A DNA stretch of 64,000 nucleotides from Candidatus Nitrotoga sp. HW29 (lineage in GTDB: Bacteria; Pseudomonadota; Gammaproteobacteria; Burkholderiales; Gallionellaceae): assembly GCF_924101635.2 (NCBI RefSeq), contig NZ_CAKMAA020000067.1, positions 1 to 64,000 on the forward strand. Direction: 5' to 3'. Under the pieces are notes generated by a model. The model did not search any database, was not told where the DNA came from, and saw only the letters and a program-made list of their open reading frames with translations. Positions 1 to 64,000 of this stretch are shown here, piece after piece. Made by a program: the position numbers and the translations under genes. The number at the start of each line of letters is the position of its first letter. Positions within the stretch are counted from its first letter, which is position 1.

Positions 1-2
1 CA

Positions 3-740
3 GAAGCCATGGCGCGTGCAGAAGCTGAAGCTGCCCGAGCGAGAGCAGAACATGAAGCCGCTCAGGCCAGAGCCAGGGCAGAAGCCATGGCGCGTGCAGA
101 AGCTGAAGCTGCCCGAGCGAGAGCAGAACATGATGCTGCTCAGGCCAGAGCCAGGGCAGAAGCATTGGCACGTGCGGAGGCCGCACGGCTTAGAGCGGAG
201 CAAGAAGCTGCAGAGGCCCGGTCAAGAGCAGAAGCCGAAGCTGTCCGCCTCAAGGCAGAGCAGGAAGCGGCACTCGCTAAGGCTAAAGCTGAAGCGCTAG
301 CACGTGCCGAAGCCGCCCGCCTTAAGGCAGAGCAGGAAGCAGCGAGAATCAGAGCACAACAAGAAGCGGCGCTTGCTAAAGCAAAAGAAGAAGCGGACGC
401 CAAAGCGCGTGCTGCAGCCGAAATGGCTCGCCTCAATGCAGAGCAAAGCGAACCAAGTTACAAAGCATTTTATCACTTGAAAAATGCGAGCCCATCATAC
501 CCGGTTGCAGCGCGTCGCATGGGTTTGCAAGGCAAGGTGATATTGAATGTAGAAGTATTGGCCGATGGTTCGTGCGGTCAAATCACTGTGGCTAAGAGTA
601 GCGGTCACACCATGCTTGATAACAATGCGTTGGAAACTGTGAGATCTTGGCACTTTATCCCTGCCCGGCAGGATGGAGAGGCGATTAACAAGTGGTTTAA
701 GGTACCAATTATTTTCTCTTTGAAAGATAACGAAACATGA
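3..740 (+). CDS. TonB-family energy transducer with long Ala/Glu/Arg coiled coil (5' end outside window)
   Basis: The reading frame is open from the first bases, so the N-terminus (membrane anchor) lies upstream and the gene is partial. Residues 1-150 are a charged, alanine-rich TolA-like helix built from repeats such as [18 protein letters not shown]. The last ~90 residues form a TonB C-terminal domain ([20 protein letters not shown], then a [18 protein letters not shown] core), which in this family contacts TonB-dependent outer-membrane receptors. The stop codon overlaps the next start (ATGA), and ExbB- and ExbD-like genes follow, so this is a TonB-ExbB-ExbD proton-motive-force transducer. 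The long helix would span the periplasm. TolA is an alternative, but the C-terminus fits TonB better. Confidence 0.88.
9..164 (+). repeat. Two tandem 78-bp direct repeats inside the TonB-like gene
   Basis: Copies lie at 9-86 and 87-164. They differ at only a few positions (for example gaagccgct versus gatgctgct) and encode 26-residue helical units of the coiled coil. Further diverged Ala/Glu/Arg repeats continue to about 430. A unit of whole codons allows copy-number change without a frameshift. Confidence 0.9.
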
Positions 741-1393
741 ACAATCTATTTTCCGTCGGTTCGCCTGTTGTAGCTGCCACACTGCTACTTCTTATTTTTC
801 TATCTGTAGCGACTTGGTCGATTGCGTTGCTCAAGTTATGGCGGCAAATGCGGAATGATAAATCCAATCGTGCCTTTAGTGATATTTTCTGGGCAGCACG
901 CGACTGGCATGCTGCGGCTGAGGTGGCGCAGCAAGGTTCAAGTGACTTGGCGCGGTTGGCGCAAGCTGGCTTTGCCGAAGTGAAAAATTTAAGTGCTGAA
1001 CAGCAAGACTTGAAACATATCGGTGCGCCGCAAGACGTATTGGAACGCATGCTGCGCCAGCAGGTTGAAAATATGCAACGCTATCATGAACGTGGCCTGG
1101 CCGAACTCGCTACTATTGGATCGACTTCACCATTTGTTGGTTTGTTCGGTACGGTGTGGGGCATCATGCACGCGTTGCAAGACATAGGTACCAGCGGGTC
1201 AGCCAGTCTGGATGTGGTTGCCGGACCGATAGGCGAAGCGTTGATTGCGACTGCCATTGGTATCGCCACTGCGTTGCCCGCAGTATTAGCTTACAACTAC
1301 TTTCTGCGCCGTTTGCGCGTGCAAGTAACAGAGCTGGAAAATTTTGCGCACGATTTTGTGCGGTTGGCACTTAAACATAACTTTAAACTGTGA
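737..1393 (+). CDS. exbB: ExbB/TolQ/MotA-family proton channel subunit
   Basis: The 218-residue product has three hydrophobic segments: about residues 10-33, the [20 protein letters not shown] stretch, and [20 protein letters not shown]. This is the ExbB/TolQ topology with the conserved pore threonine in the last helix region. In the family it assembles with ExbD in the inner membrane and uses the proton gradient to drive TonB. Its start overlaps the TonB-like stop by 4 bp, and ExbD follows 7 bp after its stop, so translation is probably coupled. TolQ is the main alternative, but no tolA/tolB/pal genes are visible. Confidence 0.92.
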
Positions 1394-1400
1394 GGTCATC

Positions 1401-1811
1401 ATGGGAATGAGCAATTCAACGCAACAGGGAATGATGAGCGAAATCAACGTAACGCCGTTAGTGGACGTGATGTTGGTATTGTTGGTGGTCTTCATCGTGA
1501 CGGCACCACTGCTTACCCCGCAGTCGCTCAAAGTTACTTTGCCCAAAACTACAACGGTAGCAGCCTCCGATTCCATAAAACTGCTTCCAGCATTGCTGAC
1601 TGTAGATGCTTATGGACAGATCGAGCTGGACAACAAAGCGTTAAGTGACTCGCAATTGGCAGACGTCTTAAAACAGCGCGCGGTTGACCCGGAGTTTCAG
1701 ATGAAAATTGAGGCAGACAAGGCTGTGCCTTATGGCCGCGTGGCAGAGTTTATGGCAATTGCGCAACATGCCGGAGTAACCAATCTGTCTTTTGTAACAA
1801 TTCGTCAATAA
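1401..1811 (+). CDS. exbD: ExbD/TolR-family biopolymer transport protein
   Basis: 136 residues from the ATG at 1401, chosen over an in-frame upstream ATG at 1344 that lies inside exbB. A GAGG ribosome site sits 5 bp before it and the protein opens with the family motif MSEINVTPLVDVMLVLLVVF. Asp22 in that single transmembrane helix is the proton-path aspartate of ExbD/TolR. The rest is the periplasmic domain. It is last in the three-gene TonB-ExbB-ExbD operon. Confidence 0.92.
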   Translation: MGMSNSTQQGMMSEINVTPLVDVMLVLLVVFIVTAPLLTPQSLKVTLPKTTTVAASDSIKLLPALLTVDAYGQIELDNKALSDSQLADVLKQRAVDPEFQMKIEADKAVPYGRVAEFMAIAQHAGVTNLSFVTIRQ

Positions 1812-2087
1812 CGAGAACGATTGATTTGCTGAATAATCGCTTTTGCAGAGGTTGAGTTACCGTTTAATATTGTATGGACCAAGCTAGAAAACAACCAAAA
1901 GTGAGTCGCTTTTTAATTTTAAGACGTACGCGTAATATATTATTTGAAACTGTTTAATGACTAAGTCAATAGTATACCGATTACCTGATACTGCTATTTG
2001 ATGATGGATGAAGTCACTTATTATTCGCGATCAGGTGGGATAAAATCACCCGGTAAATTGGAACTGTCTACCTCTGGAAAGCTCATC

Positions 2088-3143
2088 ATGAATTTCTTAC
2101 ATCTAACGATATTATTTTTGTTCGCCACCATTCTTGCCGCTTGCTCTACTACTGAAAAAACGGTTGTTAAAGAGGTTCCTGGTGTATCAAAAGAATTGCC
2201 ACCAGAAAATATATTGACGTCAACGCAGAGTGAGATTGAAACAGTAAGTATCACAAGGCAAGTGGATATCAAAAATATAAATGATCAAGATTTAGAGGTA
2301 CGCAAACCTGCAAAAACTATTGAGTCATATCAGAAAGAAGCGGCTCAAGGGGATCGTAATGCCGAATATGCACTGGGTATAAAATATCGTAATGGCGATA
2401 ATGTCGCTCAGGACTATGCTAAAGCCATAGAGTGGTTTCTGAAATCTGCTACTCAGGGCCATGCTGTTGCACAAACCATGCTTGGTAATATGTATCGCAA
2501 AGGCGAGGGTGTAGACAAGGATACTAATAAAGCCATAGAGTGGTATGAGAAGGCTGCTGCGCAGGGAGAGGCAGGTGCGCAACTTAATCTTGGCTGGATG
2601 TACCGTAATGGCGAAGGTGTTGCCAAGGATGCTACCAAAGCTGTTGAATGGTATCAAAAAGCTGCTGCACTGGGAGATCCTAGTGCGCAGTATGCTGTTG
2701 GTAATATGTATCGAAAAGGGTTGTTAGGCGTACCCAAGGATGCCGCCAAGGCAATTGAGTGGTACGAGAAAGCTGCTGTGCAGGGAGATGCGGGTGCGCA
2801 ATTTATCCTTGGCGGAATGTATCGTAATGGTGAAGGCGTTGCCAAGGATGCCACTAAAGCCATAGAGTGGTATCAAAAATCTGCTGAGCAAGGATATCCT
2901 GTTGCACAAACTTTACTTGGTCATATGTATCGCAATGGCGAAGGTTCAGTCAAAAATGCAGCTAAAGCTGTGGATTGGTATCAAAAATCTGCTTTACAGG
3001 GAGATCCGGAAGCGCAGTTCATACTTGGTTCGATGTATCAAATTGGCGAAGGAATACCAAAAGATGATGCCAAGGCACGTGAATGGTGGCAAAAGGCCGC
3101 GGCGCAGGGAGATCCTAATGCGCAAGCTGCGCTGGCACAGTGA
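2088..3143 (+). CDS. Sel1-repeat lipoprotein
   Basis: 351 residues from the ATG at 2088. An in-frame ATG at 1998 would place 30 non-signal residues before the signal peptide, whereas 2088 has a GGAAAG site 7 bp upstream. The N-terminus is a lipoprotein signal (ATILAAC, Cys19). From about residue 80 there are seven full 36-residue Sel1 repeats, each with a LGxMYRxGEGV turn and KAxEWYxKAAxQGxxxAQ helix, plus a partial one. Such alpha-solenoids mediate protein-protein contacts, and no catalytic domain is present. The corresponding DNA is about 108-bp imperfect repeats. The partner is unknown. Confidence 0.88.
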   Translation: MNFLHLTILFLFATILAACSTTEKTVVKEVPGVSKELPPENILTSTQSEIETVSITRQVDIKNINDQDLEVRKPAKTIESYQKEAAQGDRNAEYALGIKYRNGDNVAQDYAKAIEWFLKSATQGHAVAQTMLGNMYRKGEGVDKDTNKAIEWYEKAAAQGEAGAQLNLGWMYRNGEGVAKDATKAVEWYQKAAALGDPSAQYAVGNMYRKGLLGVPKDAAKAIEWYEKAAVQGDAGAQFILGGMYRNGEGVAKDATKAIEWYQKSAEQGYPVAQTLLGHMYRNGEGSVKNAAKAVDWYQKSALQGDPEAQFILGSMYQIGEGIPKDDAKAREWWQKAAAQGDPNAQAALAQ

Positions 3144-3462
3144 ATCGAAATCATTCCAATCACTCAGACAGTACGTCTTATCCGTAGTGATGATATTGCC
3201 ACGCGATAGCTTATACTCCCGCACAACGTCATTTACCGATTGTACTTTCCATAAAGATTGACTGCACACCTGCGTCTTTTGGCTGATATCTGTCTTAAGC
3301 CTTAAGTAGGTTCAACTGTTAACTGTTGAGATAAGTAATCTATGTGGCATGCAGATATACCGGCGGCTAATTAATTAAAGATTGCACTCTGTTCATGCAT
3401 GGTGATAATCGGAGCGATAAGTGGATCCATAAAGGGCGCGGTAACGTTATAATCGTAGCACT
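3144..3462. other. Intergenic region before aroE
   Basis: 319 bp without a credible gene. A TATAAT-like hexamer (within cgttataatcg) lies only about 10 bp before the aroE ATG. If it is the real -10 element the transcript would be nearly leaderless; no convincing -35 was found. A weak dyad (caac...gttg around gttaac) occurs near 3310-3330. Confidence 0.4.
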
Positions 3463-4344
3463 ATGACTGACCGTTATGCCGTAATCGGCAACCCAATTTC
3501 GCACAGTAAATCACCGCTTATTCACGCTCAATTTGCACGTCAAACCGGGCAGGATTTAATCTATGAGGCCATCTCCGCACCGCTCGATGGTTTCCGCGAT
3601 ACCGTGCTGGCTTTACGAGATGAGGGGTATCGCGGTATGAATGTGACCGTTCCGTTTAAGTTTGATGCGTTCCAGCTCGCAACTCAACTTACCGTCCGTG
3701 CACAAGCGGCTCAAGCCGTGAATACTCTAAAGTTTGGGGGTACAGAGATCATAGGCGATAACACCGATGGCGCCGGATTAGTAGCCGATATCGAACGTAA
3801 TCTTGGTTTTATATTGCAGGGTAAGCGCGTATTGTTAATGGGGGCAGGGGGGGCAGCATATGGCGTGGTGTTACCACTACTCACTGCAGGCGCAATTATC
3901 ACGGTAGCGAATCGCACTGAAGACAAAGCCTACCAATTGGCTGCTCTATTTTCTGCGCATGGCCCTATTCAGGGTAGCAGCTATATCGCACTTGCAGGTT
4001 CGCAATTTGATTGTGTGATTAATGCGACTTCCAGCAGCTTGGCAGGCGCACTCCCACCGTTGCCGCGAGGAGAAAGCGCTTCCTCATTTTCTTCTTCTCC
4101 TGATGCATCTTTTGTAATTGAAAAAAACGCGAAATGCGGGGGAATTTTCGCGTCTCATGCGCTGGCCTACGATATGATGTATGGGAAGGAAACACCGTTC
4201 TTGGTTTTCGCTAAAGAGCAAGGCGCAGCGCGGCTTGCAGATGGACTCGGCATGTTGGTTGAGCAAGCCGCCGAGTCATTCTTTCTATGGCGCGATATAC
4301 ACCCCGATACTGCCGCTGTCATTGCCAATTTGCGTTTGATTTGA
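3463..4344 (+). CDS. aroE: Shikimate dehydrogenase (NADP+)
   Basis: 293 residues. It reduces 3-dehydroshikimate to shikimate in aromatic amino acid synthesis. Seen: the N-terminal substrate motif NPISHSKSP, the catalytic lysine in NVTVPFK (Lys66), the DNTDGAG motif, the nucleotide-binding GAGGAAYGV loop (residues 127-135) with an NRT NADP specificity motif (150-152), and the C-terminal ALAYDMMYGKETPF. The family is usually ~270-280 residues. Here a serine-rich stretch of about 25 residues (roughly 203-227) sits between PPLPRG and the SHALAYDMMY motif, in a surface region away from the catalytic residues. mtgA follows 19 bp downstream. Confidence 0.95.
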   Translation: MTDRYAVIGNPISHSKSPLIHAQFARQTGQDLIYEAISAPLDGFRDTVLALRDEGYRGMNVTVPFKFDAFQLATQLTVRAQAAQAVNTLKFGGTEIIGDNTDGAGLVADIERNLGFILQGKRVLLMGAGGAAYGVVLPLLTAGAIITVANRTEDKAYQLAALFSAHGPIQGSSYIALAGSQFDCVINATSSSLAGALPPLPRGESASSFSSSPDASFVIEKNAKCGGIFASHALAYDMMYGKETPFLVFAKEQGAARLADGLGMLVEQAAESFFLWRDIHPDTAAVIANLRLI

Positions 4345-4363
4345 GTAAGCTGAGGATCACGCC

Positions 4364-5059
4364 ATGAAAAAACTGTGGTCGTGGATATGGCGTATCGTCG
4401 GAGTGCTACTGCTACTTTTAATACTCTATCAACTGTGGATTTTTGCACATATCGCTTGGTGGGTGAAAAACAATCCCGCCACGAGTTCCTTCATGGATCA
4501 ACGATTACTGTTGATGCAAAACAAGCATCCGGATGCTGAATTACGGCACCAGTGGATGCCCTATGCAAAGATATCCAATAATCTCAAACGTGCATTGATT
4601 GCTTCTGAAGACGCAAAATTCGTTGATCATGAAGGGTTCGATTGGGAAGGCATCCAGAAGGCTTACGAAAAAAACATGAAAAAGGGCAAGATCGTGGCAG
4701 GCGGTTCTACTATCAGCCAGCAGTTGGCAAAAAATCTATTTTTATCTACCAAGCGCACGCCATGGCGTAAGGCAGAGGAAGTGCTCATTACCGTAATGCT
4801 GGAACAAATGATGACCAAGCAACGAATTTTTGAGATTTACTTAAATGTCATAGAGTGGGGCAACGGCGTGTTTGGTGCAGAGGCAGCAGCTCGGTATTAT
4901 TATCGTGTCAGCTCAGCGCAGCTTTCTGCGATACAAGCCGCTAAACTTGCCGCCATGGTCCCTAATCCTCGTTATTACGACCAACATCGTGAAGCCCGAG
5001 GCCTGTTAAGAAAGACAGATATTATTTTAAGACGTATGAATTCTGCAGAAATCCCTTGA
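4364..5059 (+). CDS. mtgA: Monofunctional biosynthetic peptidoglycan transglycosylase
   Basis: 231 residues, one N-terminal transmembrane helix (about residues 7-30) followed by a GT51 domain. Visible GT51 motifs: IASEDAKFVDHEGFDW with the catalytic glutamate, GGSTISQQLAKNLFL, the K-x-EE helix region, and IYLNVIEWGNGVFGAEAAARYYY. It polymerises lipid II into glycan strands at the periplasmic face. There is no transpeptidase domain, so it is MtgA rather than a class A PBP. A TGAGG ribosome site precedes the ATG, and aroE lies just upstream as is common in betaproteobacteria. Confidence 0.95.
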   Translation: MKKLWSWIWRIVGVLLLLLILYQLWIFAHIAWWVKNNPATSSFMDQRLLLMQNKHPDAELRHQWMPYAKISNNLKRALIASEDAKFVDHEGFDWEGIQKAYEKNMKKGKIVAGGSTISQQLAKNLFLSTKRTPWRKAEEVLITVMLEQMMTKQRIFEIYLNVIEWGNGVFGAEAAARYYYRVSSAQLSAIQAAKLAAMVPNPRYYDQHREARGLLRKTDIILRRMNSAEIP

Positions 5060-5149
5060 ATATAAGCTTAAGACATTACAACATGAGCCATATTTTGCAA
5101 GCTGTTTTGAACAGCCGCAGATCCTGAGCCCGAAGCATAATTGGTGCAT

Positions 5150-5689
5150 TTATTTGGCGACAGACAAAAAGGCTTTGATATAGATTGAAGGAATAATAAA
5201 AGTCTCTTCTCCCCCTTTACCGCTTATCTTAAAAACAATGTCATTCCCCTGATTTTTTTCTAAATATTCTCGTGATATATTCATTCCAAGATGTTCATGG
5301 TGGGCGCAGGTAGAGTAATCACAAGCGCTGACATCCCGTGAATCAAGTGTGATGTTAAGAATATTACCTTTTGAATCAGAAACCGTATCGTAAAAACGCC
5401 AATCGCCATGGTAGTAGTCTATAACGTAAATCTGATAACTGACCCCCCCACCTTCATCTGATTTCCACGCGCGTAATAAAACGGTGTCCAAAATACCTTT
5501 GCTACTGTTTGGCCCCTTAAAATTTGTCGTTTTCTTTAAATCGTCACGTTGAACACTGATTGCGCTTGCAATGGATTGGGCATCATTCCAATTGATTTTT
5601 GGTTTTGGTGCAATATTTAACCCCGGTTCAGCACATCCGGCGAGCATGAAAATGCCTGTAACAATCGTGGTGATTATTAAGCCTCTCAA
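5150..5689 (-). CDS. Hypothetical lipoprotein
   Basis: 179 residues. A type II signal peptide ends in MLAGC, with Cys19 as the lipidation site. The mature part has no family I recognise: a mixed alpha/beta sequence with two nearby cysteines (SACDYSTCAHHEHLG) and a GGGVSYQIYVIDYYHGDWRFYD stretch suggestive of a small beta-rich fold. It is convergent with mtgA and follows the exosortase-H cassette on the same strand, but a roughly 270-bp gap argues against a shared operon. Function unknown. Confidence 0.7.
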   Translation of the reverse strand: MRGLIITTIVTGIFMLAGCAEPGLNIAPKPKINWNDAQSIASAISVQRDDLKKTTNFKGPNSSKGILDTVLLRAWKSDEGGGVSYQIYVIDYYHGDWRFYDTVSDSKGNILNITLDSRDVSACDYSTCAHHEHLGMNISREYLEKNQGNDIVFKISGKGGEETFIIPSIYIKAFLSVAK

Positions 5690-5957
5690 TCTGTTTCTCC
5701 TTGTTGTGAATGCCTATAGTAAAAGCAAGCGACATCATGCGCTGAGTGCATATGAATAAAGATTTATTCTCTTTGCTTTAAGGTTTCATTGATACTACGA
5801 TTAACTCATACCTATTGTCGATGAGTGTTAGTAGTGGAATGTTAGCCGACTTTGCCGGGGGCATTCCACTTAACTCTGTAATTTCATACCAATTTTGAAC
5901 TTAGCTTGATGCTGCCTATATCTAAAATTAACTAGAATTATTGTTGTTCAATAATAT

Positions 5958-8900
5958 CTAGATCCTCCGCGCTGAACATAGCCGTAGGCTTCCTATTCCG
6001 AATAACACCATCAGCCCGGTCAGCACCAGCAGTGCCCATTCGGACAGCATCGGAATGGGTATTGCGCCGCTACCATCCACGACGCCAGGACTATCCACGA
6101 CGCCAGGACCACCCGGGTCGATAATAATGCCGTTGGCAGTCAGATCATCGTCGCCCACCCCACCATCAGTGATGTTGAAGATGACGGTGTTGCCAGTAAT
6201 TACTGCTGGAAGTTGGTACCAGTGTGGCGAGATATTTTCTATAGTGGGCCCGTATCTCCAATATACCGTGCCCGGCGGCAGAGTTTGTTGATAGATGATA
6301 GTAACCGTCAGGGTAGCACCCGTTGTGCAGCCGCTGGTGGTGAAATTGAATAGCCCATCCGGGAAGCTAATACCTGCTGGGGCCGTTCCGGTGGGTGGTG
6401 AGGCAGCATGGCCGGCGAGAGGGATATACTGGCTTATTGCGTAGCCGCAATTCGCGCCGCCGCCTGTGAAGCTGGCAGTAATGTTGCTACTGTCAGTGGC
6501 GGAGGAAGCTGTATAGCTGGTAGCGGCCCCTGGTGCCGCCAAGGTGGTAACGTTGAATGCACCGTTCACGCCGCCGATGGTGAGGGTTGCGGTGGACGTG
6601 GTGTTGTAGCTGCCGGAAGCAGTTAGTTGCACGGTGACTGTCTGGCCGTTGGTTACCGTACCGGCGGTTGAAACATAGGTTCCACCATCGATTGAGTAGG
6701 TTCCGCTCGCGATACTGATGGCACTGGCGCTGTTGATGCCAGAAACGGTAAAGGAATTGGAAGTTGCCACTGAGCTGAGTGCCGCGCCAGTCTGGGCGGT
6801 GAAGCTGAAGGAATCTGGAATGGAGTCAGTCGGCGCCGCCAAGGTGGTAACGTTGAATGCACCGTTCACGCCGCCGATGGTGAGGGTTGCGGTGGACGTG
6901 GTGTTGTAGCTGCCGGAAGCAGTTAGTTGCACGGTGACTGTCTGGCCGTTGGTTACCGTACCGGCGGTTGAAACATAGGTTCCACCATCGATTGAGTAGG
7001 TTCCGCTCGCGATACTGATGGCACTGGCGCTGTTGATGCCAGAAACGGTAAAGGAATTGGAAGTTGCCACTGAGCTGAGTGCCGCGCCAGTCTGGGCGGT
7101 GAAGCTGAAGGAATCTGGAATGGAGTCAGTCGGCGCCGCCAAGGTGGTAACGTTGAATGCACCGTTCACGCCGCCGATGGTGAGGGTTGCGGTGGACGTG
7201 GTGTTGTAGCTGCCGGAAGCAGTTAGTTGCACGGTGACTGTCTGGCCGTTGGTTACCGTACCGGCGGTTGAAACATAGGTTCCACCATCGATTGAGTAGG
7301 TTCCACCGACGATACTGATGGCACTGGCGCTGTTGATGCCAGAAACGGTAAAGGAATCGGAAGTCGCCACCGAGCTGAGTGCCGCGCCAGTCTGGGCGGT
7401 GAAGCTGAAAGGGTCGGGAATGTAGAGAAAATCTTCCAAGAACGCATTTTTACCTTGTGTAGAGTTGAATATCTGTTGTGCTTCATGAGCAAATCCGGAA
7501 ACAACTTCCATTTTATGCCGATCGTAGATACTGGCACCAAATTGCAATTCCAGATAATCATAGAAATTTTGCATACGAGAAAGACGGTAGGCTCCCTGTA
7601 GCTCTGATTCACAATTTTGATCCAAGCTTGGATCAACCGGGTCAGTGTCATTGCTACCAACCATATAGGTTACTTTAGCTTGTCCGTAGCGGTTGGTTAA
7701 TTCAGTTGCTCCGATCACATTCATATAATTGGTAACTGATAAGTTGTTCAAACCATATATATAATCATTATAGGTACTGCACGCTGTACTAGGGGCAGTA
7801 AACCCGCCGGTACCATCTGGCCGTATAGTTGAAAAATAAAGATAGGAAGACGGCGCACCTACTATATAGCGATTGCGACTATCGTTGCTAGCAGCAGCAT
7901 ATCGGTTAACTAATTGTCCGCCCGCACTAAATCCGGCGATTACCACGCTATCGAGATTTTGAAAAGTGGCATATAAACGATCGATAAGCTGATCGATTAC
8001 CGCGCAAGAAGATATTCTCCAAGGCAGGCTTGCGTCAGAGCGATTGCATCCTTTCCAACCATTACTACTCCAAAAAAGTTGGTTTATTTCCGGGTTATTA
8101 CCGGCTTCGGCGAATTGTGGTGCTAGAACTATAATTCCAGCAGTACCACTGACTGCATTCGCTGCGTAGTCAAAGTAATCAACGGCATTGTTGCTTGATC
8201 CATGTATGACAATAACTGCGCGGCGTATATTTGCATCGACGCTTTGATGCGGTTGGCTAGTGTATAGAGGCACCCATAATTCTGTGGTGCTACCTGGTTG
8301 GGTAATTGCAAACTGTTCAGAAAATTTAGTTGGACTGGCTCCAATTGGAGCGATCGCAATTGTTTGGGCAACAGACGTAACACCAGTGTTACTAAATGTG
8401 AAAATCCCTGGATCCGCGGTCGCTGAGTTTATACTTAACCTCATACTTCCGATTTGTCCGGAGCTAGTGGTTTCACCACTTCGTGTGTTGATCAGGTTAG
8501 AGTAGCCACTTGATCCAGATACAATGGTGCGGCTACTTGATGTATGTACTACCGGAATCCAAAGCGTATCTGCCGCGCCCCAGCTAGGTGAGAGTGATGG
8601 AGGATTTGCTGTGGTACCCCCCGGTGCGGGTTCAGTGGATATAACATAATTTCCTGTAGCAAGCCCGTCTACTGTACCGTACCAATTTTGAATTCGATAC
8701 ACTTGAGCCGCAGCTTGCTCAGTTGCGCTGGTAATAAAATTGACTGTTGTACTACCTTCGTTTCCGACTGCTACCTTTGCATATCCACCAGCGCGGAAAG
8801 CTGTTCCGGTTGTTGTATTCCATAACTCCTTCCAACCTACTGGTTTTGTAACGGTGGCATTACCATCGGTTGTAATAATAAGGAGCAGTAGATCACCGGC

Positions 8901-9062
8901 AGCAACCGTTGCCGGCATATTAACTTGATGATTTGTGGTATCTGTTGTGAATGTTGTTTCTGTGACTGAAGCGATATCGGGAGAAGCTGCCTCTACCAAG
9001 TTAATTGCCGATAGAAGCAATGCCAATACAGCACCAATCAACAGGAAACATTTCTTTTTCAT
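5958..9062 (-). CDS. Secreted alpha/beta-hydrolase (PHB-depolymerase/esterase-like) with three Ig-like repeats and IPTL-CTERM sorting tail
   Basis: 1,034 residues from the ATG at 9062; an in-frame start 198 bp upstream would bury the signal peptide (MKKKCFLLIGAVLALLLSA). Order: signal peptide; beta-rich N-domain (~25-240); alpha/beta hydrolase (~265-545) with oxyanion motif VIHGSSN, nucleophile elbow GFSAGG (Ser379), a candidate acid in VGSNDTDP and His526 in GFAHEAQ; three 100-residue repeats (~550-850); a choice-of-anchor-U-like domain ending GDDDLTANGIIIDPGGPG; and a C-terminal MLSEWALLVL segment, hydrophobic helix and RR basic tail, i.e. an IPTL-CTERM signal. Exosortase H lies upstream on the same strand, so it is probably its substrate. 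The esterase substrate is not known. Confidence 0.85.
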   Translation of the reverse strand: MKKKCFLLIGAVLALLLSAINLVEAASPDIASVTETTFTTDTTNHQVNMPATVAAGDLLLLIITTDGNATVTKPVGWKELWNTTTGTAFRAGGYAKVAVGNEGSTTVNFITSATEQAAAQVYRIQNWYGTVDGLATGNYVISTEPAPGGTTANPPSLSPSWGAADTLWIPVVHTSSSRTIVSGSSGYSNLINTRSGETTSSGQIGSMRLSINSATADPGIFTFSNTGVTSVAQTIAIAPIGASPTKFSEQFAITQPGSTTELWVPLYTSQPHQSVDANIRRAVIVIHGSSNNAVDYFDYAANAVSGTAGIIVLAPQFAEAGNNPEINQLFWSSNGWKGCNRSDASLPWRISSCAVIDQLIDRLYATFQNLDSVVIAGFSAGGQLVNRYAAASNDSRNRYIVGAPSSYLYFSTIRPDGTGGFTAPSTACSTYNDYIYGLNNLSVTNYMNVIGATELTNRYGQAKVTYMVGSNDTDPVDPSLDQNCESELQGAYRLSRMQNFYDYLELQFGASIYDRHKMEVVSGFAHEAQQIFNSTQGKNAFLEDFLYIPDPFSFTAQTGAALSSVATSDSFTVSGINSASAISIVGGTYSIDGGTYVSTAGTVTNGQTVTVQLTASGSYNTTSTATLTIGGVNGAFNVTTLAAPTDSIPDSFSFTAQTGAALSSVATSNSFTVSGINSASAISIASGTYSIDGGTYVSTAGTVTNGQTVTVQLTASGSYNTTSTATLTIGGVNGAFNVTTLAAPTDSIPDSFSFTAQTGAALSSVATSNSFTVSGINSASAISIASGTYSIDGGTYVSTAGTVTNGQTVTVQLTASGSYNTTSTATLTIGGVNGAFNVTTLAAPGAATSYTASSATDSSNITASFTGGGANCGYAISQYIPLAGHAASPPTGTAPAGISFPDGLFNFTTSGCTTGATLTVTIIYQQTLPPGTVYWRYGPTIENISPHWYQLPAVITGNTVIFNITDGGVGDDDLTANGIIIDPGGPGVVDSPGVVDGSGAIPIPMLSEWALLVLTGLMVLFGIGSLRLCSARRI
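6541..7420 (-). repeat. Three tandem 300-bp repeats in the IPTL-CTERM hydrolase gene
   Basis: Units start at 6541, 6841 and 7141. The first two, 6541-6840 and 6841-7140, read identically over all 300 bp. The third differs at a few sites (for example ccaccgacg for ccgctcgcg, and gaatcggaagtcgcc for gaattggaagttgcc) and loses similarity around 7410. Each encodes one 100-residue beta-sandwich-like domain starting PDSFSFTAQTGAALSS. Perfect identity including silent sites implies recent duplication or gene conversion. Confidence 0.95.
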
Positions 9063-9499
9063 TTTTAATGAGTTAGAAATGTCCGGGTTTCTAGCTCGAT
9101 TGATTGAGTAGTATTTTCTTAAAAAAGCCAAGCTCACAAACTGAGATTTGAAAACTGGAGCGTTGGGTATCGTTTTGGAAGTTTGTCCACGCACCGATAA
9201 AGCGTGTGCAATGGTTAGGTGTTCTATTAGCTGATAGAACATCAGTTTCTCTGCGTACATATGCGGACTCCTGACAAGTTAGGAACTTGGTCGGTTATGA
9301 AGCAATATGCAACCGTAAGGACGGTTGTGCGAAGGTGTTGATGCGTTATTTATCGAATCTCTGGACTCTGCTTACAATAGTATCGGTTAGAGATGGAATA
9401 AATTTAGTTGGACAGGGAAAAGGTACTGCTCGGAAATGCAGTTAGTCCCTGCGGAGGTTTGAGATAATCGGTTTTTCACAAAAACTGGAGGTGCAGGAG
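9063..9499. other. 437-bp leader/intergenic region between the IPTL-CTERM gene and the XrtH-associated gene
   Basis: No credible gene. It holds a 7-bp stem-loop (caaccgt-aagg-acggttg, 9310-9327) and one copy of the CAATAGTATCG motif (9375-9385) that recurs upstream of the exosortase gene. The length suggests the hydrolase has its own promoter. No terminator-like T-run was found on either strand. Confidence 0.45.
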
Positions 9500-10099
9500 T
9501 TAAAGCTTCCGTAGAGCGCCTTCTAGTACAAGCATCGGAATAAAGCGGGGATTAAACGCTAACCATAGCCCAATTGGAGCCAAGGCGGGAAGAATAAGCG
9601 TGCCAAATTGGTAGCCTAGCGCAATCCCCTCAATCTTCCAGGCAGAGAACCCCGTTTGTTCTGATATGGTCGGCCCTGCGTCGACTGCAACTTGTTTAAG
9701 AAGGTCGAAACAGATTCCCCATGTCTGAAATGGTATCAACATTAATGCGCCAAGCACTAGCTTATGCCAGCGGATTGTTTCACTACCGGCGAGGAATAAG
9801 GCAACAAATAGTGGTAATCCGAAGCTATAGGTTAGCGGATTGACCTCCAGAACTAAGGCATATTCTCCCGCCGGCATTCCGGGAGCCGTACCAAGTTTCA
9901 GAGTAGTCGCGACATTTAGGATGCGCTGTGACCACTCTACTGACTCTATCCAGTTGGGGAATAGTGATTGCATGATCCATCCCGATAGCATGACGGCAGG
10001 GCCGTTGAACCATTCCGCCTTCCAGTACCAGAATCCTAGGCATACTGGCAGCCAGAAGGCGGCCTTCAACAAAAATTTGTACAGGGGATTACGCGTCAT
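9500..10099 (-). CDS. Exosortase H-associated membrane protein
   Basis: 199 residues with four to five hydrophobic segments (starting about residues 10-25, 80-105, 112-125 and 160-190). It overlaps the end of the exosortase H gene by 11 bp and is on the same strand, so the two are translationally linked. Its position and topology match the uncharacterised integral-membrane companion normally found beside XrtH. The exact role (folding, substrate presentation or processing) is unknown. I see no catalytic motif. Confidence 0.75.
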   Translation of the reverse strand: MTRNPLYKFLLKAAFWLPVCLGFWYWKAEWFNGPAVMLSGWIMQSLFPNWIESVEWSQRILNVATTLKLGTAPGMPAGEYALVLEVNPLTYSFGLPLFVALFLAGSETIRWHKLVLGALMLIPFQTWGICFDLLKQVAVDAGPTISEQTGFSAWKIEGIALGYQFGTLILPALAPIGLWLAFNPRFIPMLVLEGALRKL

Positions 10100-10586
10100 G
10101 GCGGGCAGGATTTTGAATCGGCATGGCGCGTACCCAAATCAGCCACACCACTAATACGTCCAGCATAATGAGTCCCTGCCACAGATAGAGGTGGGCAAAT
10201 TCAAAAGCGTCCATGCGCCATTGTCCCAAATAAAAGAGACTGATTATGCGCAGGATATTGGCGACCTGTACAGCAACTATGCCTATTACGAGGCCGAGCA
10301 ATTTATGCCGCCAGGGCGCAGGGAATGCGAGTATGGCCGCCGCCAGGACAATACAGGCTTCGACAGCGTTACATCCGGCCTCAATGGCGACGCCAAAGCC
10401 ATTGGATTGGCTCTGGATGACATTACCGTAAGTAATAATTTTTGGGTCGAACAGGGTAATGAGGGAAGCGCTGAAACCAGCCAGTGATGCAGCCCATGGA
10501 TGCACTAAAGCTTGACCGGGCGGAGTGAGTTCAAGTGCGAACAAGCCACCTAAAGTCAGTAGAAAAATGAGAAGAAATCGCAGCAT
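10089..10586 (-). CDS. xrtH: Exosortase H (IPTL-CTERM-specific transpeptidase/protease)
   Basis: 165 residues, mostly transmembrane. The three exosortase catalytic residues are visible in order: Cys72 in EAGCNAVEA, Arg113 in ANILRIISLFYLG and His132 in FEFAHLYLWQG. Exosortases cleave C-terminal sorting signals at the inner membrane and hand proteins to the surface. Its short length and an IPTL-type substrate directly downstream point to the XrtH class. It leads the minus-strand cassette XrtH, associated membrane protein, hydrolase. Confidence 0.88.
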   Translation of the reverse strand: MLRFLLIFLLTLGGLFALELTPPGQALVHPWAASLAGFSASLITLFDPKIITYGNVIQSQSNGFGVAIEAGCNAVEACIVLAAAILAFPAPWRHKLLGLVIGIVAVQVANILRIISLFYLGQWRMDAFEFAHLYLWQGLIMLDVLVVWLIWVRAMPIQNPARHDA

Positions 10587-10598
10587 GTATATTTATTC

Positions 10599-10707
10599 CG
10601 GATTGCCTACTAGGGTAGTGTGTCATTGAAGCATTGGAAGGCTTTCAATGAATATTATTAAAAATCCCATTGCTTTTATTGGATTCGTGCTTTTAATAGG
10701 CAATCCG
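10599..10707. repeat. 109-bp element bounded by inverted repeats (MITE-like or folded RNA)
   Basis: cggattgccta (10599-10609) pairs perfectly with taggcaatccg (10697-10707). Pairing extends outward through attc/gaat with a single bulged C. Inside is a second hairpin, cattgaagc...gctttcaatg, with one bulge. The element lies just upstream of xrtH. Whether it is a mobile miniature element or a regulatory leader cannot be told from one copy. Confidence 0.55.
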
Positions 10708-10816
10708 AATTTAATGAAGATTCATTTTTTTCGTTTTTAACGGTGCCACGAATACTACGATTAACTCGCCGTCCTGTCGACGAATTGTTGAACCGATGTA
10801 GCGGGGACATATGTTT

Positions 10817-10887
10817 CGATACTATTGGGTTGAATAACACTCTGATGGAAGCGTAAAGAGATGTCCAGGATTGCTGCAATAGTATCG
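10817..10887. promoter_or_regulatory. Inverted pair of CAATAGTATCG motifs upstream of xrtH
   Basis: cgatactattg (10817-10827) and caatagtatcg (10877-10887) are exact reverse complements 49 bp apart. The same word occurs at 9375-9385 upstream of the IPTL-CTERM hydrolase gene. A spaced operator for a regulator of the exosortase cassette is one explanation; a degenerate mobile-element end is another. Confidence 0.4.
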
Positions 10888-11040
10888 GAGCCAGATTTAC
10901 TTTCCGGCCTACGTAGTTGCTGATGAATACATGAGTTGCTTGGCACTCAATCTTTAATAAACCCACTTGCTGTAAAATGGTCGTTTGCCACTAGCGGGCA
11001 CCTTGTCACTCTCCGACAGAATATATCTGGAATACTGTGT

Positions 11041-12657
11041 ATGTTGCGATTAACTGAAGTTAAACTTCCTTTAAACCATCCTTATGATGATCTCAAGGCC
11101 GTGTTTTTAAAACGGCTGGGTATTAGCGCGGATGAGCTGATTGGCTACACAATATTTCGCCGCAGCTATGATGCTCGCAAGTCATCGGCTATCGTTTTTA
11201 CGTATACGCTGGATATTGAAGTCAAGAATGAAGCTGCATTGCTTCAGCGCTTGCAGGGTGACAGGCATATTTCGCGCACACCCGATACTAGCTACCATTT
11301 TGTAGCGCATGCGCCAGCCAACTTGACTTTTCGTCCAATTGTGATTGGTACCGGTCCCTGTGGAATATTTGCGGCCTTGATTTTAGCGCAAATGGGGTTT
11401 TGCCCGATTGTTCTGGAGCGCGGTAAAGCCGTGCGCGAGCGCACCAAAGACACTTTCGGTTTGTGGCGGCAAAAAATACTCAATCCAGAATCCAACGTGC
11501 AGTTTGGCGAAGGGGGGGCAGGAACATTTTCTGACGGTAAGCTGCACAGCCAAATTAAAGACCCCAAACACTACGGTCGCAAGGTTCTCACGGAGTTCGT
11601 CAAGGCGGGTGCTCCGGAGGAAATTCTTTACGTCAGCAAGCCGCATATTGGCACGTTTCGGTTGGTGGGGATGGTGGAAGAAATGCGCGCGAATATCGAA
11701 GCCCTGGGCGGAGAAATTCGTTTTCAGAGCAAGGTTGAGGATATCGTCATAGATAATGGGCGGGTTAGGGGTGTTGTGCTGGGTAGTGGCGAACTCATTG
11801 CCAGCGATCATGTCGTGCTCGCTGTTGGACATAGTGCGCGCGATACCTTTCATATGTTGTATCGGCACGGTGTGTACATGGAGGCCAAACCATTCTCCAT
11901 CGGTTTTCGCATCGAACATCCGCAGCCACTGATTGATCGTTGCCGCTTTGGCAAGAATGCTGGTAACCCGCTGCTGGGCGCTGCCGATTACAAGCTGGTG
12001 CATCATTGCGATAATGGCCGTTCAGTTTACAGTTTCTGCATGTGTCCGGGCGGTACCGTGGTAGCGGCAGCTTCCGAGGAAGGTCGCGTTGTTACCAATG
12101 GTATGAGCCAGTATTCGCGCAATGAGCGCAATGCCAATAGCGGGATTGTTGTGGGTATTACTCCCGCTGATTATCCGGGAAGTCCATTGGCCGGCATTGA
12201 GTTGCAACGGTACTGGGAAGCGCGTGCCTTTGAATTGGGCGGCAGCAATTACTATGCACCGGCACAAAAAGTGGGTGATTTTCTCGCGGGTCGGCCCTCG
12301 ACCACGCTTGGTTCTGTTGTGCCGTCTTATGCACCGGGTGTACGTTTATGCGATCTTTCTACATCGTTGCCGGATTACGCTATCACAGCGATTAGAGAAG
12401 CTATTCCGGCATTCGAAAAACAGCTTAAAGGGTTTGCCATGTTTGATGCCATGCTTACCGGCGTGGAAACACGAACCTCTTCGCCTGTACGCATCAAGCG
12501 GCGTGAAGATTTCCAAAGTCTGAATGTCTCAGGGCTCTATCCGGCAGGTGAAGGCGCGGGTTATGCAGGCGGCATACTTTCCGCTGCAGTAGACGGCATA
12601 CAGGTCGCTGAAGCGGTGGCATTGAGCATGATCCAGTGTGGAAAATACGGAATTTAA
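11041..12657 (+). CDS. FAD-dependent dehydrogenase (COG2509-like)
   Basis: 538 residues from the ATG at 11041, chosen because the upstream in-frame extension to 10936 has no family character while MLRLTEVKLPLNHPYDDL is the usual N-terminus. Residues ~1-95 form the small N-terminal domain. The FAD/NAD(P) fold starts at IVIGTGPCGIFAALILAQMG (GxGxxG), followed by LERG and the flavin motif QFGEGGAGTFSDGKL. The C-terminal YPAGEGAGYAGGI motif closes the FAD site. Proteins of this family are annotated as uncharacterised FAD-dependent dehydrogenases; the substrate is not known. It is followed by murJ 69 bp later. Confidence 0.9.
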   Translation: MLRLTEVKLPLNHPYDDLKAVFLKRLGISADELIGYTIFRRSYDARKSSAIVFTYTLDIEVKNEAALLQRLQGDRHISRTPDTSYHFVAHAPANLTFRPIVIGTGPCGIFAALILAQMGFCPIVLERGKAVRERTKDTFGLWRQKILNPESNVQFGEGGAGTFSDGKLHSQIKDPKHYGRKVLTEFVKAGAPEEILYVSKPHIGTFRLVGMVEEMRANIEALGGEIRFQSKVEDIVIDNGRVRGVVLGSGELIASDHVVLAVGHSARDTFHMLYRHGVYMEAKPFSIGFRIEHPQPLIDRCRFGKNAGNPLLGAADYKLVHHCDNGRSVYSFCMCPGGTVVAAASEEGRVVTNGMSQYSRNERNANSGIVVGITPADYPGSPLAGIELQRYWEARAFELGGSNYYAPAQKVGDFLAGRPSTTLGSVVPSYAPGVRLCDLSTSLPDYAITAIREAIPAFEKQLKGFAMFDAMLTGVETRTSSPVRIKRREDFQSLNVSGLYPAGEGAGYAGGILSAAVDGIQVAEAVALSMIQCGKYGI

Positions 12658-12726
12658 ATCTAGAAAATTTTTAGATTTATGAAATAATATATTGATTAAA
12701 TTACATGTATTGAAAACTGATCATAA

Positions 12727-14262
12727 ATGAATCTGCTTAAAGCTCTTGGTACCATAGGCAGCTTTACGCTGGCTTCGCGCATCCTTGGCATAATCCGTGA
12801 CATATTAGTTGCGCGTGTTTTTGGTGCGGGTATGGCGACTGATGCCTTCTTCGTCGCCTTTAAGCTGCCTAATTTGTTGCGCCGCTTATTTGCAGAAGGG
12901 GCATTCTCCCAAGCCTTCGTGCCAATTTTGAGTGAATATAAAAACCGCCGTGGGCATGAGGAAACCAAGCTGTTGGTCGATCATGTGACCACATTGCTGG
13001 CAATGATCTTGTTCATGGTTACGCTTATCGGCATCGTTGCTGCGCCGATTTTGATCTATATTAGTGCGCCGGGTTTCGTCGCTATGCCGAAGAAATTTGA
13101 TCTGACCGTGCAGTTGCTACGCGTTTCTTCTCCTTACATATTTTTTATTTCGCTGGTCGCGATGGCGTCGGGAATACTCAATACCTACAATAAATTTTGG
13201 GTGCCTGCATTTACCCCTATTTTGCTCAACGTGTGTTTTATCGGCGCTGCGCTGTGGCTGGCTCCCTATTTTGAACCACCTATCATGGCGCTGGCATGGG
13301 CGGTATTCGTAGCTGGATTTGTGCAACTTGCATTCCAGCTGCCATTTCTTAAAAAAATCGGCTTGCTGCCAACCCTGCGCCTCAATTTAAAAGATGCGGG
13401 TGTATGGCGCATCATCAAACAAATGGGGCCGGCGGTATTTGGTGTTTCGATTAGTCAGATCAGTCTTATTATTAACACCATCTTCGCTTCGTTTCTGGTG
13501 GCGGGTAGCGTATCCTGGCTTTATTACGCCGACCGTCTGATGGAATTTCCATCCGGCGTATTGGGTGCGGCAATTGCCACTATTCTGTTGCCCTCGCTAT
13601 CCAAACATTACGCTGATGGTCATTCGACAGAGTATTCCAAGTTGCTCGACTGGGGGTTACGCCTGACTTTTATGCTGACCCTGCCCGCGGCGCTTGCGCT
13701 AGGCATGATTGCAGTGCCACTTTTGGCAACCTTCTTTCAGCATGGTGCATTTACTGCACACGATGTGCTTATGACGCGCAACGCGCTGGTTGGTTACAGC
13801 GTTGGCTTGATTGGCATTCTCTCCGTGAAGGTGCTGGCACCGGGCTTCTATGCACGCCAGGATATCAGGACCCCGGTGAAAATCGGCATCATCACCTTGT
13901 TTGCTACCCAAGCGATGAACCTGCTGTTTATTGGCTGGCTACAGCACGCAGGGTTGGCGCTGGCTATCGGTCTTGGTTCTTGTCTTAACTCCGCCATTCT
14001 GTTCTACCTGCTGCGCAAACGTGATATCTACCAGCCAGAACCTGGCTGGGGAAAGTTTCTCGCCAAGCTGGGTGTGGCAATGCTGGTATTGGGCTTGACG
14101 CTCTGGTTTGGTATGGGGGGTGAACAAAGCTGGCTCACCAGCGGCGGCTGGATGCGTATCTGGCGGTTAACCGGTTTGGTAGTGATGGGCATGACGGTGT
14201 ATTTCGCCGTACTATGGATGCTCGGTTTTCGGCTTAAAGATTTTTCAAGGCGTGGGGTATGA
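12727..14262 (+). CDS. murJ: Lipid II flippase MurJ (MviN)
   Basis: 511 residues with about 14 hydrophobic helices. The N-terminus is diagnostic: ALGTIGSFTLASRILGIIRD, then MATDAFFVAFKLPNLLRRLFAEGAFSQAFVP. The arginines in SRILGIIRD and NLLRRLFAEG match conserved cavity residues of the MOP-superfamily flippase. It moves undecaprenyl-linked lipid II across the inner membrane for peptidoglycan synthesis. The length is typical (~510). Confidence 0.96.
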   Translation: MNLLKALGTIGSFTLASRILGIIRDILVARVFGAGMATDAFFVAFKLPNLLRRLFAEGAFSQAFVPILSEYKNRRGHEETKLLVDHVTTLLAMILFMVTLIGIVAAPILIYISAPGFVAMPKKFDLTVQLLRVSSPYIFFISLVAMASGILNTYNKFWVPAFTPILLNVCFIGAALWLAPYFEPPIMALAWAVFVAGFVQLAFQLPFLKKIGLLPTLRLNLKDAGVWRIIKQMGPAVFGVSISQISLIINTIFASFLVAGSVSWLYYADRLMEFPSGVLGAAIATILLPSLSKHYADGHSTEYSKLLDWGLRLTFMLTLPAALALGMIAVPLLATFFQHGAFTAHDVLMTRNALVGYSVGLIGILSVKVLAPGFYARQDIRTPVKIGIITLFATQAMNLLFIGWLQHAGLALAIGLGSCLNSAILFYLLRKRDIYQPEPGWGKFLAKLGVAMLVLGLTLWFGMGGEQSWLTSGGWMRIWRLTGLVVMGMTVYFAVLWMLGFRLKDFSRRGV

Positions 14263-14406
14263 ATAGGATATAGAGTAGGGTGGTGGATTTTGCTCGGCCA
14301 TTGGAGCTTTCTACAGAAAAAAACTTTACCTGCTGATATTCGAACCCATCTTTTTGAGAAGTGCGCAGCTAATAAGAAGTTTGTATGTAATATTAAGGAA
14401 ATGTGA

Positions 14407-15417
14407 ATGACGAACCTTATTTTTGAGCTGGTTATGATGCTTCTTATTATTCTGGCTGCTTCTGAACTCTTTACGAATGCATTAGAGCATCTGGGTGAGC
14501 AACTAAAAATATCGGAAGGCGTGACCGGTTCCGTGTTTGCTGCTATTGGAACGGCTTTGCCTGAAACAATGGTCCCACTGCTCGCATTATTCGCCGGTAC
14601 GAAAAATATCAATATTAATGAAGAAATTGGTGTCGGTGCTATTCTGGGTGCCCCTCTAATGCTATCAACACTCACTACCTGCCTTATGGTATTTGCCATT
14701 CTTCATCGGCGTGGATTCAATGGTCATGTTCGGCCGGAACGTAGTGGTTTCATACGTGATCTAAATTTTTTTCTGTTTGCTTTTATTCTTGCCGCTGTGG
14801 CGATGTACATTCCGCAGGAGGCGCGCATCCTCCGTGGCGCGTTAAGTATTGCACTGGTTATCACCTATTTCGTTTATATTTTACTTACGTTGCGCGCTTC
14901 GGAAAAACTGGTTGAGGATGGACATGGCACGGCGGCTGAAGGCAAAATGTTCTTTGCCAGGCTTGGGTTGCCGACTAATCTATGGACTATTTTGCTGCAA
15001 TTGGGAATCGGGTTGGCACTATTGATTTTTGGTGCCAAGGGATTTATTCACGGTATCGAGGGGGCTTCTCACATTTTGGGTATTTCTGCATTGTTGTTAT
15101 CGCTGCTTATTATCCCGATAGCGACCGAGCTTCCCGAAAAAGTAAACAGTATTTTATGGATTCGGCGTGGTAAAGATACCTTGGCTTTCGGAAACATTAC
15201 GGGGGCAATGGTGTTTCAAGGAACGTTGTTGCCTGCTATTGGAATTATGCTAACGCCTTGGCAACCACGTATAGAAGTGTTGGCCGGTGTGCTGATTACC
15301 TTGATTGCTGCCGCGTGGCTCCGGTTCCATGCACGTTCAGGCGGATTACCGGTGTGGGCGCTACTTTTAAATGGCGGCCTTTACATTATCTTTCTCGCGA
15401 TCACATTATCGCGATAG
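14407..15417 (+). CDS. Sodium/calcium exchanger-family (CaCA) membrane antiporter
   Basis: 336 residues, about 10 transmembrane helices. Two inverted alpha repeats are visible: GSVFAAIGTALPETMVPLLAL (~40-60) and LLSLLIIPIATELPEKVNSI (~230-250), each with the acidic residue after G/A-T-x-LPE that binds cations in the CaCA superfamily. It would exchange Na+ or H+ against Ca2+ or another cation. A roughly 50-residue cytoplasmic-type segment separates the halves. It stands alone between murJ and tatD. Ion specificity cannot be read from the sequence. Confidence 0.85.
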   Translation: MTNLIFELVMMLLIILAASELFTNALEHLGEQLKISEGVTGSVFAAIGTALPETMVPLLALFAGTKNININEEIGVGAILGAPLMLSTLTTCLMVFAILHRRGFNGHVRPERSGFIRDLNFFLFAFILAAVAMYIPQEARILRGALSIALVITYFVYILLTLRASEKLVEDGHGTAAEGKMFFARLGLPTNLWTILLQLGIGLALLIFGAKGFIHGIEGASHILGISALLLSLLIIPIATELPEKVNSILWIRRGKDTLAFGNITGAMVFQGTLLPAIGIMLTPWQPRIEVLAGVLITLIAAAWLRFHARSGGLPVWALLLNGGLYIIFLAITLSR

Positions 15418-15472
15418 AGCCATAATAATTGGCTGTGCAAATCGTAATTTGCTGTCTTTTAAGCCGCGATGT

Positions 15473-16243
15473 TCATGTTTCAGAATTTAAGAATAAACGG
15501 CGGAAATTTGTCGTAGTAGCGTGTCCCACCTCTGCAAGAGAAATACCACGTAATTTCGCTATTTCTTCCGCCACATGCTTAACATAGGCGGGTTGGTTGA
15601 GTTTGCCGCGATAGGGCGCGGGGGCGAGATAGGGTGAGTCAGTTTCAATCAATATGCGTTCAAGTGGGATACGCTGCGCTACTTCTTTCAATAAAGTGGC
15701 ATTTTTGAAAGTAACGATACCGGAAAAAGAAATGTAGAAGTTCATTTCAATCGCTGCTAGCGCGACTTCAAGGCTTTCGGTAAAACAGTGCATGACGCCG
15801 CCAATTTCGGCAGCACCTTCTTCAGCCATAATGCGCAGGGTGTCCTGTGCCGCTTCACGGGTGTGAATAATGAGCGGTTTGCGACACTCGCGCGCAGCGC
15901 GAATATGGGTGCGGAAACGCACACGTTGCCACTCCAGGTCACCTTTTAAACGAAAATAATCAAGACCCGTTTCTCCGATAGCAATGATTTTAGGGTGTTG
16001 TGCCAGTTGTACCAGGAGCGCTTGTGTTGGCTCAGTATCGGATTCATGGTCTGGGTGCACACCAACCGAAGCATAAATGTGCTCATACTGCTCCGAGAGT
16101 AATTGAATTTGTGGGAAGTCTTCTAAATTTACCGAAACGCACAGCGCGTGAGAAATTTCGTTCTGGCGCATGTTTGCCAAAACTTCATCGAAGATTGCGG
16201 TTAATGCCGGGAAATTGATGTGACAATGCGAATCTATAAACAT
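15473..16243 (-). CDS. TatD-family metal-dependent DNase
   Basis: 256 residues, amidohydrolase-like TIM barrel. Metal-binding motifs appear in order: FIDSHCHINF, the glutamate in IGETGLDYF, the histidine in IIHTREA, GGVMHCFTES, and ETDSPYLAPAPYRGKLNQP. TatD enzymes are Mg2+-dependent 3'-5' exonucleases. It follows holB on the same strand (52 bp gap), the common holB-tatD arrangement. Confidence 0.93.
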   Translation of the reverse strand: MFIDSHCHINFPALTAIFDEVLANMRQNEISHALCVSVNLEDFPQIQLLSEQYEHIYASVGVHPDHESDTEPTQALLVQLAQHPKIIAIGETGLDYFRLKGDLEWQRVRFRTHIRAARECRKPLIIHTREAAQDTLRIMAEEGAAEIGGVMHCFTESLEVALAAIEMNFYISFSGIVTFKNATLLKEVAQRIPLERILIETDSPYLAPAPYRGKLNQPAYVKHVAEEIAKLRGISLAEVGHATTTNFRRLFLNSET

Positions 16244-16295
16244 AAAATATTATTGAGTAAAAAATTATTATGGTGCGCTTAGTGATCATCCAGTG

Positions 16296-17381
16296 TCATA
16301 CATTGGCTTCCAACATCATGTGCCGGTAAGACAGCAGGATAGATTCAAATAATAGTTTGGGGTTCAAAGGATGCAACGCCTCACGTTTTGCAATTATTAG
16401 CTCATTTTGATAGCGTAGCAGATTAAACATGGCAATATTATCTGATAAATTTTTTATTAAATCAAAAAGATAAGGATGGTATCTAACTTTCCCTGTGAGC
16501 TTTGCGCTGCCTAAATCATAGCACCATTGCTGTAGCCAATGGATGACGTGAATGGGTTCTACGCGTTGTAATTGTTCGGCCAAAACAAAGACATCAAATT
16601 GGGCGGGCTGTCTGATCTCCTGCAAAAAAAGACTGTATTCACTTTCCCCTATAGCTTCTTCAGCCAGGCGTGCCGCTAGTAAGGGAGCAAAGCCAGCCCG
16701 TGCTAATGTTGCCACCGGATTGGTATATTTCCGTTGTTGCAACCAGGTAGAACTGGTCTCGAGCGCAGGCATTGGAGCAGTGAGAGCCAGGCAGCGGCTT
16801 ACAATGGTGGGCAGCAATTGCTGCGGCTTATGGCTAACCAAAATTATCAGCATCTGCTCAGGTGGTTCTTCCAGCATTTTGAGCAAGGCATTCGCTGCAT
16901 TGGTATTCATTGTTTCTGCGGGATAAATCAGCACTACACGAGGGCCACCCTGATGGGTGGATAGATTGACGAAATTTGCGAGTGAGCGCACTTGATGTAT
17001 AGAAATTTCTTTGCTCGGTTTTTTTCCTTTCTTCTGTTGCTCGTCAAGAACTTCTTCAGCGATTCTTTTGGTCCAATTCTTCAATGTCAAAGACGCTTGG
17101 GTTTCGTTGGATTCTTGCATTTCGATCGAGTGCGCGCCCGATAGCAGCAAACGAAAATCAGGGTGAGTACCTTGTTCAAACCAGCGACAGGAAGCGCAAT
17201 CTAGGCAAGCCAACTGGCTACCCAATGATTTCTTACATAGTAATGCGCGGGCGAGATTAATGGCAAAATCTAACTTACCTATTCCTTGCGGCCCTTTCAA
17301 TAAAATTGCGTGCGGTAAACGTGCACGCAATTCGATCCAGCGTTGCCAAAGTTCATCTTGCCATTCGTATAGTTCATTCAT
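16296..17381 (-). CDS. holB: DNA polymerase III subunit delta' (clamp loader)
   Basis: 361 residues. AAA+ clamp-loader fold: the P-loop region reads ILLKGPQGIGKLDFA, a zinc module follows (CLDCASCRWFEQGTHPDF), and the VVLIYPAETMNTNAANALLKMLEEPP and SRCLAL (SRC) motifs are present. The degenerate P-loop is normal for delta', which does not hydrolyse ATP. A lysine-rich insertion (EQQKKGKKPSKEISI) lies near residue 115. It functions with DnaX and HolA to load the beta clamp. Confidence 0.94.
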   Translation of the reverse strand: MNELYEWQDELWQRWIELRARLPHAILLKGPQGIGKLDFAINLARALLCKKSLGSQLACLDCASCRWFEQGTHPDFRLLLSGAHSIEMQESNETQASLTLKNWTKRIAEEVLDEQQKKGKKPSKEISIHQVRSLANFVNLSTHQGGPRVVLIYPAETMNTNAANALLKMLEEPPEQMLIILVSHKPQQLLPTIVSRCLALTAPMPALETSSTWLQQRKYTNPVATLARAGFAPLLAARLAEEAIGESEYSLFLQEIRQPAQFDVFVLAEQLQRVEPIHVIHWLQQWCYDLGSAKLTGKVRYHPYLFDLIKNLSDNIAMFNLLRYQNELIIAKREALHPLNPKLLFESILLSYRHMMLEANV

Positions 17382-17597
17382 TAATAAATAATAACTGGTT
17401 TGATTTTTAAGCGTATTGGTTAACGTCGATTATCAAAAATTATGCGGTAAGTTAATATCCAAACATCGCCATTGATGCTGTCGTTATTTGGAGTGTGTAA
17501 AAAAAAGAGTATAGGTATATTGCGGATAGTGCAGCTTTGATGAGTATTGGATGAGGCTAGCAGTAGGGCTGTATTATCCTTACATGCTTCAGTATGT

Positions 17598-18575
17598 TCA
17601 TTGCCCTCTGTAGCGAACTGAATCGGCGACCTGCATTACTGTGCGTGGAGGGACTTCACCAACCACCGTTACTAAATAATCGCCCTTTTCTCTACTGTAG
17701 ACATGGATTGCCCCCCGGTTGGACAGGCCAAGTTTTCTATTAAAATGATTTCCCAATGTTTCGATAAACACTGAGATGCCAGCCAATCCGTCGGAAAATA
17801 CAAAATGGATCGCATCTGTCTTTTTACCGGGCAGTGGGCGACGCACTTCCATGATTTTCTTAAAACCAGAAGGAATGGCAACGATTTTCCAATCGTTCGT
17901 TGCAGTCTGTGTGATGGTTTCAGATGGCGTGGTGAAATGAGATTGCTGCTGTAAGGTGGTAGTGGGTTGTCCTGTTATCTCCTGCATACGCTCAATGTCA
18001 CCGCCTATTTTTAGCTGGATAAAAGTGTATTGCTCCACCATCTGTCTACGTTCGTCCAGCACGACAGCTTTTAACAGCAGACCGGAATCCTTGTGTGCCC
18101 ACATTTTATGAGCATAGCGCAGCGTATCTTTAGGCTGGAACACGATAGCTTGAGTATCAAAACCGGCGATGCGTGCCTGCTCGGCGGTATGAATCAAGTA
18201 ATTCTCGTTAAGCGCGGATAGTTGTTCCGGTAGCAGAGCGGGGAAACTTTTACCGCTATATTGCCTTTCGACTTGCACGGTTTTATGGTCACCCAAATAC
18301 CATAAAATTTCTTTGTTATTACGGATGAACTCACGACGCGGGCCTTCCAGGCTTTCAAGTTTCTCGTGCTCACCGTTTTGGTCGGAAATGTGAGTAATCC
18401 GCGCGGTCTCCATATTACCGTTATGCTGGTATACAAAAGTCCCACTGTAATCGGTTCGATGTGTAGCAAAAGCAATAGTTTGTAGCCAATCTATATCAAC
18501 CTGCCTGCCAGAGTCGGCGAATGCGGGAGCGACGGTAAAAAATGAAACCACGATCAGCGCACATCTGGCCTTCAT
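17598..18575 (-). CDS. rseB: Sigma-E regulatory protein RseB/MucB
   Basis: 325 residues with a cleavable signal peptide (VVSFFTVAPAFA). The large domain motif GTFVYQHNGNMETARITH and the small C-terminal domain are typical of RseB, a periplasmic protein that binds the anti-sigma factor RseA and senses lipid or lipoprotein stress. It starts 2 bp after the rseA stop and is the last gene of rpoE-rseA-rseB. No mucD/degP protease follows; holB is next, 216 bp away. Confidence 0.93.
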   Translation of the reverse strand: MKARCALIVVSFFTVAPAFADSGRQVDIDWLQTIAFATHRTDYSGTFVYQHNGNMETARITHISDQNGEHEKLESLEGPRREFIRNNKEILWYLGDHKTVQVERQYSGKSFPALLPEQLSALNENYLIHTAEQARIAGFDTQAIVFQPKDTLRYAHKMWAHKDSGLLLKAVVLDERRQMVEQYTFIQLKIGGDIERMQEITGQPTTTLQQQSHFTTPSETITQTATNDWKIVAIPSGFKKIMEVRRPLPGKKTDAIHFVFSDGLAGISVFIETLGNHFNRKLGLSNRGAIHVYSREKGDYLVTVVGEVPPRTVMQVADSVRYRGQ

Positions 18576-18577
18576 GG

Positions 18578-19075
18578 TTACTTATCCTCCTGATGGCGTG
18601 CCACTGTATGAACATAGGAAGTCATGCCATAGACATCGGAACTGGGTGAAAACTCCTGATGTGCGATCAGATAATCATCCAAGCCGTTAGTTGGCAGGCT
18701 AGCAGAACGTACTGCATTTGAATTTGACTGTAGCATGGCGATTTGCGGCGCAGTCTCAGGGCCAATTTGCACTGATAACCATGCCACTAGTGTAAATGCC
18801 ATAACTGAGGCAGCGGCAGAAAGTGCGAACCATCGGACGTTATGACTAACCCGACTATGCGGTGCGATAACCGTGGGTTCGGCCTGTAAACGCTCTCGTA
18901 TGGCAATATTGATATTGGCATGAGCATGGTCGGACTGGCGCAATACATCACTAATCAGGTGGTAGGTTCGCCATTCGTCATATTTATCAGGGTTTTGCTT
19001 CAATTTGTCGAGAATTGCTTCCGTCTCGTCATCGAATAACTCGCCATCCATTAATGCTGAAATTTCCTGTTTCAT
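18578..19075 (-). CDS. rseA: Anti-sigma-E factor RseA/MucA
   Basis: 165 residues from the ATG at 19075, which has AGAGG 8 bp upstream; the GTG at 19084 lies inside the rpoE stop region. The N-terminal MKQEISALMDGELFDDE motif is the sigma-binding cytoplasmic domain. A single transmembrane helix (FALSAAASVMAFTLVAWLSV) follows around residue 83. RseA sequesters RpoE until regulated proteolysis. It lies 2 bp from rpoE and 2 bp from rseB. Confidence 0.93.
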   Translation of the reverse strand: MKQEISALMDGELFDDETEAILDKLKQNPDKYDEWRTYHLISDVLRQSDHAHANINIAIRERLQAEPTVIAPHSRVSHNVRWFALSAAASVMAFTLVAWLSVQIGPETAPQIAMLQSNSNAVRSASLPTNGLDDYLIAHQEFSPSSDVYGMTSYVHTVARHQEDK

Positions 19076-19077
19076 GT

Positions 19078-19677
19078 TTACCACCTCTTGTCTTTACTCG
19101 TTCCCAATAATGGCCGTAAATTTGTTGCAATTGTTTCACGTGCTCGAAAAATACGAGAACGTACCGTGCCGACCGGACAATTCATCGCGGCTGCGATTTC
19201 TTCATAGCTCAACTCTTCGATTTCACGCAAAGTGAGTGCAGTACGTAGATCGTCAGGCAACTCATTCAAAGAAGAGTTCACTACGTCAACCACTTGTTTA
19301 CTCATTAATTCATTTTCAGGGGTGCTGACTTCATGTAATAACTCCGCATCCTCAAAGCCTTCCGACTCTTCCGCATCGAATAGCGTAGTGGTTGGAGCGC
19401 GTCTCTTGAGTGCTTGTAGATGATTTTTAGCGGTATTAATGCCAATGCGATACAGCCAAGTGTAGAACGCACTTTCTCCGCGAAATGTCGGCAAGGCACG
19501 ATAGGCCTTTATAAAGGCATCTTGAGTTACATCCTCGACCTCGACTGAATCGCGCACGAAACGCGAAATTAATCGCGCCAGCCGACGCTGGTATTTGGTG
19601 ACCAATAATTCGAAGGCGTGTTTATCCCCGCGCTGCGCGCGATCAACCAATTGCTGATCGACTTCCTTCTCGCCCAT
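19078..19677 (-). CDS. rpoE: RNA polymerase sigma factor RpoE (sigma-24)
   Basis: 199 residues. Region 2 (FELLVTKYQRRLARLISRFV, then DVTQDAFIKAYRALPTFRG) and region 4 (LREIEELSYEEIAAAMNCPV with GTVRSRIFRARE) are both present, the standard ECF sigma layout. It directs the envelope-stress response and is held by RseA, encoded immediately downstream. In this group rpoE usually activates its own promoter. No clean sigma-E element on the minus strand was found in the 384 bp upstream. Confidence 0.95.
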   Translation of the reverse strand: MGEKEVDQQLVDRAQRGDKHAFELLVTKYQRRLARLISRFVRDSVEVEDVTQDAFIKAYRALPTFRGESAFYTWLYRIGINTAKNHLQALKRRAPTTTLFDAEESEGFEDAELLHEVSTPENELMSKQVVDVVNSSLNELPDDLRTALTLREIEELSYEEIAAAMNCPVGTVRSRIFRARETIATNLRPLLGTSKDKRW

Positions 19678-20061
19678 TTTGTTACCTTAAGTTTCATGCC
19701 GCCCAAATGGCGGCTCGCTAGTGTAATACGGCAACTTGATGGAACTTATTTTTGAGATCATGTATTTAACGTCTATTGCATGATGCATTAGCGTGACGAA
19801 CTTAAGTAATTTGTTTGGGCTATGTTGACGAGTAACATAATAGCCATACAGCGGCCCCGATATTGGTATTTTAACAGGAAAATTTTGGTAGATATCCGAG
19901 CTAACCTCTTCGACAAGATAATATTTTGGTGGATGTATAAGAATTTTAATTTTAAAGATTGCAACTATTTTAAGTAATTTGTCCGTGTGCGGCGAAAATA
20001 GTAAGGGTTCGAGGGTCTTCTGGCTTAAGTCCGGAAATGACTGGAACGTGATTATTTTGGG
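19678..20061. other. Intergenic region upstream of rpoE
   Basis: 384 bp without a gene. A GGAACTT hexamer-like word occurs at 19741-19747 but on the plus strand, pointing away from rpoE, and no matching -10 follows. AT-rich, otherwise featureless. Confidence 0.4.
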
Positions 20062-21387
20062 TTATTGAAATGTTGATGCAATAGTTTTCGCACACAGTAT
20101 CCCACTCATTACTGCTCCTTCCAGCGTAGCCGGATAATCGCCCGCTGTGTAATCACCTGCTAATAATACGTTCGCAAGCGGTGTGACATGGGCGGGGCGA
20201 GGCAGATTCGTTTCGCAGGAGAAGGTGGCGCGTTTTTCTGCAATAACTTGGTGCCATAGAGGTGCCTCCCGTATTCCAAGTTGCTTGCTTATCTCCTGCG
20301 CTACTGTTTGTGCTAGCAGTTCATGCTTTAAATTTTGATGCTTTCCTTGTGCGCTAATGACAGCGGCGATGAGGCCGTGCTGTCCGGCGATCTGTCCTTT
20401 ATCAAACAACCATTGAGTAAAACAGCGGTCTAAACCCAGCATCGGTTGTGGCAAGCGCATTTGTTCGGGGTATTGCAGATACACGGTATAAATGGGTTGA
20501 TGCGGAATGGCTGCAATCTGCTCAGCTATCAATGCGAGTTGCGGTACGGTACGGAATAATCGCGCAGCGGCAATAGGTGTGATTGCACAAATGACATGGC
20601 TGAATAGTTGGGTATGCGTGCTGGCTATTGTAGTCGGGTGGGTAATTAATTCGATTTTATTGCCGTTTGGAATGATGGCTTCTACGCTGCAAGCGGTACG
20701 CACTGTGCCATTAAGCTGTTTGACATATTGGGCTGCCCGTTTCGGAAAAAGTGCTGTGAAATCTATGCGTGGTAACAGCATGTCGCTATCGCTGCGCAAA
20801 CCGTTCAGGCTATCGCGCAACACGTGCAGTAACACTTGGGCAGAGGCAATGTGTATCGGTGTGTTGAGTGCCGAGATGCAGAGCGGTTCCCAAAGTAATC
20901 GTATCAGCTCGTCACCTTGGTCATGTATTCTTAACACTTCCAATACACTGATGTCGCGTGGCAAGGTGAAATTAATGCGGCCCAGTGCCAGCATAAAACG
21001 CGCGGCGCGCAAACGTTCGCCAAGTGACAGCCCTTTTGCATTGAGCAACCCAGCCAGCAGATGGAGGGGGGCGGGAAGATGCGGTGTTTTTAATTCAAAG
21101 CGATTGTGTAGGGTGAGTTGCAGCGGCAAACGCAGGAAGTCATGCTCGATGCTGCCGCCGACTTGTTCGATTAGCTGCAGTGTATGGTGATAGCAGCCAA
21201 GCAGAATGTGTTGGCCATTATCGAGCTGAACATCGTTATGCCACACGCCGCGCGCGCGACCGCCGAGTTGTTTGGCGCTTTCAAATACCGTAACCGGGAC
21301 ATTTGCTGCGGCGAGTGTAACGGCAGCGGCCATGCCAGCGTAGCCGCCACCAATGATGGCGACATGGTGGTTTTTATTATTGCTCAC
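20062..21387 (-). CDS. hpnE: Hydroxysqualene dehydroxylase HpnE
   Basis: 441 residues, FAD-dependent amine-oxidase/desaturase fold: dinucleotide motif VAIIGGGYAGMAAAVTLAAA at the N-terminus, then VFESAKQLGGRARG, and the C-terminal FAD motif NVLLAGDYTAGDYPATLEGA. In the hpnCDE pathway it reduces hydroxysqualene to squalene, the last step before hopanoid cyclisation. It follows hpnC and hpnD on the same strand. The squalene-hopene cyclase gene is not in this window. Confidence 0.93.
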   Translation of the reverse strand: MSNNKNHHVAIIGGGYAGMAAAVTLAAANVPVTVFESAKQLGGRARGVWHNDVQLDNGQHILLGCYHHTLQLIEQVGGSIEHDFLRLPLQLTLHNRFELKTPHLPAPLHLLAGLLNAKGLSLGERLRAARFMLALGRINFTLPRDISVLEVLRIHDQGDELIRLLWEPLCISALNTPIHIASAQVLLHVLRDSLNGLRSDSDMLLPRIDFTALFPKRAAQYVKQLNGTVRTACSVEAIIPNGNKIELITHPTTIASTHTQLFSHVICAITPIAAARLFRTVPQLALIAEQIAAIPHQPIYTVYLQYPEQMRLPQPMLGLDRCFTQWLFDKGQIAGQHGLIAAVISAQGKHQNLKHELLAQTVAQEISKQLGIREAPLWHQVIAEKRATFSCETNLPRPAHVTPLANVLLAGDYTAGDYPATLEGAVMSGILCAKTIASTFQ

Positions 21388-21519
21388 AATACCAATTCTC
21401 TGTTTGCTTTGAGCGTAGCGTTGCGAAGTGCTGGAAATTAATTCAACTCACTTCGAATTCGGCGTAAATACATCTTTATAGATTAGAACAAACGGCATAT
21501 GAGAACAGTTTTAAAGCTA

Positions 21520-22353
21520 TTAATTTTTTACCCATGTCTTCCATGCCAGCCACAGCTTGCGTAGCGGGGTGAGTGAGACACGCTCTTTTAGTACATGACA
21601 ACCGCTGGCAACGATTTCTTCCAGAGTGGCTCGATAGATTGCTGCCATGATAAGACCGGTACGCTGCGTCTTGCGATCTACAGCGGGCAGTTGCTCGAAT
21701 GCTCGCTGATAGTAGCGCTGTGCGCGATCAATCTGAAACTGCATTAGTTTTTGAAAGCCTTCACTTTCTTTTTTATCCAGAATATCGTTGACGTGCACAC
21801 CAAAAAGCGCCAATTCACCAAGCGGCAGGTAGATGCGCCCGCGCCGAGCATCTTCGCCCACGTCGCGGATGATATTGGTAAGCTGGAAGGCGAGGCCAAG
21901 GTCGTGCGCATATTTCAGCGTATTACGGTCAGTGTAGCCAAAAATTTCCGCAGCGAGCAAGCCCACTACCGAAGCGACACGATAACAATATTGTTGCAGG
22001 GCCTTGAAATCGGCATATTGGTGCTGCTGCAAATCCATTTCCATACCGTCGATAATTTCGTGGAAATGCGCTTGTGGCAGATTGTATTGTTTGACTACCG
22101 GTATCAATGCCCGCGCGACCGGATGTTGCGGTGTTCCTGTATAAATAGCCGTCACTTCGGTATGCCACCATGCCAGTGTCGTGCGTGCCACGTTGTCATC
22201 CGAGCTTTCGTCCACAACATCGTCTACTTCGCGACAAAAAGCATACAACGCTGTGATAGCGCGGCGCTTGTCGGCTGGCAAAAACATAAAGCTATAGTAA
22301 AAACTTGAACCGCTTTGAGCTGCCTTGTCTTTGCAATACTGATCTGGAGTCAT
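21520..22353 (-). CDS. hpnD: Presqualene diphosphate synthase HpnD
   Basis: 277 residues from the ATG at 22353, giving the canonical N-terminus MTPDQYCKDKAAQSGSSFYY; a TTG four codons upstream is the only alternative. Two aspartate-rich motifs bind Mg-diphosphate: FCREVDDVVDE (~45-55) and NIIRDVGEDARRGRIYLP (~160-177). It condenses two farnesyl diphosphates to presqualene diphosphate. It starts 39 bp after hpnC and is followed by hpnE. Confidence 0.94.
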   Translation of the reverse strand: MTPDQYCKDKAAQSGSSFYYSFMFLPADKRRAITALYAFCREVDDVVDESSDDNVARTTLAWWHTEVTAIYTGTPQHPVARALIPVVKQYNLPQAHFHEIIDGMEMDLQQHQYADFKALQQYCYRVASVVGLLAAEIFGYTDRNTLKYAHDLGLAFQLTNIIRDVGEDARRGRIYLPLGELALFGVHVNDILDKKESEGFQKLMQFQIDRAQRYYQRAFEQLPAVDRKTQRTGLIMAAIYRATLEEIVASGCHVLKERVSLTPLRKLWLAWKTWVKN

Positions 22354-22392
22354 GTTAATTCGCAATCAACGGTAACTGGCTGGATTATTTCT

Positions 22393-23208
22393 TTAAAAAC
22401 CAAATGGTGCGCTTTTGCCCAGCATAATAACCCAGTCGAAAGGGCGCAACATAGGACGACAGCGGAACATGTCATATTGCACTGCTTCAAGCTTGTCGAG
22501 GATGCGATTACCGCCCGCGATGATGAGCCGCATCTCAATGCCAATACGGCCGGTGAGTATGCTGCCGAGCGGAGCGCCACTGCGCATCAGATCGCGTGTA
22601 CGCTGAACCTGAAACTGCATGAGTTGTTGCCATTCCGTATCCACGCGGCTTTCCGCAATATGGGTTTCAGTTACGCCAAAGTGTGCCATTTCGTCCTGCG
22701 GTAAATAGATACGGTCAATGGCATAATCTTTCGTGACATCTTGCCAGAAATTGATGAGTTGCAGACTGGTACAAATGGCATCGGAATATTTCAGATTTGG
22801 AGGAGTGGCTTCTTCATACAGATGTAACAACAATCTGCCGACCGGATTAGCGGAACGACTACAGTAATCCAGTACTTCGTCGAAATTGGCGTATCGTTTT
22901 TTGAGCACATCTTGCGAAAAAGCATCCAGTAAATCGTGAAATAATTGCAACGGCAATTGGTGCCCCGCAATGATGTCCGCTAAGTCCTGAAATAAAGGCG
23001 TCAACGGTGTTTCATTGGCGGCGATACGCTTGAGTTCATTACGGAAACTATCAAGCGACGCAAAGCGTTCTTCATTCTGAAGATCACCTTCGTCGGCGAA
23101 ATCGTCAGCCTGACGCGCAAAATGGTAAATTATCTCTACTGCTCGCCGCAAACGTTTGGGCAGAAGGATGGAGGCGACAGGAAAGTTTTCGTAGTGATTG
23201 ACGGCCAT
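22393..23208 (-). CDS. hpnC: Hydroxysqualene synthase HpnC
   Basis: 271 residues, trans-isoprenyl diphosphate synthase fold. Aspartate-rich motifs: IIYHFARQADDFADEGD (~27-43) and LINFWQDVTKDYAIDRIYLP (~150-170). It converts presqualene diphosphate to hydroxysqualene. It opens with MAVNHYENFPVASILLP, typical for HpnC, and is first of the hpnC-hpnD-hpnE unit. Confidence 0.94.
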   Translation of the reverse strand: MAVNHYENFPVASILLPKRLRRAVEIIYHFARQADDFADEGDLQNEERFASLDSFRNELKRIAANETPLTPLFQDLADIIAGHQLPLQLFHDLLDAFSQDVLKKRYANFDEVLDYCSRSANPVGRLLLHLYEEATPPNLKYSDAICTSLQLINFWQDVTKDYAIDRIYLPQDEMAHFGVTETHIAESRVDTEWQQLMQFQVQRTRDLMRSGAPLGSILTGRIGIEMRLIIAGGNRILDKLEAVQYDMFRCRPMLRPFDWVIMLGKSAPFGF

Positions 23209-23384
23209 TTGAAAGCAAGCTTTGAGCGGTTATTCCCGCGTTGATGGGAGTCCAACACACAGTGGCATGTGCCGGACTTGATTTCTACGTCGTCTTCTTA
23301 TCGTGCAAGTTATCGCCGGTACATTTCAGCGATGTTCTTTTTGCGGAAGGTGGAAAATAGAGATGTTCAAGGGCGGTAGCCAGA

Positions 23385-24173
23385 CTAGGGCTCGGTTGTG
23401 CCAAGCGCTGTGGTGTTAAAACCTCCATCCACATAGGTGATTTCTCCGGTGATGCCGCTGGCTAAGTCGCTACATAAAAATGCTGCAACATTACCTACCT
23501 CTTCAGTCGTAACGTTACGCTTCAACGGGGCATTTCTTTCATTGTAGTTTAAGAGCTTATTAAAATCGGCAATGCCTGCCGAGGCAAGTGTCTTGATCGG
23601 GCCTGCGGAAATACCATTAACACGAATACCCTTATGGCCGAGATTCATGGCCAAATAACGGACACTGGCTTCCAAACTGGCTTTGGCCAGGCCCATTACG
23701 TTGTAGTGGGGCATGGTGCGTACCGCGCCGAGATAGCTTAATGTCAGCAACGCCGCAGCACGGCCTTCCATCATTGGCAACGCGGCTTTAGCCATCGCCG
23801 GAAAGCTGTAAGCACTAATATCATGTGCAATTCGAAACGCTTCGCGGCTAAATCCATCAAGAAATTCACCAGCGAGCGCTTCGCGTGGAGAAAAAGCAAT
23901 GGCGTGCACGAAGCCGTCAAATTTATCCCAATGTTTGCCAAGATTAGCAAATAGCTGGTCAATGTCAGCATCATTCGTGACATCGCACGGGAATATCAAT
24001 TCACTGTCAAATTCTCGTGCCAGATCGTATACTCGGTCACGTATGCGTTCACCCTGGTAGGTAAATGCCATTTCTGCGCCTTCACGCCGCATGGCTTGCG
24101 CGACACCATAAGCGATAGAACGATTACTAATCATACCCGTAATCAAAATGCGTTTATTTGCCAGAAATCCCAT
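23385..24173 (-). CDS. fabI: Enoyl-[acyl-carrier-protein] reductase (NADH) FabI
   Basis: 262 residues, SDR fold. FabI signature N-terminus [20 protein letters not shown]; catalytic pair Tyr-x6-Lys in [21 protein letters not shown]-terminal [13 protein letters not shown]. It catalyses the last reduction of each fatty-acid elongation round and is the triclosan target in many bacteria. Monocistronic here. Confidence 0.95.
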
Positions 24174-24599
24174 GTCATTCCTTTAATTAAAGTGTTGCTT
24201 CATAAAATTTCCGCGATTATAACCGCACTCTTATTTCCACGCGCTACGCTGATATAGCCAAAAATCTGTGAGTAAAATTTAATTCACACGCTCCCGGAGA
24301 ATTTTCCTTGAATTTCCATCAAGTGATAAAACATGTCTACCGACACGCCCATAATTCTGCATGGTTTTAGAGATGTTTTGAGGTTTTGATGCAAGATTGA
24401 GCAATCCTGCTTTATGTTTAATTATTAGGTTGCTGATAATGAAACATGAGCGTTACTTTTTAATATTTGATGACAGATTCAACACCCGTATCAAACTGGT
24501 AACGCTCATTGTGACAAAAACACTATCAAATCAGATGTAGACAGTTCAAATTCATTGATGGCAGTTTTAAATTTAAAAAACCGCCGCCCTCATATCCAA
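24174..24599. other. 426-bp intergenic region between fabI and the second Sel1 gene
   Basis: No gene is credible. The notable content is the nested inverted repeat at 24446-24509, listed separately. The segment 24174-24300 should carry the fabI promoter on the minus strand. Confidence 0.5.
24446..24509. repeat. Nested inverted repeat, 11-bp outer stem
   Basis: atgagcgttac (24446-24456) and gtaacgctcat (24499-24509) are exact reverse complements. Within the 42-nt loop, tttgat and atcaaa form a second 6-bp stem. As RNA this would fold into a long two-part hairpin on either strand. There is no T-run, so it is not a standard terminator. It may be an operator, an RNA element or a remnant repeat. 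Confidence 0.55.
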
Positions 24600-25418
24600 T
24601 CATTGCTTGGAATGCTCTGCCAGCCATTTTCGCGCCAATGCTTGTGCCTGTTCTACTTGTACTTTTGCCAATTTGTATTCAATATTTTTTCTACTTCTTT
24701 CGGCCCCTTCAAGCCCATCTCCCGCTGCCAAGTTATACCACATGTGCGCTTGAACCCAGTCCTGCGGTACGCCTTGGCCACTTTCATACATCAACCCCAA
24801 GCTGTGCTGCGCCTTTGCATTTCCTTGATCGGCTGCCTTTAGGTACCACGCTGCAGCTTCCTTGAAATCCTGTGGCAGGCCTTGACCATTTTCATACAAC
24901 ACACCAAGGTTATATTGAGCGACTGCGCTACCCTGATTGGCCGCTTTGCGGTACCACCACGCAGCTTCTCTGTAGTTTTGCGGTACGCCTTTACCATTAT
25001 GGTACATCTGGCCTAGATTAAACTGTGCACCTGCGTGACCTTGCCCGGCAGCTTGATGGTACAGAGAGGCAGCCATATCATAGTCTTGTGTAACACCTTT
25101 ACCGTATTGGTACAAAGCGCCAAGAGAGGCTTGTGCATCCGCAAGCCCCTGTCTGGATGCATATCGATACCATACAGCCGCTTCTTTAAAGTCTTGAGGA
25201 ACACCTTGACCCTTGTGGTACATCAAACCAAGATTATATTGAGCAACTGCATCGCCAGTGACTGCAAGTCGGCGAAACTCTTTTAATGCAGCGGGATAAT
25301 TACCTTTCTCATAAGCCTCGGTTGCATCTTGTAATTCAGCTTGCGCACCTGCACTCATCGTTAAAAAAATCATTGTCAAAAACAATTTGAATAAATTTAC
25401 CTTAATTGTGTTGTGCAT
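24600..25418 (-). CDS. Secreted Sel1-repeat protein
   Basis: 272 residues. A signal peptide ends near SAGAQA (residue ~28). Five 36-residue Sel1 repeats follow (YNLGLMYHKGQGVPQDFKEA and similar), then a charged C-terminal helix. It is shorter than the Sel1 lipoprotein at 2.1-3.1 kb and lacks a lipobox, so it should be periplasmic and soluble. Sel1 solenoids are scaffolds, and the partner is unknown. Confidence 0.86.
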   Translation of the reverse strand: MHNTIKVNLFKLFLTMIFLTMSAGAQAELQDATEAYEKGNYPAALKEFRRLAVTGDAVAQYNLGLMYHKGQGVPQDFKEAAVWYRYASRQGLADAQASLGALYQYGKGVTQDYDMAASLYHQAAGQGHAGAQFNLGQMYHNGKGVPQNYREAAWWYRKAANQGSAVAQYNLGVLYENGQGLPQDFKEAAAWYLKAADQGNAKAQHSLGLMYESGQGVPQDWVQAHMWYNLAAGDGLEGAERSRKNIEYKLAKVQVEQAQALARKWLAEHSKQ

Positions 25419-25768
25419 TTTTATTCCTCTTAATTTAAGTCTATTAACCCGATATGATTCTGTTTTACCCTACACCGTCGCTGTTTCCTGCGATCTGCTG
25501 ATACATCTTACTCGTGTTTTCAAAAAACCACTTGTTTGAATGGTTGAATATAGTCTTAACAGTGATTTTGCATCCTACCATCATCATCATCCGTACTCAA
25601 ACCTCATTCATGCCTTTGTTGTGCATAAACCTCATCCTTTTTATCGTCCATACCGAATTAAACTACCTCTGGCAAAACCAGAGCTTGTACGTTCATGAAA
25701 ATGCGTAATTTGTGGGTCGAGATGTCATAAGTGCGTGACCGTTTTTGGCCGAAAGCTGTCTTTCAGTA
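25419..25768. other. Intergenic region between the Sel1 gene and yebC
   Basis: 350 bp. A 6-bp hairpin (ctctgg-caaaa-ccagag, 25667-25683) is the only structure seen, too weak to call a terminator. No gene. Confidence 0.4.
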
Positions 25769-26473
25769 CTACCCCGCCAACCCCACAAAAACATTCTGCA
25801 CATCATCATCCGCATCGATGGCTTCGAGGAAGGCTTCGACTTCTTCGCGTTCGGCATCGTTGCTGAGGGTGACGGGGTTTTTGGGGCGATAGCCAACCAT
25901 TGCGGAGGTGACGGTGAAGCCTTGTGCGGGTAGCGCTTTGCACACGGCATCCAGATCGGTGAACTCGGTGATGAACAGAGTCGCACCGTCATCCGCAGGC
26001 TCAAAGTCTTGCGCGCCCGCTTCGATTGCGGCGACTTCGGCATCTGCATCTTTTGTATTCGGTGTCGCTTCGATCATGCCGACATGGTTGAAATCCCATG
26101 ATACAGAGCCGGGCGCACCCAACTGCCCTTTGCGGAACAACACATTCATGCTGGCTTTAGTGCGGTTGATGTTATCAGACAGACATTCAACGATGACGGG
26201 CACACGGTGTGGCGCAAAACCTTCGTACACCAGATGCTCCATGTGAAGAGGGCCATCCAACAAGCCTGCGCCTTTTTTGATGGCGCGATCCAAAGTGTCT
26301 TTCGGCATAGAGGCTTTTTTGGCTTGCTCAACCACCAGACGCAAACGTGAGTTTGAGCCAATGTCAGCTCCGCCCTTTGCGGCCACCATGATTTCTTTGG
26401 CCAGCTTACCGAAAATCTTACCCCTTGCATTCGCTGCGACTTCTTTATGCCTTGCTTTCCACTGTGCGCCCAT
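25769..26473 (-). CDS. YebC/PmpR-family protein
   Basis: 234 residues from the ATG at 26473 (GAAGAGAAC just upstream), giving the family start [11 protein letters not shown]. The conserved [18 protein letters not shown] and [20 protein letters not shown] motifs are present, and the C-terminal [11 protein letters not shown] region is typical. The family is annotated as DNA-binding regulators, and recent work links members to relief of ribosome stalling at proline-rich stretches. Here it stands alone, not beside ruvC. Its first codons and upstream region are partly duplicated at 27.33-27.48 kb. Confidence 0.92.
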
Positions 26474-26705
26474 GTCTGTTCTCTTCTGTGATGGTTGATA
26501 CAAAAATCGTTGAGGACGCATCTTGCCTCAAGTGGCGTGGTGGTTCAACCCAGAACGGCGGATATTGCAAGACCCCGTCATTCCCGCGCATGCGGGAATC
26601 CAGCGATTCTGCTACTAATTGTTGTTGCCATTATCCAGTGCCGATTTGGCTATCTTGAGAAGTAAATAGTCATACCAATACCCAAAGGAATGGCGGTTTC
26701 TCGGC
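26460..26705 (+). repeat. Duplicated segment, copy 1 (yebC 5' end and upstream DNA)
   Basis: Direct repeat of 27331-27486 plus 28962-29045. The shared part begins within the first yebC codons (gctttcc...gtgcgcc) and runs through tctcttctgtgatggttgat, a dRS3-like palindrome and, further on, attgttgttgccattatc and ggctatcttgag. Copy 2 is separated into two pieces by an IS4-type insertion. Confidence 0.75.
26580..26599. repeat. dRS3/REP-like palindrome
   Basis: ATTCCCGC-GCAT-GCGGGAAT, 8-bp arms, inside the wider context gtcattcccgcgcatgcggg followed by aatccag. This short palindrome is a widespread intergenic repeat type in proteobacteria. A second, mutated copy lies at 27457-27476. Confidence 0.8.
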
Positions 26706-26749
26706 CAAGCAATCGTTCCCTACCAGCAGAAAAAGACAATCAATGAGCG

Positions 26750-27229
26750 TCAACCGCGTCGGGCCGCTTCGATCGCAGCGATGTCGATCTTTCCCATTTG
26801 CATCATCGCCTCGAAAGCGCGCTTGGCGGTGGTGGGATCAGGATCGGTGATCGCTTCAATGAGGACGCGTGGCGTGATCTGCCATGACAAGCCCCACTTG
26901 TCCTTGCACCAGCCGCATTCGCTTTCCTGGCCGCCGTTGCTGACAATCGCATTCCACAATCGGTCGGTTTCTGCCTGGTCGTCGGTCGCAACCTGGAAGG
27001 AGAAAGCCTCACTGTGCTTGAACTCGGGACCACCGTTCAGGCCGATACAAGGGATGCCAATCACGGTGAACTCGACCAGCAAGACGTCGCCCTGCTTGCC
27101 AGCGGGATAGTCACCTGGCGCGCGATGGATCGTTCCCACCGCGCTGTCCGGGAATGTTTCGGCATAGAACTGCGCGGCTTCTACTGCGGTACCGTTGTAC
27201 CAAAGACAAATCGTATTCTTGCTGACCAT
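26750..27229 (-). CDS. VOC-family (PhnB/3-demethylubiquinone-methyltransferase-like fold) protein
   Basis: 159 residues from the ATG at 27229 (GGAG 8 bp upstream); the in-frame extension to 27319 has no family character. The sequence NTICLWYNGTAVEAAQFYAE and the CGWCKDKWGLSWQITPR region match the PhnB-like branch of the glyoxalase/VOC fold. The enzymatic role of this branch is not established. It is bracketed by the two copies of the yebC-upstream repeat, which suggests it arrived with a duplication or insertion. Confidence 0.85.
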   Translation of the reverse strand: MVSKNTICLWYNGTAVEAAQFYAETFPDSAVGTIHRAPGDYPAGKQGDVLLVEFTVIGIPCIGLNGGPEFKHSEAFSFQVATDDQAETDRLWNAIVSNGGQESECGWCKDKWGLSWQITPRVLIEAITDPDPTTAKRAFEAMMQMGKIDIAAIEAARRG

Positions 27230-27330
27230 TTTAGTTCTCCGATGGATGACAAATATATAGCTTAAACCATGAAGACTGCCCGATTTCTTGGGCAATTGGC
27301 GTTCCTTAAGGTGGCGCACCCGCGCGATTT

Positions 27331-27486
27331 GCTTTCCCGTGTGCGCCTATGTCTATTCTCTTCTGTGATGGTTGATACAAAAATCGTTGAGGGCGCATCT
27401 TGTCTCAAGTGGCATGGTGGTTCAACCCAGAATGGTCGATACTGCAAGGCCTCGTCATTCCCGCGCAGGCGCGAATCCAGCGATTT
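27331..27486 (+). repeat. Duplicated segment, copy 2 left part
   Basis: Matches copy 1 at 26460-26610 with scattered substitutions. The counterpart of the yebC start codon reads ATA and the frame hits a stop after about 14 codons, so it is not a gene. The similarity breaks at about 27486 (agcgatttt) where the IS-bearing insertion begins. Confidence 0.75.
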
Positions 27487-27584
27487 TTTCAAATGTTTTT
27501 GGAAAAACAAATGGGACTCGATTGGTGGTTTTGTTTTTGACTTCCTCAGACTATCCATGTGTTTGTGGTTTATCAATCGAGTCT

Positions 27585-28926
27585 GACTCTGAGGCCTTCC
27601 CTCAAAACTCCGTTGCATTTCAATAAAGTAGAGCGTACTGTTTGCTCCAAAACAGCACATGCATGGCAGGTTTATTGTCTCTTTCGTAGCGATCAAACTG
27701 CGAAGGAGAACCCGCCATGCATTCGATCACAATCTTACACCGCATTCTTTCCACAAGTTTCCCTGTAATTCATGCAAAACGCTTAGCCAGTTTACTGGTT
27801 GTTGTCGAGGCCGGTGGTAACGGGCAGTCGGCTGACGCTAAGCGACATGGGGCGCGGGCTGACCGGCTCGGTCGCCGTCCAGCACAATATCAAACGCATT
27901 GACCGGTTGCTCGGCAACGATTTGCTACACACTAAAATATCCAAGTTGTACGAGTCACTTGTCCGGCAGTGCTTGGACAGAATATCTATGCCGTTGATCA
28001 TCATCGACTGGTCGGATTTAACGCCCGATCGACAATGGCAATTGTTGCGTGCTTCGGTTGCTGTTGAAGGCCGTAGCATCACCCTGTATGAGCAGTTGTA
28101 CCCGTAATCGCAGGCAACATCACCGCGCGTGCATCAAGCGTTTTTTACGCAACTCGCCACCATGCTGCCGACAGGATGTATACCCATTCTGATTACCGAT
28201 GTCGGTTTTCGTGGCGCGTGGTTCAGATTGGTCAATCGCATGGGCTGGTATTGGATCGGTCGTATTCGTAACCGCGACATGGTCAGTCCGGCAGAGGTTG
28301 ACGTGGGCTGGCTGCAAAACACTCTATCCACTTGCCACAGCAAAAGCGAGGTCACTCGGTCAATTCAACTATGTACGAAATCATCCTGTGCCATGCCGTC
28401 TGTTGTTGATCAAACACGCACATCAAAAGCGCCACAAGAAGATTCGCTTGGGTAAGCTGGATCATTCGAGCCGTAGCCTGAAGAATGTCCGCGCGCAACG
28501 CGAACCATGTCTGTTGGCAGTCAGCCCAAAACTTGCTCAATTGAGCGCTCAAACTGTCGTAACCGTGTACGCCCAGCGGATGCAGATTGAGGAGTCATTC
28601 CGTGACTTGAAAAGCGAGCGTTTTGGATTGGGATTTTCTGCTAGCCGATCCACGCAGAAAAACCGATTGGGTGTGTTACTGCTGGTCGTATGTCTTGCCT
28701 CGTTCGTACTGCGCTTGATTGGCGAGGTGGGTAAAGCGTGACAGTTGGCGTTCAAATTTCAGAGCAACACGCGGCGTTCGCGCCCGGTTCTCTCGGTGAT
28801 TTCTTTGGCATTGCAGCTTATACAACATGGTATGGCGGCATTTCCGCTACGTGAGCTTGGTGCAGCCCTTGAACGGTTGCGTTATGATCATCCTGCGCTG
28901 CAACTTTGAGGGGAGACCTCAGAGTC
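27585..28926 (+). mobile_element. Decayed IS4-family insertion sequence
   Basis: About 1.34 kb bounded by inverted ends: gactctgaggcct (27585) on the left and its near reverse complement ending in ctcagagtc (28926) on the right; both then run into CCCTCAAA-type sequence on the inner side. The enclosed transposase gene is disrupted. No exact target-site duplication was found immediately outside these ends. Beyond them, atcaat/attgat words give a further weak symmetry. Confidence 0.8.
27717..28909 (+). pseudogene. IS4-family transposase, broken by frameshifts and stops
   Basis: The product starts MHSITILHRILSTSFPVIHA in one frame, continues as SDMGRGLTGSVAVQHNIKRI in a second (from about 27800), meets an in-frame TAA at 28105-28107, resumes (IPILITDVGFRGAWFRLVNR), shifts to a third frame near 28340 and meets TGA at 28739-28741 before ending at 28909. 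DDE residues are visible: Asp in IIIDWSDL, Asp in ITDVGFR, and the IS4 Y-x2-R-x3-E-x6-K signature in YAQRMQIEESFRDLK. With two frameshifts and two stops it cannot make active transposase. Confidence 0.88.
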
Positions 28927-28961
28927 TGCCCTTATTGATTCTATTGATTGTGCTATTGATT

Positions 28962-29045
28962 GCTGTTGTTGCCATTATCAAGTGTTGCTTTTGGCTATCT
29001 TGAGCAGCAGAGGTATTCACCAATACCCAAAGAAAAGGCTGCTTT
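28962..29045 (+). repeat. Duplicated segment, copy 2 right part
   Basis: ttgttgccattatcaagtg...ggctatcttgagcag...aatacccaaag matches 26617-26697 of copy 1. It continues the repeat interrupted at 27486, showing that about 1.47 kb including the IS4-type element was inserted into, or replaced part of, copy 2. Confidence 0.65.
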
Positions 29046-29136
29046 TTGACCAAGGCTGCCGGAAGGTCAGTGCCCTAGGAGCATCAGCATTGAAATGCGA
29101 AGCTGTCAGAGCAAATCCATAGAATTCTGCATACGC

Positions 29137-30318
29137 TCAACCTACCAACATAGCCGTCTTCGGATCATAGACCACTTCGGTAATCGACCCATCCCGAATG
29201 CGTTGAACCGCTTCGTCAATTACATGGAGCGGTACCAAGAACCATTCCTTCGGTTTCACCGGATTTCCGAAGCGGTCTTCGATGGTCAAGTCGAGCTGTG
29301 CTGCACCAAATAAGCGGTGGAAGATGTTTTCCAGCCTGATGCGGTTCATGTTGTGGAGTTTGTAGGTGGCGACCACCCCCACGTCGGCCAACAGATAGGT
29401 GGCATCTTTTTCTGCACCTGCGATGCGGGTCTCTATCTTGCCGCCGGTCACGCCGATCTTGTGGATCAGCTCACGGTGTTCGGCCACGAATGGATGGTTG
29501 GACAGGCTGCGCAGCACATAGATGATTCCGGTTTCGATATCGTCTGGCTCTGGCGCATCACCAAACAGCGGCCCCATGCTAGTACCGGTCAACATGCGGG
29601 CGTTTTCGTCTTTATAGAGTGCACGTTGTAGTGAGCGCATCAACAGATTGCTTTCGGTGCCGTTGGAATAGACCACGCGCAGGCGCGCATCGGGTTCATT
29701 GTTGCCCGTACGGAAAATGTCACCCTGCTCGGCCACATAAACCAATAAACCGCCCAAGACAAAAAAATTGCCCACCTTAAAGTTGGAATCACGCCCAAAC
29801 TGGCGGGACTGGCGAACGCCAGCCTTTAGCTCCCGCTCCACCTGCTCAAACAGCGGTTGGAACTTGTCAAAATCCGCACACGGCGTACGGTCAGCAATTT
29901 CCTCTGCTGCACGCTTTTCAAAGCTGGAGCGCACATGGCGCAGTACGGTGATGTCATCCCGGTTGGCGGGTTGATCGCCAATACCCAACTCGGCCAGCAA
30001 AGCGTCTTCGTCCAACTCACCCACATCCGTCTGAGCCGCTGCCGCACCAGACAATAAACTTGGGCTATCCAGCCCGGCCAGCAGGGTTTGCACTTCCGGT
30101 AACTTGCGTAGCTGATCCAGGCGCACGGCATACAGGCGCTCAAAGATGTCACGGCCTTCACCATGCAACGGGGCGCGCCCATTGGCCTGATGGAAGCGCA
30201 GGATGTCCTCGAAGCCAGCGATGATGCGTTCTTCGCGCGGGGTTCGGCTGGTGACCTTGAGCGGGGCGACTTCTACACCCAGCGCATTCAGCAGTTCGTC
30301 ATCGTCCATTTCAGCCAT
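29137..30318 (-). CDS. GIY-YIG nuclease of the T5orf172/MUG113 type, in a restriction-like operon
   Basis: 393 residues from the ATG at 30318, which overlaps the helicase stop by 8 bp; the in-frame extension to 30576 lies wholly inside the helicase gene. Residues ~264-370 form the nuclease: GIIYVLR (264-270), HKIGVTG (286-292, the YIG position), Arg298, Glu330 in RLENIFHRLF and EWF (358-360), matching the T5orf172 pattern. The N-terminal 250 residues are of unknown fold and contain two similar acidic motifs, DDDELLNALGVE (4-15) and DEDALLAELGIGD (103-115). As the last gene after the helicase and methylase it is the likely DNA-cutting subunit. Activity is inference. Confidence 0.85.
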   Translation of the reverse strand: MAEMDDDELLNALGVEVAPLKVTSRTPREERIIAGFEDILRFHQANGRAPLHGEGRDIFERLYAVRLDQLRKLPEVQTLLAGLDSPSLLSGAAAAQTDVGELDEDALLAELGIGDQPANRDDITVLRHVRSSFEKRAAEEIADRTPCADFDKFQPLFEQVERELKAGVRQSRQFGRDSNFKVGNFFVLGGLLVYVAEQGDIFRTGNNEPDARLRVVYSNGTESNLLMRSLQRALYKDENARMLTGTSMGPLFGDAPEPDDIETGIIYVLRSLSNHPFVAEHRELIHKIGVTGGKIETRIAGAEKDATYLLADVGVVATYKLHNMNRIRLENIFHRLFGAAQLDLTIEDRFGNPVKPKEWFLVPLHVIDEAVQRIRDGSITEVVYDPKTAMLVG

Positions 30319-32440
30319 TGCCGGGCTCTCTTTGCGTCTGTGTCGCTTTTGCTTGTGCGCGGTAGCGCGCCAGCGCAGCCACACCTTCAGCCATGCGTTT
30401 TTCCCATGCGTCGGCGGAGTTAATATCCGGCAGGCGGCCACGCTCGTTCTTGAACTGCAAGGCGCGTTTTGCCAGCTCACGGGCTTCGTCTTCGGGGATA
30501 GTGACCTTCTTGGCGGCAATGCTGGCCTGTACCTGGCGCAGCGACTTTTCATCCATCGCTTTTGCCAGCACCGCATAAGCGGCGTCGAACGGGTTGATGC
30601 GGTCGATCAGGTCAACGTCCAGGTCGCGCACATTAACGAACTTACGTACCCCATCCAGCAAAGCCGTATTGCCTTGTATCGCGTCATCGTCCGCACCACC
30701 ACCGTTCGCATCGGCCTGAGCCAAGGCCAATTTGGCCTGCTGAGTGATGTTCATCGCAGCGATAGCGTGCTGACGGATGGCCTCCTGGTCAGTATCGCTC
30801 AAATCCGGGTAACGTTCGCGCACGATCTTGCCCATGCGCAGCTGGGTCAATTCTTCGGGCAGCGTGTTATCCTTGTCGAATAGGCCGCGTTCCAGCGCGG
30901 TCTTGTCTTGCAAGAAGCTGGTGACGACTTCGTTTAAATCTTCTTTGCAGATGCGCGTAGCTTCCGGGCTTTGTGGTGTTACCAACCCGTTGATCTCCAC
31001 GTGAATCTGGCCGGTGTCTTTGTTCACCCCAATGTTATGGCCGCCGTCCTTGTAGCCCTCCGCGCCATAATCGAAGCCGTCTTTTGGGCCAATGTTTTTT
31101 GGCGTGAACTCATAGCGCGGTGCCAGCACTTGCTCCATCAGCAGGCTGGCGGAAATGGCCTTGAGCATGTCATTCACCGCTTCGGCTACGGCGGCTCGAT
31201 CGGCTGCGGGTTCGGCAATCAAATTAGTAAAACGCGACCGTTCCTTGCCTTCGGCATCACGGGTGGCGCGGCCAATAATCTGCACAATTTCGGTCAGACT
31301 GCTGCGGTAGCCGATAGTCAGCGCGTGTTCACACCAGATCCAGTCAAAGCCTTCCTTCGCCATGCCCAGCGCGATGATGATGTCCACATGGTCGCGATTA
31401 TTTTTCTGCGCCGGATCTTTCAACGCAGTGAGCACACGGGAACGCCGTGCCGCATCGCTGTCGTCTACCAAATCCGCTATTTTCAGGGTACGGCCGGCTT
31501 TGGTTTGAATCTGGTGGAAACCGGTGGCTGGGTCAACGCCTTTCCATTCGCCCAAGCCGTGCATGATTTCATTCACCTCGCGCTCTTTGTCTTTAAGGCT
31601 TTCGCGTGCATTTACATTGGGAATATGGATGATGGTTTTCAATGCCAGGTTCAACACTTTAGTGACGGCATCAACGTAAGGGCCGGTGTAGAAGAAGTAG
31701 CCAATGTCCAGCGATTTGAGCCATTGGTAGCCATTAAGCTGCTCGTAGTAGGTATAAGTGACCGTCTCGAACTTAGCCTCATCCGCCGGCCCCAACACCG
31801 CTTCGCTGTCACCACGGAAGTAAGATCCCGTCATCGCCACCAGATGCACCTTATCGCGGGTGATAAACGCGCCCAACTGACTGCCTAGCACGTTGCCCGG
31901 ATTGCTGGACACGTGATGAAATTCGTCGATGGCAATCAGGCGGTTGTCGAATGCTGCTATGCCTAGCTCTTCTACCGCAAAGCGGAAAGTTGCATGGGTA
32001 CAAACTAAAATCTTATCGGTACTTTCCAAAAACTTGCGCACCGCGTCCATCTTGGATTTGGCCATGCGTGGCTCATCCACGTCGGGGGCATTGCACAGGT
32101 TCCACTGCGGCGCGACCTGCCAGTCCCAATCGAATCCGTACTGGCTTAGTGGTTCATCGGCGAAGCTGCTGCCGATGGACCGCTCCGGCACTACGATAAT
32201 GGCCTGCTGCAAGCCCTGGTTGTTGAGCTTGTCCAGCACGATGAACATCAGCGCGCGGGATTTACCCGATGCCGGTGGCGACTTGATCAGCAAATACTGT
32301 TCGCCGCGCTTGGCATAGGCGCGCTCCTGCATAGCGCGCATCCCCAGCATGTTGGCCTTGCTGGAAGCGCCGGTGCGCGCCGTGGTGATGGAGACTGATG
32401 GCACAGTGTAGGCATTGGTGGGATTGGCCGGGTTAGTCAC
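30311..32440 (-). CDS. SF2 DEAD/DEAH-box helicase of a restriction-like system
   Basis: 709 residues from a GTG at 32440 whose bases overlap the preceding small gene's TGA (GTGA). Superfamily 2 motifs: Walker A SPPASGKS (54-61), DEFH (172-175), motif III-like AMTGS (202-206), GYRSSLTEIVQIIGRATRD with motif VI arginines (377-395). An insertion of over 100 residues separates the two RecA-like domains. Residues 430-709 lack recognisable motifs. No nuclease motif is seen here; a GIY-YIG nuclease is encoded by the overlapping next gene and a DNA methyltransferase upstream. It resembles the translocase subunit of type I/III restriction enzymes. Confidence 0.88.
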   Translation of the reverse strand: MTNPANPTNAYTVPSVSITTARTGASSKANMLGMRAMQERAYAKRGEQYLLIKSPPASGKSRALMFIVLDKLNNQGLQQAIIVVPERSIGSSFADEPLSQYGFDWDWQVAPQWNLCNAPDVDEPRMAKSKMDAVRKFLESTDKILVCTHATFRFAVEELGIAAFDNRLIAIDEFHHVSSNPGNVLGSQLGAFITRDKVHLVAMTGSYFRGDSEAVLGPADEAKFETVTYTYYEQLNGYQWLKSLDIGYFFYTGPYVDAVTKVLNLALKTIIHIPNVNARESLKDKEREVNEIMHGLGEWKGVDPATGFHQIQTKAGRTLKIADLVDDSDAARRSRVLTALKDPAQKNNRDHVDIIIALGMAKEGFDWIWCEHALTIGYRSSLTEIVQIIGRATRDAEGKERSRFTNLIAEPAADRAAVAEAVNDMLKAISASLLMEQVLAPRYEFTPKNIGPKDGFDYGAEGYKDGGHNIGVNKDTGQIHVEINGLVTPQSPEATRICKEDLNEVVTSFLQDKTALERGLFDKDNTLPEELTQLRMGKIVRERYPDLSDTDQEAIRQHAIAAMNITQQAKLALAQADANGGGADDDAIQGNTALLDGVRKFVNVRDLDVDLIDRINPFDAAYAVLAKAMDEKSLRQVQASIAAKKVTIPEDEARELAKRALQFKNERGRLPDINSADAWEKRMAEGVAALARYRAQAKATQTQREPGNG

Positions 32441-32622
32441 TGCGTATCGTCCTCCGTGAATGTGTCGATGCCCCCCAGTTCACGCTCGATCTGCTCGATG
32501 CTGGGCAGGCTGGTGATGCCGAAACAATTGTGCAGCGGCTGCTGCACAAATTCCCTATCCGGCAAGGTCAATGGGTAATCGTCCAACAAGCTGTTGGACA
32601 ATGCCAACGTCCAAATGCGCAT
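32437..32622 (-). CDS. Small unknown protein coupled to the helicase
   Basis: 61 residues, start 6 bp after the vapC stop, stop overlapping the helicase GTG. The sequence (SLPSIEQIERELGGIDTFTE near the end) is acidic and mostly helical in character. I recognise no family. The tight spacing supports translation, while the lack of a clear ribosome site argues for caution. It could be a real small subunit, a coupling peptide, or the remnant left when vapBC entered between the methylase and helicase genes. Confidence 0.45.
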   Translation of the reverse strand: MRIWTLALSNSLLDDYPLTLPDREFVQQPLHNCFGITSLPSIEQIERELGGIDTFTEDDTQ

Positions 32623-32628
32623 TGTTTT

Positions 32629-33036
32629 TCATGTGGCCTCATGCCAGTTCAGCCATTGCAAGCCAGGCACACGGGAGAATTCGCGTACATTGCGCGTCAC
32701 CAGCGTGGCCTGATAACGCAATGCCGTGGCGGCGATCAACGTATCGTGCGGGCCGATAGGCGTGCCTGCGGCCTCAAGCTCGGCCCGGATGCGGGCGGCA
32801 TGAGCTGCGCAGTCACTGTCAAATGGCAATCTCTGCATGGGCTGCAACAATTGCATCAGCGCTGCCAGCCTGGGCTTGGCGGCTTCCTGTGGCAGACGTA
32901 GAAGACCATAACGCAATTCATATTCCACGATGGCCGACACGCCGACTTCTGCGGGCGCCAGCGCCTGGACACGCGGCACGATTTGCAGGTCGCCGCGAAG
33001 GTAGTAGCTGATGATGTTGCTGTCGAGGATCAGCAC
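32629..33036 (-). CDS. vapC: VapC-type PIN-domain toxin
   Basis: 135 residues. PIN-domain acidic residues are in place: Asp5 in MLILDSNIISYYLRGD, Glu in IVEYELRYGLLRLP, Asp in IGPHDTLIAATAL, followed by LVTRNVREFSRV. VapC toxins are Mg2+-dependent RNases acting on tRNA or rRNA. It starts 9 bp after vapB. The pair lies between the methylase and helicase genes on the same strand. Confidence 0.92.
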   Translation of the reverse strand: MLILDSNIISYYLRGDLQIVPRVQALAPAEVGVSAIVEYELRYGLLRLPQEAAKPRLAALMQLLQPMQRLPFDSDCAAHAARIRAELEAAGTPIGPHDTLIAATALRYQATLVTRNVREFSRVPGLQWLNWHEAT

Positions 33037-33045
33037 GACCGACCC

Positions 33046-33279
33046 TTAAAACCCGATGCGCGGTGCATCGGCCGGCATTCCACTCGACCCGTCAGCCTCA
33101 AGCGAAGGGAAATCCGGGAACTTTCCGGCCAGTTCCAGACAGGCCTTGGGCCATTCCTGATGAGCATGCTTGCGGATGATGTCCGCCACCCAACGGCTTT
33201 TTGATACGCCATTGGCCTGCGCGGCTTGATCCACCAGTGCCTGCGTGGCATCATCAAGATATAGCGTGATTTGTGACAT
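33046..33279 (-). CDS. vapB: VapB-type antitoxin (ribbon-helix-helix)
   Basis: 77 residues. The N-terminus SQITLYLDDATQALVDQAAQ with VSKSRWVADIIRKHA is a ribbon-helix-helix DNA-binding domain; the acidic proline-rich C-terminus (FPDFPSLEADGSSGMPADAP) is the usual toxin-wrapping tail. It is directly followed by vapC and preceded by a perfect palindrome at 33309-33330. Confidence 0.88.
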   Translation of the reverse strand: MSQITLYLDDATQALVDQAAQANGVSKSRWVADIIRKHAHQEWPKACLELAGKFPDFPSLEADGSSGMPADAPRIGF

Positions 33280-33308
33280 GGCGATAACCCCTTTAATATG
33301 AGTTGAGC

Positions 33309-33330
33309 AAGTATATTTCCAATTATACTT
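33309..33330. promoter_or_regulatory. Palindromic operator upstream of vapB
   Basis: aagtata-tttccaat-tatactt: exact 7-bp arms, 30 bp before the vapB ATG. VapB/VapC complexes usually repress their own promoter through such sites, so this probably gives vapBC an autonomous promoter inside the larger operon. Confidence 0.65.
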
Positions 33331-33384
33331 AGTGATGCAAATTCGTCAAACCGGATAATGACGGGGCTAATGGATTTTCCAGTT

Positions 33385-36177
33385 TCATATTACCCTCGTT
33401 GCTTTCACAACTGGCTTGGCCTTGGCCGCCGCCGTCATCTTCGTATAAAGCTCAAACAGTTTTTCCAACCGTTCGGTGTCGTTTTTGAAACGGCGGCCGA
33501 TGTAAATGCGCTCCAGCACTTCGTCGTTGCGCTCGTGGGCGTGGCGCAGGTTCTCCGGCATGTTGTTCGGGTCTTACAGGTCGGCAATGGTGGCGGGAAA
33601 GTGCGCTTCGCGAGCGAGCAGGATGTTTTCGGCGCAGACGGTCAGGTCGGCCTTGTTCTGCTCGGTGAGCAGCGGCACGGGGAAAGTGTTCCAGCCGAGG
33701 GTGTTGGAGTAGCGGAAATCGGTTTTCAGTTTGCCGCAGACCGTGGCAATCCAGACCAGATGCAGGCGGGAAGCAATGAGCGCCATGTTCCACAGGGGGG
33801 CGTCGTAGAGGGCGAAGGCTAGATTTGTAACAGTTGAGTTTTCGTCAACGACTCCCGCAGGTAAATAATCGCGTGACTCTGATGAAACACAAGGCATAAC
33901 AATCGTCTGACGCTCCCCAATATTCATTTCCCGCATTTGATGCGCCCGCGCAGCCATTTCATTGGCTCCGCTGTCTCGGCTCGCCAGCCTCATTGCTCGC
34001 ACGCCGTCAACACGTTGGTGAATCGGTGCAATGCGCATCGCTTCTTCAAGATGGGCATCCTCAATCCACAGGCAATAGCGTTCCAGACCACGAATAAATT
34101 CTGCCGAGCCGTAGATACGGCGAATAAAACGGGCATGTTGCTCTGGTGTTAGGCTAAGTGCATCGACTTCATCACCGGCGAGTAGCAAATGGCCACCATC
34201 ATATGGCATGTTGCCACGTAACATTTCTGTCAACTCACCCAAAGGGCGCGATGCCTTTTCCACAATCACATTGGCTCCGGGCACCAAGTAGGCATTGATG
34301 TGTTCGACTTCTTTGACGAGTGAGCTACCGTCATCACTTATTGAGAAAATCTTGCGCAGCTTGCCTATTTGGTTGCTGATGCCCACGATTGCCACCGTCA
34401 CACCCGCATTATGACTGGCCAAATTAGCCCATTTGAACGAGGTGTGCGCAAACGCGATCTTGTTTCCAGTGCCAAATACCAGCGGCCATAGAATGGCCAC
34501 TTGCTGTCCTTGGCAAATGGAGTTGGTGGACACGAACGCCGCAGCAGCATTGGTCTTGGTGCCGTAATCGGCGGCCTTCATAAACCAGCCCGCCACATAG
34601 TCCAGTGACTTCCAGTTCTTGGTGCGGTTGGCGAAGATGGCTTGCAAATCCGCCTTCTGTTCGTCCTTCTGCCAAGTGGAACCCAAATACGGTGGATTGC
34701 CACAGATATACGTCTCACCCCCTTCGTTCTCAAAGTCGATTTCCGACTGATCCAGCGGCGTACCGAATAAATCATCGGCAAGCATTTTTACGCCCGTTCC
34801 CGTGGGAGGGCAGACACTCAGCCAATTCAGCCGCAGTGCATTACCGCAAACAATCCAGTTCTGCGCATCCAGCGGCAAAAACTCCGCCAGTGCGTCCTTC
34901 TGTCCGCGATACAGTACATCGCACTGAAACTCGGCAATGATGAGCGCCAGACGCGCAATTTCTGCCGGGAAGTCGCGCAGCTCGATGCCCCGGAAGTTGG
35001 TCAGTGGTATCTCGCTGCCTAAATGTGGCTCGCCCCGGCGGCGGTTGATTTCCGCTTCGATCTCGCGCATTTGTTTGTAGGCAATGACCAGGAAGTTGCC
35101 AGAGCCACAGGCCGGATCGAACACACGGATGCGTGCCATGCGCTTGCGCAGGTTTAGCAGTTTGATTTTGTTATCGTTCGACTCATTCAACTGCGCACGC
35201 AGCTCATCTAGGAACAAGGGGTTCAATACCTTCAGGATATTGGGCACACTGGTGTAGTGCATGCCCAATGCGCCGCGCTCTTCGTCGTCGGCCACGGCCT
35301 GGATCATGCTGCCGAAGATGTCGGGGTTGATTTGTTGCCAGTTCAAATTTCCGGCATGGATTAAGTAGGTGCGCGCCATGCGGGTGAAACGCGGCACGCC
35401 AGTTGCGTCGGAGAACAGGCCGCCGTTGACGTATGGAAATTTATCGGCCCAGCTAGGCAAACGTGGCACAGCGTTAGAACGCTCGTCAGGATTAGTCTTG
35501 ATGTTCATGGCGCGAAAGATGCTTTCCATCACTTCATGTGTGTTGGAGCCATCACGCTCGCTCATCTGCTCGATGGTATGGGTGAACAGGCCATCGCCGT
35601 TGAAAATATCGGTGTCTTCGGCAAATAAGCAGAACACGAGCCGCGCCATAAAGTGGTTCATGTCGGCGCGGCGCTCGTCTGTGGCCCAGTCCGGGTTTTC
35701 ACGCAGCAGTTCGACGTAGAGTTTGTTCAGGCGCCCGGTGGCGCGTACATCGACGGGGTTGTCCTTGATCTCCTTGATGGTGGAGATGCCTGCGAGTGGC
35801 AGGAAGAAGCCGAAATGGTTGGGGAAGTCCCGGTAGGTGCAGGCGACGGTTTCGCCACTAGTCAGTTCTTCAGCTTCAAGGGTTTGCCCATCGGTGGCGA
35901 GGATAAATTTGGCACGGGCTTTGATGGTGGCCAGACTCGCACGCAATGCCTTGAGGGAAGCGCTCACAGTGCCACTTTCGCACACGGCGAGATGGATGTT
36001 GTTGCGTTGGAGCACGCCACCGGGCACATCTGAAGCATTGTTGTTGCCAGTACGCAGGCGCTTGAGTGCCGTGTCCTTATTGCCGAAAGCGGCCAGGAAG
36101 GCGAACGGGAACTCTGCCGCGTCGAAGGGCTGAAGGGCCAGGTCTGATATGGCTTCTTCGATTTCTATTGCATTCAT
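33385..36177 (-). pseudogene. MmeI-like class I DNA (N6-adenine) methyltransferase with one premature stop near its C-terminus
   Basis: The open frame gives 867 residues, stopping at TAA 33574-33576. The same frame continues for 62 codons to TGA at 33385-33387 with clear family sequence: DPNNMPENLRHAHERND, then LERIYIGRRFKND and TERLEKLFELYTKMT. One base change (probably TAT/TAC to TAA in DLYDP) therefore splits a 930-codon gene. Motifs: GMHYTS (305-310), SAM-binding FDPACGSGNF (353-362), catalytic NPPY (494-497), then a target-recognition-like region. The N-terminal ~130 residues occupy the MmeI nuclease position but show no PD-ExK pair, so cleavage would need another protein. The truncated enzyme may retain activity, since catalytic motifs are intact. 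Confidence 0.85.
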
Positions 36178-36225
36178 GGGGCATCTTGCCTGTGTGATTT
36201 TTTCCGCTCGTGTCCGGCTGGGTTT

Positions 36226-36336
36226 TCAGTGACTGACGCGGCACTGCGGGACTCTATTGTAAATGGTTGCCCGTGAGATCTCGTAGTGTTTCGCGATCTG
36301 GCTAACAGGGATGGCTGTACCTACATCAGCTGGCCA
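36226..36336 (-). pseudogene. Remnant of a serine recombinase (resolvase/invertase) C-terminal helix-turn-helix
   Basis: In one minus-strand frame the segment reads PADVGTAIPVSQIAKHYEIS followed by RATIYNRVPQC and a stop at 36226-36228. This is the HTH of Hin/Tn3-resolvase-type recombinases. There is no start and no catalytic serine domain, so it is a fragment. It lies just upstream of the methylase gene and marks old mobile DNA at the edge of the block. Confidence 0.7.
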
Positions 36337-36361
36337 GACAGCCCAGTGGCAACAATGACTG

Positions 36362-36390
36362 AAAAGCTGACTATCGTTTAGTCAGCTTTT
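36362..36390. terminator. Bidirectional rho-independent terminator
   Basis: aaaagctgacta-tcgtt-tagtcagctttt: perfect 12-bp arms with A-run before and T-run after. It separates the folB-metE transcript from the restriction-like operon. Confidence 0.88.
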
Positions 36391-36566
36391 TCCATTTTCA
36401 TCAGCAGTAGACGGCGCATAGACTGTAAATAGGTTGATCAAAAAGCCTGCGCCTTGGGGGTATCATCCTATGGAGCAGAAATTTTCACGACATGCTACGA
36501 GATCACCCCCGTTGTTTGATCTGGTAGTCGATCCGTTGGCGTTGCAGGATGAATAGTTCATACGCA

Positions 36567-36908
36567 TTATGTAGCTCGCTTTTCCGCATCCCGCATAATG
36601 CGTATGCCCACGCGCGCCAGATCGCCTAATGCACCAGGTTTTTCGATGCCGATGACGACCCGGCTGCAATGCCATTCCATTAACATGCGCTGGGCGACGT
36701 GATCCGCCAAAGCTTCCAGCAATCGATAGCGGCAGGGTGCAAGCCACCCGGCAAGCTGCTGCTCGATGAGAGTACGTGTCAGGCCAAGCGGGTGTGTACT
36801 TTCTAATCGTAAATCGAAAACGAGCGGGCGTGAGGCTGCCCGTTCCCATTCGTACAGGCCGATGATGGTATGCAACGTAATTCCATCATGTGTGAGCGTG
36901 TGCGCCAT
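36567..36908 (-). CDS. folB: Dihydroneopterin aldolase
   Basis: 113 residues from the ATG at 36908, which shares one base with the metE stop (TGATG); the in-frame extension to 37043 lies inside metE. Family motifs: HDGITLHTIIGLYEWERA with the catalytic glutamate region, LLEALADHVAQRML and VVIGIEKPGAL with the conserved lysine. It cleaves dihydroneopterin to 6-hydroxymethyl-dihydropterin in folate synthesis. Coupling to metE links folate supply to methionine synthesis, which uses methyl-tetrahydrofolate. Confidence 0.9.
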   Translation of the reverse strand: MAHTLTHDGITLHTIIGLYEWERAASRPLVFDLRLESTHPLGLTRTLIEQQLAGWLAPCRYRLLEALADHVAQRMLMEWHCSRVVIGIEKPGALGDLARVGIRIMRDAEKRAT

Positions 36909-39175
36909 CAGGCTGCGATGGTGCGCAGTGCATGCGCTACGGTAACCATGTTGCTTAGGGCCGCTTCCACTTCCGGCCAGCCGCGCGTTTTCAAGCCGCA
37001 GTCCGGATTTACCCACAAGCGCTCGCGCGGAATTACAGCACATGCCTTATTCATGAGGCGCTGCATTTCTTCCTGACTCGGCACACGCGGTGAATGGATG
37101 TCGTACACGCCTGGGCCGATATCGTTTGGATAATGGAAGGCACGGAAGGCTTCCAGCAGTTCCATATCCGAGCGCGATGTTTCTATCGTAATTACATCGG
37201 CATCCATCGCGGCGATGGCGGGTAGAATGTCGTTGAATTCTGAATAGCACATGTGGGTGTGAATTTGTGTGGTGTCCCGCACGCCGCTGGTACTGATGCG
37301 GAAAGCGCGCACTGCCCAGTCGAGGTAATGCGCCCAGTCCTGCCGTTTGATGGGCAAGCCTTCGCGTAAGGCGGCTTCGTCAATCTGAATGATACTAATG
37401 CCGGCCCGCTCCAAATCCTGCACTTCGGCGCGAATCGCCAGCGCGATTTGCAGGGCGGTGGCAGCGCGCGGAATATCATTGCGCACGAATGACCATTGCA
37501 GAATAGTGATGGGGCCGGTGAGCATTCCTTTCATCGGTTTGTCGGTCAGGCTTTGCGCGTAGCGACTCCATTCGACGGTCATTGGGTGCGGACGTGAAAT
37601 GTCGCCGTAGATGATAGGGGGTTTAACGCAGCGCGAGCCGTAGCTTTGGACCCAGCCGTATTGCGTAAAAGCGAAGCCTTGCAGTTGTTCGCCGAAGTAT
37701 TCCACCATGTCGTTGCGTTCGGCTTCACCATGCACCAGCACGTCTAGCCCCAGTTCTTCCTGCTTGGCCACCACATGATGGATTTCTGCCTGCATTGCCG
37801 TGCGATATTGCGCCTCGCTTAGTTTGCCTTGCTTGTAGCCCGCGCGAGCACTGCGGATGGCTGCAGTTTGCGGAAAAGAGCCGATGGTAGTGGTCGGGAA
37901 AGCAGGCAGCTTGAATTGCGCTTGCTGTGCAGCGATGCGCTGGACAAACGGCGTAGAGCGTTTTTCATCGGCAGGTTTCAAGGCTGCAATACGCTGATGC
38001 ACTTCACGATCATGTCGTAGCGGCGAGTACACTCGGCTTTCCAATGCTGCATTGGTTTTGGCCAATTGAGGCGCGATGGCTTCCTTGCCGTGCGCTACAC
38101 CTTGCGCCAAGGTGACAACCTCCCCGAGCTTTTGCGTGGCGAATGCCATCCAGCTTTTGACGGTTTTATCCAGTCCGGTTTCCTGTGTTAAATCCACCGG
38201 TACATGCAACAGGGAACAACTGGGTGCAACCCATAGTCGATCCCCCAGTGTTGTGCGCAACTCGTCGAGGATAGCCAACGAAGCGGGCAAGTTGTTGAGC
38301 CAGATATTACGGCCATCCACAATACCTGCAGAAAGGATTTTATCCGCCGGGAAATCGCGGATAAAGGTATCAGCCTGCTGCGGGGCGCGCACCAAGTCAA
38401 TGTGGAGGCCGGCAACCGGCAAGGCTCTAAGCGTTTCGGCATGGTCTTCCACGCTGTCGAAATAGGTGGCGAGCAGAATTTTGGGGGCATCCTGCGACAG
38501 GCTGGCATAGGTGTGAGCGAGTGCTGCCACCCATTCCTGCGGCAAATCGAGTGCCAGCACAGGTTCGTCAATTTGCACCCACTCCACGCCCTGAGCTTTC
38601 AGACGCGCCAGAATTTGCTGGTACACCGGAATTAGCTTGGGCAATAGATTCAGGCGATTCAGACTGTCATGTTTTTCTTTACCGAGATACAAGTAGGTGA
38701 GGGGGCCAATTAATACCGGCTTGGCATTGATCCCCAGTGCCTGCGCTTCACCTACTTCATCGAATAGCCATGAGCTATTCAGCTTGAATTCGGTGGAATT
38801 CAGGAATTCCGGGACGAGATAGTGGTAGTTGGTGTCGAACCATTTGGTCATTTCCATGGCGGGCTGGTGTGCATTGCCGCGTGCAAGCTGGAAATACTGC
38901 TCCAGCGTTGATGGACCTGTAAAACCGAATCGTTCGGGCGCGGCACCCAGGAGGACAGTCATATTCAACATTTGGTCGTACCATGCGAAATCCCCTACTG
39001 GAATCAGAGCAATGCCCGCATCGCGCTGCACCGTCCAGTGCCGTGCTCGTAATGCTTTGCCGGTGGCGAGCAGGGATGCTTCGTCCAATTGACCACTCCA
39101 ATACGATTCCAAAGCCTTTTTGAGTTCGCGTTGCGCGCCGATGCGTGGAAAGCCAAGATTGTGCGTAATTGTCAT
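36908..39175 (-). CDS. metE: Cobalamin-independent methionine synthase
   Basis: 755 residues, both MetE barrels present. The N-terminus [20 protein letters not shown] is canonical. The catalytic zinc site is in the C-terminal half: His in [16 protein letters not shown], Cys in [11 protein letters not shown] and Cys in [12 protein letters not shown]. It transfers methyl from 5-methyltetrahydropteroyl-triglutamate to homocysteine without B12. Divergent from metR, which is the expected activator. The end overlaps folB by one base. Confidence 0.97.
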
Positions 39176-39268
39176 GATGATCCTTCGTTTGAAAGGATGG
39201 TATCTTCGGCAAATTCCTATTATTATGCAAAATCATTATTTTCGCATTTATCATTAAATTATTTAATA
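39176..39268. promoter_or_regulatory. metE-metR divergent promoter region with RBS-proximal dyad
   Basis: 93 bp shared by the two divergent genes. A dyad atcctt-cgtttga-aaggat (39180-39198) includes the AAGGA ribosome site of metE on the minus strand, so pairing could mask it. No perfect TGAA-N5-TTCA MetR box was found; MetR binding here is inference from gene order. Confidence 0.4.
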
Positions 39269-40207
39269 ATGCTATCCATTCTGGAATTACGCCATTTACG
39301 CATGTTGGAAGCCTTGGTTGAGAGCGGTAATCTGTCGCGTGCCGCGCAACGCTTACACCTGACACAGTCGGCAATTTCGCATCAGGTCAAACAGATGGAA
39401 GATCGTTACGGCGTTCCGTTGTTTGAGCGCAAGACTCAGCCATTACGTTTGACAGCTGCCGGACAGCGACTGCAAGTTTTGGCGGGAGCGGTGCTGGCGC
39501 AGGTGGCAGAAGCCGAGCGCGATATTGCGCGCATCGTGGAAGGACAGGCCGGACGCTTGCGTATAGCGGTGGAGTGCCACACTTGCTTTGAGTGGCTAAT
39601 GCCCGCGATGGATATTTTTCGCGAACATTGGCCGGAGGTTGAGCTGGATTTGGTATCCGGTTTTCATGTTGATCCGCTGGCGTTGCTGCGTGAAGACCGC
39701 GCCGATCTTGCCGTGGTCTCTGAATACCGCAAAAACGGAATGGCTTATCACCCCTTATTCGGTTTTGAGATCGTCGGTATCGTCTCTTGCTTACACAAAT
39801 TGGCGCAAAAGGAATACCTCACTCCACATGACTTTACCGACGAAACGTTGGTGACCTACCCGGTACCGGAAGAAATGCTGGACGTAATTCGCAATTTTTT
39901 GAAACCCCACGGCGTTGAGCCGAAACGGCGCACCGCCGAACTGACCGTTGCAATTTTACAGTTGGTTGCGAGCCGCCGAGGTATCTCCGCCATGCCGAAC
40001 TGGGCGGTGCAAAGCTATTTGAAAACCGGCTACGTGCATAGTATGCGTTTGGGCAAGGAGGGATTGTTCGGTGAGCTGTATGCCGTCACACATGTGGAGG
40101 CTGCGCAAGCTTCCTATATGCAGGATTTTCTGGAAACTGTGAGGACGGTCAGCTTTAACCGTTTGCCGGGGCTGATGCCTTTGATAATCCGCGGGGGTGA
40201 GGTTTAA
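39269..40207 (+). CDS. metR: LysR-family transcriptional regulator MetR
   Basis: 312 residues from the ATG at 39269 (MLSILELRHLRMLEALVESG); the in-frame extension to 39089 runs back into metE. Winged HTH: NLSRAAQRLHLTQSAISHQV, followed by LFERKTQPLRLTAAG. The effector domain resembles MetR, which uses homocysteine as co-inducer. Divergence from metE supports the assignment. Confidence 0.92.
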   Translation: MLSILELRHLRMLEALVESGNLSRAAQRLHLTQSAISHQVKQMEDRYGVPLFERKTQPLRLTAAGQRLQVLAGAVLAQVAEAERDIARIVEGQAGRLRIAVECHTCFEWLMPAMDIFREHWPEVELDLVSGFHVDPLALLREDRADLAVVSEYRKNGMAYHPLFGFEIVGIVSCLHKLAQKEYLTPHDFTDETLVTYPVPEEMLDVIRNFLKPHGVEPKRRTAELTVAILQLVASRRGISAMPNWAVQSYLKTGYVHSMRLGKEGLFGELYAVTHVEAAQASYMQDFLETVRTVSFNRLPGLMPLIIRGGEV

Positions 40208-40520
40208 GTTAAGGCGATACTGAGCCACTCACTCTGTTCGGACTGAGTATGATATTCGCCCGCAGGCCGAAAGGCGTTGGCAAGAAACAGGGCTGTGGTG
40301 TGTTAGCGTTCGTAGTGTTGCTTTCGGACAAAGACCGGCTGAGCACTGGCGCCATTGAGCCCGTCCTCTGAGTATGGTTGAGGCATCGTCGGCGAGTATG
40401 GTGAGTTCTCTGGCGCGTTGGTGCTTGCCACCGGCGGGTCAGTCCGACATCCCGATTGAGAGATTGAGCATATCGACATGCCCACGTCCGAGAGTGGCAT
40501 TCACTCAAGGAGACAGGATC
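40208..40520 (+). other. Non-coding 5' region of the IS110-type remnant
   Basis: About 310 bp between metR and the transposase start without a convincing gene. In IS110-group elements the long non-coding end next to the recombinase gene encodes the bridge RNA that pairs with target and donor DNA, so this is where it would lie. I cannot confirm its loops by eye, and the exact left end of the element is not visible. Confidence 0.4.
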
Positions 40521-41141
40521 ATGGCACAACGGGTTGACCCAACCAAGCGCCGAGCGGATGGCACGCCGATCGAGCCGCTTTCCATCAAGCATCCGAACGC
40601 TGCCGGAATCGATATCGGCGGGAAGAGCCACTATGTTGCGGTACCGCCGGACCGGGTAGGCAAGGGCGAGTCTGCGGTGTGCGAATTTGGTACGCATACC
40701 GAGGACTTGGTCGCGATAGCCGATTGGCTTGGTGCTTGCCGTTTCGACACGGTCAAGCATTTTTGCTCGTGGCTGGGGCTGTGCCCGGGCACCCGCATAT
40801 CGGGCAACAAACGACTTTCCGGAGCCAGCAAGCGAATCCCAAACCGAGTCGCGCGTGCGCTGAAACTCGCCGCAATGGGCTTGTCGCGTTCTCGCTGCGC
40901 CATGGGAGCTTATTACCGAAGGCTGGCCCTGCGCATGGGATCGCCCAAGGCCATCACCGCCGTGGCGCATAAGCTCGCACGCATTGTCTATGCGATGCTC
41001 AGCGGACAGGCCGACTACGTTAAAGAAGACCAAGTCAGGCATGATGCACGCTATCGCGAACGTGCCATAAAAGCGCTGCAAAAGCGCGCCCAAGAATTCG
41101 GCTTGGCGCTTTCGCCACAGGCTGTTCCCGCTCATGCATGA
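40521..41141 (+). pseudogene. IS110-family transposase with large internal deletion
   Basis: 206 residues from the ATG at 40521 (AAGGAGACAG upstream). The N-terminal RuvC-like start is present (NAAGIDIGGKSHYVAVPPD, first DEDD aspartate). At about residue 73-78 it jumps directly into the C-terminal Tnp_20 part (KHFCSWLGLCPGTRISGNKR onward). Full-length members are about twice this long, so the remaining DEDD residues and the linker coiled coil are gone. The frame is intact across the junction, meaning the deletion was in phase. Inactive as a recombinase, though the small protein could still be made. Confidence 0.85.
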
Positions 41142-41207
41142 TGCCAATTGTCCTTGTTATACATTTGTAACAAATTGAACCTAAATAAAAAATTACTGTT
41201 TCTTGAG

Positions 41208-41250
41208 AGCCTGTCGAAGCCATTTGCAAGTGGTACGTTTCGACAGGCTC
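41208..41250. repeat. REP-type inverted repeat
   Basis: gagcctgtcgaa (41208-41219) pairs exactly with ttcgacaggctc (41239-41250). This 'ttcgacaggctca' repeat is a common dispersed intergenic element in proteobacteria. It may also act as a weak bidirectional terminator. Confidence 0.8.
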
Positions 41251-41303
41251 AACGCGAATGGACTTGTTCAGCGTAGTCTTCTCAAAGGTAATGGTGGTTG
41301 TTT

Positions 41304-41771
41304 TTAGCAGCCCATCTTAGCCATATCCGCCTGCATTTCTTCGGGTGTCACATCGCGCGTATGGGTGGCGATCGACCAGCGGTGACCAAACGGGTCTTCC
41401 ACTTGACCGTAACGGTCGCCCCAAAACATATCCGCAATCGGCATGGTGATTTTTGCACCCGCCGCTGCGGCTTGCGCCATGGTTGCATCCGCGTTTTCGA
41501 CTTGTAAATGAATTGTGATCGGCGAGCCTTTCAATGATTTTGGTCCGAAAGCGCCCCATTGCGGGTTTTCTTCAGCGAGCATTAATTGTGAGTCGCCAAT
41601 TTGGATACATGCGTGCATGAGTTTGCCATCCGGGGTTGGAAGGCGCATTACCTCTATGGCATTGAATGCTTTTTTGTAAAACTCAATAGCGTCCGATGCG
41701 CCTGCGCAAATGATGTGCGGGGTGATCGAGTGCATACCATCAGGAATAGCTTTAACTTTTGAACTGGTCAT
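41304..41771 (-). CDS. VOC-family (PhnB/glyoxalase-fold) protein
   Basis: 155 residues from the ATG at 41771 (AAGGAG 8 bp upstream). The ITPHIICAGASDAIEFYKKA start, the IQIGDSQLMLAEENP strand and the FWGDRYGQVEDPFGHRWSIA end are typical of PhnB-like VOC proteins. It lies 132 bp downstream of the ArsR-SRPBCC operon on the same strand, a pairing often seen in which VOC and AHSA1 proteins are co-located. No substrate can be assigned. Confidence 0.88.
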   Translation of the reverse strand: MTSSKVKAIPDGMHSITPHIICAGASDAIEFYKKAFNAIEVMRLPTPDGKLMHACIQIGDSQLMLAEENPQWGAFGPKSLKGSPITIHLQVENADATMAQAAAAGAKITMPIADMFWGDRYGQVEDPFGHRWSIATHTRDVTPEEMQADMAKMGC

Positions 41772-41903
41772 GGTTATTTCTCCTTGATTTTTGATAAACA
41801 TTAAAGTTACTTGCTTAGTGTGCGTATGGCCTACTGATAAACTGCTTAATTAGCTTGCCCGCTAAACAATAAACAGGTGGTGATTTTTTGTATGGTTTCC
41901 CTT

Positions 41904-42842
41904 CTATTTTTGCTGAGAATGATTAAGTCGCTGTGTCAGATAGTTCGCTAAACGGTCAAACGTACTATTCCATCCTTCGTTATGCCCCTCTTGCTCGGAC
42001 AATGACTGGAATGGTGTTTGCCTTAGCACCATGGTCGTTTTTTCGTGATGCTCGGTAAGGGTAATCGTGATTAAATTTTCTATACCGCGTTCGCCTGTTT
42101 CTTCCCACGCAAAGGTGAATACCAGTAATTCAGGCTCGACTACCTCACGAAATTCACCGCCATGCCATAGCAAATCGCCGCTTTCAACAGAGCGCAAACA
42201 GTTGCGCCAGCGAGCACCCGATCGTGCATCCCACATCACATTGACTGCGGGATGGTGGCTTGGGCCCCACCAATTCAACGCGTGCTTGGGATCAGTCCAA
42301 GCCTTCCACACTAACGCTCTTGGCGCATCGAATGTGCGAGTGATGATGAGTTCGTTGGGTTTTCCGGTGCTTGTTAAATAAGCATCGAGCCGCGCCAGGG
42401 TTTGCTGGCCACCCTCAATCGCACCAAATTCAGCTAAAGCTTTGCGTTGCGCTGCTGACTCCAGGATTATTCGCAGTGTGACCTGCGTCTGGTCACCCAA
42501 GTCTTGTAGCGTCAAGGTGGCGTTGAACTCAGCATGGTCAGGGTCGTCGCCGCCGTGCTCGTAGGCCATGAAGGTCGGCTCGGTGATGGTGGTGTAGCGA
42601 ATCCAGTTGTTGTAATTTGTGCCCGGGCTACCGTCTGCGTTAGCGGGCGCGTGCATGATGTAGCGCCACAATCCGTCCACACGTACATCCATCTCAAAAA
42701 TCGTATTGGTAAAACCGTTTGGCCCCCACCAATGTTGGATGTGCTCGGGTTGGGTGAACATTTGCCAGACGCGCTGGATGGGTGCTTTTACGGTGCGGGT
42801 GATGATGATCTCATTGGATTTTTCGGGCGTTAGGGTAGACAT
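41904..42842 (-). CDS. Tandem-domain SRPBCC (AHSA1-like) protein
   Basis: 312 residues from the ATG at 42842, 2 bp after the preceding stop. Two START/Bet v1-like AHSA1 domains in tandem: EIIITRTVKAPIQRVWQMFT with HWWGPNGF, and from ~residue 157 ELIITRTFDAPRALVWKAWT with WWGPSHHPA. Most members have one domain, so this is an internal duplication or fusion. Such proteins bind hydrophobic ligands; ligand unknown. Third gene of the arsR operon. Confidence 0.88.
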   Translation of the reverse strand: MSTLTPEKSNEIIITRTVKAPIQRVWQMFTQPEHIQHWWGPNGFTNTIFEMDVRVDGLWRYIMHAPANADGSPGTNYNNWIRYTTITEPTFMAYEHGGDDPDHAEFNATLTLQDLGDQTQVTLRIILESAAQRKALAEFGAIEGGQQTLARLDAYLTSTGKPNELIITRTFDAPRALVWKAWTDPKHALNWWGPSHHPAVNVMWDARSGARWRNCLRSVESGDLLWHGGEFREVVEPELLVFTFAWEETGERGIENLITITLTEHHEKTTMVLRQTPFQSLSEQEGHNEGWNSTFDRLANYLTQRLNHSQQK

Positions 42843-42844
42843 GG

Positions 42845-43363
42845 TCAAAAGCCTTTCTTGACCATCGCGACTAATTGGTCGAGCGCGGCACCCCAGCCAT
42901 TTTCAAAGCCCATCGCAGCGTGCTGCTTGCAACCTGTTTCATCCGCGTGGATCACCGTGGCGGTGTAGCGTGTGCCGTTGGGGTGATCTGCCAGCTCGAT
43001 CATGGCGGTAAACTTGAAATCTGCCTGTTCGTCTCCGCAAGTTGGGCTGGGTGTGCTGGGGCGAAAGCCCGGCAACAAGGCATTCGTCCAGACCAGTTTT
43101 TCGTTGGGGATGACTTCCAGGTAGCAGCCGATATTGGGGAATTCCTGACCTTCTGGTGACTGCATCGTGGTACGGAACATGCCGCCGGGTCGCAGATCAA
43201 TCTCAGCGTCTATTGTTTTCCACGGCAGCGGGCAAAACCATGGTTTGAGCAGCGCGGGCTCAGTCCAAGCGCGCCAAACAAGTTCTTTGGGGACATCGAT
43301 AATGCGCTCAAAAGTGAGGTCAAGTTTGGGGTTTAATTGGCTATATGTTCCATTGGTTTTCAC
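42845..43363 (-). CDS. SRPBCC (AHSA1-like) protein
   Basis: 172 residues. One AHSA1 domain: [20 protein letters not shown], then [20 protein letters not shown] and a C-terminal helix [20 protein letters not shown]. Its start overlaps the arsR stop by 4 bp (ATGA), so expression is tied to the regulator. Related to the tandem-domain protein encoded next. Confidence 0.9.
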
Positions 43364-43737
43364 TTTAACTCTCCTTTGGTGGGGTTGATATCGTGGTCAG
43401 GGTTTTGTTGCAGGGTGAGTAAATACGTATCCAAGCGGTCCAGCCGGTTTTCCCAAAACTGTTTATATTGACCAATCCAGTCCATCGCTACTTTGAGCTG
43501 TTCAGCGTCAATACGGCACGGGCGCCACTGCGCGTCGCGCCCTTTAGTGACCAACCCCGCTTTTTCGAGCACTTTGATGTGCTTTGATATGGCAGGCAAG
43601 CTCATCGCAAATGGCGCAGCCAGCTCGTTAACCGAGGCTTCACCTTTAGCCAGACGCGCCAACATCGCCCGCCGTGTAGGGTCGGCCAAGGCGGAGAAGG
43701 TCACGCTGAGACGGTCTAATGTGACATTGGGGGACAT
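43360..43737 (-). CDS. ArsR-family winged-helix repressor
   Basis: 125 residues. Dimerisation and [23 protein letters not shown], then [20 protein letters not shown] and [11 protein letters not shown]. No metal-binding cysteine cluster (ELCVC-type) is present, so it probably senses something other than metal ions. First of the arsR-SRPBCC-SRPBCC operon, with a perfect 10-bp-arm palindrome just upstream as a likely autoregulatory operator. Confidence 0.92.
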
Positions 43738-43754
43738 ATGTATCTATCTACTTG

Positions 43755-43780
43755 GATAATTAACTAATTGGTTAATTATC
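43755..43780. promoter_or_regulatory. Palindromic operator of the ArsR-SRPBCC operon
   Basis: gataattaac-taattg-gttaattatc: exact 10-bp arms, 17 bp upstream of the arsR ATG. Position and symmetry fit the site of a dimeric winged-helix repressor overlapping its promoter. Confidence 0.75.
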
Positions 43781-43943
43781 GGATGGAATTTTAAGGTTGT
43801 CAATTGAATGAGAATTATCGGTTAATGCCGAATGCGATTTGGGAGGCTTGCCAATAATCGGCTGAACGACTGGCGAAATTTTAAAATTGAGATTTGCTGA
43901 AGTAATTAACGCGATTTCCATAAATACTATCGCTTATTTTTAC

Positions 43944-45785
43944 CTACTTCATACCATTTGCCTCATCTTCAATGACTTTCAGAAAATCATCGCCATAGCG
44001 GGCTAATTTGGCTAACCCGACTCCGCTAATTTTCCCTAAATGGGTGAGATTTCCAGGACGAAGTTTGAGAATTTCCAGCAAAGTGCTGTCGTGGAAGATT
44101 ACATAGGGTGGTACGCCTTGTTCACGGGCGAGCTCCATGCGTTTGGCTTTAAGCGCCAGCCACAGTGGGTCTTCATTTGCACCGGCAAATGCTTCACGCA
44201 TTCTTGCGCTGCGTTCAACCTTGCTGATTTTATTTTTGGCCGGTTCAGTATCGCGCCGCAACCACACTTCGGATTCACCACGTAACACCGGACGGGCTTC
44301 TTCGGTAAGACGCAATCCGCCGTAAGCTTCCATGTCTACGTTGAGCAATCCGGCAGCAACCAACTGGCGATAGACACTGCTCCATTGAGCCTGCGCAAGC
44401 GACTGACCGATGCCAAAAGTACTGAGTTGTTGGTGGTGAAATTTCTTGATCTGTGCAGTGGTCTTGCCCAGTAACACGTCGGTCAAATAACCTACGCCGA
44501 AGCGTTGCCCGGTGCGGTATACACACGACAATGCCATACGTGCCGCCTGAGTTGCGTCCCACGTATCGATGGGTTCCAGGCAATTGTCGCACTGCGCGCA
44601 GTTACCTGGATGTTCCTCTCCAAAATAGCGCAAGATAATTTGGTGGCGGCAGGCAGTGGATTCGCAAAACCCCAGCAGTGCATCAAGTTTATGCATTTCT
44701 AATCGTTTGCGTTCCTCGGGTGCATCGCCGGATGCCAGCATTTGACGCATGGATACCACATCGCCCAAGCCGTAAGTCATCCATGCATTCGCGGGTAAGC
44801 CGTCGCGTCCGGCACGGCCCGTTTCCTGATAATAGCCTTCCATGCTCTTGGGCAGATCAAGGTGAGCGACAAAGCGCACATTGGGCTTGTCGATGCCCAT
44901 GCCGAAAGCGACGGTGGCGACTATGATTACGCCCTCTTTGCGCAGGAAACTGCGCTGATTCTCACTACGTACGGTCGCATCCAATCCGGCATGGTACGGC
45001 AATGCATGCCAGCCGCGCTCTTGAAGCCACATGGCGGTTTCATCCACTTTTTTTCGTGAGAGGCAATAGATGATACCGGCATCATTGGCATGTTCCGTTT
45101 CCAGAAACGCCAGTAATTGCTGGCGGGCATTGGCTTTCAGTGTTACCCGGTAACGGATGTTGGGACGGTCGAAACTGGAGATAAATTGGCGTGCTTGTTC
45201 CAGCGCTAACCGCTCGACGATCTCGCTTCGTGTTGGTGCATCCGCCGTGGCCGTCAGCGCGATACGCGGCACGTCCGGAAAGCGTTCATGCAATACAGTC
45301 AATTCACGATACTCCGGACGGAAATCATGACCCCATTGTGATACGCAATGCGCCTCGTCAATGGCAAACAACGCGATGCCATGCTTGGCTTGAACCTGTT
45401 CCAGCATGGATAAAAATCCGGACATCAGCAATCGCTCTGGCGCCACATACAAGAGATCCAAGTTACCCCGCAACAACTGGCTAGACACGGTACGTGCTGT
45501 GTTCGCATCCAGGCTGGAGTTAAGAAAAGCGGCGCGAGCACCAAGCTGGTTAAGCGCGTCCACCTGATCCTGCATCAGTGCAATCAACGGTGACACCACG
45601 ATGCCCACCCCACGCCGTATCAATGCCGGAAGCTGATAGCACAACGACTTGCCGCCGCCAGTTGGCATTAATACCAGCGCATCACCACCAGCAATAACAT
45701 ATTCAACGATAGATTGTTGTTCACCACGAAAGGACGAATAGCCGAAAACATCGTGGAGAATTCGTTGGACAGTAGGAGTAGTCAT
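43944..45785 (-). CDS. recQ: ATP-dependent DNA helicase RecQ
   Basis: 613 residues. SF2 motifs: [16 protein letters not shown] (Walker A), [23 protein letters not shown], motif [12 protein letters not shown]. The RecQ-Ct zinc cluster [20 protein letters not shown] followed by CDNC is present, then winged helix, then a C-terminal HRDC domain ([20 protein letters not shown]). It unwinds DNA 3'-5' in recombinational repair. Full-length and alone in its transcription unit. Confidence 0.96.
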
Positions 45786-45888
45786 AAAAAAGAAGGTATT
45801 ACACTCGAAGTTAATCTGCCCTGGCGCATATTTTTGCTAGAGAGTCATTCACCGTAATACGGACTATTGATGTTAATGTTTAAGACTT

Positions 45889-46608
45889 TCAACGAGTATG
45901 AGCTAGCAGCGCTGCTTCAAGATATATATCCACACCGTTTGTCGGACTAACGGCAGCAGCAGGAATAGCGATTCCATCGCGCCAGTTCTCTACAGCTTGC
46001 TGTTTCATCGCACCGCTCACTATAAATATAACTTTGTGCGCCATACTTAAACGATGCGCGCTAAGCGATATCCGCTGCGGTGGATATTTTGGTGCATTTT
46101 CTACCACAATAACGGCCGGAGCATCGGTCGTGTTGGCCAACTCGTGACCAGGAAACAGACTGGCAGTATGGCCGTCTTCTCCTAATCCCAGTAAAACCAA
46201 ATCAAATAACTCAATGTCTGCCAGTGTTTGTGTATAAGCACTAGCAGCTGCCCGCGCGCCTTCCTCTGTGGGAATAAAATGAATTTGGGTACGAGGGATG
46301 GCGACATGGTTCAGCCACGCCTGTGCAGCCATCCAGCTGTTGCGTTCCACATGGTCAGCTGGCAGACAACGTTCATCACCGAAGTAAATATGCCAGGCAG
46401 CCCAGTCTGCATCAGCGTTGCGTAACGATTCATATACATGGCGCGGTGTTGTACCGCCTGCGAGCACAATATGAAATGCTCCGCGCAGGCTAATGGCCAG
46501 TAGCGCTGTCTGCAATATTGCTTGTGTTGTAGCCTGCTCTAATTCAGCAGTTGTGTTGAAAGTGCGCCAACGACATTGTTGCGTTGGGTTGCTCGATAAT
46601 AAAGGCAT
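45889..46608 (-). CDS. pgl: 6-phosphogluconolactonase (DevB type)
   Basis: 239 residues from the ATG at 46608 (a GTG lies three codons upstream). Signature motifs: FHIVLAGGTTPRHVYESL, WHIYFGDERCLPADHVERNS, and LVLLGLGEDGHTASLFPGH with the catalytic histidine. It hydrolyses 6-phosphogluconolactone in the oxidative pentose-phosphate pathway. Neither zwf nor gnd is adjacent here. Confidence 0.93.
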   Translation of the reverse strand: MPLLSSNPTQQCRWRTFNTTAELEQATTQAILQTALLAISLRGAFHIVLAGGTTPRHVYESLRNADADWAAWHIYFGDERCLPADHVERNSWMAAQAWLNHVAIPRTQIHFIPTEEGARAAASAYTQTLADIELFDLVLLGLGEDGHTASLFPGHELANTTDAPAVIVVENAPKYPPQRISLSAHRLSMAHKVIFIVSGAMKQQAVENWRDGIAIPAAAVSPTNGVDIYLEAALLAHTR

Positions 46609-46910
46609 ACAATTCACTCAAGTGTGCTTATGATAGTGTATGTGATTGTAAGCTTGGCTGAGATTGATGGTTTAGTTTATTTGATAGGATATGATCAAAA
46701 TTGCGTAGCTATACCATGAAATTCTGTCATTTATTATTTGAGTCGGCTGTTGCAATATGGTATCTGGGGTGAAATTAAAAAATTGAGAGATATTTCGCTT
46801 ACTATTGCCGAGCCAATAGCTATTTAATAGTGAACGTTATGCATTGCAACCTGCCTCGCTTTCAATGTTAAAAGCTTTTCTAGTATTTACTTCAAACAGG
46901 CAATTTCAAT

Positions 46911-47603
46911 ATGAAAAATATTTTGCAATGGATATTGCTCGTTGCACTGGCATGTACCACGTCTGTATGGGCCGTGCCGCAACAAAGTCATGCCGAAATA
47001 CGTGCACTCATCACTACTTTCGTGCATGAGCAAACACTTAACCTGCCGGGCCAAGTTACCATTACGGTGAATGAGATTGATCGGCGCGTTTCGCTTCCAG
47101 CTTGTCCAGCGCTGGAGGCATTTCTTCCGCCTGGAGGACAACTGCTGGGCAACAGCACAGTAGGCGTCCGCTGCACTGCTAATAATATGAAAAAATGGAC
47201 ACTGTTCGTGCCAGTGCATATTAAAGTGAGTGCAAATTTGCTTGTCGCCAATAGTTTCTTGCAACAGGGGCATGTTCTACGTGCCGAAGATATTGGAAAT
47301 CAAAAAAGTGAATTAGCTCAACTGGGCATTCTCACTGATCCTTTGCAAGCTATTGGCAAAATACTGAAATATAGTGTTGGAGCAGGGCAAGTATTAAAGC
47401 AAGACATGCTGCATGTGCCTTATGTTGTAAAGCAGGGGCAAACAGTGCAAATTCAAATTGAAAAGCAAGGTTTCAAAATTCACGCTGATGGTCAAGCATT
47501 AAGTAACGCAGCGGAAGGACAAACTGTACAGGTTAAAACCTCATCGGGTCAGGTAGTGAGCGGTGTAGTGCAGCAGGATGGAGCGGTAAGCATTCGACCT
47601 TAG
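46911..47603 (+). CDS. flgA: Flagellar P-ring assembly chaperone FlgA
   Basis: 230 residues, signal peptide ending ACTTSVWA, then the FlgA beta-rich domain with paired cysteines (SLPACPALEAF, VGVRCTANN) and a C-terminal SAF domain (LRAEDIGNQKSELAQLGILT, then VKQGQTVQIQIEKQGFKIHA). It assists FlgI ring assembly in the periplasm. flgMN follow 187 bp downstream on the same strand, forming a partial flagellar cluster; flgB onward is absent here. Confidence 0.94.
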   Translation: MKNILQWILLVALACTTSVWAVPQQSHAEIRALITTFVHEQTLNLPGQVTITVNEIDRRVSLPACPALEAFLPPGGQLLGNSTVGVRCTANNMKKWTLFVPVHIKVSANLLVANSFLQQGHVLRAEDIGNQKSELAQLGILTDPLQAIGKILKYSVGAGQVLKQDMLHVPYVVKQGQTVQIQIEKQGFKIHADGQALSNAAEGQTVQVKTSSGQVVSGVVQQDGAVSIRP

Positions 47604-47729
47604 TCTTAAATATAGAGTAATCTATATACTATCCTAACAAAACTAAGCTGTTGCATAAGCTTATTTGCATGTCTATCCTACGAACACATATTGTGCAGAA
47701 AGTTTTGCTGGTGTATAAAAGCTGTGTTC

Positions 47730-47756
47730 TAAAGTTTTGTATTTAGCTGCCGATAG
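47730..47756 (+). promoter_or_regulatory. Sigma-28 (FliA) promoter for flgMN
   Basis: TAAAGTTT, an 11-bp spacer, GCCGATAG: only the final base departs from the flagellar consensus TAAAGTTT-N11-GCCGATAA. It lies 33 bp before the flgM start. FlgM is the FliA anti-sigma factor, so this gives the expected feedback. Confidence 0.92.
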
Positions 47757-47789
47757 TGAATTGTATCCGCGTTAGATAAAGAGGTCATG

Positions 47790-48095
47790 ATGAAAATTGA
47801 AAAAAATAGTAAACCGTTGCCTACTGTCACGTCGGGTGAGGAGCGTGCACGTGCGCCTACTGCTAGCTCTGCAAATAGTACACAATCCACTGCCACCAGC
47901 GTACATCTGGGTGCAACTTCCGCACAACTTCAAAAAATGGAAAGCAGCATGGCAAACACACCGCTAGTGGATGCAGCTAAAGTCGCAGATATTAAGCAAG
48001 CTATCAGTGAAGGCCGTTTTCAGGTCAACTCCAGCGCTGTGGCTGATGGCCTGATTCAAACGGTGCAGGATTTGATTAGTGCGCATAAAACCTGA
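47790..48095 (+). CDS. flgM: Anti-sigma-28 factor FlgM
   Basis: 101 residues from the second ATG of ATGATG, which gives better spacing to GAGG. Disordered Ser/Thr-rich N-terminus, then the FlgM domain (DAAKVADIKQAISEGRFQVN, SSAVADGLIQTVQDLI). It binds FliA until the hook is complete and is then secreted. flgN starts 6 bp later. Confidence 0.93.
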   Translation: MKIEKNSKPLPTVTSGEERARAPTASSANSTQSTATSVHLGATSAQLQKMESSMANTPLVDAAKVADIKQAISEGRFQVNSSAVADGLIQTVQDLISAHKT

Positions 48096-48101
48096 TGATA
48101 T

Positions 48102-48590
48102 ATGACGAGTGAAATATCTGCCGCAACAACGGCAGAGTTTATTTCCCAGATGCATGCAGAGCGCGCTGCTTTGCATGCTTTTATACGCTTGCTTGAAACT
48201 GAACAACAAGCTTTACTCAATGAGCAGACCGAACAGATACATGTCTTGGCTGATACCAAGACTCAAATGGTACACGAGCTAACAAAGCTGGTGAATGCGC
48301 GAAAGCATGCCATGCTTTCGCGGGGTATAAAAATTGAACACGGCAGTATGGAAACTTGGTTGCAAACCCACACTGCAATTAATTTACCAGCGTGGCACGA
48401 AATCCGGCAGCTGGCTTCTCATGCACAGCATATGAACCGCACTAATGGTGCATTAATTCAAGTAAAAATGCGCCTTAACCAGCAGACATTAACCATGCTG
48501 CACAATGCCACGCATAGCGCCAATGGCTTGTATGGACCTGATGGTCAGCCCAATGTACCTGTATCAGGTCGCATCTTGGATAGTGTCTAA
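48102..48590 (+). CDS. flgN: Flagellar export chaperone FlgN
   Basis: 162 residues, almost entirely helical (LHAFIRLLETEQQALLNEQT at ~24-43). Position directly after flgM and size match FlgN, the chaperone for hook-filament proteins FlgK and FlgL. Sequence conservation in FlgN is low, so context carries weight. Confidence 0.9.
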   Translation: MTSEISAATTAEFISQMHAERAALHAFIRLLETEQQALLNEQTEQIHVLADTKTQMVHELTKLVNARKHAMLSRGIKIEHGSMETWLQTHTAINLPAWHEIRQLASHAQHMNRTNGALIQVKMRLNQQTLTMLHNATHSANGLYGPDGQPNVPVSGRILDSV

Positions 48591-48691
48591 TAAATTCTGA
48601 CGGCTGCTATTCTTCTCGCAGAGGCGGCAAACCACAGCATTAAGTAGTAGCTGCCAAAGTCATTCTCGTATAGCGCTGTATGGTAGAGTCG

Positions 48692-49036
<345 letters not shown>

Positions 49037-49144
49037 TTACTCCTAATATGTGTTTGAGTGTAAACAGTCATGCTCAGAATCTATTGTTGATGGACTGTTA
49101 ATGTTTTCTTAAAAATGAATGCCATCATTTCATGGTGGTAGCTC

Positions 49145-49170
49145 TGGACAGGTAACATTCGACCTGTCCA
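49145..49170. terminator. Stem-loop between the porin and P-II genes
   Basis: tggacaggt-aacattcg-acctgtcca: perfect 9-bp arms. It follows the porin stop by about 13 bp on the minus strand. There is no T-run, so it may be a processing or attenuating hairpin rather than a strict terminator. Confidence 0.5.
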
Positions 49171-49182
49171 AAGATTGTCGCA

Positions 49183-50484
49183 TCAGAATGGGATCGTCGC
49201 ATCTACTGATAACAGTAGTTGATCCTTTTTATTATCAAAAGGCTTGAATGCCTGACCAATACCATCCACTCTGTCGTAACGAATATTTGGGCGAATATTC
49301 AGCTTTTGCATCAGTTGCGAATCAAATTTCAACTGTTTGGCCGGTTTCCAATTCATGCCCAAGGTAACATCATAATAATTGGCAGGTTGACAGATAGCCA
49401 AGAAATCAGCCGCAAAGCTAATATGTACACTATTCGTTGCTTGAGCTACCCGTACTGGTGAGCAGACACGGAAGCCGTCGTTATCACGAAACCACTCGCT
49501 ACGGATACCTACCGACAAATCCTCCCTGAGATTATGTTGCAACTGCATGTCGACGCCATGCCAGGTTATATCCTTATGGCCGCCTGGTATGAAGACACCA
49601 CCTGCATAACCGCTAGTATGGTGCAAAACCAGAAGGGTTTGAGGGGTGATTTTATGTTGCACCACAAGACTGTAGAAAGCCCAAGGTTCACTACTTCGTG
49701 AAGAAGTCCTGCTGTAGGAGCCAGTGAGATTGATTGAGCTTCGTTTGTCATCGCTGGTCCAAGTTGCTCCGGCTAAACCGCCCCAATTATTCAATTCTTT
49801 ATCCAAACCTCCATCCCAACCGCCGGTTGCGCTGCCGGTGATTGCGCCGCCCATAAACGCCCAATTCTTGTTGACGGTGTAATTACCCACGAAACCGGTA
49901 TGGGTAAATGGCTCGCCATTACTAAATGTGTAGGAACGTGTATAAAAGAAATTGTCAGGGGCTGGAACCGTTTCATAACCGGTTGGTGAATAAAAATGAC
50001 CGATCTTGAGATTCAGGCCGTTACCGACCGGCACATAGGCTTCCATATAAATTTGTGGTAATGCCATATTGTAAAAGCGACTGGAAGAACAGCATAAATT
50101 CAAATCCCAACTGCTTCTGCTTAAAGGGCGGCCGGTATTTACATCGAATGCGGGTATACCGTACGCTTGGGCAAAAATAGCGTCGGTACCGAACATTATG
50201 TCAAATCTCCCCCCAAAATCCCATGCTTTTCCCTCTGTTGCTACGGCACGCTGCATAAATACATTAAGTTGATTCAATTGAAATTCTTTAGAACGATCAG
50301 CGAAAGTAACAGGGCCATTGAATCGATCAGTAGGGTTATTCGCGTTGTAAGTTATTCCTGCATTGATCCAACCGCCCACTTCAATGCCATTATCTTTAAG
50401 TAAAGATGGAGACTCATAGGCATCTGCTACGGGAAGTATGAACAAAGCACCTAGAGCAACGATGAGAAATTTAGTTTTGTACAT
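49183..50484 (-). CDS. Outer-membrane beta-barrel porin (BBP2/OmpL-like)
   Basis: 433 residues. Signal peptide (VALGALFILPVADA), then alternating amphipathic strands rich in Tyr/Trp and ending in a C-terminal phenylalanine (SVDATIPF), the usual outer-membrane barrel terminus. The ESPSLLKDNGIEVGGWINAG start and QLNVFMQRAV strand resemble the BBP2 family. In related organisms such porins occur beside P-II/ammonium-transport genes, which fits the glnK-like gene downstream. Solute unknown. Confidence 0.82.
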   Translation of the reverse strand: MYKTKFLIVALGALFILPVADAYESPSLLKDNGIEVGGWINAGITYNANNPTDRFNGPVTFADRSKEFQLNQLNVFMQRAVATEGKAWDFGGRFDIMFGTDAIFAQAYGIPAFDVNTGRPLSRSSWDLNLCCSSSRFYNMALPQIYMEAYVPVGNGLNLKIGHFYSPTGYETVPAPDNFFYTRSYTFSNGEPFTHTGFVGNYTVNKNWAFMGGAITGSATGGWDGGLDKELNNWGGLAGATWTSDDKRSSINLTGSYSRTSSRSSEPWAFYSLVVQHKITPQTLLVLHHTSGYAGGVFIPGGHKDITWHGVDMQLQHNLREDLSVGIRSEWFRDNDGFRVCSPVRVAQATNSVHISFAADFLAICQPANYYDVTLGMNWKPAKQLKFDSQLMQKLNIRPNIRYDRVDGIGQAFKPFDNKKDQLLLSVDATIPF

Positions 50485-50865
50485 GGCATTTTCTTTCTAT
50501 GATTTAAGAGCGTAATTCAGTAACGCCCGATCAGTTGAAAGCAGCTTTCGTGCCAATATTTTTTAATTAATTAAAACAATATTTTAATTTGTATTTTTGA
50601 AGATGGATTATTATTTTTGTGCACTAATTTTATGCATATTAAAATATATCGCACCAATCAGGTGCTTGGTGCTTGTTATTTGCAATAAAGTGTTTTGTAA
50701 CGAATAAATTGCATGCGCATCGCTTGAACAAATGTTTCGTATGATTAATTTAATTGTTTTAACTGAGGAACTCATATGTTCTTATAACATCTGCCGTTAA
50801 AATTATTCGCCGTGAGTTTCGGGGTAGAATAGGCGTTTTACTAATTTATTTATAAGGTACCTAAA
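50485..50865. other. AT-rich divergent region between porin and RPE-like genes
   Basis: 381 bp, no gene. It carries promoters for two divergent genes. A tggtgc...ttgcaa pair at about 50668-50684 has the wrong spacing for a sigma-54 site. A GAGTTTCGGG segment precedes the RPE-like gene. Nothing else stands out. Confidence 0.4.
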
Positions 50866-51597
50866 ATGTACAAAATCGCACCTAGTATTATTTCTGCCAA
50901 TTTTGCTAAGCTTGGCGAAGAAATTATCAATGTTCTTGCCTCAGGTGCAGATATTGTCCACTTGGAAGTAATGAATAAACACTTCATACCCACTTTCAAA
51001 AACGGTTCGAAGGCTTGTGCTGCTATTCGCCCTATTACTCAGGCACCAATAGAGATACATCTGACGAGTGGATACAATGTAGACCATTCACTGAATAACC
51101 TTGTACCAGAGTACGCTAAGGCGGGTGCAAATATCATTACTTTTCACCCTGAAGCAGTTGATCGGGATGCGTACAACCTGCCATCCTTCGAAAATATCGA
51201 ACGAACCATTGATTTAATTCACGAACACGGTTGTAAAGCCGGATTGGCACTCAATGCGGGCACACCGTTTAGCTACCTGGATCATGTTATAAGCAAGGTT
51301 GATGTTGTTTTGATCATGTCAAAGCAGACTGGCTTAATTAGTGGTCAAAAATTTATTCCCGAGGCGATTAATAAGGTGCGCACGGCACGCAAAAAAATCA
51401 ATGAGAGCGGACGTAATATCATTCTTGAAGTTCACGGTGATGTGAATTTAGGTAATATCGCACAAATTGCCATGGCTGGTGCTGACACTTTTGTGGTTGG
51501 CTCTGCTATTTACGAAGCAGGCAATGAGGCAGATCCAAATCAATATGATTCTATTGTCGCTGCTCTGCACGCAGAGCTTGCAAAGGTTAGTTCATAA
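50866..51597 (+). CDS. Ribulose-phosphate 3-epimerase-like protein with altered catalytic residues
   Basis: 243 residues with the RPE barrel throughout: APSIISANFAKLGEEI, ITFHPEAVDR, GCKAGLALNAGTPFSYLDHV, AGADTFVVGSAIY. Ser8, His32 and His65 are kept. The two catalytic/metal aspartates are not: VHFDVMD reads VHLEVMN (Glu34) and EVDGGV reads EVHGDV (His190). The MSVNPGFGGQ phosphate loop reads MSKQTGLISGQ. It is therefore doubtful as a normal D-ribulose-5-phosphate epimerase. It may act on another sugar phosphate, use a changed metal site, or be inactive. Normal rpe neighbours (gph, trpE) are absent. Confidence 0.85.
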   Translation: MYKIAPSIISANFAKLGEEIINVLASGADIVHLEVMNKHFIPTFKNGSKACAAIRPITQAPIEIHLTSGYNVDHSLNNLVPEYAKAGANIITFHPEAVDRDAYNLPSFENIERTIDLIHEHGCKAGLALNAGTPFSYLDHVISKVDVVLIMSKQTGLISGQKFIPEAINKVRTARKKINESGRNIILEVHGDVNLGNIAQIAMAGADTFVVGSAIYEAGNEADPNQYDSIVAALHAELAKVSS

Positions 51598-51823
51598 AAT
51601 GCTGCAAATGTATCTCGCATGCAGAATCGCGTTATTTTAATCAAATGAACGCATTCTGTTATCCATGTCGGGCAACTAACATAGCTCTGTCATCACATAT
51701 TGAGCGAACTGCGAAATTTTGCTATTGAGTTACACGATCAATGTTATTGATTGGTCGTGCAGCTAGCGGTGATAGGTATGATGGTCGACGCAGTATTTTC
51801 GATACGAAGTGACCGTGGTGCAG

Positions 51824-52273
51824 TTAATTGCGTGATTTTTTCATTGCTTGTTGAGCTTCGCGTGTAGCATCGCGTTCACGCTCGGTGTCACGTTTGTCGT
51901 GTTGCTTTTTCCCTTTCGCCAAGCCGATATCCAGTTTGACGAGACTGCCTTTAAAGTGCATGTTCAATGGCATAAGCGTGTACCCAGCGCGTTGTACTTT
52001 GCTGGTCAATTTATTGATCTCAGCTGCATGCAACAGTAGCTTGCGTGTACGAACCGGGTCGGGATATATGTGTGTGGACGCGGTGGTTAATGGGCTGATA
52101 TGCGAGCCAAACAGATATAGAGCGCCATCTTTCACCGTAATATAGGCTTCTTTGAGATTGGCGCGTCCGGCGCGGATTGCTTTGACTTCCCAGCCTTCCA
52201 GCATGATACCGGCCTCATAGCGATCTTCGATGAAGTAGTCATGGTATGCTTTTTTATTTTGGACTATGCTCAT
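51824..52273 (-). CDS. smpB: SsrA-binding protein SmpB
   Basis: 149 residues. [38 protein letters not shown] and the C-terminal [16 protein letters not shown] tail are all diagnostic. It binds tmRNA and brings it to stalled ribosomes. Divergent from ratA with a 42-bp gap, the classical proteobacterial pair. The tmRNA gene itself was not seen. Confidence 0.96.
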
Positions 52274-52315
52274 AATTTGTATATTCTACCAGCTTTGCAT
52301 GGACGTACTGCTAGA

Positions 52316-52765
52316 ATGGCCTTAGTCGAGAAATCAGTACTGGTTCCCTACAGCGCGAAGCAGATGTTCGTTCTAGTGGATAATGTGGCGGATTATCCGC
52401 GATTTTTGCCGTGGTGTGGTGGAGCCAGTGTCATCTCAGTGGATGGAGATACGGTACATGCGACAGTACATATAAACTATCACCATATCAAACAAAGTTT
52501 TACGACTAAAAACGTGCGTCAATTCCCTCACCAAATTGATATCACTCTGGAAGATGGGCCGTTTAAGCACCTTGACGGTGATTGGCATTTTATACCCCTT
52601 TCCGAATCTGCCTGTAAAATTGAATTTAAGTTGCATTACGAATTTTCCAACAAGTTATTGGAAAAAGTATTCGGCCCCATTTTTCATTTTATAGCCAATA
52701 GTTTTGTGGATGCCTTTGTTCATCGTGCAGAAAAAATTTATACAAAAAATGAGAGGTCAGATTAG
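52316..52765 (+). CDS. ratA: RatA/coenzyme Q-binding START-like protein
   Basis: 149 residues from the ATG at 52316; the in-frame extension to 52241 crosses the smpB promoter. START/SRPBCC fold with MALVEKSVLVPYSAKQMFVL, VADYPRFLPWCGGASV and FVHRAEKIY. E. coli RatA was reported to block 70S assembly, while the wider family binds coenzyme Q (COQ10 type). Either role fits; the context beside smpB is conserved. Confidence 0.88.
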   Translation: MALVEKSVLVPYSAKQMFVLVDNVADYPRFLPWCGGASVISVDGDTVHATVHINYHHIKQSFTTKNVRQFPHQIDITLEDGPFKHLDGDWHFIPLSESACKIEFKLHYEFSNKLLEKVFGPIFHFIANSFVDAFVHRAEKIYTKNERSD

Positions 52766-52846
52766 TATTGCAATTTGCCTGTTGCCTATTAAATAAATGG
52801 ATATCCATTTTTATACGGCAAGCCGAGATTTACTTAGGGTTACTAA

Positions 52847-53773
52847 ATGTTAGATTACGACCTGCATTGCCATTCAACTGTGTCAGACGGGCTGTTATCG
52901 CCTACCGATCTGGTTGCGCGTGCGGCTGAGCGAGGAGTGAAGTTTCTTGCATTGACTGACCATGACGATCTATCTGGCTTGGCCGAGGCAGCCACGGCTG
53001 CTGCACAGCATGGCATGCAATTTATCAATGGAGTAGAAATCTCGGTGACTTGGCGTAGCTATACCCTGCATATTATTGGTTTACGTATCGACCCGAACTA
53101 TAAACCGCTGGCGGAAGGTTTAAGTAATATTCGCAGTGGGCGTGGAGCACGTGCGCAGCTGATGGCTGAGTCGTTGGCCAGGAGCGGCATTAGCGGGGCG
53201 CTGGCAGGTGCTTATCAGTATGCGGATAACGATGGCATTATTGGACGCACACATTTTGCCCGATTTTTGGTTGAGAGAGGCTACTGCAAGGATGTGCGTA
53301 GCGTGTTCAAAAATTATCTGATTAAGGATAAACCCGGGTATGTGCCGCACCAATGGGCGTCATTGTCGGATGCAGTTGGCTGGATATGCGGCAGCGGTGG
53401 TGTCGCCGTGTTGGCACATCCGGGTCGTTACACGCTGGCACGCAAAGGTATGGGACAGAAGACATTGCGCGAATTGCTGCGTGAGTTTATCGATTTGGGC
53501 GGACAGGGGATCGAGGTCGTGTGTGGTAGCCATACGCCAGAGCAATATGTCGAGTTTGCGCGCTATGCTAATGAATTTAATTTGTTGGCTTCGTGTGGTT
53601 CTGATTTTCATGGGCCGGGTGAAAGCTATCGGGATTTAGGGCGTTTACCGGATTTTCCGCTGGATTGCCGTCCCATTTGGCTGGCGTGGGAAACTGGTTT
53701 ATCTCTGTCTTCAAAAACTTTGCTCATCCCTCCAGAGAAAGAACAAGGAAAAGCGGAGACATTTAACCGCTGA
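52847..53773 (+). CDS. PHP-domain phosphoesterase (RNase AM/YciV-like)
   Basis: 308 residues. PHP metal motifs: DYDLHCHSTVSDG, ALTDHDDLSGL, NGVEISV, HFARFLVERG, VAVLAHPGRY and SCGSDFHGPG. The size and layout match 3',5'-nucleoside bisphosphate phosphatase/RNase AM. First of a plus-strand run in which the YciO-like gene follows 2 bp later, mirroring the E. coli yciV-yciO order. Confidence 0.9.
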   Translation: MLDYDLHCHSTVSDGLLSPTDLVARAAERGVKFLALTDHDDLSGLAEAATAAAQHGMQFINGVEISVTWRSYTLHIIGLRIDPNYKPLAEGLSNIRSGRGARAQLMAESLARSGISGALAGAYQYADNDGIIGRTHFARFLVERGYCKDVRSVFKNYLIKDKPGYVPHQWASLSDAVGWICGSGGVAVLAHPGRYTLARKGMGQKTLRELLREFIDLGGQGIEVVCGSHTPEQYVEFARYANEFNLLASCGSDFHGPGESYRDLGRLPDFPLDCRPIWLAWETGLSLSSKTLLIPPEKEQGKAETFNR

Positions 53774-53775
53774 TT

Positions 53776-54405
53776 ATGTCGCAATTTTTCACGATTCATC
53801 CAATAAATCCACAGCCACGGCTGATTAGACAGGCCGTCGATTTAGTTCGCAATGGCGCTGTGATTGTTTACCCTACTGATTCCTGCTACGCCTTAGGGTG
53901 TCATCTTGGTGATAAAGAAGCAGTGGCGCGCATTCGTCAAATACGTGGTGTGGATGATAAACATCATATGACGATGGTTTGCCGTGACTTGTCCGAACTA
54001 GCCCGCTATGCGCGGGTGGATAATGTGCAATTTCGACTGTTAAAAAATAATACACCGGGCAGTTATACATTTATCCTTGAAGCGACTAAAGAAGTTCCCA
54101 AGCGCCTGCAGCATCCAAAACGTAGCACGATCGGTGTGCGCATTCCCGATCATCCGGTGGCGTTGGCGCTACTGGAAGAGCTGGGCGAGCCACTGATAAG
54201 TTCTACTTTGGTTTTGCCAGATGAAGAGTTTGCAATGAATGATGCCGAACAGATCCGTAATTTATTGCAGCATCAAGTTGATTTGGTAGTGGATGGCGGC
54301 GCAGTAGGATTAGACCCGACCACGGTAATCGATCTAACCAAAGAGATACCTGTGGTCGTTCGGTTAGGTAAGGGTGATGCTTCACCGTTTTTAATTGAGA
54401 AATAA
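53776..54405 (+). CDS. YciO/TsaC/Sua5-family protein (threonylcarbamoyl-AMP synthase fold)
   Basis: 209 residues. NGAVIVYPTDSCYALGCHLG, the KHHMTMVCRDLSELARYARV segment and KRSTIGVRIPDHPVALALLE are YciO-type. The family includes TsaC, which makes the tRNA t6A precursor, but the YciO branch's own role is less clear. Follows the PHP gene by 2 bp. Confidence 0.9.
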   Translation: MSQFFTIHPINPQPRLIRQAVDLVRNGAVIVYPTDSCYALGCHLGDKEAVARIRQIRGVDDKHHMTMVCRDLSELARYARVDNVQFRLLKNNTPGSYTFILEATKEVPKRLQHPKRSTIGVRIPDHPVALALLEELGEPLISSTLVLPDEEFAMNDAEQIRNLLQHQVDLVVDGGAVGLDPTTVIDLTKEIPVVVRLGKGDASPFLIEK

Positions 54406-54412
54406 ATAATAC

Positions 54413-55060
54413 ATGCAGATTGACCAATTAATACAAACCATTGCTATTGCAGCGATTCCGATTTTATTTGCAATTACCTTGCATGAAGCGGCGCATGGCT
54501 ATGTGGCGCGCCATTTTGGTGATATGACGGCTTATCAGCAGGGGCGTATCAGTTTGAATCCCATTCGTCACATTGATCCTGTCGGTACGATTTTGTTACC
54601 GTTGCTGACGCTATGGATGGGTGGAATCTTGTTCGGTTGGGCCAAACCGGTGCCTGTGAACTTCGCTGCACTGCACCGTCCCAAGCAAGACATGCTGTGG
54701 GTAGCACTGGCTGGCCCGGCTGCCAACCTGTTCATGGCGCTACTTTGGGCGGTATTAGCCAAGCTGGCATGGACATTACCGACAAATTATTTTGCCGAGC
54801 CATTGTTGGAAATGGCACAGATCGGAATTAAAATTAATGTTGTATTAATGGTACTAAATTTGCTGCCGCTACCGCCTCTGGATGGTGGACGTATGGCGGT
54901 CAGCTTGCTACCGTATCGACAGGCTTCTCTTTTGGAAAGAGTTGAACCCTACGGTATGTTTATACTAATTTTCTTGGCGATCTCACCTGTTCTTGGCTGG
55001 ATATTGGGGCCGCCTGTAATCGGACTTATTAAGTTAATTAATTCTATTTTTGGACTGTAA
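54413..55060 (+). CDS. Site-2 protease-family membrane metalloprotease (M50)
   Basis: 215 residues, about five transmembrane helices. Zinc motif HEAAH in AITLHEAAHGYVARHFGD and the second site NLLPLPPLDGGRM (metal aspartate) are present. The GDMTAYQQGRISLNPIRHID segment is typical of the short S2P-like family found before trpS. The substrate is unknown. It is 7 bp after the YciO gene. Confidence 0.92.
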   Translation: MQIDQLIQTIAIAAIPILFAITLHEAAHGYVARHFGDMTAYQQGRISLNPIRHIDPVGTILLPLLTLWMGGILFGWAKPVPVNFAALHRPKQDMLWVALAGPAANLFMALLWAVLAKLAWTLPTNYFAEPLLEMAQIGIKINVVLMVLNLLPLPPLDGGRMAVSLLPYRQASLLERVEPYGMFILIFLAISPVLGWILGPPVIGLIKLINSIFGL

Positions 55061-55070
55061 AGTAAAAATT

Positions 55071-56273
55071 ATGCTTGTTGATCGAGTGTTATCAGGAATG
55101 AGGCCCACAGGTAGCCTGCACCTTGGACATTACCATGGCGTGTTGAAAAACTGGGTGGAGATGCAGCAAAAATACGAGTGCTTTTTTTTCGTTGCTGACT
55201 GGCATGCACTGACCACACATTACGATACCCCTCAGGTTATTGAACAAAGTGTATGGGATATGGTTATTGACTGGTTGGCTGTAGGAGTTGATCCAGCGCG
55301 GGCCACGCTGTTTATTCAATCCAGAGTACCCGAACACGCAGAACTACATCTGTTGTTATCCATGATTACGCCACGGGGATGGCTGGAACGTGTGCCGACC
55401 TATAAAGATCAGCAGGAGAAGCTGACAGAAAAGGATTTAGGGACATACGGTTTCCTCGGGTATCCGCTTTTACAAAGTGCAGATATTCTCATCTACCGCG
55501 CTACCCAAGTGCCCGTAGGTGAAGATCAGGTACCACACATTGAGTTTACGCGCGAAATTGCACGTCGTTTTAACCACATTTACGGGCGCGAATCGGATTT
55601 CGAAGAAAAAGTCAAAGCTGCTGTCAAGAAATTAGGGGGCAAGAAAGCAAAACTGTATGACGAGTTGCGTAGTCGCTATCAGGAGCAAGGTGATGACGAG
55701 GCACTGCAATCTGCCAAATTGCTACTCGACGAACAGCAGAGCCTAAGCATGAGTGACCGTGAGCGTTTGTTAGGCTACCTTGAAGGCGGTGGAAAAATGA
55801 TTTTATTGGAGCCCCAGGCCATGCTTACTGCGGCCTCGAAAATGCCCGGGTTGGACGGACAGAAAATGTCGAAGTCTTACAATAACACCATCAGTTTGCG
55901 TGAAGACGAAGCCAGTGTGACAAAGAAAGTTCGCACCATGCCGACCGACCCGGCGCGTGTACGCCGTACCGATGTGGGAAATCCGGATAAATGTCCTGTG
56001 TGGCAGTTGCATCAGGTATATTCCAATGGAGATACCCAACACTGGGTACAACAAGGGTGTAGGAGCGCAGGCATAGGTTGTATCGAATGTAAACAACCGG
56101 TGATAGATGCAGTATTGGTTGAACAAACCCCCATGCGCGAGCGTGCTCAACGCTATCTGGACGATCCCACACTGGTGCGCAACATCATCGCTGATGGATG
56201 CGAAAAAGCGCGCAAGCTGGCGGCCGAGACCATGCGTGATGTGCGTGAAGCGATGGGTCTGAGTTACAGCTAA
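55071..56273 (+). CDS. trpS: Tryptophanyl-tRNA synthetase
   Basis: 400 residues from the ATG at 55071; a TTG seven codons earlier overlaps the protease gene. Class I signatures: GSLHLGHYHG (HIGH) and GQKMSKS (KMSKS). About 65 extra residues (KVKAAVKKLGGKKAKLYDEL onward, roughly 180-245) lie between the domains, giving the 400-residue length typical of betaproteobacterial TrpS versus ~335 elsewhere. Confidence 0.95.
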   Translation: MLVDRVLSGMRPTGSLHLGHYHGVLKNWVEMQQKYECFFFVADWHALTTHYDTPQVIEQSVWDMVIDWLAVGVDPARATLFIQSRVPEHAELHLLLSMITPRGWLERVPTYKDQQEKLTEKDLGTYGFLGYPLLQSADILIYRATQVPVGEDQVPHIEFTREIARRFNHIYGRESDFEEKVKAAVKKLGGKKAKLYDELRSRYQEQGDDEALQSAKLLLDEQQSLSMSDRERLLGYLEGGGKMILLEPQAMLTAASKMPGLDGQKMSKSYNNTISLREDEASVTKKVRTMPTDPARVRRTDVGNPDKCPVWQLHQVYSNGDTQHWVQQGCRSAGIGCIECKQPVIDAVLVEQTPMRERAQRYLDDPTLVRNIIADGCEKARKLAAETMRDVREAMGLSYS

Positions 56274-56317
56274 ATTAGGATAAGCGATATTCCTGACTTA
56301 CAGGTGTTGGCAAAAAA

Positions 56318-57130
56318 GTGAATACTTTGGCGCAGTCTTCGGGCAGCACGCACAGCGTCCATATTCATGGTCAACCGTTGCTGGAGATGCCACTCGACCT
56401 TTATATTCCGCCGGATGCTTTGGAAATCGTTCTTGAGACTTTTCAGGGGCCGTTAGACTTATTGTTGTACCTGATTCGCAAGCACAATTTGGATGTGCTT
56501 GATATCCCGATGGCACAGTTGACGCAACAATACATGGTCTATATTGAGATCATGCAGCGTAACCGCTTAGAGTTGGCCGCCGAGTATTTGTTAATGGCGG
56601 CGATGCTGATCGAAATTAAATCACGCATGTTGTTACCGCGACCTTCCAAGCTTGTAGATGAGGGAGAGGAAGATCCCCGTGTCGAGCTGATGCGTCGTTT
56701 GCTGGAATACGAACAGATGAAACTCGCTGCGCAGAAGCTTAACGAATTGCCGCAGGCCGGGCGGGATTTTGAGCTGGTTCAAATTTTGATCGAACGTGTT
56801 GAAGAGCAGCGATTACCGGATATTACTGTGGAAGATTTACGCCAAGCGTGGCTGGCGTTGTTGGCGCGTGCAAAACTGAATACTCACCATAGAGTGCGAC
56901 GCGAGGAGCTTTCGGTACGTGAACAAATGACGCGTGTGTTGCGTCAATTGTGGCATGGCGAGTTCGAAGCCTTTGAAAATCTGTTTGAGGCAAATGGTGG
57001 TATTGCGCCGTTAGTGGTAACTTTTATCGCAGTTTTGGAGCTGGCCAAGGAGACGTTGGTCGAAATTACACAAACCAAAACATTGGGAAATATTTATGTC
57101 AGGGCAAGCCATAGCCTTACCGCTGAGTGA
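56318..57130 (+). CDS. scpA: Segregation and condensation protein A
   Basis: 270 residues from a GTG at 56318. ScpA core: [40 protein letters not shown] and [17 protein letters not shown]. As the kleisin of the SMC-ScpA-ScpB condensin it bridges SMC heads. The N-terminal 30 residues are not conserved, so a later start is possible. Its 3' end overlaps scpB by 35 bp. Confidence 0.92.
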
Positions 57131-57686
57131 TGATGCCGTTACACAAATTGACGCGATGCTACTCAAGAAGATATTGGAGGTTGCACTGCTGACTGCGCCA
57201 GAACCGCTGTCACTGGCGGAACTTAAAAAGCTCAGTGATGTGCCGGTAGAAAACCATACGATAGAAAAAATGCTGGAACAATTGGCGCAGGAATATACAG
57301 GCCGTGGCGTGGAACTTAACCGAGTAGCGAATGGTTGGCGGTTTCGTGCATGCCCTGAGATGCAACCTTACTTGGATCGCCTCAATCCGCAAAAACCGCC
57401 GCGCTATTCGCGTGCGGTTATGGAAACCCTCGCAATTATCGCTTACCGTCAACCGGTAACGCGTGGCGATATCGAAGAGATTCGCGGGGTAGCAGTATCC
57501 TCGCAAATTTTAAAGACTTTGGAGGCACGCGGCTGGATAGATGTAGTTGGCACACGCGATACACCCGGTAAACCAGAATTGTTCGCTACCACCAAGCAAC
57601 TGTTGGACGATCTGAATCTACGTTCGTTGCAGGAATTGCCGCCACTGGAAGAAATGAGCAGCCTGCTGGAGCACGATGAGGTATGA
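57096..57686 (+). CDS. scpB: Segregation and condensation protein B
   Basis: 196 residues, two winged-helix domains: [20 protein letters not shown] and [20 protein letters not shown] followed by [17 protein letters not shown]. It binds ScpA in the condensin complex. It begins inside the scpA end in another frame. Confidence 0.93.
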
Positions 57687-57707
57687 ATTTTGAATGCAAA
57701 CTGAACC

Positions 57708-58487
57708 ATGAAATACATCAGTTCGCACAGCAACCCTTTCTTTAAAGAACTGCTCAAGCTGACCAGTTCAGCGCGTCAACGCCGAAAGACTCAGCAGACT
57801 CTATTAGAAGGCGCACACCTACTGCAAGCGTATCACGCCTCCGGCAACCAACAGCCTCGGCATTTATTGGTGACGGAAGCGGCAGCGCAAAACCGTGAAG
57901 TGGCGGAGTTATTGAAAAAATTTCCTGATGTACCTTTATCTCAATTGGACGACAGCTTGTTTGCCGAACTGTCCGAGCTCAAAACGCCCAGTTGTATTCT
58001 CGCTCTTATTGAATTACCGCGAATCACCATTACATCAGTACAGAGCAGCTTTTGTTTGTTGCTGGAAGATATTCAGGATCCTGGCAATCTTGGCTCCATA
58101 TTGCGTTCCGCTGCTGCGGCAGGTTGCGATGCCGTATTTTTGTCCAAGAACTGTGCCGATGCATGGTCGCCCAAAGTGCTGCGTGCCGGGATGGGTGGGC
58201 ATTTTGTGTTAAGTATCCATGAATCAATTGATTTGCGCGTCATGGCTACTACATTTCAAGGGGAAGTTTTTGCTGCTGTGGTGGATGCAAAAAGCAATTT
58301 GTATGATTGTGATCTTCGTGGTGACATTGCCTTTGCGGTTGGAAATGAGGGAGCAGGGCTATCTGAATGTTTGTTGGCAGTAATCAACCGGCACATTGCT
58401 ATTCCTATGTCGGGACATAGCGAATCACTGAATGTTGCTGCGGCCACCGCCGTATGTTTGTTCGAAGCAGTGCGGCAACGCAGGTAA
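57708..58487 (+). CDS. SpoU/TrmH-family RNA 2'-O-methyltransferase
   Basis: 259 residues. N-terminal substrate-binding domain (RQRRKTQQTLLEGAHLLQAY), then the SPOUT knot motifs: LEDIQDPGNLGSILRSAAA (motif 1 arginine), VGNEGAGLSECLL (motif 2), IPMSGHSESLNVAAATAVCL (motif 3). It methylates rRNA or tRNA; the exact nucleotide is not readable. 21 bp after scpB. Confidence 0.92.
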   Translation: MKYISSHSNPFFKELLKLTSSARQRRKTQQTLLEGAHLLQAYHASGNQQPRHLLVTEAAAQNREVAELLKKFPDVPLSQLDDSLFAELSELKTPSCILALIELPRITITSVQSSFCLLLEDIQDPGNLGSILRSAAAAGCDAVFLSKNCADAWSPKVLRAGMGGHFVLSIHESIDLRVMATTFQGEVFAAVVDAKSNLYDCDLRGDIAFAVGNEGAGLSECLLAVINRHIAIPMSGHSESLNVAAATAVCLFEAVRQRR

Positions 58488-58678
58488 TTATTGACCTAAT
58501 AATGATCAGCAAATATCAAGTAAATTATTGCTTGGCAAGCAATACCAGAAGAGATTAAATGGATATGCTTTTTCAGCCTGCATTTTATGGAATTCAAAAG
58601 TGCGGCTTGATTTGATCAATCTGGGTTGTTATAGTGGAAACAATAAATGGTGCTTCTTTAACGAAAGGAACTTTAATA

Positions 58679-59008
58679 ATGAGTATGCTCGGATCAGCAA
58701 CGTCAACAGTGGATGTTTCCAAAGAAAAGCTATTGGATGATTTAAGAATAGTGGTAGCAGATGCTGAGGAGTTGCTGAAAGCAACTGCCAATCAGACTGG
58801 AGAACGTATCGCGGCGGCACGCGTCAGGGCAGGGGAGTCATTACAAGCAGCCAAGACTCGGCTTTCCAATGCACAAGTAGCAGTTATGGAAAAAACCAAA
58901 GCGGTCGCCACGGCCACGGATGAATACGTACATGTTAATCCATGGCAGGCCATAGGAATTGCGGCAGCGGTTGGTATCCTTCTGGGTGCAGTTATTTCGC
59001 GTCGTTGA
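58679..59008 (+). CDS. DUF883 (ElaB/YqjD-like) membrane-anchored protein
   Basis: 109 residues from the ATG at 58679 (AAGGA upstream; the ATG at 58634 has none). A long amphipathic helix (LLDDLRIVVADAEELLKATA) is followed by a C-terminal hydrophobic helix with glycine pattern GIGIAAAVGILLGAVISRR-like and a basic end. E. coli relatives are inner-membrane, ribosome-associated and stress-induced. Confidence 0.9.
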   Translation: MSMLGSATSTVDVSKEKLLDDLRIVVADAEELLKATANQTGERIAAARVRAGESLQAAKTRLSNAQVAVMEKTKAVATATDEYVHVNPWQAIGIAAAVGILLGAVISRR

Positions 59009-59339
59009 ACTAATTTATGAGTTCTGAACCGCAGGAATTCGTTTAAGGTTGATAATCTCTGGCTATACCCGCCGTTTTTGATTTTGTTTATACGCTGAAT
59101 TATCGAAGACGGGAAAGTTAACCAGCTATTTATATGAACGCGGAACTGATTAGCTGAACACAACGCCAACGCTAATGACCAACAGTAAGGTGTCAGCGCA
59201 CAGAGCTGGCACAATCTAGACACCGTTCAACGGTACTTCCGGCGATAATAGACAAAAGCTTGCTGGAGGTACTTTTTTAATATCATCCAGCATTGCTGGC
59301 GGGATTAATAATGAGTAATCTTTAATTATTCTGGCCTCC
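59009..59339 (+). other. Intergenic region before the DUF748 gene
   Basis: 331 bp without a gene. A short CCAGC-type dyad near 59285-59300 (catccagcattgctgg) is the only structure. The start at 59340 is preceded by GGCCTCC, a weak ribosome site. Confidence 0.4.
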
Positions 59340-62300
59340 ATGCGCAAACTCGCACTGAATCTCACTCATCAGCATAAACATAAACTGCTTTCGATTGGCA
59401 AAATCGCTGCTATCGTCTTTCTTGTTTTTAGCGCACTTCTTTTTTTTGTTGGCCCCCCTATCGTCAAATCATTTGTAGCCAAAAAAATTGGTGAGGAAAT
59501 AGGACGCAAGGTTGATTTCGGCACAGTTAATATTAATCCCTTTACCTTGTCAGCAACGATACGTGACATTTCCATCTACGAATCAGGTCAACAGCAAGAA
59601 AAAATATTCGCTATAGATGAGCTTTATGTGGATGGCTCACTGGCTAGCGTCAGTCGTTTGGCACCCGTAATCAATGAAATTCGAGTTAAACAACCGGTCA
59701 TTCGCATCATCCGTATAGGAGAAAACCAGTTTAATTTTTCAGATATAGTCAAAAAAATTCTTGATAAACCAAAATCTGATGATGCGCCTGCACGTTTTTC
59801 GCTAAACAATATACACATTTATCAAGGCCGCATTGATTACGATGATCGTGTGTTGCGATCCCGTCACACCATTTCCGATTTTGATCTTGCTATTCCATTT
59901 CTTTCAAATCTTCCGCACGATGTCGAGATTTTTACGTCCCCAGCGTTTAGTGCAAAAGTAAACGGTACTGCGCTCGCTATCAAGGCTAAAACCAAGCCGT
60001 TTACTGCGTCACATGACAGTTCAGTGCAAATCAATCTCGATGGTCTGTCGCTGCCAACCTATATACCTTTTGTGCCAGTACAGTTGAATTTTGAATTAGT
60101 CTCCGCTTTGCTGGATACGCACCTGAATATCGACTTTAAACAGAGCGGCAGCACGCAAAATGTCGTTATCAGCGGTGATGCAGGTGTCCGTAAATTGCAG
60201 TTACAGGAAAAATCGGGAACACCGTTGGTGCAATGGGATAAGCTGTCAGTGGTACTTGACCGTGTGGAACCATTTAATAATCTGGTGCGTTTGCGCGAAA
60301 TTAAATTGGAAAGCCCGGATTTGCAAGTGAAGCGACTGTCGGATGGCTCGCTCAATCTTGTACATGCACTTGTGTTGCCTTCGACAGCCCAGAAGGAAAA
60401 AGCCAGCAGTGCAAGCACAAAGCCAAACACACAGTCCGCCCCTGTCAAATCCAAGCCTTTTATCTTTTCGTTCGGTAATGCCGAGATTGTGAACGGCCAC
60501 GTAAATTGGCAGGATGCTACGACTAACCCTGCGTTCGGGCCTGCCGCGCTGATGATCAAACGATTGGATGCCAAGCTGTCCAAGTTCAGCACTGAAGGGA
60601 ATACATCGGCACTTGTAAATATCACATTAGAAACCGATGCAGGTGAAGTCTTGAGTCACCAGGGATCGCTTATGTTCAACGGCAAATCTTTGCAAGGCGA
60701 TTTGCAAATCACGGCACTTCAGCCGCAGCATTTGCGCCCATATTTTGCCCCGGTGTTTGCCGCCGAATTGGCAGATACACTGCTGGATGCCAAATTACCT
60801 TATCAATTGGCTTGGCCGGAAAGCGGCGTTAATCTGGTGCTCACCAATGCCAGTGCTCGGTTACGCAATCTGCAAATGAAGCTGCCAAAAGAAAAAGACA
60901 ACAGCATCACTGCCAAAGACATTACGCTTGATGGTTTTCAGCTTGACCTTGCTAAACAAATCGCTGCGCTCGATGGCATAGCCATTAATGCTGCCAATAT
61001 AAAAATCAAGCGTAATACAAAAGGTGAAATCGATTTAATGACGATGCTTGCAGGCAATGGCCATGCAACTAAAAAAACAACGGCTACTCCTGAAACGCCT
61101 GCTAAAACCAGCGCTTGGCAGGCATCATTGAAGCAACTGAAAATTGAGCACTCCGATATTCAATTTAGCGACGCAAAGGTGGCATCTCAAAATGAGGAGA
61201 AGCCTGTAGTGCAGCAACTGAGTAATTTAGACCTTACACTTGAAAATATTGCCTTGATGACTGAGGCTGCCTCTTCGCCGTTGACGCTCAAGTTTAGCCA
61301 CAACAAGCAGGGCAGTTTGAATGCCAAGGGTGCTCTGGTATTACGTCCGTTTGGCATCAATCTTAAAATCGATAGCAAAAAACTTAGTGTAAAGGCATTT
61401 CAGCCTTATTTTGCAGATCAGATTAATGCTATTTTTACCAACGGTAATCTTAGTACCAATGGCAAGCTGATGGTGCAATTACCCGAGCATCGACCGCTGC
61501 GCGCCAGTTATGTTGGCTCAATCAACTTGGCCGATATTCAGACATCGGACAAAGTCAGTGGCGATGATTTCATGCGTTGGAAATCGTTGTACATCGGCAA
61601 TATAAATGCGCAAATTAACACGCAGAAAAATCCGTTGGCAGTCTCGCTTGGCAACATTGCGCTTTCTGATTTTTACGCACGGGTTATTGTTAATGCCGAC
61701 GGACACCTTAATCTACAAGATATCGCAACAAAAAATGGACAGGGACAACCCACTTCCACCAGTTTGACCCAAGAGACGCCTTCAACAGACCATTCTTCTG
61801 AAGTTGCTGCTGTTGAATCACCTACGCCAACGACTACTGCGTCAGCAAATGTGGCTACCCCGAATGTAGCTTCTACCGTCGTTTCAGCGCAGGCAGCGGG
61901 CGAAGTGCCAGCCATTCAAAATGCAGGTGTCAGGCCATTAATACGCATCGGACAAACTACTCTGCAAGGCGGTAATATCTATTTTTCCGACAACTTCATT
62001 AAACCCCATTACAGCGCTAATCTGACGGATTTGACCGGTTCGGTTTCGAAGGTTGAATCTGAAGACCCTACACCCGCCGACCTCGTTATGAATGGCAAAA
62101 TTGACGGTGATGCCGCGTTGGAAATTACCGGTAAGATCAATCCGCTTGGTACTCAATTATTTCTTGATTTGGCCGCCAAAGCTCATGGCGTCGAATTGAC
62201 TCGTTTGACTCCCTATGCGGCAAAATACGCGGGTTATCCGATCACCAAAGGCAAGTTGTCAATGGATGTGAAATATCACATTGAGAATGGTCAATTGGAT

Positions 62301-63125
62301 GCCAAAAACAACATATTCCTCGATCAACTAACCTTTGGCGAAAAGGTAGACAGCCCTGATGCACTCAAATTGCCCGTGTTGCTTGCGGTCGCGCTATTGA
62401 AAAATAGTCGCGGGGAAATTGACATTAACCTACCGGTATCAGGTTCGTTATCTGACCCTAAATTCAGCATCGGTGGCATCATTTTTAAGGTGCTCGTTAA
62501 CCTGATAACGAAAGCTATCATCTCACCGTTTTCGCTGCTAGCCTCAGCTTTTGGCGGTAGCGATGAACTGGGTTATGTAGAATTCGCCCCTGGTATCAGC
62601 AGTTTGACACCGGCAACACAGGCCAAGCTCGCTACTCTGGCCAAAGCACTTAATGATCGGCCTGCGCTTAAACTGGAAATCATCGGCCGTGTCGATCCTG
62701 TCACCGATCTTGATGGTGCTCGCCGTAGCTATGTCACGAAAAAAATAAAAGCACAAAAAATAAGCAGTCTGAAATCTGATGGAGATTCCATCAACTTAGA
62801 GGAATTGGTTGTCACGCCTGAGGAATATCCAAAATTCCTGGAGCGAGCCTACAAGGCAGAAAAATTTTCAAAACCACGTAATTTTATTGGCATAGCAAAA
62901 TCTTTACCGCCAAAAGAGATGGAAAATTTGATGATTGTAAATGCGCCGATCGGCCAAAACGAACTGAAGGCACTCGCGGAGAACCGCGCATTATTGGTCA
63001 AGCGACATCTGGAAGAACAAGGTAAAGTGGCGAATGGGCGAATGTTCCTGGTGGCCCCCAAACTGACGGCAGAAGGTATCAAGGATCAAGGCAAACCTAA
63101 TCGTGTCGATTTCACGTTGAAGTGA
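59340..63125 (+). CDS. Very large DUF748/AsmA-like envelope protein
   Basis: 1,261 residues. One N-terminal membrane helix (IAAIVFLVFSALLFFVGPPI) followed by GRKVDFGTVNINPFTLSATI, the AsmA/DUF748 start, then long repetitive beta-strand segments and two low-complexity Ser/Thr/Ala/Pro linkers (~345-370 and ~795-860). The last ~180 residues include SLTPATQAKLATLAKALNDR with LEIIGRVDP, resembling an OmpA-like peptidoglycan-binding module. AsmA-like proteins form periplasm-spanning grooves for phospholipid transport to the outer membrane; that role is inferred here. Confidence 0.88.
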   Translation: MRKLALNLTHQHKHKLLSIGKIAAIVFLVFSALLFFVGPPIVKSFVAKKIGEEIGRKVDFGTVNINPFTLSATIRDISIYESGQQQEKIFAIDELYVDGSLASVSRLAPVINEIRVKQPVIRIIRIGENQFNFSDIVKKILDKPKSDDAPARFSLNNIHIYQGRIDYDDRVLRSRHTISDFDLAIPFLSNLPHDVEIFTSPAFSAKVNGTALAIKAKTKPFTASHDSSVQINLDGLSLPTYIPFVPVQLNFELVSALLDTHLNIDFKQSGSTQNVVISGDAGVRKLQLQEKSGTPLVQWDKLSVVLDRVEPFNNLVRLREIKLESPDLQVKRLSDGSLNLVHALVLPSTAQKEKASSASTKPNTQSAPVKSKPFIFSFGNAEIVNGHVNWQDATTNPAFGPAALMIKRLDAKLSKFSTEGNTSALVNITLETDAGEVLSHQGSLMFNGKSLQGDLQITALQPQHLRPYFAPVFAAELADTLLDAKLPYQLAWPESGVNLVLTNASARLRNLQMKLPKEKDNSITAKDITLDGFQLDLAKQIAALDGIAINAANIKIKRNTKGEIDLMTMLAGNGHATKKTTATPETPAKTSAWQASLKQLKIEHSDIQFSDAKVASQNEEKPVVQQLSNLDLTLENIALMTEAASSPLTLKFSHNKQGSLNAKGALVLRPFGINLKIDSKKLSVKAFQPYFADQINAIFTNGNLSTNGKLMVQLPEHRPLRASYVGSINLADIQTSDKVSGDDFMRWKSLYIGNINAQINTQKNPLAVSLGNIALSDFYARVIVNADGHLNLQDIATKNGQGQPTSTSLTQETPSTDHSSEVAAVESPTPTTTASANVATPNVASTVVSAQAAGEVPAIQNAGVRPLIRIGQTTLQGGNIYFSDNFIKPHYSANLTDLTGSVSKVESEDPTPADLVMNGKIDGDAALEITGKINPLGTQLFLDLAAKAHGVELTRLTPYAAKYAGYPITKGKLSMDVKYHIENGQLDAKNNIFLDQLTFGEKVDSPDALKLPVLLAVALLKNSRGEIDINLPVSGSLSDPKFSIGGIIFKVLVNLITKAIISPFSLLASAFGGSDELGYVEFAPGISSLTPATQAKLATLAKALNDRPALKLEIIGRVDPVTDLDGARRSYVTKKIKAQKISSLKSDGDSINLEELVVTPEEYPKFLERAYKAEKFSKPRNFIGIAKSLPPKEMENLMIVNAPIGQNELKALAENRALLVKRHLEEQGKVANGRMFLVAPKLTAEGIKDQGKPNRVDFTLK

Positions 63126-63330
63126 AATTAAATTCGGTCATGCTGGCCGGTGAATTCACTTCCTTCATTTCCCTACAACGAATCTAGGCTTGCAGACTGA
63201 CGTACAGACTGTACTGTATGCTAGACATATTAAATGTTCTCGCACACTACGATCAACCTTGCTATGGTGTCAAACGGACAAATATTCGAACGATTCGACA
63301 ATGGCTGCTTTCATGAAAGTAGTCTCTCAA

Positions 63331-63362
63331 AGTAAAAGACCCCCACCATCGCGATGGGGGTC
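63331..63362 (-). terminator. Rho-independent terminator of the hydrolase gene
   Basis: gaccccca-ccatcgcga-tgggggtc on the plus strand; on the minus strand the stem is followed by TTTTAC. It ends the leftward hydrolase transcript 15 bp after its stop and may also stop DUF748 transcription. Confidence 0.8.
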
Positions 63363-63376
63363 GTGAACCCGACGAA

Positions 63377-64000
63377 TTACTTGCGCTGGGAGTCCAACAG
63401 TTCGTTGTTCTTCACTACATCCTGCGCTTTCATGTAGCTCTCGATGAGTAGTTGATAGGCCGGGAAAATTTTGGTGTAAATGTTAGCCCATTCCATTGCA
63501 TCTTCTCGATTCCAAGAGCCTTGTAGCTCGGATGCCACGGCGGCCGTGTCCATGGGTACAACACCAGCCTGCACCACGCGGGCGAGCGTGATTTCCTGGC
63601 CCATTTTACTGTACGTACCCGAGGCATCTACCACGGCGAATACCTGATAGCCTTCATGTACGGCGCTGATGGAGGGGAAAGCCATACAAACACTGGTAAT
63701 GGTGCCGGCAATGATGAGTTGCTTCTTACCGGTGGCCTTCACAGCCGCCACGAAATCCGGGTTGTCCCATGCGTTGATCTCGCCCTTGCGTGCCACGTAC
63801 TGGGCGTGCGGAGCATTCTCGTGAATCTCCGGAATTAGCGGGCCGTTCGGGCCTTGCGGCACAGAGGCAGTGGTGATGACCGGAATTTTGGCCAGCGTTG
63901 CCATCTTGGCCAGTGCGGCGGCGCGCAATCGAAGTTCGGGCATGGGCATGTCGCCGACGGTCTGGAAAAGTCCGCTTTGGTGGTCGATTAGCAGCATGGC
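63377..64000 (-). CDS. Isochorismatase-like cysteine hydrolase (5' end outside window)
   Basis: The frame is open to the window edge (an Ala codon precedes the first Met), so the N-terminus is missing. Catalytic triad: Asp in [10 protein letters not shown], Lys in [11 protein letters not shown] and Cys in [18 protein letters not shown]. This layout and the C-terminal [20 protein letters not shown] resemble YcaC-type hydrolases of the isochorismatase superfamily. Physiological substrate unknown. Confidence 0.88.

Follow-up and report, generated by a model that had tools for sequence, protein, structure and literature searches.

A probable split restriction operon of the DnmA-YeeB-YeeC type, with VapBC as exchangeable cargo, in Candidatus Nitrotoga sp. 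HW29

The window analyzed here is a 64,000 nt stretch of DNA from Candidatus Nitrotoga sp. HW29 (contig NZ_CAKMAA020000067.1). It contains a compact gene cluster with the following features:

33574..36177, minus strand: MmeI/DnmA-type gamma-class N6-adenine methyltransferase, 867 aa, ending at an in-frame TAA
33385..33561, minus strand: MmeI_C domain stub after the methylase stop, in the same frame, 58 aa counted from its ATG
32441..33384, minus strand: cargo slot, from the methylase end to the helicase start
33322..33349, minus strand: predicted sigma-70-like promoter 5' of vapB, TTGACG-16-TATAAT
33046..33279, minus strand: vapB-like antitoxin, 77 aa, ribbon-helix-helix matches sub-threshold only
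32629..33036, minus strand: VapC PIN-domain toxin, 135 aa
32437..32622, minus strand: orf61, a remnant whose end matches the DUF1016/YhcG C-terminal tail
30311..32440, minus strand: SF2 helicase/translocase, YeeB-like, 709 aa
29137..30318, minus strand: T5orf172/GIY-YIG nuclease, YeeC-like, 393 aa

A first-pass annotation, made from the sequence alone, had described six genes on one strand, and each of them is found where it was placed, on the minus strand. The two overlaps it described are also present: A GTGA overlap leads into the helicase (orf61 ends at 32437, the helicase GTG start is at 32440), and the helicase, which ends at 30311, shares 8 nt with the nuclease, whose ATG is at 30318. 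Of 77 genome loci, 71 share this 8 nt junction.

According to a profile search, the methylase consists of MmeI_N, helicase spacer, Mtase and TRD domains. Its SAM and NPPY motifs are unbroken, as had been observed: FDPACGSGNF and NPPY are both present. In the cited part of PMC4833311, the catalytic residues of MmeI are D70, E80 and K82. These positions hold G54, A64 and C66 in the methylase, in a region where alignment confidence is only moderate, so the earlier statement that its N-terminus, an MmeI_N domain, has no PD-ExK residues is upheld. The methylase frame is closed by a TAA at 33574-33576, the same frame runs on as a 58 aa ORF which matches MmeI_C. This in-frame stop, which cuts off the C-terminal domain, had been overlooked in the first-pass annotation. 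The corresponding site is open in all 17 relatives compared (locus L046, whose methylase is frameshifted elsewhere, is outside this comparison). Since its methylase is without the C-terminal domain, the window's own copy of the operon is probably impaired, and it may be inactive.

The separate SF2 helicase and T5orf172-type GIY-YIG nuclease reported downstream of the methylase are both supported by domain matches. The helicase contains PPASGKS, DEFHH, MTGSY and QIIGRATR, which we take, by role, to be its SF2 motifs. In the nuclease, the invariant residues Y267, G289, R298 and E330 are all present, presumably with catalytic roles, and the second motif is HKIG, not YIG. A longer nuclease frame starting at 30576 is an artefact: There is a stop within the extra stretch in 16 of 19 relatives, and the match begins later in the remaining 3.

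We have found at least 558 relatives of the helicase, and our genome set contains the best 80 of them, the loci nearest to the query. According to the record titles, these 80 loci come from Pseudomonadota, Bacillota, Lentisphaeria, Geobacter, Spartobacteria and Bacteroidetes. The three genes occur together throughout this set: All 68 loci with 4 kb or more upstream have the methylase, and all 75 with 1.5 kb or more downstream have the nuclease. Among IMG/VR loci with sufficient room, the corresponding figures are 27 of 27 and 39 of 41, two loci (L164 and L169) giving no nuclease match. A Polaromonas plasmid has the helicase and the nuclease, and its gene table, which is incomplete, lists no methylase upstream. 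Mean identities per domain were compared in 13 close relatives (78 pairs). They are 88% for the helicase, 78% for the nuclease, 85% for MmeI_N, 78% for Mtase and 84% for MmeI_C. The TRD, with 51% (34–88), is much more variable than any other part. Since TRD identity follows helicase identity (Spearman 0.73, close set), fast divergence and swapping of the TRD cannot be separated.

The first-pass annotation knew of no named system with this set of genes, and counted a match to one among the findings which would refute its proposal. In fact, the core trio is already known, and this locus is one copy of it: It matches DnmA-YeeB-YeeC, as presented in the cited parts of PMC7261158 and PMC9973331. 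In both cases there is an MmeI-type m6A methylase without a nuclease motif, an SF2 helicase and a T5orf172/GIY-YIG protein, in the same order and on the same strand. The similarity to B. subtilis YeeB and YeeC was judged by domains and gene order. The MmeI_Mtase and T5orf172 models each match the B. subtilis control genome, and the trio also occurs, with a helicase identity of about 70%, in Bacillota (L078, L082 and L086). The B. subtilis cluster, as described, has yeeB and yeeC directly 3' of dnmA, with toxin-antitoxin genes nearby but not between them, whereas here a truncated methylase is separated from the helicase by VapBC and a DUF1016 remnant. An "uncharacterized protein family" is mentioned in PMC9973331, in the part cited, as a possible additional member of the locus in some bacteria. 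We consider it quite likely that the locus is a split restriction operon of this type, in which VapBC is interchangeable cargo and the methylase directs both marking and restriction.

Other known systems agree with the locus only in part. Type IIL MmeI (PDB 5hr4) has the same order of MmeI_N, spacer, gamma-Mtase, TRD and C-terminal part (E = 1.2e-123), but here D70/E80/K82 are missing and helicase and nuclease are separate proteins. Type IIL enzymes combine an active nuclease and methylase in one chain; with these residues absent, the methylase is not one of them. In Type I systems, the HsdR motor is fused to a PD-(D/E)XK nuclease, and there is a separate HsdS. Here the TRD is inside the methylase, the GIY-YIG cutter is separate and there is no HsdS: Neither HsdR nor HsdS has a match among the 7 proteins scanned. 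DISARM and BREX have DrmA/B/C and BrxB/C/Z cores, respectively. No match to these core genes is found among the same 7 operon proteins, the methylase is only weakly similar to DrmMI/PglX. PADLOC-DB 2.0.0 misses the system, since its label for the methylase is type IIG restriction enzyme-methyltransferase, the helicase has a single weak hit (PbeA, 19 bits) and the nuclease has no hit. Type I systems do share with this locus a methylase-specificity module, a DNA motor and foreign modules inserted 5' of the motor gene; defence genes embedded in HsdRMS operons are known, for example DarTG2 between hsdS and hsdR in the cited part of PMC12255303.

It is improbable, in our opinion, that the cluster is a relic, with the methylase as an orphan epigenetic regulator and the helicase and nuclease as decaying passengers. 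In the cited parts of PMC7261158 and PMC9973331, deletions of dnmA, yeeB and yeeC in B. subtilis do not affect the phages tested, the dnmA deletion does not affect transformation, and the cluster is termed a relic. Some copies are also damaged: The helicase is broken in L029, L037 and L044, the methylase is broken in L046 and truncated in the window. Nevertheless, helicase and nuclease are kept together in the nearest relatives, close relatives differ less in the helicase than in the methylase domain, and one helicase with an internal stop (L083) is found among the 102 genome and IMG/VR loci listed. Moreover, dnmA and yeeB deletions in Vibrio crassostreae gave higher sensitivity to some phages, according to the part of PMC9973331 cited.

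If the locus is a restriction operon, the methylase would read a single site, used both for marking and for restriction. At an unmethylated site it would load or license the helicase, which would then translocate along the DNA, and the GIY-YIG protein would cut. The MmeI_N domain, dead but conserved, may be a docking surface. Type I and Type ISP systems are the basis for comparison of such translocation followed by cutting. The scheme would resemble them, except that the nuclease is of another kind and that recognition resides in a domain of the methylase. According to the relevant part of PMC7261158, Morgan et al. 2009 had already proposed a Type I-like mechanism for the trio. The division of labour suggested in the first-pass annotation (the helicase moves, the GIY-YIG protein cuts, the methylase protects) is plausible. 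The methylase may do more than protect. It may also direct cutting, which would fit both the variability of the TRD and the dnmA deletion in B. subtilis, which has no growth defect with yeeB and yeeC present (PMC7261158 and PMC9973331, parts cited).

This deletion also bears on a classical Type II-like split, in which the nuclease would recognize its own DNA feature and the methylase would only protect. A free nuclease with matching specificity, if active, should cause a growth defect once dnmA is lost. The middle of the nuclease (residues ~60–240) is more variable than its nuclease domain, as such a split would suggest, but its identity barely follows that of the TRD (Spearman 0.24 in the close set; 0.62 over all 17, a set dominated by kinship). 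We regard this explanation as very unlikely. A tight pairing of the nuclease middle region with the TRD was also considered, and proved weak. The viable dnmA deletion would also be explained by an inactive nuclease.

Insertion of foreign modules is almost confined to one internal junction, the methylase-helicase one, and is nearly absent from the other. Among 78 genome loci, the methylase-helicase gap is shorter than 150 nt in 34 and 150 nt or longer in 44, while a single gap above 100 nt is found among 77 helicase-nuclease junctions. The 66 filled slots in all sets contain more than 20 gene families, including toxin-antitoxin, DUF1016, RhuM, Fic and AbiJ; abortive-infection families are also found. 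VapBC is present in only three of them (the window, L030 and L064). It is variable cargo and not a member of the system. VapC has a PIN match of 75 bits, the VapC models score below their cut-offs. The 77 aa ORF upstream is in the antitoxin position, with weak, sub-threshold ribbon-helix-helix matches, and vapB-like homologues adjoin VapC in L030 and L064. The promoter-like site at 33349-33322 has 11 of 12 matches, five other sites have 9 of 12, a threshold at which 4.8 sites are expected in shuffles. Over its final ~25 residues, orf61 matches DUF1016/YhcG nuclease genes in their C-terminal tail; judging from this match, it is a DUF1016 remnant. We have rejected VapBC and orf61 as core components: The slot content varies between loci, and the slot is often near-empty, as in L054 (Uliginosibacterium aquaticum) and L057 (Ideonella oryzae), both of which have an intact trio. 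VapBC and the other cargo would be independent defence or maintenance modules. A single six-gene machine, with VapBC as a trigger which kills the cell when restriction fails, agrees with the presence of VapBC within three operons and of other toxin-antitoxin or abortive-infection cargo, but its rarity, the many short gaps, the promoter-like site of vapB and the position of VapBC before a DUF1016 remnant make it slightly less probable still than the Type II-like split.

On a helicase tree of 94 rows, the slot switches between filled and empty at least 23 times, as against a mean of 30.1 (sd 2.5) in 500 shuffles, one of which reaches 23: Its state is labile, yet not random. The tree is a quick build with 36 of 91 inner branches open. 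It omits the IMG/VR loci, L044 with its broken helicase frame, L106 and L108, which have no methylase end, and L028 and L031, which lie on the contigs of L047 and L055; for the early relatives, gap values were derived from their coordinates. As to a recombinase as a conserved mover, two resolvase queries have no match in any of the 77 genome or viral loci for which 2.5 kb or more is available upstream. In the translation of the window, a short resolvase helix-turn-helix-like remnant can be read near 36300, and L043 has a full resolvase directly upstream of its methylase.

Some cargo representatives match the PADLOC models PDC-S02, S05, S26 and S32. PDC-S families are reportedly linked with the Payne et al. 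2024 preprint on guilt-by-embedding defence candidates; the cargo matches them, while the host operon here is of the DnmA-YeeB-YeeC type. Other representatives have no match in Pfam or NCBIfam (L079, L109, L053 and L074), or in Pfam, NCBIfam and PADLOC (L119 and L038). A tentative suggestion, with rather less than an even chance of being correct, is that the methylase-helicase junction is a dedicated exchange socket which gains and loses second-line immune modules again and again, the helicase-nuclease junction being fixed. The unclassified cargo (for example the 143 aa L119, 277 aa L038, 256 aa L079 and 281 aa L109 families) would then consist of new genes against phages, some of which may be released upon inhibition or loss of the restriction core.

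In summary, the value of this analysis is mostly corrective: The trio is given its published identity, while PADLOC-DB 2.0.0 labels only the methylase, in spite of its lost nuclease residues. The under-described part looks to be the slot, whose toxin or defence genes differ from strain to strain. We have found no description of it for DnmA-YeeB-YeeC operons in the literature searched, whose scope did not extend to the 2009 MmeI-family paper, the embedding preprint or the Vibrio paper. The variable TRD beside a conserved motor gives computational support to the Type I-like idea, in which the methylase would steer cutting. The slot itself is a practical hunting ground, with many known defence and toxin families (as raw occurrences) and several unclassified genes.

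The operon is found on the minus strand of the window, whose source genome has 3.0 Mb. Its genes are the following:

36177-33574, minus strand: methylase (Pfam MmeI_N, MmeI_hel, MmeI_Mtase and MmeI_TRD)
33279-33046, minus strand: vapB, second gene in operon order
33036-32629, minus strand: vapC (Pfam PIN)
32622-32437, minus strand: orf61, between vapC and the helicase
32440-30311, minus strand: helicase (Pfam DEAD; ResIII slightly below the cut-off)
30318-29137, minus strand: nuclease (Pfam T5orf172/MUG113)

The gene overlaps described in the first-pass annotation are indeed present: orf61 ends at 32437 and the helicase starts at 32440, while the helicase ends at 30311 and the nuclease starts at 30318. 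Directly downstream of the operon there is a DDE transposase fragment (28199-28741, plus strand, DDE_Tnp_1, 34.6 bits), apparently an incomplete insertion sequence. Upstream of the methylase, at about 36250-36310 on the minus strand, a short frame resembles a serine resolvase at its helix-turn-helix end; the related locus L043 has a complete resolvase (1795-2334) adjoining its methylase in the equivalent place. In another part of the genome of the window, an open frame of 1392 aa contains a further MmeI_Mtase match, which is weak (33 bits; G000:C73:39295-39543, L002).

The helicase is found in 22 of 199 related genomes, counting that of the window. At least 558 stretches of the GTDB collection encode a relative, the nearest 80 of which have been retained. 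Among these best 80, the methylase is present in all 68 loci with at least 4 kb upstream and the nuclease in all 75 with at least 1.5 kb downstream; the two loci lacking a methylase match, L106 and L108, have 400 nt or less of upstream sequence. IMG/VR contains 43 stretches with a helicase relative. Where there is room, the methylase is found in 27/27 and the nuclease in 39/41, with no nuclease match in L164 and L169. The helicase is also present on 264 of 72,556 plasmid records (152 cover at least 80% of the query), and 3 of 50,697 phage records have a match, weak or partial. We have inspected two plasmid regions. An Acetobacter plasmid has methylase, helicase and nuclease annotated as adjacent genes. 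Polaromonas plasmid pE10SP1 (L170) has genes for a DUF1016-type (PDDEXK) nuclease, the helicase and a GIY-YIG protein, with no methylase annotated upstream in an incomplete gene table of a circular record. In two loci, L029 and L037, a stop falls inside an otherwise conserved helicase (codons 47 and 414) and the methylase is still open; restriction has possibly been lost there while the methylase was kept.

This trio belongs to a published, weakly characterised kind. PMC7261158 and PMC9973331 describe dnmA-yeeB-yeeC in B. subtilis, where dnmA is followed by a helicase gene and then by a T5orf172/GIY-YIG gene. DnmA is MmeI-like without a nuclease motif and makes m6A at GACGAG. A neighbourhood analysis places the helicase and GIY-YIG families at downstream positions 1 and 2. 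These sources credit the Type I-like idea to Morgan et al. 2009 and membership in defence islands to Makarova et al. 2011. They also report that deletions in B. subtilis leave three phages unaffected and that deletion of dnmA leaves transformation unaffected; according to PMC9973331, V. crassostreae dnmA and yeeB deletions give greater sensitivity to some phage subclades. Our comparison is based on domain models and gene order; the B. subtilis control genome is matched by both the MmeI_Mtase and T5orf172 models. The split of functions among methylase, helicase and GIY-YIG nuclease suggested at first pass is reasonable, but it is not a novelty, since a Type I-like suggestion is already in print.

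As first proposed, the methylase has no PD-ExK residues in its N-terminal region. The cutting residues of MmeI are D70, E80 and K82 (PMC4833311). A profile built from nine N-terminal domains aligns with MmeI at E = 3.2e-05 and puts G54, A64 and C66 of the window methylase at these positions, with moderate alignment confidence. Despite the lost nuclease site, mean identity in 13 close relatives is 85% for the N-terminal domain and 78% for the catalytic domain; this hints at a different function for the N-terminal domain, for instance in docking. In the window, a TAA at 33574-33576, overlooked at first pass, ends the methylase frame, and the MmeI_C domain continues downstream in the same frame. 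This site is open in 17/17 relatives checked, and intact copies are present in relatives. The MmeI_C stub is 95% identical to L027 over 44 residues, so the stop looks recent, or else is an assembly error.

In the same 13 relatives (78 pairs), the recognition domain (TRD) has a mean identity of 51% (34-88), compared with 88% in the helicase and 78% in the nuclease; the drop along the methylase covers about residues 500-780. Between L035 and L039, identity is 34% in the TRD and 86% in the helicase. If helicase and nuclease tracked each site change themselves, they should vary too. Their conservation beside a variable TRD fits a methylase which gives specificity to both activities, as do the viable dnmA deletions. 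On the other hand, TRD identity correlates with helicase identity (0.73), which weakens this case.

The gap between methylase and helicase forms a slot which may contain other genes. We fetched 20 regions from relatives, two of them (L032 and L040) cut by contig ends ahead of the methylase; in the other 18 plus the window, the slot is filled in 13 and empty in 6. Of 78 genome loci, 34 have a gap below 150 nt, 2 a gap of 150-299 nt and 42 a gap of at least 300 nt; the corresponding numbers for 33 IMG/VR loci are 23, 1 and 9. The helicase-nuclease junction is an 8-nt overlap in 71/77 genome loci, with one gap above 100 nt (L070). A total of 66 filled slots (44 genome, 10 IMG/VR, 12 first set) contain 105 ORFs.

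Table. Cargo found in the slot. Each family is named from one representative. Counts are loci, not events, because some loci are repeated (L127 has the layout of L128, and probably L061 too).
DUF1016/YhcG (PDC-S02): 16, tail remnants counted
AlbA_2 with HATPase: 7
RhuM (PDC-S05): 7
PLD-like (sub-threshold): 5
Unnamed 143-aa family: 5
Unnamed 277-aa family: 4
VapBC: 3
T5orf172-like protein (sub-threshold): 3
Unnamed 256-aa family: 3
ParE/RelE-type toxin with DUF6290-like partner (partner sub-threshold): 3
GmrSD_N, Fic, YafQ, BrnT: 2 each
PDDEXK_4 (PDC-S26), DUF559, PIN, DUF3800, AbiJ_NTD4 (PDC-S32), HEPN, CoiA-like: 1 each

An NCBIfam scan of ten cargo proteins gave no match. One cargo protein (L099:5910-7001) has a sub-threshold T5orf172 match; in some operons, the slot may thus house an additional GIY-YIG-like protein. 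VapBC, initially taken as a member of the operon, is cargo, found in only 3 of the 66 filled slots. It precedes a DUF1016 tail in the window and in L030, a tail which is absent in L064. A promoter-like site ahead of vapB in the window fits VapBC as an independent cassette.

Close helicase neighbours of the window differ in cargo: L027 (93% helicase identity) has a ParE/RelE-type cargo, L030 (92%) VapBC and L028 (90%) AlbA_2, while the slot of L031 (90%) is empty. On a 94-row tree, the filled or empty state requires at least 23 changes, and the 14 DUF1016 carriers, including remnants, require 12. In the slot region of L044 (G006), 107 nt of the methylase 3' end are repeated at 95% on the far side of a HEPN-type cargo gene, which suggests that homologous recombination took place through the methylase end. 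The helicase of this locus is split by a frameshift (7275-9397).

We have found no account of a slot in dnmA-yeeB-yeeC-type operons in the literature searched, which did not include the key embedding preprint. Defence genes embedded in RM operons as such are already known (PMC12255303); the slot is the new part of the finding.
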